Assembly (NCBI GenBank): GCA_025355915.1
Contig: JANXYT010000218.1
Span: forward strand, 1-28,472
Length of the DNA: 28,472 nucleotides
DNA from: Holophagaceae bacterium
Lineage (GTDB): Bacteria > Acidobacteriota > Holophagae > Holophagales > Holophagaceae
Direction of reading: 5' to 3'
Under the pieces are notes generated by a model. The model saw only the letters and a list, made by a program, of their open reading frames with translations, did not search any database and was not told the origin of the DNA. The first letter of the stretch is position 1. Every line of letters begins with the position of its first letter. This document shows positions 1 to 28,472 of the stretch, piece after piece. The translations under genes were made by a program, and so were the position numbers.

Positions 1-1
1 G

Positions 2-634
2 CTGGAACTAGGCGCCCTGACCGACCAGCAGCCCACGGGTAACCATGTCATCCAGCCAATGCTGGCGGATGTCCTTGGCGATGCCTTCACGGACTTCAAG
101 ATCCCGGTTGTGGCTCTGTCGCTGGAACGAACCTTCTGGGAGAAGGCCACGATCCTCCATGCCGAATACCACCGACCTGCCACCCAACCTCTTCGGGATC
201 GCCTGGCGCGCCACTATTCGGACATGGCCGCCCTCTGGCAGCACCCCAGCCGCTCCAAAGCCATGGCTCGCCTGGATCTTCTCCAGGACGTGATCCAGCA
301 CAAGTCTCGGTTCTTCGCTTCGTCATGGGCAAGCTATGACACCGCCATCCCTGGAAGCTTCCACCTGGTGCCTCCTGAGCACAGACACGGGGAGTTGGCG
401 CGGGACCTGCAATCCATGCTGCCCATGTTCCTGGCGACCCCACCTTCTTTCAGGGAGTTGCTCCAGCAGCTTGTAGAGGCCGAGGCTGACCTGAATACGA
501 AATGCTCAGAGGATGACCGTTTTCTTGCTGAAAACCATGCGGCAACCATGCTGGCAGAAGCGTCAGTTGGTGGTTTTCGTCCGGAGCTGGTGGCTGGCGC
601 GGCTGATGAAGGTTGTGCGCCGGGCCCTTCGTAG
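2..634 (+). CDS. AbiEii/AbiGii-type nucleotidyltransferase toxin, 3' part
   Basis: The reading frame is open from the left edge, so the gene is cut at its 5' end and only about 210 C-terminal residues are visible. The stretch LSLERTFWEKATILHAEYHR followed by RLARHYSDMAALW is typical of the C-terminal part of nucleotidyl transferase AbiEii/AbiGii toxin family proteins, the toxin half of type IV abortive-infection toxin-antitoxin pairs. The nucleotidyltransferase active site would lie upstream, outside the window, as would any AbiEi-like antitoxin gene. After the family-like end (LLQQLVEAEADLN) there are roughly 45 further residues without family character, ending at TAG 632-634. Nothing downstream looks like a partner gene. 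Family call is by motif memory; whether the gene is intact cannot be judged. Confidence 0.75.
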   Translation: MELGALTDQQPTGNHVIQPMLADVLGDAFTDFKIPVVALSLERTFWEKATILHAEYHRPATQPLRDRLARHYSDMAALWQHPSRSKAMARLDLLQDVIQHKSRFFASSWASYDTAIPGSFHLVPPEHRHGELARDLQSMLPMFLATPPSFRELLQQLVEAEADLNTKCSEDDRFLAENHAATMLAEASVGGFRPELVAGAADEGCAPGPS

Positions 635-846
635 CGTGGTCTCGGTCTCTTCGTGCCGGGGCTGGTGCTCTGGCTGCTGGTGGGACCAGTAGGATTGGGC
701 ACTGTCGAGTTGGGCATGCTGACCAGTGCGCGACTTGATGGTCCGGCAGGAAAGTGGATGTTTTTCTGCAATTCATGAATCTTTTTGCCTCCCCACCGAC
801 TCTTCCTAAATGAGGCGGCTGGTGCCGTCCCCACTCTGGAGCCCCC

Positions 847-1053
847 ATGGCAAATCTGTTTCCGACCAACCAACATCCCGCAGAGCGTCTCCTGCGCGTG
901 ATCCTGGGTCTTGGTGTTCTGTCCCTGGTCTTTGTGGGCCCCAAGACTCCCTGGGGATACCTGGGCCTCGTGCCGCTGGCAACAGGGTTGCTGGGATCCT
1001 GCCCCCTCTACACCGTGTTCGGATGGAGCACTTGCCCCGTGAAGGCTCGTTGA
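847..1053 (+). CDS. DUF2892 (YgaP-like) small inner-membrane protein
   Basis: A 68-residue protein with two hydrophobic segments (about residues 15-31 and 37-50) and the family pattern LLRVILGLGVL, then GYLGLVPLATGLLG, then CPLYTVFGWSTCP. This matches the DUF2892 / YgaP transmembrane family, small membrane proteins of unknown role often found with rhodanese, sulfur or stress genes. The two conserved cysteines of the CPLY and STCP motifs are present (residues 52 and 63). The ATG is preceded by a GGAG Shine-Dalgarno at 837-840. The next gene, an ECF sigma factor, overlaps or abuts its stop codon, which suggests a shared transcript and possibly a shared stress function; that link is inference. 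Confidence 0.85.
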   Translation: MANLFPTNQHPAERLLRVILGLGVLSLVFVGPKTPWGYLGLVPLATGLLGSCPLYTVFGWSTCPVKAR

Positions 1054-1601
1054 TCGAGGACCAGATACTCCTCTCCCAGGCGGCTAGCGGGGACGCGAGT
1101 GCCTTCGAGGCGTTCGTCCTATGTCACCGCGAAGCCGTCTGGCGATTCACCCGCTCGCTGACCCGGGATGTGGGCGCGGCTGAAGACGCGCTGCAGGAGA
1201 CCTTTCTCTCGGCATGGAGAAGTTCCGCATCCTTCCGAGGGGGAGGCTCTGCCCTGGGCTGGTTGTTGTCCATAGCTCGGCACGCCGTCTATCGGCAGCA
1301 CAAGGGAAGGGCAGGGGAACCCGAACGAATGGAGTCCCTGGCCGAACTTGGAGAGGCGGCCGGGTGGGGTGCTGATTTTGACCCCCTCGATGCTTTGATG
1401 GTGAAGGATGAGGTGGGCCGGGCCCTTGCCCGGTTGCCTGTGGAGGATCGAGAGCTCCTCCTGCTTCGTGAGGTCGAGGGCCTTTCGAATGAAGACTGCG
1501 CCGGCCTACTGGGCCTGGGTGTGCGGGCCCTGAAGAGCCGTCTGCACCGGGCGCGGTTGCGTTTTGTTGCCCAGTTGCGAGGAGAACATCATGGCCATTG
1601 A
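1023..1601 (+). CDS. ECF-type RNA polymerase sigma factor
   Basis: About 190 residues with the sigma-70 region 2 pattern (GDASAFEAFVLCHREAVWRF, then AAEDALQETFLSAWRS) and a region 4 helix-turn-helix near the C-terminus (LPVEDRELLLLREVEGLSNE followed by LGLGVRALKSRLHRAR). There is no region 1 or 3, as expected for extracytoplasmic-function sigma factors. The start is uncertain: ATG 1023 has no clear ribosome site and would overlap the upstream gene by 31 bases, while TTG 1050 overlaps its stop as TTGA, follows GAAGG, and gives a protein beginning just before region 2. The stop TGA 1599-1601 overlaps the start of the following anti-sigma gene by 11 bases, so the regulator pair is translationally coupled. 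Target genes are unknown; autoregulation of this operon is usual for the family but no promoter was recognised. Confidence 0.88.
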   Translation: MEHLPREGSLIEDQILLSQAASGDASAFEAFVLCHREAVWRFTRSLTRDVGAAEDALQETFLSAWRSSASFRGGGSALGWLLSIARHAVYRQHKGRAGEPERMESLAELGEAAGWGADFDPLDALMVKDEVGRALARLPVEDRELLLLREVEGLSNEDCAGLLGLGVRALKSRLHRARLRFVAQLRGEHHGH

Positions 1602-2487
1602 ACGGGAGGTCGCCGGGCTGCGCTGCGGCGAGGTTCTGGCCGAACTGTCTGATTTCCTGGATGGCGACATGTCCCTTGAGCGGCGAGCTCAGGTTCAAGC
1701 TCACCTCGATGGTTGTGATGCCTGTGAACGATTCGGCGGTGCCTTCACCGCCGCCATCCGCGCCCTTAGACAGGGAGAACCGATGCCCCCCAGCGAAGCG
1801 TCGATCGCCTTTGCGCGGCTGAGCGTTCGACTGGAGAATGCAGGTAGGGTTGGTGACCCTGCCACGGGAGGCTTCATGTCCGGAACCGAACATTTTGATC
1901 AGGCTGCGGCCACCTGGGATCTCGCGGATCGGCGGGTGCTGCTGGCCCATGCGGTGGCCGAAGCCATTTCGTCCCGAGTGCCCCTATCGAAGGAACTGAA
2001 CGTTCTGGATTTCGGCTGCGGCACCGGCCTTGTCACCTTGGAACTGGCGCCTCAGGTCGGATCCATGTCTGGGGCCGACACCTCACCCGGCATGCTGACG
2101 ACCTTGGCAGGAAAGGCCGAGTCCCAGGGCATTCCCGTGCGTCTGCTGCCCCTGACGACCGAGGGGACGGGGGATCTTGGGGGCCCCTATGACCTCATCG
2201 TGAGCAGCATGACGCTGCACCACGTCGCCGATGTGCCGGCGCTATTCAGCCGGTTTGTGCAGCACCTCAATCCCGGCGGACAGGTGGCCCTGGCCGACCT
2301 GGACGAAGAGGAGGGCACCTTCCACGAGGACGCTGCGGGTGTCCATCACCAGGGCTTCCCCCGGAACCGTATCCACGACTGGCTGGAGGACGCAGGCTTC
2401 CGAGCGATCCAGGTGGAGACTGCCACCGTCACGGCCAAGGAAGGCAAGGACTATCCCGTATTCCTGGCCACGGCGCGGAGAGCTTGA
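1591..2487 (+). CDS. Anti-sigma zinc-finger domain fused to class I SAM-dependent methyltransferase
   Basis: One continuous 298-residue frame carries two domains. Residues 1-60 form a zf-HC2/ZAS anti-sigma domain: C12, the helix LAELSDFLDGDMSLERRAQ, and the zinc motif H38-x3-C42-x2-C45. Residues 96-298 form a Rossmann methyltransferase with motif I VLDFGCGTG (138-146), then YDLIVSSMTLHHV and LNPGGQVALADLD. A linker of about 35 residues joins them. Inside the linker a GGGAGG (1866-1871) lies four bases before an in-frame ATG at 1876, so the methyltransferase may also be made alone from this internal start. The gene overlaps the ECF sigma gene, as cognate anti-sigma factors do. The substrate of the methyltransferase cannot be deduced. 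The domain identities are secure; whether the fusion is functional or a lost stop codon between two genes is open. Confidence 0.85.
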   Translation: MAIEREVAGLRCGEVLAELSDFLDGDMSLERRAQVQAHLDGCDACERFGGAFTAAIRALRQGEPMPPSEASIAFARLSVRLENAGRVGDPATGGFMSGTEHFDQAAATWDLADRRVLLAHAVAEAISSRVPLSKELNVLDFGCGTGLVTLELAPQVGSMSGADTSPGMLTTLAGKAESQGIPVRLLPLTTEGTGDLGGPYDLIVSSMTLHHVADVPALFSRFVQHLNPGGQVALADLDEEEGTFHEDAAGVHHQGFPRNRIHDWLEDAGFRAIQVETATVTAKEGKDYPVFLATARRA

Positions 2488-2551
2488 CGCACGGGTGCGC
2501 GCATCCCGCTCCCGGGCAAGTCACGGTCAGCTGGTTGGCTCGAGTAGGCGG

Positions 2552-2575
2552 GGCTCAGGCCGCCTGCGGTGAGCC
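2552..2575. terminator. Possible bidirectional hairpin between convergent genes
   Basis: GGCTCA pairs with TGAGCC around an inner CCGC/GCGG stem, between the methyltransferase gene and the minus-strand exported-protein gene, which converge here. There is no clear T-tract on either strand, so it is a weak candidate. Confidence 0.35.
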
Positions 2576-2576
2576 G

Positions 2577-3455
2577 TCATGCTCTCAAGGCCTGGCTGGC
2601 GTACCAGTTGTACAAGGCCAGGATCCGGTTGTAGAAACTGGCCCGAACCTTTGCCTCCATGCCGAACACCTTGGTGACAGCGATTCCGACGTTGCCATAG
2701 AAATACAGGTATTTCCCATCTGCCGAAGGCTGGATCACCATGGAGAGCTTGAGGGCGCCCGGTTTGAGCACGGGCACAATCCCGAACCAGACCTGCTCCA
2801 CATTGCTCATGGTGAGTTCGGCGGCTCCAGCTTCCAGCCCCTTCACCGTCACGGCGTAGAGGTTCTTGCCGAAGGTCGTGTCGTCCTGTTCGAGAAAGAG
2901 AACATGGACAGGTTCGATGGTTGAGTACCGAGGATCGCTGAGCACCACGCGGTCGCCCGGTCCCTTGACCCCATGAGACGTCGTGAACAGCGTCCGTATC
3001 TTTCCATGGGTGGCCGAGAAATATTGGATGCCTTCCATGGTGCGGAACTGGTGGATGAGGTTGTAGAGCACGAGGTTGCGATCCGCGCGGGAGGCGAGGT
3101 TGGCCGGCATGGGTGCCACCACGAGCGTCTGGACGCCGATATTGGGATGGAAGGTGCTCAGAGTGCGGGTGATGTCGGCGGCGGCACCGGGGTTAGGGCA
3201 GAGATCGACCCTGGGCTCGTCCTGAAAAAAAGAGCTGTAGCTGCCCGTGGCGACAAGCTTCTGCTTGGCGATGGCGTCGAGGGCCACGGGGATGGCATCG
3301 ACCACGGCCACAGGCAGGGGACTCGCGGCAATGATGGGTGCAGCGCCGGCAACCAGGATGGCCGGAGCCAGAAGAAGGCCGGCTACGAGGAGCCCGATCC
3401 CCCAGGGCAGACCGTTCTCCCGGCACGCGCGGTGATGTTTCAGCCTACTCAGCAT
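2577..3455 (-). CDS. Exported or membrane-anchored protein of unknown function
   Basis: A 292-residue protein with a short basic N-terminus, a long hydrophobic segment (about residues 18-45, rich in A/L/V/I/G) that is either a signal peptide or an anchor, and a soluble remainder without catalytic motifs I can name. It has recognisable stretches such as FSATHGKIRTLFTTSHGV and DDTTFGKNLYAVTV; these vaguely resemble DUF6675-type proteins, but I am not sure of that family. The start codon ATG follows directly on the TGA of the DJ-1-like gene upstream (TGAATG, no spacer), so translation is almost certainly coupled to it. It converges with the methyltransferase gene. No function is proposed. Confidence 0.75.
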   Translation of the reverse strand: MLSRLKHHRACRENGLPWGIGLLVAGLLLAPAILVAGAAPIIAASPLPVAVVDAIPVALDAIAKQKLVATGSYSSFFQDEPRVDLCPNPGAAADITRTLSTFHPNIGVQTLVVAPMPANLASRADRNLVLYNLIHQFRTMEGIQYFSATHGKIRTLFTTSHGVKGPGDRVVLSDPRYSTIEPVHVLFLEQDDTTFGKNLYAVTVKGLEAGAAELTMSNVEQVWFGIVPVLKPGALKLSMVIQPSADGKYLYFYGNVGIAVTKVFGMEAKVRASFYNRILALYNWYASQALRA

Positions 3456-4142
3456 TCAAATGGGTCCGTTCAGCTTGGCGAGCAGGGTTCTGGCGGCGGG
3501 TTCCGAGGAGGCAGGGTTCTGCCCCGTGATCAGAAGGCCGTCGATCACCACATGGGGGGCCCAGTCCGGACCCTTGGAGTAGCTTCCGCCGTGCTGCTTG
3601 AGCGAATCTTCCACCAGGAATGGGACGATCTGAGTCAGCCCGGCGGCCTCTTCCTCGGTGTTGGCGAACCCCGTGACCGCCTTGCCTTTCACCACGGGAG
3701 CGCCTGATGGGCTCTTGGCATGGCGCAGCACGCCCGGCGCATGGCAGACGGCGGCCACCGGCTTCCCCGCCCTGAGCATGGCTTCGATCAAGGCGATGGA
3801 GGAAGCGTCTTCGGCCAAGTCCCACAAGGGGCCATGGCCACCGGGGTAAAACACGGCGGCGAAATCACCACGGGCCACGTCAGCCAGCTTGCGCGTGCTC
3901 GCCAGAAGGGCCTGTGAAGCCGGATCGGCTTTGAAGCGTCGGGTGGAATCGGTTTGAGAATTGGGCTCGTCGCTCTTGGGGTCCAGCGGTGGCTGACCGC
4001 CCTGGGGCGAGGCCAGGGTGATCTCCACGCCCGCATCCTTGAAGACATAGAAGGGAGCGGTGAATTCTTCCAGCCAAAAGCCTGTTTTTTTGCCCGTATC
4101 ACCGAGCGCGTCGTGGGAAGTCAGAACCATCAGAATGTTCAT
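3456..4142 (-). CDS. DJ-1/PfpI-family (type 1 glutamine amidotransferase-like) protein
   Basis: A 228-residue protein of the DJ-1/PfpI superfamily, HchA-like subgroup. The nucleophilic elbow AAVCHAPG carries the conserved cysteine C133 followed by H134, the conserved acidic residue lies in GFWLEEF (about residue 25), and the loop YPGGHG is at 100-104. Family members act as glyoxalase III/deglycase-like enzymes, chaperones or hydrolases; which applies cannot be told. The frame is open further upstream to 4202, but the family N-terminus (MNILMVLTSH) starts at ATG 4142, preceded by CTCCAGGAC. It is the first gene of a two-gene minus-strand unit with the exported protein that follows without spacing. 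Confidence 0.88.
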   Translation of the reverse strand: MNILMVLTSHDALGDTGKKTGFWLEEFTAPFYVFKDAGVEITLASPQGGQPPLDPKSDEPNSQTDSTRRFKADPASQALLASTRKLADVARGDFAAVFYPGGHGPLWDLAEDASSIALIEAMLRAGKPVAAVCHAPGVLRHAKSPSGAPVVKGKAVTGFANTEEEAAGLTQIVPFLVEDSLKQHGGSYSKGPDWAPHVVIDGLLITGQNPASSEPAARTLLAKLNGPI

Positions 4143-4439
4143 GTTTTGTCCTGGAGTGTTGGGTTGGATGGGCCCGGGTTGCAGCGACGCGCCTGTGCCC
4201 ATAAGCGATGATCACGCCAATGAATAAGAGGTAATGATGTGAGTCCCATCACCCTTCCGAGGTCCCCATTCCCGAGGGCCATTAGATCAGGATGAAGGAG
4301 TGATTCCCTCAAATTGAAGAGGATCGAAAACCCGGGATAGACACCTTCACTTGCTGCTCTTGCCACGTGACGAAGGTCCATGCGCGGTGGCAAGGAGTGG
4401 CGCACGGGCCGCCCCGAGGCCGCGGGCGAAGTGCGGACC
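4143..4439. other. Intergenic region between guaD and the DJ-1-like gene
   Basis: About 300 bases between two minus-strand genes. The frames open here look like shadows: they have no family character. The region must contain the guaD transcript end and probably a promoter for the DJ-1-like gene, but I see no convincing terminator hairpin or -35/-10 pair. Confidence 0.5.
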
Positions 4440-4922
4440 CTAGTAGCGGATCTTGTCCACCTTCGCGTCCCAGGCCCGGAACACGGCGAGGGCCTCGTCT
4501 CGCATGAGTTCCTTGGCGGGAAGGCTGCGGTCCGACAGCGGCAAGGCCACTTCCCGGTATAACCAGTCATCGTCGAACTGGATGGCCGCGGCATCCGCCC
4601 GGCCATTGGCGTACCAGATGCGGTCCAGCCGGGCCCAGTAGATGGCGGACAGGCACATGGGGCAGGGCTCGCAGCTGGTGTAGATCTCGCAGCCCTTCAG
4701 GGTGAAGGTGCCCAGCCGGTCGCAGGCGTTGCGAATGGCCACGATCTCTGCGTGCGCCGTGGGATCGCAGGTGGAGGTGACGCGGTTCCAGCCCTCGCCC
4801 AGGATCTGCCCATCCTTCACCACGACGGCGCCGAAGGGCCCGCCCTCGCCTGTTTCCATGTGGATCCGGGACAGGTCGATGGCCCGACGCATGAAGTTCT
4901 GGGGATCATGGGAGTGGGTCAT
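4440..4922 (-). CDS. guaD: Guanine deaminase, cytidine-deaminase fold
   Basis: A 160-residue zinc deaminase that converts guanine to xanthine plus ammonia. The zinc site is complete: TAHAE gives H57 and the proton-shuttling E59, and SCEPCPMC gives C87 and C90. Beyond the general deaminase fold, GGPFGAVVVKDG, NRVTSTCDPTAHAEIVAIR, AIYWARLD and the C-terminal FDDDWLYREV closely follow the Bacillus subtilis GuaD type (which has FDDSFIYKEI), and the length agrees (156 there). It is transcribed divergently from the purine/nucleoside importer operon across a 300-base control region, so it most likely feeds xanthine to the hydroxylases encoded downstream. Guanine specificity is inferred from similarity; other nucleobase deaminases share the motifs. 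Confidence 0.9.
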   Translation of the reverse strand: MTHSHDPQNFMRRAIDLSRIHMETGEGGPFGAVVVKDGQILGEGWNRVTSTCDPTAHAEIVAIRNACDRLGTFTLKGCEIYTSCEPCPMCLSAIYWARLDRIWYANGRADAAAIQFDDDWLYREVALPLSDRSLPAKELMRDEALAVFRAWDAKVDKIRY

Positions 4923-5222
4923 GGGTCGATCCTGTCGAAAGAACTAGCTCCCCAATCAAGCAAATGAATCGCAACGAAGCCTATAACCGCCGGGATGCGC
5001 ATTCGATCATAATGAAAAAAATTGACTTATAGGGAAAAAAAATCATACTCGACCCCACTATCGCAGCACCGGTTTTTCCAATCCCGCCGCCCATGGATCT
5101 CCTCAGTCCAGGCCAAACACCTCAACATGACCTCTCCCTGGGCGTTTCACCAGGGCATGGCCACCCATTTGGTCCGAGTTCCGTCCATCTACCCACCCTG
5201 CTGACCAACCCGGGAACGCCCG
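4923..5222. promoter_or_regulatory. Divergent control region between guaD and the importer operon
   Basis: About 300 bases with an AT-rich core (roughly 4960-5050) that contrasts with the GC-rich genes. It holds the 8-base palindrome ATGCGCAT (4996-5003), the promoter candidate described separately, and then a GC-rich leader of about 170 bases. The leader has a CCCTGG/CCAGGG hairpin (5136-5155) but no purine riboswitch core that I can recognise. A short open frame begins at ATG 5093 and overlaps the ATPase gene; it has no family character and is probably not a gene. Confidence 0.55.
5022..5049 (+). promoter_or_regulatory. Candidate sigma-70 promoter of the importer operon
   Basis: TTGACT (5022-5027) and CATACT (5044-5049) are separated by 16 bases within an A-rich stretch. 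This is five of six and four of six matches to the consensus. A similar AT-rich TTGACT block lies before the fused hydroxylase gene at 14046. Confidence 0.45.
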
Positions 5223-6776
5223 ATGCCCACCCAACCCGCCGATACGCCCAGACTCGCCATCCGGGGAATCCGTAAAGCCTATCCAGCCGTCGTCGCCAAC
5301 GATCGCATCGACCTCACGGTCATGCCCGGGGAGATCCACGCGGTGCTGGGGGAGAACGGCGCGGGGAAGTCCACGCTCATGAAGGTGATCTACGGGGTGA
5401 TTCGCCCCGACGAGGGCGAGATCTTCTGGGAGGGCCAGCCGGTGACCGTTCCCAATCCGGCCTGGGCGCGAACCCTGGGCATCGGGATGGTGTTCCAGCA
5501 CTTCTCGCTCTTCGAGACGCTCACGGTGGTGCAGAACGTGGCCCTGTCCATTCCCGGCAAGCTGGATCTGGGTACCCTCTCCCTGCGCATCGAGGAGGTC
5601 TCCAACCGCTACGGTCTGCCCGTGGACCCCCGGCGGCTGGTCCATGCCCTGTCCGTGGGCGAGCGGCAGAGGGTGGAGATCATCCGCTGCCTGCTCCAGA
5701 ACCCCAGGCTGCTGATCCTGGACGAACCCACGTCGGTCCTGACACCCCAGGCCGTGCGCAAACTCTTCGAGACCCTGAGACAGCTGGCGGCCGAAGGGGT
5801 GAGCATCCTCTACATCAGCCACAAGCTGGATGAGATCCAGGAACTGTGTCACAAAGCCACGGTCCTGCGGGGTGGCAAGGTCACCGGCACGTGCAGCCCT
5901 TCCCAGGAGACGCCCCAGACCATGGCCCGCATGATGATCGGTGCGGATCTTCCGGCCTATAGCCACGGCGAGTCTGAAGACGGTGGCGAGGTGCGGTTGC
6001 AGATCAAGGGACTGTCCCATGCCACGGATGATCCCTTCGGCACGGACCTCAGGGACATCAACCTGGAGGTCCGGAGCGGGGAGATCGTGGGCATTGCGGG
6101 TGTCTCCGGCAACGGCCAGCAGGAACTGCTCCGGGCCATCTCCGGAGAGGAACCCATCGCGGACAAGGGCGCGGTCCAGATGTGCGGCGTCCCCGTGGGG
6201 CGCATGAACCCGGCCCGTCGCAGGGGCCTGGGCATGTGCTTTGTGCCCGAAGAGCGCCTGGGGCGGGGGGCGGTTCCGCGCCTGTCCCTCACGGAGAACA
6301 TCCTGCTCACGGCCTACCGCAAGGGCATGCTGTTCGCAGGGCTGATCCGGTTTGGCGTGGCCAAGCGGTTCGCGGAGGAATGCATCGCGCGCTTCGATGT
6401 GAAATGCGGCGGCGCCAGCTCCGAGGCCAAGTCCCTGTCCGGGGGCAACCTCCAGAAGTTCATCGTGGGTCGGGAGATCATGCAGAACCCCAAGCTGCTC
6501 GTGCTGGCCCAGCCCACCTGGGGCGTGGACGTGGGCGCCTCCTCGTTCATCCGCCAGTCGGTGCTGGATCTGCGCAACTCGGGCACGGCGATTCTCGTGA
6601 TCTCAGAGGAACTGGAGGAGCTGTTCGAGATCTGCGATCGCATCGTGGTGATCGCCAAGGGCACCCTGTCTCCCAGCAAGGTCACCTCCGATACCAACGT
6701 GGAGGAGATCGGCATGTGGATGAGCGGCCTGTGGCCAGGGGCCGGGGCACTGGGAGAGGGCACTCATGTGGCTTAG
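5223..6776 (+). CDS. ABC transporter ATP-binding protein, BMP/nucleoside uptake type
   Basis: A 517-residue protein with two tandem ATPase domains, the arrangement of sugar/nucleoside (RbsA- and YufO/NupO-like) importers. Domain 1 has Walker A GENGAGKST (43-51), signature LSVGERQ (143-149) and Walker B LLILDEPT (163-170). Domain 2 has a degenerate Walker A (SGNGQQE), signature LSGGNLQKF and a Walker B in which the catalytic acidic residue is Gln (LLVLAQPTWGVDVGA), as is usual for this family. It is first in an operon with two permeases and a BMP-family binding protein, so it powers nucleoside or purine import. Its stop TAG (6774-6776) overlaps the start of the permease gene; the last G of the stop is supplied by the end of the inserted element described separately. 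The start ATG has only a weak ribosome site. Confidence 0.92.
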   Translation: MPTQPADTPRLAIRGIRKAYPAVVANDRIDLTVMPGEIHAVLGENGAGKSTLMKVIYGVIRPDEGEIFWEGQPVTVPNPAWARTLGIGMVFQHFSLFETLTVVQNVALSIPGKLDLGTLSLRIEEVSNRYGLPVDPRRLVHALSVGERQRVEIIRCLLQNPRLLILDEPTSVLTPQAVRKLFETLRQLAAEGVSILYISHKLDEIQELCHKATVLRGGKVTGTCSPSQETPQTMARMMIGADLPAYSHGESEDGGEVRLQIKGLSHATDDPFGTDLRDINLEVRSGEIVGIAGVSGNGQQELLRAISGEEPIADKGAVQMCGVPVGRMNPARRRGLGMCFVPEERLGRGAVPRLSLTENILLTAYRKGMLFAGLIRFGVAKRFAEECIARFDVKCGGASSEAKSLSGGNLQKFIVGREIMQNPKLLVLAQPTWGVDVGASSFIRQSVLDLRNSGTAILVISEELEELFEICDRIVVIAKGTLSPSKVTSDTNVEEIGMWMSGLWPGAGALGEGTHVA

Positions 6777-8103
6777 GGCCCGTTCAAGAATAACCTTGAC
6801 GATTGCTGGAGGTCAGCCGCGTGATCCGACAAGGCGAGTGGCGAAGGGGGATGTGGTTCATCCTTCGAGCCACTCAACGCAGTCGGGCGCGCGGCTGGCC
6901 CCAGCCCTTCGGGTGTGGGCGGCGGGCTTCGCATGGCGGCGTCGGCGGCCCTCAACATGGAACCACCATGCCAGCGGGCCCCCTCCTTGCCATGCTCGCC
7001 CGGCGCTCCGCACAATCGCCAAGGGTATTCTTGAACGGACCCTTCGATTCGAGCCGCGGGCCGAACCCTCCAAGGCCATGAGCTATCTCTCACCCCTTTT
7101 GGCCGTGGGGCTGATGTTTCTGAGCGGGATGATCCTTTTCCTTCTCCTTGGCAAGAGTCCCATGGAGGGCTTCAAGGTCTTCTTCATGAACCCCGTGAAG
7201 GATGCCTACGGCGTGGCCGAGTTGTTCTTAAAGGCCACCCCCCTGATGCTTTGCGCGGTGGGCCTGTCGGTGGGGTTCAAGGCCAACGTCTGGAACATCG
7301 GGGCCGAGGGGCAACTGCTCATCGGGGCCCTGGTGGGCGGAGGCCTGGCACTCCACTTCGAAGGCAGCAACAGCCCCTTCCTCCTGCCTTCCATGATCCT
7401 CGCCGGAGCCATGGGCGGCATGGCCTGGGCCGCCATTCCGGCCTTCCTGCGGACCCGGTTCAACGCCAACGAAATCCTCACGAGCCTGATGCTGGTCTAT
7501 GTGGCCGAGCTGATGGTGTCGTGGGTGGTCCACGGTCCCTGGAAGGATCCCGACGGCTTCAATTTCCCTCAGACCAAACTGTTCAGTGCCAAGGCCACTC
7601 TGCCCATCCTGCTGGAGGGAACCCGGGTGAACGCCGCCCTGATCTTCGCTCTGGGGGCCTTGGTGGTCGGCTGGGTCTTCATGCACCGGAGCTTTCTGGG
7701 CTACCAGATGAAGGTGGCCGGCCAGGCGGAGTTCGCCGGGCGCTATGCCGGCTTCTCGGCCAAGCGCTCCGTCTGGATCGGCATGCTGGCGGGCGGCGCC
7801 ATGGCTGGCGTCGCGGGCATCTCCGAGGTGGCCGGACCCATCGGCCAGATCACGGAGCACATCAGCCCGGGCTACGGCTTTGCGGCCATGATCGTGGCCT
7901 TCGTGGGACGGCTCAACCCCATCGGCATCTTCTTCTCCAGCCTGCTCATGGCCCTCCTCTACATGGGCGGAGAACAGGCCCAGCAGTACCTCAACCTGCC
8001 CTCCTCAATTTCCAAGGTCTTCCAGGGCATGTTGTTGTTTTTCCTGCTGGGTTCCGACGTGTTCATCCATTTCCGGCCGAGGCTGGTCCGCCGCAGGAAG
8101 TAG
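6766..8103 (+). CDS. BMP-type ABC transporter permease 1, with insertion near its N-terminus
   Basis: An integral membrane permease of the nucleoside/simple-sugar (YufP/NupP, BPD_transp_2) family. The family-like part starts with SYLSPLLAVGLMFLSGMIL and includes GFKANVWNIGAEGQLLIGA and TRFNANEILTSLMLVYVAEL, both hallmarks, with about eight to ten hydrophobic segments. As read from ATG 6766 the protein is 445 residues, about 90 more than the family norm. Codons 1-3 (MWL) and the stretch from RFEPRAEPSKAM join into the normal family N-terminus if a 270-base insert (element plus target duplication) is removed. The insert is a multiple of three and has no stop, so the frame stays open. Either the protein has a 90-residue basic, proline-rich extension before its first membrane segment, or translation begins at ATG 7079, which has a poor ribosome site. 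Which product is made is unknown. Confidence 0.85.
   Translation: MWLRARSRITLTIAGGQPRDPTRRVAKGDVVHPSSHSTQSGARLAPALRVWAAGFAWRRRRPSTWNHHASGPPPCHARPALRTIAKGILERTLRFEPRAEPSKAMSYLSPLLAVGLMFLSGMILFLLLGKSPMEGFKVFFMNPVKDAYGVAELFLKATPLMLCAVGLSVGFKANVWNIGAEGQLLIGALVGGGLALHFEGSNSPFLLPSMILAGAMGGMAWAAIPAFLRTRFNANEILTSLMLVYVAELMVSWVVHGPWKDPDGFNFPQTKLFSAKATLPILLEGTRVNAALIFALGALVVGWVFMHRSFLGYQMKVAGQAEFAGRYAGFSAKRSVWIGMLAGGAMAGVAGISEVAGPIGQITEHISPGYGFAAMIVAFVGRLNPIGIFFSSLLMALLYMGGEQAQQYLNLPSSISKVFQGMLLFFLLGSDVFIHFRPRLVRRRK
6776..7042. mobile_element. MITE-like inverted-repeat element inserted in the permease gene
   Basis: The 31 bases at 6775-6805 match the reverse complement of 7013-7043 at 28 positions (shared core CCGTTCAAGAATA). 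The span between is 267 bases and has no transposase frame, so this is a non-autonomous, MITE-like element. The interior has a strong hairpin (GAGTGGC 6836-6842 with GCCACTC 6869-6875). Flanks are TTA (6773-6775) and TTC (7043-7045), or CTT/CTT if the ends are shifted by one base. Changing the right-hand TTC to TTA restores a plausible ancestor in which the ATPase stop TAG and the permease codons CTT-AGA both make sense; with CTT-CGA the ATPase frame would run on for over a kilobase. That favours a 3-base TTA target duplication, as made by some IS5-family elements, but the family is not established. Confidence 0.75.
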
Positions 8104-8112
8104 GAACCCGCC

Positions 8113-9045
8113 ATGGGACAGACCTTCATCAGCTCGATCCTCTTTGCCACCGTCGTGGCTGGGACCCCCCTGATCATCGTCGCCTTGGGGGAACTGGTCA
8201 CCGAGAAGTCGGGTGTGCTCAACCTCGGCGCCGAAGGCATCATGTCCGTGGGCGCCGTGGCGGCTTTCGCCGTGGCCCACCACACCGGCAGTCCCGCCCT
8301 GGGAGTGCTCGCGGGCATGGCGGCCGGCATGTTCATGTCCCTGCTCTTCGGCATCTCCGCCCTGACCCTCATGGCCAACCAGGTGGCCTCGGGCCTGGCC
8401 CTTTCCATCTTCGGCGTGGGGCTGTCGGCGTTCATCGGTAAGCCCTATGAGTCCGTGGCCCTCGCCAGCGTGGACCCCATCCGCATTCCACTGCTCCACC
8501 GGATCCCGGTGCTGGGACCGGCCCTCTTCGAGCAGCAGGGGCTGGTGTACTTCTCCTGGGCCCTCATCGCCGCCGTGGCCTGGTTCCTCTACCGCAGCCG
8601 GGCGGGCCTCGTGCTTCGCGCGGTGGGCGAATCGCCAGTCTCGGCTCATTCCATCGGCTATGGCGTCGTGCGCATCCGGTATCAGGCGGTGCTCTTCGGC
8701 GGGGCCATGGCGGGCATCGGCGGTGCCTTCCTCTCGTTGTTCTATACCCCCATGTGGGTTGAGGGCATGGTGGCGGGGCGGGGCTGGATCGCCCTTTCGC
8801 TGGTGGTCTTCGCCACCTGGCGTCCCATGCGGGTCCTGATCGGGGCCTACCTGTTCGGCGGCTGCATGATCACGCAGATGTTCGTCCAGGGCTCCGGCGC
8901 CAAGATCCACATCCCGTCCCAGTTCCTTTCGTCCCTTCCCTACGTGGCGACCATCGTGGTCCTGGTGCTGATCTCCCGGAACCGCAGTACGATCCGGCTC
9001 AACTCCCCGGCCTCCCTGGGCCAGCCCTTCCTGCCGGACGCCTGA
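8113..9045 (+). CDS. BMP-type ABC transporter permease 2
   Basis: A 310-residue membrane protein, the second permease of the importer (YufQ/NupQ-like). Typical family stretches are PLIIVALGELVTEKSGVLNL followed by GAEGIMSVGA near the N-terminus, and AVGESPVSAHSIGYGVVRIR in the middle, with about eight hydrophobic segments and a normal length. ATG 8113 is nine bases after the stop of permease 1, with AGGAA (8102-8106) just upstream. It pairs with permease 1 to form the inner-membrane channel for nucleosides or purines delivered by the binding protein encoded next. Confidence 0.92.
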   Translation: MGQTFISSILFATVVAGTPLIIVALGELVTEKSGVLNLGAEGIMSVGAVAAFAVAHHTGSPALGVLAGMAAGMFMSLLFGISALTLMANQVASGLALSIFGVGLSAFIGKPYESVALASVDPIRIPLLHRIPVLGPALFEQQGLVYFSWALIAAVAWFLYRSRAGLVLRAVGESPVSAHSIGYGVVRIRYQAVLFGGAMAGIGGAFLSLFYTPMWVEGMVAGRGWIALSLVVFATWRPMRVLIGAYLFGGCMITQMFVQGSGAKIHIPSQFLSSLPYVATIVVLVLISRNRSTIRLNSPASLGQPFLPDA

Positions 9046-9111
9046 ACCATCCCCACCCTCTCTCCACCCGCCCCAAGGCGGTCCCCACCCACCCCCATGG
9101 AGGAACACCGA

Positions 9112-10215
9112 ATGAACCGCAACCAACTTTCCCTCGCGACCTTGTGTGGAGCGGCGATGCTCGCTTCCACCACCCTGATGGGCGCCCCGCCCGCAGCGGC
9201 TCCCGTCAAGATCGGCTACATCTACGTGAGCCCCGTAGGGGATGCCGGCTGGACCTTCCAGCATGACCAGGGCCGCAAGCAGATGGAGGCCGCCTTCAAG
9301 GGCGCGGTCACCACGAAGTTCATCGAGAACGTCCCCGAGGGTGCCGATGCCGAGCGCATCATCCGGCAGCTGGCCCAGGACGGGAACCAGATCATCTTCA
9401 CCACCTCCTTCGGCTACATGAATCAGACCGCCAAGGTCGCCGCCGCCTTTCCCCATGTCACCTTCCTCCACGCCACGGGCTACAAGACCGGGAAGAACCT
9501 GGGCATCTACAACGCCCGGTTCTACGAGGGACGCTACCTGAATGGCGTCATCGCCGGCAAGATGACCAAGACCAACATCGCGGGCTATGTGGCCGCCTTC
9601 CCCATTCCCGAGGTGATGCAGGGCATCAATGCCTTCACCCGCGGCATGAAGAGCGTCAACCCCAAGGCCGAAGTGCGCGTCATCTGGGTGAACTCCTGGT
9701 TCGATCCAGGCAAGGAGCGGGAAGCCGCCATGACGCTCATCTCCCAGGGCGCCGACATGATCACCCACCACACGGATTCCACCGCCGTGGTGCAGGCCGC
9801 CGAGGAGAAGCACAAGGAAAAGGGCACCTGGGCCTTCTCCTACCACTCCGACATGGCCAAGTACGGGCCCACCGCCCAGCTCACCGGCACCACGCACATC
9901 TGGGGTGACTTCTACACCAAGGTCGTCAAGGAAGTGCTCGACAAGAAGTGGACGGGCACCAATGTGTGGGGCGGCTTCAAGGATGGGATGATCAAGCTCG
10001 CGCCCCTCAGCCCCTCGATTCCTGCCGATCTCAAGAAGACCATCCTCAAGATGGAAGCCGATATCACCGCCGGTAAGCTGCATCCCTTCGCCGGGCCCGT
10101 TCTGGACCAGGACGGCAAGGAGCGTGTTCCCAAGGGCAAGAACATGACCGATGCAGAATTGGGCGCCATGAACTACTACGTGCAGGGCGTGGCTTCCACC
10201 CTGCCCAAGAGCTAG
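9112..10215 (+). CDS. Periplasmic BMP-family substrate-binding protein
   Basis: A 367-residue protein of the BMP/PnrA-like family (basic membrane protein, purine-nucleoside receptor type). It starts with a Sec signal peptide (MNRNQLSLATLCGAAMLAS, then TTLMGA, probable cleavage near residues 25-30). There is no proper lipobox, so it is likely a free periplasmic protein rather than a lipoprotein. The mature domain opens with VKIGYIYVSPVGDAGWTFQH, and EGADAERIIRQLAQDGNQII and FYEGRYLNGVIAGKMTKTNI are characteristic of the family. An in-frame ATG at 9097 exists, but GGAGG (9099-9103) placed eight bases before ATG 9112 and the signal peptide decide for the latter. The likely ligand is a purine nucleoside or base; the surrounding genes support this, the sequence alone does not prove it. 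Confidence 0.92.
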   Translation: MNRNQLSLATLCGAAMLASTTLMGAPPAAAPVKIGYIYVSPVGDAGWTFQHDQGRKQMEAAFKGAVTTKFIENVPEGADAERIIRQLAQDGNQIIFTTSFGYMNQTAKVAAAFPHVTFLHATGYKTGKNLGIYNARFYEGRYLNGVIAGKMTKTNIAGYVAAFPIPEVMQGINAFTRGMKSVNPKAEVRVIWVNSWFDPGKEREAAMTLISQGADMITHHTDSTAVVQAAEEKHKEKGTWAFSYHSDMAKYGPTAQLTGTTHIWGDFYTKVVKEVLDKKWTGTNVWGGFKDGMIKLAPLSPSIPADLKKTILKMEADITAGKLHPFAGPVLDQDGKERVPKGKNMTDAELGAMNYYVQGVASTLPKS

Positions 10216-10227
10216 AGCCAAGGCCGT

Positions 10228-10265
10228 GGCAGGGGGGTGAGGCACTCCGCCTCCTCCCCCCTGCC
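10228..10265 (+). terminator. Hairpin after the binding-protein gene
   Basis: GGCAGGGGGG pairs with CCCCCCTGCC, with a further GAGGC/GCCTC pairing inside. It is followed only by ATCTTTGCC, so it may be a partial terminator or an mRNA-protecting hairpin that lowers expression of the hydroxylase genes relative to the binding protein. Confidence 0.5.
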
Positions 10266-10340
10266 ATCTTTGCCTTCAATCTTCTGCCCGCCTGGGCATG
10301 TCCCCATGGCGGAACGCATCAAACTCTCCAGGAGGCCCCA

Positions 10341-12581
10341 GTGATCGGAGCTTCTTCCAACCGGAAGGAAGGTCGTGCCAAAGTCTCCGGCACCGCCTGT
10401 TATACCGACGACAAGTTCGTACCCGGGGCCATTCACGGTGTCACGGTGCGCTCCCAGGTGCCACGGGGCATCTTGAAGGGCATCCATTTCGACGATGGGA
10501 TGCCCTGGAGTGAATTCACCATCGTCACCGCCGCCGATATCCCCGGCAAGAATTGCGTGGCGTCCGTGGTGCATGACCAGCCTTTCCTGGTGGGGATCGG
10601 TGAGGAGATCACGCACATGGAGCAGCCCGTGGTGCTGCTCGCCCACCCCGACCGTCACCTGGCCGAGAAGGCCCGGAACGCCGTCCGGCTTGAAGTGGAA
10701 GAGCTCCCAGCCATCCTGGACATCCAGGCCTCCCTGGGCCTGGAACAGGTCATTTACGGTGCGGACAACCTCCTGAAGGAGATCCGGATCCAGAAGGGCG
10801 ATCCGGAGACCGTGTGGGACCAGGCCGCCCATGTGATCGAAGGGGAATACCGCACCGGGGCCCAGGAACAGATGTACCTGGAGACCAACGCCATGGTGGC
10901 GGTGGTGGAGCAGGCCGCGGCCGAGACCCGGGTGACGGTCTGGGGCTCTCTGCAGTGTCCCTACTATGTGCACACCGCCCTCAAGCAGCTCTTCGGCCTG
11001 CCCGACGACCGGGTGCGGGTGGTGGCCATGGAAATGGGCGGCGCCTTCGGCGGCAAGGAGGACTATCCCTCGGTGAACGGCGGCCACGCGGCCCTGCTGG
11101 CCTGGAAGAGCGGCAAGCCCGTGAAGCTGGTCTACGATCGGGAAGAGGATCTGGCCTGCACGACCAAGCGGCATCCCTCCCGCACGCGGCTGAAGACAGC
11201 CTTCGACGCCGAGGGCCAGCTGTTGGCCATCGCCATCGATTTCGTCATCGACGGAGGCGCCTACGCCACCATGTCCCCGGTGGTGCTGAGCCGGGGCGCG
11301 CTCCATGCGGCGGGCGTCTACCGGTGTCCCCACGTCCAGGTGCATGCCCGCGCCGTGGCCACGAACACGCCGCCGCCGGGCGCCTTCCGCGGCTTCGGCG
11401 CGCCCCAAAGCCTCTTCGCCATGGAGCGCCACATGGATGTCTGCGCCCGGAAGCTGGGCCTGGATCCCGTGGGACTGCGCCGGAAGAACTTCCTGCGCAG
11501 GGGGGACACCATGGCCACCGGCCAGGTGATCCGGGAGGATCTGGACCTGGGTGGCCTCATGGACCGGGCCCTCGACGAGATCGGCTACCGCGACAAGCGT
11601 GCGGCTTTCGCCCTCACCAACGAGGAGGACGGCCCCATCAAGCGCGGCGTGGGTTTTTCGGTCTTCATGCACGGCTGCGGCTTCACGGGCAGCGGCGAAT
11701 CCTATCTGGCCTCGGTGGCCGGGGTCGAGGGTCTGGCCGACGGGTCTGTGTCCATCCTCGCCGCCTCCACGGAAATGGGGCAGGGGAAGAACACCGTGTT
11801 CTCCCAGATCGTCGCCGAGGCCCTGAAGCTGCCCTACGAGATGGTCGATGTCGCCGAAGTGGATACGGACCGGGTCCCCAACAGCGGCCCCACGGTCGCT
11901 TCCCGCAGCACCATGATGGTGGGCCGCATCCTGGAGGACGCGGCCATCGGCTTCAAGCAGTCCCTGGTGCAGCAGGGGTTCCTCCAGGAGCCCTACACCG
12001 CCGACAGCTTCCGGGCGGGGGTGCGCCAGGCCGTGGCAACCCTGGGCTCCGTGAAGTGCTACGGCCAGTACCACAAGCCGGCCGACATCGCCTGGGACGA
12101 CGCCACCTACCAAGGCGATGCCTACCCCACCTACTCCTGGGCCTGCTACGCCGCCGAAGTGGCGGTGGACCTGGATATCTATGAAGTGAAGGTGGAGGAA
12201 TTCGTCACGGTGCAGGAGGTGGGCCGCGTGGTGAACCCCAGGCTGGCCGGCGGCCAGATCGAAGGCGGCGTCGCCCAGGGCATCGGCTGGGGGCTGTGGG
12301 AAGAGGTCACCACCCAGCAGGGCCGCATGATCAACAACCAGATGACCAACTACATCATTCCCACCAGCGCCGACCTGCCCCGCATCAAGGTGGTCTTTCT
12401 GGAAAATGCCCACCCGGCGGGTCCCGGCGGTGCCAAGGGCATCGGCGAGCTGCCCATGGACGGACCGGCCCCAGCCTTGCTGAACGCCCTGGTGGATGCC
12501 CTGGGTCCCTTGCGTCTGGATGAGGTCCCCATGACGCCGGATAGGCTGATGGATCGCTGCGAGGAGGTGTCACATGGCTGA
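10341..12581 (+). CDS. xdhA: Xanthine dehydrogenase-type molybdenum-binding subunit
   Basis: A 746-residue molybdopterin subunit of the xanthine oxidase family. Visible landmarks are the N-terminal KVSGTACYTDD, the Mo-loop GGAFGGKED (about residue 232), AFRGFGAPQ (about 347), STEMGQG with the Mo-contacting Gln (about 475) and the catalytic glutamate in GGAKGIGELP (about 699). The start GTG 10341 has GGAGG at 10331-10335. The end overlaps the 2Fe-2S subunit gene by 8 bases and the FAD subunit follows, giving a complete A-C-B dehydrogenase in which electrons pass from Mo through two 2Fe-2S clusters to FAD. Substrate is probably xanthine or hypoxanthine, judged by context (guanine deaminase, nucleoside importer); related subunits act on other N-heterocycles, so specificity is inferred. 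Confidence 0.9.
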   Translation: MIGASSNRKEGRAKVSGTACYTDDKFVPGAIHGVTVRSQVPRGILKGIHFDDGMPWSEFTIVTAADIPGKNCVASVVHDQPFLVGIGEEITHMEQPVVLLAHPDRHLAEKARNAVRLEVEELPAILDIQASLGLEQVIYGADNLLKEIRIQKGDPETVWDQAAHVIEGEYRTGAQEQMYLETNAMVAVVEQAAAETRVTVWGSLQCPYYVHTALKQLFGLPDDRVRVVAMEMGGAFGGKEDYPSVNGGHAALLAWKSGKPVKLVYDREEDLACTTKRHPSRTRLKTAFDAEGQLLAIAIDFVIDGGAYATMSPVVLSRGALHAAGVYRCPHVQVHARAVATNTPPPGAFRGFGAPQSLFAMERHMDVCARKLGLDPVGLRRKNFLRRGDTMATGQVIREDLDLGGLMDRALDEIGYRDKRAAFALTNEEDGPIKRGVGFSVFMHGCGFTGSGESYLASVAGVEGLADGSVSILAASTEMGQGKNTVFSQIVAEALKLPYEMVDVAEVDTDRVPNSGPTVASRSTMMVGRILEDAAIGFKQSLVQQGFLQEPYTADSFRAGVRQAVATLGSVKCYGQYHKPADIAWDDATYQGDAYPTYSWACYAAEVAVDLDIYEVKVEEFVTVQEVGRVVNPRLAGGQIEGGVAQGIGWGLWEEVTTQQGRMINNQMTNYIIPTSADLPRIKVVFLENAHPAGPGGAKGIGELPMDGPAPALLNALVDALGPLRLDEVPMTPDRLMDRCEEVSHG

Positions 12582-13050
12582 CCGGATCACCCTGACCCTG
12601 AAGGTCAATGGCGAGGACCGCAGCCTGAGCGTCCATCCCTTCGCCCGGTTGCTGGATGTGCTGCGGGAGGACCTGCATCTCACCGGCACCAAGGAAGGCT
12701 GCGGCGAAGGGGAGTGTGGCGCCTGCACGGTGCTCCTCAATGGGCAGGTGGTGAACAGTTGTCTGGTGCCCGTGGTGCAGGTCCAGGGGGCCGAGGTGAT
12801 CACTGTGGAGGGACTGGCCCAGGGCGAGAACCTCTCCAGCCTCCAGGCCGCCTTCGTCACCCATAACGGGGCCCAGTGCGGCTTCTGTACGCCCGGCATG
12901 CTCATCGCGGCCACGGATCTTCTGAACCGCTGTCCCAACCCCACTGATGGGGAGATCCGGGACGGGCTGGCGGGGAATCTCTGCCGGTGCACCGGCTACT
13001 CGAAGATCCTGGACGCGGTGCACTCGGCCGCCGATGGAGTGGCCCGATGA
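12574..13050 (+). CDS. xdhC: Xanthine dehydrogenase-type 2Fe-2S subunit
   Basis: A 158-residue electron-transfer subunit with two 2Fe-2S clusters. The plant-ferredoxin-type site is C43-x4-C48-x2-C51 plus C63 (GCGEGECGACTV, NSCLV), and the second site is C102-x2-C105 and C137-x-C139 (QCGFCTPGM, NLCRCTGYSKI). All eight ligands are present and the length is standard. ATG 12574 is preceded by GAGGAGG at 12561-12567 and lies inside the end of the Mo-subunit gene; the stop overlaps the next start as ATGA. Translational coupling on both sides suggests fixed stoichiometry of the three subunits. Confidence 0.95.
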   Translation: MADRITLTLKVNGEDRSLSVHPFARLLDVLREDLHLTGTKEGCGEGECGACTVLLNGQVVNSCLVPVVQVQGAEVITVEGLAQGENLSSLQAAFVTHNGAQCGFCTPGMLIAATDLLNRCPNPTDGEIRDGLAGNLCRCTGYSKILDAVHSAADGVAR

Positions 13051-13913
13051 GAGGCTACCTGCCCGACTGCGACATCCGGGTGCCCGACAGCCTCGCGGCA
13101 GCACTGGACCTTCTCGCCCGGGAACCGGGGGTCTGGACCCCCTTCGCCGGGGGCACGGATCTCATGGTGGTTTACAACGCTGGGCGTCTAAAAGCCACGC
13201 GATTCCTGGATCTCTCCCGCCTCTCCGAGCTGCGGGGCATCCAGGAGGACGAGACCTCCCTGGCCTTCGGGTCCCTGACGACGTACACGGAGATCCGCGA
13301 ATGCCGGGCCGTGCACCAGCACTTCCCCAACCTGGTGAAGAGCGCCCGGGTCACCGGAGCCCTGGCCATCCAGAACCGGGGCACCCTGGGGGGCAACATC
13401 GTCAACGCCAGCCCCGCGGCGGACACGCCGCCCAGCCTGCTGGCCTACGGTGCGGAACTGGAGCTGGTCTCCCCCCGGGGGCTGCGACGGGTGGCCTATG
13501 ACCGTTTCCACCTGGGCTACAAGCGCATGGATCTGGCGGCGGACGAGCTGGTGGCGCGAATCATCTTGCCCAAGCCCACAGGCCGGAGCTTCCACTACTT
13601 CCGCAAGGTGGGCACCCGGCAGGCCCAGGCCATTGCCAAGGTCAGCCTGGCTGCCCATGCCCGCATCGAGGATGGCCACCTGGCGGCCCTGTGGATCGGT
13701 CTTGGCTCGGTGGCTCCGGCTCCCGTGCGGGCCCGGAATGCGGAGGCTGCGCTCATCGGGAAACCCCTGGCCGCCCTTCCCATTGAGGCGGCCCGGGAAG
13801 CCCTCCTGGGCGACATGAGCCCCATCGACGATATCCGCGCCAGCGCTCACTACCGCAGCGTCGTCACCCAGAACGTCCTCGGCCACATGCTCAGGGACTT
13901 GGCGGGAGCTTGA
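13047..13913 (+). CDS. xdhB: Xanthine dehydrogenase-type FAD-binding subunit
   Basis: A 288-residue FAD subunit of the CO dehydrogenase/xanthine dehydrogenase medium-subunit family. The FAD pyrophosphate motifs are PFAGGTDLMV (about residues 32-41) and QNRGTLGGNIVNASPAAD (about 110-127). The C-terminal domain (FHYFRKVGTRQAQAIAKVSL onward) is the usual CO_deh_flav_C type. No extra 4Fe-4S loop like that of 4-hydroxybenzoyl-CoA reductase is visible. It passes electrons on to NAD or another acceptor. ATG 13047 overlaps the stop of the 2Fe-2S subunit gene. It may also serve the fused hydroxylase encoded next, which has no FAD domain of its own; that is speculation. Confidence 0.92.
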   Translation: MRGYLPDCDIRVPDSLAAALDLLAREPGVWTPFAGGTDLMVVYNAGRLKATRFLDLSRLSELRGIQEDETSLAFGSLTTYTEIRECRAVHQHFPNLVKSARVTGALAIQNRGTLGGNIVNASPAADTPPSLLAYGAELELVSPRGLRRVAYDRFHLGYKRMDLAADELVARIILPKPTGRSFHYFRKVGTRQAQAIAKVSLAAHARIEDGHLAALWIGLGSVAPAPVRARNAEAALIGKPLAALPIEAAREALLGDMSPIDDIRASAHYRSVVTQNVLGHMLRDLAGA

Positions 13914-14045
13914 TCCCCCTTTCCGCGATCCGGCATGACCTGAAACAGGCCTCGCCACCAGCGGCACCGGCATCGTGTGGGACCGGGCAAATCCGCCTAG
14001 GAACCTGCGGGGCGATGGGTGATTCGTGACGGGGAGTACAAAAAT

Positions 14046-14074
14046 TTGACTATTAGATAAAAATATTGTTTTAC
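14046..14074 (+). promoter_or_regulatory. Candidate promoter before the fused hydroxylase gene
   Basis: The 196 bases between xdhB and the fused hydroxylase become AT-rich just before the gene. TTGACT (14046-14051) is followed 17 bases later by TTTTAC, a poor -10. The block around TTGACT resembles the one at 5022 (A-tract, TTGACT, then TAG and another A-tract), which suggests shared control or a shared factor. Confidence 0.35.
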
Positions 14075-14109
14075 CCATCTTGATTTCTAGAATGAAGCGG
14101 AGGGGAACC

Positions 14110-16710
14110 ATGGAATTCACGCTCAACGGTCAGCTCACCAGGTACGAGTCCGACCCCGAGATGGAGGTTCTCTCCTACCTGCGCGAGGTGGCGGGCCTCA
14201 TCAGCCCCAAGGACGGATGCTCTGGAGAAGGGGTCTGCGGCTGCTGCACGATCCTCGTGGATGACAAGCCCCGGCTGAGCTGTCGCATGGCCATGAAGGA
14301 CCTCCCGGGCAAGAGCCTCGTTACCACCGAGGGTCTCTCCCAGGCCGAGCAGGATTCCTTCTCCGATGCCTTCGTGGTGAAGGGCGGTGTTCAGTGCGGG
14401 TTCTGCACCCCGGGCATCGTCATGAAAGCCGCCGCCATCCTCCGCAAGAACCCCAGCCCCTCCCGCCAGGAAATCACCGATGGGCTGCAGGGAAACCTCT
14501 GCCGCTGCACCGGCTACAAAAAAATAGTCGACTCCATCCAGTGCGCCGCCGAAGCCCTGCGCGAAGGCAAGCCGGTGGCCTATCCCGAGGGCACAGGCAA
14601 GATCGGCACCCGCCACCCCAAGTACACGGGCCGCGAAGCTGTCCTGGGCCAGCGGGTTTTTGTGGCCGACATGAAGGAACCGGGGATGCTCTACGGGGCG
14701 CTGCGGTTCTCAGACCACCCCAGGGCCAAGGTGCTGAGCATCGACCTGACCGCGGCCCTCAAGGTGCCGGGGGTACTGCGCATCCTCACGGCCAAGGACA
14801 TTTCCGGCCAGCGCGTGAACGGGATGATCTACCGCGATTGGCCGGTGATGATCCTGGAAGGAGAAGAGACCCGCTGCCTCGGTGATGTGCTGGCCAGCGT
14901 CGCCGCGGAGACCGAAACAGCCGCCCGCGAAGCCGCGTTGAAGGTCCACGTTGAGTACGATGTCCTGCCCCCAGTCACTGATCCCTTCGAGGCCCTGGAG
15001 CCCGGTTCCCCGCAGCTCACGCCCAAGGGCAATGTCCTGTCCATCTCCGAAGTGAAGGTGGGCGACGCCGAGACAGCCCTCACCCAGTCCGCCTTTGTGG
15101 TGCGCCAGCGTTACGCCACTCAGCGCATCGAACACGCCTTTCTGGAGCCGGAGGCGGCCTTGGCCCTTCCCTGGACCAAGGACGGTGAGCGCGGCGTGAA
15201 GATCTTCGACGGTGGCCAGGGTGGCTACGAGAACCGCCGCCAGATCGCGGAGCTGCTCAACCTGCCCGAGCGCCTCGTCAACGATGTGCTGGTCCAGAAC
15301 GGCGGCGGCTTTGGTGGCAAGGAAGACCTCATGGTCCAGCACCACGCGGCCCTTCTCTGCTGGCACCTCGAGCGGCCGGTGATGCTGCGCTTCGACCGGC
15401 AGATGTCCATTCGCATGCATGCGAAGCGGCACCCCATCGTCATGGACTACCAGGTGGGCTGCGACAAGGACGGTAAGCTCACGGCCCTGGTCGCCCAGAT
15501 GGTTTCGGATTCCGGGGCCTACGCCAGCGTGGGCATGAAGGTCATCGAGCGGGCCGTGGCCCACTCCGCCGGCGCCTACTCCATTCCCAACGTGCACGTG
15601 AAGGGCACCGCGGTCATCACCAACAACGCCTCCTGCGGCGCCATGCGCGGCTTCGGTGCCAACCAGGCCTGCTTCGGCATCGAAAGCAGCGTGGACGAGC
15701 TCTGCGCCCTAGGCGGGTTCGACCGCTGGCAGTTCCGTTGGGACAACGCCCTCACCGAAGGCAAGGCCACCGCCACGGGCCAGATCCTGACCTCGGGCGT
15801 GGGGGTTCGCGCCTGTCTGGAAGCCCTGAAGGACCGGTTCCGAGCGGCCAAGTATGTGGGCATCGCCGCGGGCATCAAGAACACGGGCATCGGCTGCGGC
15901 ATGCAGGATATCGGCCGGGCCAAGATCAGCATCCAGGGTCCTGACAAGGTCGTGCTCCATCATGGCTGGTGCGAAATGGGGCAGGGCGCCCACAACATGG
16001 CCTTGCAGACTCTGGTCACCGAAACGGGCATCGATCCCGCCATCATCGAAGTGCGGGTGGAGACCGATGAGGAAACCTCCTGCGGCATGACCACCGCCAG
16101 CCGGGGCACCTCCCTCGTGGGCAACTCCGTGCTGGTGGCCTGCCGGGACCTCAAGAAGGATCTGGCGGAGGGGAAGACCCTGGCCGATCTCGCCGGGAAG
16201 GAATACCGCGGCGAATGGGTCTGCGACTGGACCACCAAGGTGGGCTACGAACCCCCAGCCGGAAAACCCATCATCACGCACTACTCCTATGGCTACGCCG
16301 CCCAGATGGTCGAACTCGACGACACCGGCAGGATCACCCGCATCACCGCCGCCCACGACGCGGGGAAGATCATGAACCCCACCCTCTTCGAAGGCCAGAT
16401 CGAGGGCTCCCTGCACATGGGGCTGGGCTATGCGGTGACCGAAGACCATCCGTACAAGGACGGCTTCCCCGTGTCCTGGAAGATGGCGGACTTTGGCATC
16501 ATCCGCGCCAAGGAGATGCCCGAGATGGACGTGATCGGCGTGGAAGTGGCCGATGAACACGGTCCCTACGGCGCCAAGGGCGTGGGCGAGATCGGCCTGG
16601 TGCCCACCGCTGCGGCCGTGAGCAATGCCCTCTGGCACTTCGACGGCATCCGCCGCACCACCCTCCCCCTGAAGGAGATGAAGCTTCTGGGGAAGAAAAA
16701 CAAAAGGTGA
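14110..16710 (+). CDS. xdhD: Selenium-dependent xanthine dehydrogenase-type fused 2Fe-2S/molybdenum hydroxylase
   Basis: An 866-residue protein with an N-terminal two-cluster 2Fe-2S domain (about 1-160) joined to a full Mo-binding domain (from about 180); there is no FAD domain. Cluster ligands are C37, C43, C46 and C58, then C97, C100, C131 and C133. The first motif has five residues between C37 and C43, one more than in the XdhC protein here. Mo-domain landmarks are GGGFGGKED (about 397), AMRGFGANQ (about 511), CEMGQG (about 621, Cys where the other Mo subunit has Thr) and the catalytic Glu in GAKGVGE (about 823). Architecture and neighbours (YgeY, YgfK, YgeW, SsnA) match the labile-selenium hydroxylases named XdhD or selenium-dependent xanthine dehydrogenase. 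E. coli XdhD, as I recall it, lacks several of the cysteines kept here. A TTG lies upstream at 14080, but ATG 14110 has CGGAGGGG in good position. Confidence 0.88.
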   Translation: MEFTLNGQLTRYESDPEMEVLSYLREVAGLISPKDGCSGEGVCGCCTILVDDKPRLSCRMAMKDLPGKSLVTTEGLSQAEQDSFSDAFVVKGGVQCGFCTPGIVMKAAAILRKNPSPSRQEITDGLQGNLCRCTGYKKIVDSIQCAAEALREGKPVAYPEGTGKIGTRHPKYTGREAVLGQRVFVADMKEPGMLYGALRFSDHPRAKVLSIDLTAALKVPGVLRILTAKDISGQRVNGMIYRDWPVMILEGEETRCLGDVLASVAAETETAAREAALKVHVEYDVLPPVTDPFEALEPGSPQLTPKGNVLSISEVKVGDAETALTQSAFVVRQRYATQRIEHAFLEPEAALALPWTKDGERGVKIFDGGQGGYENRRQIAELLNLPERLVNDVLVQNGGGFGGKEDLMVQHHAALLCWHLERPVMLRFDRQMSIRMHAKRHPIVMDYQVGCDKDGKLTALVAQMVSDSGAYASVGMKVIERAVAHSAGAYSIPNVHVKGTAVITNNASCGAMRGFGANQACFGIESSVDELCALGGFDRWQFRWDNALTEGKATATGQILTSGVGVRACLEALKDRFRAAKYVGIAAGIKNTGIGCGMQDIGRAKISIQGPDKVVLHHGWCEMGQGAHNMALQTLVTETGIDPAIIEVRVETDEETSCGMTTASRGTSLVGNSVLVACRDLKKDLAEGKTLADLAGKEYRGEWVCDWTTKVGYEPPAGKPIITHYSYGYAAQMVELDDTGRITRITAAHDAGKIMNPTLFEGQIEGSLHMGLGYAVTEDHPYKDGFPVSWKMADFGIIRAKEMPEMDVIGVEVADEHGPYGAKGVGEIGLVPTAAAVSNALWHFDGIRRTTLPLKEMKLLGKKNKR

Positions 16711-16784
16711 TTCCGATCCCTCTGTCCACTCGTCCGGCCCGCGCCGGAGTCCAGCCATCCATCCCTACCTACCGGAGCCCTGAC

Positions 16785-18320
16785 ATGTCCAACCTAGATG
16801 TCCGCATCGCGGAACTGGCGGCCAAATACCTGCCCCTCGCCTCGGAAATGCTGAAGGAGGCCATCCGGATTCCCGCCGACTACGTGGACAAGCCCGTGGA
16901 CCAGGGCGGCGATCCCGCCTGCGGCACCTCCAATCACGAGTTCCCGCGCCTGGAGTACCTCCGCAAGAAGGTCATCGAGATCAAGGCCGTGCGAAACCCC
17001 GAGGACGTCTTCTTCGATGACTTCGGCAACCTGGTGTGGCGGGTGGAAGATCCCAAGGACGGCATCCCGTCGGACCAGAAAAAGGTCATCTACATCGACG
17101 GCCACACCGACACCGTGAAACCCCTTCGCGCCCAGTGGCTGGACAAGGTCGTGGGCGTGGACTGCTTCAACGGCATCATCGATCCCGCCAAGGTCAACAA
17201 GGAATTCCTGAAGAAGGAGCTGGGCTTCCTGCCGGCCGAGAGCGAGTGGAACCACCTCATCTTCGGCCGCGGCTCCGCGGACCAGCTGGGCGGCGTGGTC
17301 TCCGCGGCCATCGCCACCAAGATCCTCCTGGAACTCGAAGGGGAGGGCGCGCTGAAGGGTTCCATCGTCTACTCCTATGCCACGGCCTGCGAAGAAGACA
17401 ATGACGGCGCCGGCCCCATGTATCTCGTGCGCAAGGTCTTCCCGACCGCCAAGGCCGCGGTCATCCCGGACGTGGTGATCCTCACCGACGGCTCCGGCTG
17501 CTCGAAGAACGGCGCCCTGGGCATCTACCGCGGCCAGCGGGGCCGCATGCAGATCGAAGTCACCGTCACCGGCAAGTCCTGCCACGGCTCCATGCCCTGG
17601 GAAGGCAAGAATCCCCTGGAATTTGGTGGCGCCATCGTGAAGGAGGCTGCCGACAAGTACGACCAGCGCATCGGCTTCAAGGATGACAAGTTCCTGGGCC
17701 ACGGCACCCGCACCGCCTCCTGGGCCCGGCTCGACACGCCCAGCGACTGCGCCGTGCCGGAGAAGTTCACCTTCCGCTTCGACCGCCGCTTGACCATCGG
17801 GGAGACCCCCGAGCAGTCCTGCGCCGATGTGGAGGCCCTGGACGCGGTGGCCACCGCCCGCAAGGCCGGCCTCACCGTGGATGTCACCATCCCCACTTAC
17901 ACCGATGCCTCCTGGAAGGGCTATGTGCTCAACAATCCCCAGGTCTACCTGGGCTGGCTCACCCCCGAGGAGCACCCCGCCGTGAAGGCTGCGGTGAAGT
18001 CGTACCGCCAGGTCATCAGCCCGCATGTGGACGGCAAGATCGGGTCCGGCGGCGTGCTCACCAAGGAGCCGCGAGTCGACCGCTGGGTCTTCTCCACGGA
18101 CGGCGTGGGCTTCCCTGTACCCAAGGACGCCGACATCCCCGGCAGCGTGAAGAAGAACTGGGTGGTCAACGAGGTCTACAAGCACCCGGCCATGATCGGT
18201 TTCGGCCCCGGCATTGAGCAGAACACCCACAAGATCGGTGAGTGCCTGGACGAGCGTGAGCTGCAACACTGCGCCGCCTTCCTCGCCCGCTTCCCCAGCG
18301 TCTACGCGGGCAACCTCTAG
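16785..18320 (+). CDS. ygeY: YgeY-type M20 metallohydrolase
   Basis: A 511-residue member of the M20 peptidase/deacylase family, YgeY (selenium metabolism-linked hydrolase) branch. Metal and catalytic residues are visible: IDGHTDTV (H107, D109), RGSADQLGG (D166), the acidic pair in TACEEDNDG (E203/E204), and NTHKIGE near the C-terminus (H about 488). The GKSCHGSMPWEGKNP stretch is the usual start of the lid domain. It is about 100 residues longer than E. coli YgeY (about 400), with extra sequence in the N-terminal third (about 110-155) and elsewhere. In the anaerobic purine pathway proposed for this gene set, YgeY removes a carbamoyl group from a ureido amino acid after YgeW; that assignment is from memory of the literature. 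ATG 16785 follows CGGAG with suitable spacing. Confidence 0.9.
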   Translation: MSNLDVRIAELAAKYLPLASEMLKEAIRIPADYVDKPVDQGGDPACGTSNHEFPRLEYLRKKVIEIKAVRNPEDVFFDDFGNLVWRVEDPKDGIPSDQKKVIYIDGHTDTVKPLRAQWLDKVVGVDCFNGIIDPAKVNKEFLKKELGFLPAESEWNHLIFGRGSADQLGGVVSAAIATKILLELEGEGALKGSIVYSYATACEEDNDGAGPMYLVRKVFPTAKAAVIPDVVILTDGSGCSKNGALGIYRGQRGRMQIEVTVTGKSCHGSMPWEGKNPLEFGGAIVKEAADKYDQRIGFKDDKFLGHGTRTASWARLDTPSDCAVPEKFTFRFDRRLTIGETPEQSCADVEALDAVATARKAGLTVDVTIPTYTDASWKGYVLNNPQVYLGWLTPEEHPAVKAAVKSYRQVISPHVDGKIGSGGVLTKEPRVDRWVFSTDGVGFPVPKDADIPGSVKKNWVVNEVYKHPAMIGFGPGIEQNTHKIGECLDERELQHCAAFLARFPSVYAGNL

Positions 18321-18377
18321 CCCGCCGCGCCCTACCAGCATCGTTCCCGTTTCTGGCACCACGAGGTCACCGGCACC

Positions 18378-19073
18378 ATGGAAAAAGCCTTCCGCTCCGC
18401 CCCCCTCGAGCTGCTCAGCGGCTGGATCTTCCATGAACTGGAGTCACGGGACGACGTGCTCGGAATCCCGAAGCAGAACTTCCAGATCCCCCACGCCAAG
18501 CTGGCGCGGGAAATGTTTGGGCACACCGTGGCCGCGCCCCTGGGCGTGGCCGCGGGCCCGCACACCCAGCTCTCCCAGAACATCGTGTCCAGCTGGCTCT
18601 GCGGCGCCCGGTTCATCGAACTGAAGACCGTACAGATCCTCGACGAGATCGAGGTGAGCCGGCCCTGTATCGACGCCGCCGACGAGACCTACAACTGCGA
18701 ATGGTCCCAGGAACTGAAGCTCGAGGAATCCTTCACGGAGTACCTCAACGGCTGGGTGCTCATCCATGCCCTGGCCCACAAGATGGGGCTGAAAGATCCC
18801 GGCACCCACTTCAGCATGAGCGTGGGCTACAACCTGGAGGGCATCCAGCATCCAAGGGTCCAGCAGTTCATCGCGGATATGCGGAACGCGGGGCCTCGCC
18901 TCGCCGCCGCCATCGACACCGTGGCGAAGGTCTACCCGGGCGTGCGCGACATCGCCATCCCCACCGAACTCTCCAATCAGATCACCCTCTCCACCATGCA
19001 CGGCTGCCCCCCGGCGGAAATTGAGCGCATCGCCAACTTCCTCCTCACCGAACTGGGCGTGCACACCAGGTGA
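18378..19073 (+). CDS. ygfK: YgfK, N-terminal fragment (TIM-barrel half)
   Basis: 231 residues collinear with the start of E. coli YgfK, a large iron-sulfur flavoprotein formerly called putative selenate reductase. The stretches AAGPHTQLSQNIVSSWLCGA, RFIELKTVQILDEIEVSRPC, NMSVGYNLEG-like MSVGYNLEG and TLSTMHGCPPAEIERIANF are nearly identical to the E. coli protein. This is the first half of its dihydropyrimidine-dehydrogenase-like TIM barrel. The frame ends in TGA 19071-19073 right after GVHTR, exactly where homologues continue with VKLNPTLLG. That continuation is present one frame back (-1), starting at GTG 19070. Hence either one base is missing (mutation or sequencing error) or the two halves are made separately by coupled translation. 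A Sec reading of TGA fails because another stop follows two codons on. Confidence 0.85.
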   Translation: MEKAFRSAPLELLSGWIFHELESRDDVLGIPKQNFQIPHAKLAREMFGHTVAAPLGVAAGPHTQLSQNIVSSWLCGARFIELKTVQILDEIEVSRPCIDAADETYNCEWSQELKLEESFTEYLNGWVLIHALAHKMGLKDPGTHFSMSVGYNLEGIQHPRVQQFIADMRNAGPRLAAAIDTVAKVYPGVRDIAIPTELSNQITLSTMHGCPPAEIERIANFLLTELGVHTR

Positions 19074-21679
19074 AGCTGAACCCCACGCTGCTCGGTCCCG
19101 AGCGGCTGCGGGGCCTGCTCAACGACACCCTCGGCTTCGATGTCACGGTGCCGGACGAAGCCTTCGGCCACGACCCCAAGTGGGACGACGCCATGGCCAT
19201 GGTGAAGCGGCTGGCGGAGGTCACCAAAGGCAAGGAGAACAGCTTCGGTCTCAAGCTCACCAACACCCTGGAAGTGGTGAACCACCGGCCCGTCTTCCCT
19301 ACCAGCGAAAAAATGATGTACCTGTCGGGCCGGGCCCTGCATCCGCTCACCCTGACCCTCGCCGAGCTGGTGACCGAGGAACTGGAGGGCAGGGTGCCCC
19401 TCAGCTTCTGCGGCGGCGCCGATGCCCGCAACTTCCCGGACCTCATCGCCGATGACCTGGGCCCCGTGACGGTCTGCACGGAACTGCTCAAGCCCGGTGG
19501 CTACGCCCGCCTCCAGCAGTACCTGGTGAACCTTGAGGCCGCCATGGAGGAGGTCGGGGCGGACAGCCTCGACGCCTTCGTCCAGGCCAGCTCCGGCGGC
19601 CACGGCGCTCGCTTCAACCTGGCCCGCCACGCGGTGAAGGTCTTGGGTGACGATGCCTACGTGCGCAGCATCCGTCCCCTGGACTTCAAGGGCGACCGGC
19701 CCCTGGGTCACTTCGACTGCATCAACGCGCCCTGTGTGGATGCCTGCCCCACGAACCAGAACATCCCCGACTACCTGTGGCTGGTGGCCCACGGCAAGCC
19801 CGCCGAGGCCATGGAAGTCATCCTGCGCACCAACCCCCAGCCGGGCATCACGGGCAGCGTCTGCGACCATCCCTGCACCGAGCGCTGCGTCCGCAACTTC
19901 TACGACGCGCCCCTGGCCATCCGGGAGATCAAGCGCTTCGCCTTCGAGAACGCCGGACCCCGGCCCGCCGAGGTGCGGGGCCCGTCGCTGGGCGTGAAGG
20001 TGGCCATCGTCGGAGGTGGTCCGGCTGGACTCTCCGCCGCCTACTTCCTGGCCAAGATGGGCTTCGAGCCGGAAGTCTTCGAAGCCAAGCAGGAACTGGG
20101 CGGCATGGTGGGCGGGCTGATCCCGGCCTACCGGCTGCCCAACGCAACCCTGGAAGGGGATCTGGTCCGCCTGCGGGAACTGGGCGTCCCGATCCACCTG
20201 GGCCAGGTCCTGGGCCGGGACTTCACCCTGGCTGGGCTGCGCCGGGACTACCAGAATGTCTTTCTGGCGGTGGGGGCCCAGCAGGGCAAGCGCCTGGGGA
20301 TCCCCGGCGAGAACACGACCGGCGTCATGGACGCCCTGGACTTCCTCGACAAGGTGCGGGCCGGCACGCCCATGGATCTGGGCCAGTGCATCCTGGTCAT
20401 CGGCGCCGGCAACTCTGCCATGGACGCGGTGCGCTCCGCGATCCGGCTGGTGCCGGGCGGCGAGGTGACCATTGTCTATCGCCGCACCCGGGCCCAGATG
20501 CCCGCGGATCCCGCCGAAGTGCACGATTGCATCGAGGAGGGCATCGGCATTCGCGACCTGCTGGCCCCGGCCTCGGTGGTTTCAGAAGGCGGCAAAGTGA
20601 CTGGGCTGTCCTGCATGCGCATGCGCCTGGGTGAGCGGGATGCCTCGGGTCGGCCCCGCCCGGTGCCCGTGGAGGGCAGCGAGGTGCTGTTGCCCGCCGA
20701 CACCATCATTTCGGCCATCAGCCAGGAAGCGGTGCTGGACTTCCTGGAGGGCCTGGAAGTGCAGCGGAACAGCAATGGCTACCTGGTGGTGGATCCCGTC
20801 ACCCGGGAGACCTCGGTGCCGGGCCTGTTCGCGGGCGGCGACGTGGTGCACGGCGCTTCTTCCGTGATCCTGGCTATCGCCGACGGCCGGGCCGTGGCCG
20901 AAGCCATCGCCACCCGCCATGGCGTGGAATTGAAGCCCGAGCCCCTGCTGGAAAAGGGCCAGGCGGATGTGGCCCTCATGGAGAAGAAGGGCCGCCTGGT
21001 GGGGGCTCAGAAGGTGCCCGTGCTGCCCCTGACGGATCGGCACGGCTTCGACGAAGTGCTCAAGCCCTTCACCGCCGAGTCCGCCGCCCTGGAGGCCAGC
21101 CGCTGCCTGGACTGTGACGATCTGTGCAGCCTCTGTGTCACCGTCTGCCCCAACCGGGCCAACATGGCCTACGGCATCGAGCCTTTCAGCCTGCAGCTGC
21201 CCCTGCTGGTGCAGCGACAAGGACGGCTGGTGGCGGAGGGCGCCCAGGCCTTCCGCGTGGACCAGCGGGTCCAGACCCTCAACATCGCCGACTACTGCAA
21301 CGAGTGCGGCAACTGCGATACCTTCTGCCCGGCGGCGGGCTCCCCCTACCGGGACAAGCCCCGCTTCTGGATCGACGAGGAAGGCTACCGCGAGGCCAAG
21401 GGCGACGCCTTCCGCCTGGTGCGGAAGCCTGCCGGTCTCGCCATCGAAGCACGGCTGGGGGGAAAGACCCACAGCCTGGACGTGAAGGGAGATCTGGCCC
21501 ATTACCGGAGCGAGCAGGTCACCGCCCGTCTGCGGACCGGAACCTGGGCCCTGGTGGACTGGGAGGCCCGGGCGGTGCTGCCCGAGGGCACCCCGGTGGA
21601 CCTCGCTCCCTGCGCCACCCTGGCGGCCCTGCTCAGCGTGGAAGCGGCGCTTCCCGCCCTGGTCGCCACCCATGAGTAA
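19070..21679 (+). CDS. ygfK: YgfK, C-terminal part: rest of TIM barrel, GltD-like NAD(P)H/FAD module, ferredoxin tail
   Basis: 869 residues that continue YgfK. KLNPTLLG, FGLKLTNTLEV and LSGRALHPL finish the TIM barrel. Next comes a glutamate-synthase-small-subunit-like module: N-terminal iron-sulfur cysteines (CINAPCVDACP at about 218-228, then CDHPCTERC), an FAD site VAIVGGGPAGLSAAYFLAKM (about 310-330) and an NAD(P)H site VIGAGNSAMDAV (about 443-454). The C-terminus has ferredoxin-like clusters CLDCDDLCSLCVTVCP (about 679-694) and YCNECGNCDTFCP (about 742-754). The whole resembles a dihydropyrimidine dehydrogenase/GltD mosaic that would move electrons between NAD(P)H and a purine-derived ring. 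The fragment begins at GTG 19070, overlapping the upstream stop (GTGA), without a clear ribosome site. Together the two frames give about 1100 residues, near the 1032 of E. coli YgfK. Confidence 0.88.
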   Translation: MKLNPTLLGPERLRGLLNDTLGFDVTVPDEAFGHDPKWDDAMAMVKRLAEVTKGKENSFGLKLTNTLEVVNHRPVFPTSEKMMYLSGRALHPLTLTLAELVTEELEGRVPLSFCGGADARNFPDLIADDLGPVTVCTELLKPGGYARLQQYLVNLEAAMEEVGADSLDAFVQASSGGHGARFNLARHAVKVLGDDAYVRSIRPLDFKGDRPLGHFDCINAPCVDACPTNQNIPDYLWLVAHGKPAEAMEVILRTNPQPGITGSVCDHPCTERCVRNFYDAPLAIREIKRFAFENAGPRPAEVRGPSLGVKVAIVGGGPAGLSAAYFLAKMGFEPEVFEAKQELGGMVGGLIPAYRLPNATLEGDLVRLRELGVPIHLGQVLGRDFTLAGLRRDYQNVFLAVGAQQGKRLGIPGENTTGVMDALDFLDKVRAGTPMDLGQCILVIGAGNSAMDAVRSAIRLVPGGEVTIVYRRTRAQMPADPAEVHDCIEEGIGIRDLLAPASVVSEGGKVTGLSCMRMRLGERDASGRPRPVPVEGSEVLLPADTIISAISQEAVLDFLEGLEVQRNSNGYLVVDPVTRETSVPGLFAGGDVVHGASSVILAIADGRAVAEAIATRHGVELKPEPLLEKGQADVALMEKKGRLVGAQKVPVLPLTDRHGFDEVLKPFTAESAALEASRCLDCDDLCSLCVTVCPNRANMAYGIEPFSLQLPLLVQRQGRLVAEGAQAFRVDQRVQTLNIADYCNECGNCDTFCPAAGSPYRDKPRFWIDEEGYREAKGDAFRLVRKPAGLAIEARLGGKTHSLDVKGDLAHYRSEQVTARLRTGTWALVDWEARAVLPEGTPVDLAPCATLAALLSVEAALPALVATHE

Positions 21680-21989
21680 AAATTTATTTCGCACGACATT
21701 TTTTTGTTGATCTACGGGGCTTCTATCACTACTCTTGACTGAAAACACGGGCAACCAGCCGTTTTGGGATCTTTTTTGAAAGCCAGGCTTCAGCGCAACA
21801 GAGGTGCGTCTTGCGTAAACACAACCGATTGGTAGATTATTTTAATGATGTAAATGTTGGATTTGTATTTAAGTTGATGATGATTTGAAGTTCAGAATTT
21901 TCACGACTAAGGCCTGTGCTTCACCCTCTTCACCCTCCCCACCCACCGAGGTCCAGGCATTCCTGGTCACCTCTACCACGGAGCAACGC
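21680..21989 (+). promoter_or_regulatory. AT-rich leader before the Tsx-like channel gene
   Basis: About 310 bases without a gene, markedly richer in A/T than the surroundings, with T- and A-tracts just after the ygfK stop. TTTAAT (21841-21846) could be a -10 box, but no good -35 lies at the right distance; TTGCGT (21811) with TAGATT (21833) is another weak pair. No terminator hairpin for ygfK is evident. The channel gene is likely transcribed from its own promoter here. The frame open from 21885 is only an upstream extension of the channel gene. Confidence 0.45.
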
Positions 21990-22859
21990 ATGAAGAACCT
22001 CACCCTAGCCGCCCTGGGGTTGGTCGCATTGGCCGCCGTTCCCGCCAATGCCGCCAACTGGAGCGACACCTTCCTCGGGTATCGCACAAGCACTCAGTAC
22101 CGGGAGCCTGCCATCCTGGGCACCCAGGAAAAGAACATCTTCCAGCTGAGCCATGCCAGCGGCTGGGACTATGGTTCCAACTTCTTCAATGTCGACATGC
22201 TCATGTCTACGGGCACCGACCCGGCGGTGGGCACCAACGGGAAGAGTGGCGCCAATGAAGTCTATGTGACCTATCGAACCGCCCTCAACCTTGGGAAGGT
22301 CTTCAAGACCGACCTGGGCTTCGGACCCGTGCGGGACATCTCCATCACCGCCGGTGGCGACTTCAACGCCAAGGACACCAACTTCGGGTCCAAGAAGCGC
22401 TTCCTGGTCCTCGGCCCCACCCTGAACTTCAAGGTCCAGGGCGGCTTCTTCGACCTGAGCCTCTTCGCTGCCCACGAGCAGAATTACAACGGAATCCTTG
22501 CCAAGTCCGTGGATTTCAAGACCACTTACATGGCCTCCGCCGCCTGGGGGGTACCCGTGACCATGGGCCCCGTGAGCGCTGAATTCAAGGGCTACGCGAA
22601 CTACGTGGGTCCCAAGGGCAAGGACGGCTTAGGCGTCGAGACCGTGGCCGAAACCCTCGCCGATGTGAATTTCCTCTTCGACATCAGCGGCCTCTTCGGC
22701 CGGAAGCCCAAGGCTGTCTTCATCGGCCCCGGCTACCAGTACTGGAACAACAAGTTCGGCGGCGCAAACTATACCGCTTCCGAAACGCCTTTCCCTGACC
22801 GATTCAAGAACAACGTGAAGGTCACGGCTCTCCAACTCGTCCTGCAGGTGCATTTCTAG
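21990..22859 (+). CDS. Tsx-like nucleoside-specific outer-membrane channel
   Basis: A 289-residue protein with a Sec signal peptide (MKNLTLAALGLVALAAVPAN, then AA, cleavage about residue 21-22) and a mature part of alternating beta strands ending in a terminal Phe (LQVHF), the usual outer-membrane barrel signature. WSDTFLGYRTSTQYREPA, then KNIFQLSHASGWDYGSNFF and NVDMLMST are typical of the Tsx/OmpK channel family (Channel_Tsx), which lets nucleosides pass the outer membrane. The start ATG 21990 is chosen over upstream frame because of the signal peptide and the GGAG just before. It is the outer-membrane counterpart of the BMP importer in the same island, and has its own AT-rich leader and a strong terminator, so it probably forms a single-gene unit. 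Confidence 0.87.
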   Translation: MKNLTLAALGLVALAAVPANAANWSDTFLGYRTSTQYREPAILGTQEKNIFQLSHASGWDYGSNFFNVDMLMSTGTDPAVGTNGKSGANEVYVTYRTALNLGKVFKTDLGFGPVRDISITAGGDFNAKDTNFGSKKRFLVLGPTLNFKVQGGFFDLSLFAAHEQNYNGILAKSVDFKTTYMASAAWGVPVTMGPVSAEFKGYANYVGPKGKDGLGVETVAETLADVNFLFDISGLFGRKPKAVFIGPGYQYWNNKFGGANYTASETPFPDRFKNNVKVTALQLVLQVHF

Positions 22860-22865
22860 CAACCA

Positions 22866-22934
22866 CCCGGGGGGCGACCCCCGGGGTCCGTCCCCTGGCG
22901 CGGAGGGGAGCCCCTCCGCGCTGGGTTTTTTCTC
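22866..22934 (+). terminator. Tandem hairpins and Rho-independent terminator after the channel gene
   Basis: Two hairpins follow the stop codon. The first, CCCGGGGG/CCCCCGGG (22866-22885), closes a GCGA tetraloop. The second, GCGCGGAGGGG (22898-22908) with CCCCTCCGCGC (22911-22921), is an 11-base perfect stem followed by TGGGTTTTTTCTC, a classical intrinsic terminator. Confidence 0.88.
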
Positions 22935-22948
22935 ACCTGGAAACCTTC

Positions 22949-24163
22949 ATGACCCCCTTCTCCTACCGGTGCACGGATTGCGGCCGTTCCTTCTCTCGCG
23001 ACGAGGTCCGCTACCTCTGCCCCGAGTGCGGGAAGGCCTACCGGCCAGGCATCCCTCTCGTGGGGGTTCTGGAAGTGGTCTTCGATTACGCAGTCATCGG
23101 CAGGGCCTTCGATCGCGCACGGCCTGATTGGAATCTCTTCTGCCCCGTGGAAAAGGAATTCCATCCCCCCATCCAGGTGGGGAACACGCCCCTGAGCAGG
23201 GTGGATCGCCTGGCCGACGGCTTGGGCCTCCCTAGCCTCTGGGTGAAGAACGACGGCCTGAATCCCAGCGGAAGCCTCAAGGACAGGGCTTCTTTCCTGG
23301 TGGTGGCGGAAGCCCGCCGCCTGGGCATGGATCTCATCGTGGCCGCCTCCACGGGCAACGCGGCTTCGGCCCTTGCCGCGGTGTGCGCGGCCACGGACAT
23401 CAAGGCCCTCATCTTCGTGCCCGAAACAGCGCCGAAGGCGAAGCTGGTGCAGATGGTGCTCTGCGGCGCCACGGTGGTGCCCATCCAGGGCACCTACGAC
23501 GACGCCTTCACCCTTTCCCTCGAATTCACCGACCAACGCGGCGGCCTCAACCGCAACACGGCCTACCATCCCCTCACCATCGAGGGCAAGAAGACGGTTG
23601 GTCTGGAGATCTGGGCCCAGTTGGGTTTCCAGGTGCCCGATGCGATCCTCGTCTCCGTGGGGGATGGCGTGATCATCGGCGGTGTACACAAGGCCTTTGT
23701 GGACCTCCAGCGGGCCGGGCTCATCGATCGGCTGCCCCGCCTCATCGGCGTCCAGGCCGAGACCTCCGACGCCATCCACCGGTACGTGGAGACGGGCCAG
23801 TATTCGGACGCCCCCAATCCCACCACCCGGGCGGATTCCATTTCCGTCACCTGCCCCAGCAACGCCCACGGGGCCCGCCGGGCCATCCTGGAAAGCCGGG
23901 GGCTGACCCTCACCGTCACGGACGAAGAGATTCTGGATGCCCAGTCCCTCCTGGCGGCCCGAACCGGGATCTTCACGGAGCCGGCGGGTGCCGCGGCCCT
24001 GGCCGGGCTGGTCAAACTCCAGGCCAGCCCCAACCGCCTGGCCACGTCCGGCCCAGTGATCCTCCTCGCCACGGGCCACGGGCTCAAGGACGTGGAGGCT
24101 CCGCTCTCCCGCATCAGTATCCCTCCAGCGGTCGCGCCTGTCCTGGCTGCGCTGGCCCTATGA
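22949..24163 (+). CDS. Threonine synthase-like PLP-dependent enzyme with N-terminal zinc ribbon
   Basis: A 404-residue fold-type II PLP enzyme. Residues 8-27 form a zinc ribbon (C8, C11, C24, C27), as in many threonine synthases. The PLP lysine is K111 in NPSGSLKDRAS, STGNAAS (134-140) is the substrate/PLP loop, and VGDGVIIGG is the phosphate-binding loop. By sequence it belongs with threonine synthases, but its place inside a purine-breakdown cluster, with its stop overlapping hydA as ATGA, argues that it acts on a pathway intermediate such as a diamino or ureido acid. It could stand in for the diaminopropionate ammonia-lyase YgeX, which is not seen here. A housekeeping role in threonine synthesis cannot be ruled out. 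The start ATG has no strong Shine-Dalgarno; it lies just after the upstream terminator, so a promoter must be very close or inside the terminator region. Confidence 0.82.
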   Translation: MTPFSYRCTDCGRSFSRDEVRYLCPECGKAYRPGIPLVGVLEVVFDYAVIGRAFDRARPDWNLFCPVEKEFHPPIQVGNTPLSRVDRLADGLGLPSLWVKNDGLNPSGSLKDRASFLVVAEARRLGMDLIVAASTGNAASALAAVCAATDIKALIFVPETAPKAKLVQMVLCGATVVPIQGTYDDAFTLSLEFTDQRGGLNRNTAYHPLTIEGKKTVGLEIWAQLGFQVPDAILVSVGDGVIIGGVHKAFVDLQRAGLIDRLPRLIGVQAETSDAIHRYVETGQYSDAPNPTTRADSISVTCPSNAHGARRAILESRGLTLTVTDEEILDAQSLLAARTGIFTEPAGAAALAGLVKLQASPNRLATSGPVILLATGHGLKDVEAPLSRISIPPAVAPVLAALAL

Positions 24164-25509
24164 AGACCCTCGTCCGCCATGGCCGCGTGGCCCTCGACGG
24201 GCGCCTCCAGGCTCTGGATGTCCTGGTCGAAGGTGAGCGCATCGTGGCCCTGGGCGCCCTGGAAGCGGCCTCTGCCGACCGGGTGATCGAGGCCGGAGGC
24301 TGCTATGTCCTGCCGGGTTTCATCGACTTCCATACGCATGTGGACGATCAGATCGGCGCGTTCTACCTGGCGGACGGGTACGAACCCGCCACCCGCATGG
24401 CCCTGGAGAACGGCATCACCACCCTCTGCACCTTCGTGACCCAGGGGCCCGGCGAGACCCTCCTGCAGGCCATGGCCACCGCCCGGGCCAAGGCCGAAGG
24501 ACGGAGCCACTGCGATGTCCTCTGGCATCTCACGCCCACCACCTTCGACCCCGCGGACATCGCCACCCTGCAGGCTCTCCTTGCCGTGGGGTACCGGACT
24601 CTGAAGCTCTACACCACGTACAAGTTCGCGGGCATCTTCTCGAGCTACGACCGCATCGAGAACCTCTTCCAGATTCTCGGCCCCCGGGGGAGCTGCTTCC
24701 TGGTCCACTGCGAAGATGACGAGCTCATCGACGCCGTGGATGCCTCCGGGCTGGACCTTTCCCAGGCCCTGACCCACACCCTGCTCCGGCCAGAGGAGGC
24801 CGAGGTCGTCGCCATCCGGCGGGTGGTGGATCTCGCCATGGCCCACCGCGCCGCGCTGCACGTGGTGCATGTCTCCACACTGGAAGGCGCCCGGCACCTG
24901 GTGGCGAGCCGGTCCAAGGGGGACATCAGTTTTGAGACCTGCCCCCAGTACCTGTTCCTGGACGAGTCCTGGCTGGCCCGCGCGGACGGCCACCGGTGGC
25001 TCTGCTCTCCTCCCCTGCGAGGGGACCGCGCGCCCTTTCTGGAGCTTATCCGGCAAGGGGCCGCCGATATCATCGCCACGGATCACTGCCCCTTCTGCGC
25101 ACGGGACAAGGACAGCTGGAATGGGCAGGACCTCCGGGCGGTTCCCAACGGCATGCCTGGCATCGGCTCCCTCCCGCATGTCACTTGGAAGATCTGGGAA
25201 GACGATCCAGATCGTGCCGCCCTGGGCCTCGCCATCCACGTCTCCCTGAATCCCGCGCTCCGGGCCGGCATCGGCGACCGGAAGGGCGCCCTCCGCCCCG
25301 GCATGGACGCCGATATCGTCGTCCTGGACCCCAGCGGACCGTTGCGCCCCCTGCGCTCGACTCCTTCCGACGCCCCGGAGGCCTATCCCGGATTCACCTC
25401 ATCTCTGGCCTTCCGGCACGTGCTGCTGCGGGGGGAAACCCGGGTTCGGGACGGCCAGCTCACCCAGGCCCAGAATCCCGCGGGGCGGCCCCTTCAGCCT
25501 CGTCCTTGA
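24160..25509 (+). CDS. hydA: Dihydropyrimidinase/hydantoinase-like cyclic amidohydrolase
   Basis: A 449-residue amidohydrolase of the D-hydantoinase/dihydropyrimidinase group, corresponding to HydA (YgeZ) of the E. coli cluster. Metal ligands are visible: GFIDFHTHVD (H58, H60), the lysine that becomes carboxylated in TLKLYTTYK (K149), FLVHCED, HVVHVST and the catalytic Asp of ATDHCPF. It would open a cyclic amide ring to a ureido acid. Start ATG 24160 overlaps the stop of the threonine-synthase-like gene. The frame is open far upstream (from 23383), but that is the shadow of the previous gene; the family N-terminus begins at 24160. Substrate in this pathway is inferred from context. Confidence 0.9.
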   Translation: MKTLVRHGRVALDGRLQALDVLVEGERIVALGALEAASADRVIEAGGCYVLPGFIDFHTHVDDQIGAFYLADGYEPATRMALENGITTLCTFVTQGPGETLLQAMATARAKAEGRSHCDVLWHLTPTTFDPADIATLQALLAVGYRTLKLYTTYKFAGIFSSYDRIENLFQILGPRGSCFLVHCEDDELIDAVDASGLDLSQALTHTLLRPEEAEVVAIRRVVDLAMAHRAALHVVHVSTLEGARHLVASRSKGDISFETCPQYLFLDESWLARADGHRWLCSPPLRGDRAPFLELIRQGAADIIATDHCPFCARDKDSWNGQDLRAVPNGMPGIGSLPHVTWKIWEDDPDRAALGLAIHVSLNPALRAGIGDRKGALRPGMDADIVVLDPSGPLRPLRSTPSDAPEAYPGFTSSLAFRHVLLRGETRVRDGQLTQAQNPAGRPLQPRP

Positions 25510-25550
25510 ATGCATTCCCTGGCCTGACCATCCAATCTCTAGGAGCACCC

Positions 25551-26738
25551 GTGCCCTCTCTCTCCGAAAACCTCAAAGCCTTCCAAGCCCTGAAGACGGA
25601 TCTTTTCGAGAAGGATTTCCTGCTCACCTGGGAACACCCAGAGGACGAGATCCGGGCCATCATCACCCTGGCCGACACCCTCAAGACCCTGCACAAGCAG
25701 GGCAAGTCGTTCCGTGCCTTCGACACGGGACTCGCCATCTCCATCTTCCGGGACAACTCGACCCGGACCCGCTTCAGCTTCGCCAGCGCCGCCAACGCCA
25801 TGGGTCTGGGGCTGTCCGACCTGGACGAAGAGAAGAGCCAGGTGGCCCACGGCGAAACCGTGCGGGAGACCGCCAACATGATCAGCTTCCTCACAGAGGT
25901 CATCGGCATCCGCGATGACATGTTCCTGGGCGAAGGCCACACCTACATGAAGGAAGTGGGCGACGCACTCAGTGATGGAGCGAAGCACGGCGTGCTGCAC
26001 CGGCGCCCCAGCATCGTGAACCTCCAGTGCGATGTGGACCACCCCACCCAGGCCATGGCCGACCTGGCCTGGCTGAAGGCGCACTACGGCAGCCTGGAGG
26101 CCCTCAAGGGCAAGAAACTCGCCATGACCTGGGCCTACTCTCCCAGCTATGGCAAGCCCCTTTCCGTGCCCCAGGGCATCATCGGCCTCATGACCCGCTT
26201 CGGCATGGACGTGCGCCTGGCCCATCCCGAAGGCTATGACCTCATTCCCGAGGTGGTGGCCCTGGCGGGCAAGCAGGCCGCCACCACCGGGGGGAAATTC
26301 TCCGTCTCCAACAGCATGGATCAGGCTTTCGAGGGTGCCGACATCGTCTATCCCAAGTCCTGGGCTCCTTTCCACGTCATGGAGCGCCGGACGGTGCTGC
26401 TCAAGAAGTCCGATCAGCAGGGCCTCAAGGAGCTGGAAAAGGAATGCCTGGCGAACAACGCCAAGCACAGGGACTGGGAGTGCACCCGCGCCAAGATGAA
26501 TCTCACGGCCAACAAGAGCGCCCTCTACATGCACTGCCTGCCTGCGGACATCACCGACGTGAGCTGCAAGGCCGGGGAGGTATCGGCCGAGGTCTTCGAG
26601 CAGTACCGCATCCCCACCTACCACGAGGCCAGCTACAAGCCCTTCATCATCAGTGCCCTGATGTTCCTCACGCGCCTGAAGGATCCCGGGGCCAAGCTGG
26701 CGCAGATCATCCAGCGCGCCCAGAACCTCAGCCTGTAA
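25551..26738 (+). CDS. ygeW: YgeW-type knotted carbamoyltransferase
   Basis: A 395-residue member of the aspartate/ornithine carbamoyltransferase superfamily, YgeW branch. The carbamoyl-phosphate loop is SIFRDNSTRTRFSFASA (about 64-80). HRRPSIVNLQCDVDHPTQAM contains the conserved HPTQ, and MHCLPADI is the other substrate-side motif. The long insertion after AMTWAYSPSYGKPLSVPQG is typical of YgeW and of knotted transcarbamylases. In the proposed anaerobic purine pathway this enzyme transfers a carbamoyl group off a ureido intermediate, giving carbamoyl phosphate that a carbamate kinase could turn into ATP; no kinase gene is in view. The start GTG 25551 has AGGAG at 25541-25545; the frame extends upstream only as a shadow of hydA. 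Confidence 0.93.
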   Translation: MPSLSENLKAFQALKTDLFEKDFLLTWEHPEDEIRAIITLADTLKTLHKQGKSFRAFDTGLAISIFRDNSTRTRFSFASAANAMGLGLSDLDEEKSQVAHGETVRETANMISFLTEVIGIRDDMFLGEGHTYMKEVGDALSDGAKHGVLHRRPSIVNLQCDVDHPTQAMADLAWLKAHYGSLEALKGKKLAMTWAYSPSYGKPLSVPQGIIGLMTRFGMDVRLAHPEGYDLIPEVVALAGKQAATTGGKFSVSNSMDQAFEGADIVYPKSWAPFHVMERRTVLLKKSDQQGLKELEKECLANNAKHRDWECTRAKMNLTANKSALYMHCLPADITDVSCKAGEVSAEVFEQYRIPTYHEASYKPFIISALMFLTRLKDPGAKLAQIIQRAQNLSL

Positions 26739-26757
26739 TTCCTCGAGAGGATGCCTC

Positions 26758-28215
26758 ATGTCCCGAATCGTCAAGACCTACAACGCTGAAGTCGTCAAGC
26801 GCACCGCCAAACGCTGCAAGGAGCGGGGCATCATCATTCCGACCTTTGCGCAGATGCGGAACCCCGAGACCGCTCCCGACTCCGTCAAGGCGAAGCTGAA
26901 AAACGTGGGCCTGTGGGATATCGATCCCGCCAACCTGTTCCGCATCACCTGGAAAAACGACCCGGAGACGGGCCTGTTCGGCGGCCCCAATTTCCTGGAG
27001 ATCCCCAGTGCCATCACCGGGGTCAAGGCCCGCATCATCGGCCTCGTCGGGAAATACTTTCCCACCGGCGCCCACAAGGTCGGCGCGGCCTTCGCGTGTC
27101 TCGTGCCGCGGCTGGTGAGCGGCGAATTCGATCCCGACTACCACAAGGCCGTCTGGCCCTCCACTGGCAATTACTGCCGCGGCGGCGCCTTTGATTCCGC
27201 CGTCCTGGGCTGCACGGCCATCGCGATCCTGCCCGAAAACATGAGCCAGGAACGCTTCACGTGGCTGGCAGAGATCGGCTCGGAAGTGATCGCTACGCCA
27301 GGCTGCGAAAGCAATGTGAAAGAGATCTACGACAAGTGCTGGGAACTGAAGAAGGATCCCAAGCACCTGATCTTCAACCAGTTCGAGGAATTCGGGAATC
27401 CTGTGTGGCACTACAACGTCACGGGCCCCGCCATTGAGGACGTCTTCAACGGCATCAAGACCGAGAAAACCCGCCTGGCGGCCTACGTGAGCGCCACCGG
27501 CAGCGCCGGCACCATCGCCGCTGGGGACTATCTCAAGACCCTCCATGCCGGCGTCAAGACCGTCGCCACCGAAGCCCTCCAGTGCCCCACGCTCCTCATG
27601 AACGGCTTCGGTGATCACCGCATCGAGGGCATCGGCGACAAGCACGTGCCCTGGGTCCACAACGTCCGCAACACGGATGCCATCGCCGCCATTGATGACG
27701 AGGACTGCATGCGTCTTCTGCGGCTCTTCAACGAACCCGAGGGCAAGGCCTACCTGGCCACCCTGGGCGTCGATACCAGCACCATCAACAAGCTGGAGCT
27801 GATGGGCATCAGCTGCATCTGCAACCTCCTGGCAGCCATCAAGGCGGCCAAGTACTGGGAACTGGACGAGAACGACGTGATCGTCACGATCTTCACCGAC
27901 AGTGCGGACATGTACCGGTCCCGTTTGGTGGAGCAGACCACCGAGCACGGCGCCTTTACCGCCATGGACGCCGCCAAGGCCCACATCGGCAGCCTCGAGC
28001 GCCAGGCCGTGGATCACTTCAAGGAGCTGACCTTCCCCGACAAGAAGGCCATCCACAACCTGAAGTACTTCACCTGGGTCGAGCAGCAGGGCAAGACCTA
28101 CGAAGAGATCTGCGCCCAGTGGGATCCTGAATACTGGCGCCAGCTCTTCACGGAGGAAGCTGCCGAATTCGACAAACTGATCACAGCCTTCAACAAGGAA
28201 GTCGCGGCTTCCTAG
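26758..28215 (+). CDS. PLP-dependent fold-type II enzyme of the purine cluster (not YgeX)
   Basis: A 485-residue fold-type II PLP protein. The probable PLP lysine is K107 in FPTGAHKVGAAF; PSTGNYCRGGA (134-144) is the substrate loop, and VSATGSAGTIAAG (244-256) the phosphate-binding loop. It lacks the SFK-type motif and length (about 398) of diaminopropionate ammonia-lyase YgeX, yet it sits where ygeX sits, between ygeW and ssnA. A lyase acting on 2,3-diaminopropionate or a related amino acid is therefore the natural guess, but general annotation would be cysteine-synthase-like or PLP-dependent lyase. The ATG follows GAGAGG at 26744-26749 and lies 19 bases after the ygeW stop, so the two are co-translated. 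The function is inferred from context only. Confidence 0.8.
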   Translation: MSRIVKTYNAEVVKRTAKRCKERGIIIPTFAQMRNPETAPDSVKAKLKNVGLWDIDPANLFRITWKNDPETGLFGGPNFLEIPSAITGVKARIIGLVGKYFPTGAHKVGAAFACLVPRLVSGEFDPDYHKAVWPSTGNYCRGGAFDSAVLGCTAIAILPENMSQERFTWLAEIGSEVIATPGCESNVKEIYDKCWELKKDPKHLIFNQFEEFGNPVWHYNVTGPAIEDVFNGIKTEKTRLAAYVSATGSAGTIAAGDYLKTLHAGVKTVATEALQCPTLLMNGFGDHRIEGIGDKHVPWVHNVRNTDAIAAIDDEDCMRLLRLFNEPEGKAYLATLGVDTSTINKLELMGISCICNLLAAIKAAKYWELDENDVIVTIFTDSADMYRSRLVEQTTEHGAFTAMDAAKAHIGSLERQAVDHFKELTFPDKKAIHNLKYFTWVEQQGKTYEEICAQWDPEYWRQLFTEEAAEFDKLITAFNKEVAAS

Positions 28216-28237
28216 CGCGGCTCTTGCGGTGCCACCT

Positions 28238-28472
28238 ATGACCACCCGTCTGCTCATCCACAACGGCACGATCCTAACCTTCGGCACCCCCTGTCGGGTG
28301 CTGGAGGGACAGGCTCTGCTCATCGAGGATGGCCGGATCGCCCGGATCGCCCCCAACGAGAGCCTCGCGGGGCCCTTCGACAAGGTGATCGATGCAGGTG
28401 GCCAGGTGGTCATGCCGGGCCTGGTCAATGCCCACATGCACTTCTACTCCACGCTGGTGCGGGGGCTGGGCA
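28238..28472 (+). CDS. ssnA: SsnA-type aminohydrolase, 5' part
   Basis: The frame opens at ATG 28238, 22 bases after the previous stop, and runs off the right edge; 78 residues are visible. The N-terminal beta-sandwich of the amidohydrolase fold (LLIHNGTILTFGTP, ALLIEDGRIARIAP) is followed by VVMPGLVNAHMHFYSTLVRG, in which H66 and H68 are the metal pair. The HxHFYS-x-L-x-RG pattern is that of SsnA, the putative aminohydrolase/chlorohydrolase of the E. coli cluster, which has HNHFYSGLSRG. Its expected role is deamination or ring opening of a purine-derived intermediate. The catalytic remainder is outside the window. Confidence 0.82.
   Translation, partial: MTTRLLIHNGTILTFGTPCRVLEGQALLIEDGRIARIAPNESLAGPFDKVIDAGGQVVMPGLVNAHMHFYSTLVRGLG

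Follow-up and report, generated by a model that had tools for sequence, protein, structure and literature searches.

The window, the whole stretch of 28,472 nt analysed here, carries a BMP-type ABC transporter operon in which two genes overlap. The upstream gene (5223–6776, plus strand) was taken from the ORF list and encodes an ABC transporter ATPase (Pfam ABC_tran) ending at the stop codon TAG at 6774–6776. The downstream ORF (6766–8103, plus strand) encodes an ABC permease of 445 aa, whose BPD_transp_2 domain (Pfam, residues 151–428) begins behind an insert that covers residues ~4 to 93. The overlap of ATPase stop and permease start is 11 bases long and reads ATGTGGCTTAA in relatives. Besides the ATPase, the neighbourhood encodes two permeases and a binding protein of BMP type, and after these a xanthine-dehydrogenase-like protein. 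Over positions 3456–12581, DJ-1/PfpI-like and deaminase-like proteins, the BMP-type ABC transporter and the xanthine-dehydrogenase-like protein are adjacent, perhaps for purine use.

Between the first codons of the permease and its domain lies a 267-bp element at 6776–7042, to which no strand was assigned and which was delimited by its inverted repeats, the empty sites of relatives and copies elsewhere. The sole inverted pair listed within 6600–7300 was 6775–6805 / 7013–7043, 31 nt long and 90% complementary with one flank base included on each side; within the element proper, the left (6776–6805) and right (7013–7042) terminal arms from this search were complementary at 27 of 30 positions. 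The target copy on the left is TTA (6773–6775), and the copy on the right is TTC (7043–7045), which has one mismatch to relatives. Relatives carry a single TTA, giving a net gain of 270 bp in the window. The ORF list held no transposase ORF within the 267 bp, and a conserved family core was found on the plus strand at 6807–7011 by a profile match (E 7.8e-57). The element was thus short, carried terminal inverted repeats and lacked a transposase gene, as the sequence-only reading had proposed when it described a MITE-like insertion.

To place the insertion among relatives, 100 related genomes were searched with the permease, which gave matches in 29. Junctions were inspected in the 24 genomes behind the best full-length permease matches (L038–L061), and the site was empty in 21 and filled in three, namely the window, G034 and G014. 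The 21 empty sites comprised 18 that were seen directly, two (G038 and G005) that were read from other contigs of these genomes, and G054, where the start region had diverged. With the exception of G054, the empty sites read ATGT(G/T)GCTTA(A/G), encoding M(W/L)L(K/R). The commonest empty-site sequence was ATGTGGCTTAARTTCGA, with the protein start MWLKFE, and the nearest permease orthologue, in G009 (94% identical), starts with MWLKFEPRAEPSRAMAYL. Removal of the element had been predicted to restore a family N-terminus, and the comparison agreed, with MWLKFE in relatives and MWL...RFE in the window. With 21 junctions empty and three filled, the 90 residues were gained by insertion and do not represent a native domain. 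Orthologues carrying the same 90 residues without inverted repeats, which had been named beforehand as evidence against an insertion, were not seen in a whole-permease protein search: 8000 relatives were scored, and the best 120 of them were 329–378 aa long, each too short for the extension. When residues 1–106 were compared with the protein collection, a single match was obtained among 452 candidates. This protein, P0001, has 733 aa and was 53% identical over 86%; there the element-derived stretch is the tail of another protein. The C-terminal tail in question spans residues ~602–726. A search of viral contigs found no relatives of the permease.

Further copies of the element, also anticipated from the sequence, were present in related genomes. 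A full-length copy, 94% identical, was found at another genomic place in G009, and G017 held several further copies with the window's end type, so the element occurs at several places. In the window's own genome (506 contigs, 78% complete) there was one copy of this subtype, and the next best match was 77% identical and did not have these ends. The assembly is a fragmented one of metagenome type, and repeats break contigs in relatives, as with the G017 copies at contig ends; an element wrongly joined into the operon would be one way to obtain this arrangement. We regard such an artefact as very improbable, because both flanks have the same neighbours as in the relatives inspected, no second, nearly identical copy occurs in the own genome, and changes private to this locus are present in the right target copy and in one arm.

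Both overlapping reading frames were kept, as had been claimed. The final G of the ATPase stop TAG is the first base of the element, which upheld the suggestion that the element's first G completes the codon. At this place close relatives have TAA as the stop, and the group of G012, G038 and G005 has TAG. The permease frame is open from the ATG at 6766 across the element to the stop at 8103; the claimed net insert of 270 bp free of stops in this frame was thus found. The three plus frames of the element contain 2, 2 and 0 stops, and the open one is the permease frame. An open frame is by itself unremarkable, because at least one plus frame was also open in ~31% of 5000 dinucleotide shuffles of the element.

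We propose that the 267-bp MITE was inserted at TTA within the 11-base overlap by a transposase supplied in trans, which was most likely of IS5 type. The insertion, its borders, the empty site, the kept frames and the family are seen directly in the sequences, while the enzyme for this exact end type and the protein product are inferred. As the target ends in TA and G is the element's first base, the insertion restored the upstream ATPase stop as TAG. It left the permease start and the bases before it unaltered and added 270 bp in frame; the old start still leads into the permease because the net insert of 270 bp is open in that frame. The likeliest product would have 445 residues, with a basic 90-residue insert behind the first three, and probably less of it would be made. 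The window's target copies differ by one base, which speaks against this explanation. Taken together, we consider it probable that a trans-mobilised MITE, most likely of IS5 type, landed at TTA in the overlap, that the 445-residue protein is the most likely product, and that the in-frame outcome reflects chance and survival.

The protein product was approached through predictions and start codons. Predicted openness around the start at 6766 fell from 0.31 without the element to 0.16 with it, which suggests that lower permease expression is likely. With the element, it was 0.30 around a possible internal GTG start inside the element (6853–6855, plus strand) and 0.45 around a possible internal ATG start just 3' of it (7078–7080, plus strand). 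The sequence-only reading had also raised an internal ATG; an in-frame ATG exists, but its position is 7078 and not 7079. Translation from either internal codon would give a nearly native or a partly extended protein. The ATG at 7078 is in frame and corresponds to M in most relatives inspected, both internal codons are predicted to be more open than 6766, and both have AAGG upstream. We nevertheless consider internal initiation somewhat unlikely, as the position of 7078 reads ATT in G017 and is therefore no conserved start, the AAGG lies merely two bases 5' of this ATG, and the upstream context of the old start is preserved. A structure model of the permease had a mean pLDDT of 49.3, with blocks of 27–42 in the insert, and was too poor for use.

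The insertion may instead have effectively silenced the permease and left it to become a pseudogene. A very stable fold was predicted right after the start (−222.7 kcal/mol with and −47.1 kcal/mol without the element, for sequences of different length), and the 90-residue insert is basic. However, the permease has no frameshift or stop, and its window-specific changes comprised 6 nonsynonymous and 37 synonymous codons, although these may be older than the insertion. Together with a pairwise dN/dS of 0.08–0.11 for the window, the codon comparison indicates that the permease is under purifying selection, though this selection cannot be dated relative to the insertion. Silencing appears quite unlikely, and a product of 445 residues read from the old start remains our preferred reading. 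A new N-terminus for this permease is possible.

Keeping the frame had been presented as something special about the element, and this did not hold across the family. Among 34 delimited copies, only 7 had a length divisible by three, so the frame kept here looks like luck. In 6 of the 34, such a length was combined with at least one of six frames open, and the best single frame was open in 13. With no frame open in more than 13 copies, frame keeping was rejected as a family trait, and the in-frame outcome at the permease is best read as chance followed by survival rather than as a feature that the element has evolved.

Stop codons were then counted at the junctions of the 45 copies that could be anchored among 50 delimited ones. 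In 19 of the 45, a junction coincided with the stop codon of an ORF 150 codons or longer, against a background of 2.8% per side at 6984 TNA sites of the same loci; some copies are probably one insertion in sister genomes (e.g. L011 and L012), so independence is overstated. When only sites outside genes were compared, using a crude gene caller and leaving out the 11 copies called inside genes, the counts were 11/34 copies and 76/573 sites (Fisher p 0.005). The signal is thus weaker with genic sites removed, and it does not separate preference from survival.

The other two filled sites, those of G034 and G014, provided a second case. There, the TTA used in the window is occupied by a different family member, 57% identical to the window's, whose end in G034 reads GAGGGTGTGGCCGAATGATACG. 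The ATPase stop is again formed by TA and the element's G. Read from the original permease start, the frame runs across the element up to a TGA that overlaps a new ATG (GTATGATTCGG); this ATG lies in the right end of the element, and its frame enters the permease. From the new ATG, the G034 frame reads M-IRLLPLR-LEPRPEPSRL, and it is likely that the element supplies the new permease start in both genomes. G034 and G014 were counted as one event because the changed target copies are common to both. The spread of this insertion is patchy, since the site is empty in G005 although its permease is 99% identical to that of G014. The G014 copy (L056, G014:C9) has two extra stretches compared to the G034 copy, yet its old-ATG frame is open to the same TGA. 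A repeat hit at one base need not mean a strong site preference, as the operon has few tolerant places.

The distribution of the family was followed by DNA searches. The element matched 55 of 199 related genomes with three candidates scored per genome, and a sister-copy search matched 57 of 77 same-family genomes with at most nine candidates scored per genome, so that copy numbers from both are lower bounds. Eight of the 55 genomes lay outside the family, and most of these matches were weak. When 84,980 named genomes were scanned for a core pattern containing 21 fixed bases, 21 stretches were obtained, 18 of them titled Geothrix, Holophaga or Holophagaceae, two (from one bin) Deltaproteobacteria and one Acidobacteria. 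We take the Deltaproteobacteria title of that bin to be wrong. The plasmid collection gave no match. Matches in G003, G023 and G030 were dropped, as by eye they look like a tRNA gene neighbourhood. Judged by sequence comparison, the element is a member of a large Holophagaceae family with a conserved core and very different outer ends.

The ends were compared in the same 34 delimited copies, leaving out the mis-anchored L017. At no more than 4 mismatches, the left 18 bases fell into nine classes, one of which chains 21 copies. Core and end identity correlated at 0.50, so the ends are not freely shuffled. In pairs with cores at least 75% alike, mean identity was 83% for cores and 64% for ends, and the ends were less alike than the cores in 117 of 137 such pairs. 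The contrast was clearest between the window's element and that of G009, where 11 differences fell in the outer 44 bases, in both arms, compared to 6 in the middle 223 (Fisher p 4.4e-6). One arm of a hairpin can be corrected from the other, yielding paired changes, and such correction could also alter both arms together. In G020, an 861-bp insertion sequence with a DUF4096 frame starts with GGGCCTGTTTTCAAAGT; a family member in the same genome shares its left 17/17 bases, and the right ends differ at 2/17. The transposase search covered one family, DUF4096 (PF13340); 23 of the 77 family genomes had matches, and several of these matches showed similar ends. We take both DUF4096 and TNA targets to belong to IS5 groups, and from these likenesses we infer that the ends follow whichever IS5-type transposase is at hand.

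The enzyme that moved the window's exact end type would most likely be of the same kind. The end motif was present in 6 of 77 family genomes, where by eye no transposase gene adjoined it and no autonomous partner was seen, and the single PF13340 match of the own genome (L131) has different ends. Exact TNA target duplications (TAA, TCA or TTA on both sides) were counted by eye at 8 of 50 delimited copies. At L012, L015, L029 and L177, the two flanking copies of the target are often unequal in their middle base (TAA and TTA, in either order), and a plain TNA duplication does not explain these differences. At L170, L177, L180 and L186 in G060, palindromes of ~47–50 bp contain little beyond two ends (GGGTCCGTTCAAAAATAA) and some are flanked by TNA; ends can apparently occur on their own, with no core between them. 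One genome (L116 and L138, G050:C1) has 54 DUF4096 matches, many of them equal-scoring, suggestive of a recent expansion of a single insertion sequence. At L140 (G059:C1), a family member directly adjoins an insertion sequence end, with the flank CAGCCCCTA.

The core was examined in an alignment of 15 full-length copies chosen from the loci of the related-genome search. The 15 copies share a fold, a single three-way junction whose closing stem is formed by the inverted ends. Two-sided changes were seen in 56 of 98 pairs (closing stem, 26; inner arms, 30), and 96.3% of cells pair. None of 500 shuffles reached this and neither did any slid version; the comparison with slid versions favours the fold, since it was derived from the same 15 sequences. 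The paired changes, in inner arms as well as ends, would fit a core that is a functional RNA or DNA structure, serving host or element, with the effect on the permease being incidental. As an account of the locus this is unlikely. Folding of the two strands is alike (−163.3 and −161.2 kcal/mol) and gives no indication of RNA, the covariance models of Rfam 15 gave no match in window positions 6500–7400 up to E = 1, and the hairpin correction mentioned above could give paired changes without selection. An RNA-specific reading by the strand test was dropped because both strands fold alike, and a count of G–T versus A–C cells was set aside as biased because the structure had been predicted for one strand.

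We prefer to read the locus as a MITE mobilised in trans, and a broader proposal can be built on this. A fixed three-way-junction core may have been kept across Holophagaceae, its ends repeatedly exchanged, both arms together, for successive IS5-type transposases, and an initial G joined to a TNA target would make stop/start overlaps recurrent sites. We put this forward tentatively, as possible. If true, landing on stop codons would not lengthen the upstream protein, and insertions could build new N-termini or overlapping start codons in operons. The two insertions at one base had two outcomes, an in-frame read-through and a new ATG overlapping a stop, and form a natural comparison for the accommodation of small transposons by operons and for the origin of new protein N-termini.

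The usual MITE derives from a single parent by internal deletion and has the ends of that parent. Like bacterial MITEs of IS5-type transposases, the element is short, has inverted ends and a TNA-type target and lacks a transposase, and its ends are similar in style to those of DUF4096-bearing insertion sequences of the same bacterial family. In contrast to these MITEs, which are normally recognised by ends matching one parent transposon, the middle is conserved here and the ends are variable, and a stable middle suggests that the core does something for the element. Among the matches listed in a search of literature titles and abstract starts, with subscription journals mostly outside its scope, none dealt with the Holophagaceae family described here, with bacterial MITEs that combine a fixed core and exchangeable ends, or with insertion of IS5-type elements at stop codons.

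In-frame MITE fusions are already known from Rickettsia palindromic elements, QMITE2 in EnhC and enterobacterial repeat units. In the available part of PMC10969869, Rickettsia palindromic elements are small palindromes inserted in frame in protein-coding genes and are described as encoding a conserved peptide. A small palindromic in-frame insertion is common to both systems, whereas the Holophagaceae family has no conserved frame and its lengths are mostly not divisible by three (7/34). As far as the excerpts of PMC5896051 and PMC2759123 go, element-derived protein ends were reported for the QMITE2 fusion in EnhC of Coxiella and for fusions of the enterobacterial RU (repeat unit), respectively. 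P0001 is a like case in the Holophagaceae family. From the same excerpts, those fusions are mostly C-terminal, whereas the window's element sits behind the third codon of a gene, at a place where one gene's stop overlaps the next one's start. PMC6728339 and PMC10666635 deal, by the portions available, with translational coupling between genes whose stop and start codons overlap. The overlap of ATPase stop and permease start, and the TGA overlapping an ATG in G034 and G014, resemble the arrangements considered there, with the difference that here a transposable element would build or keep the overlap.
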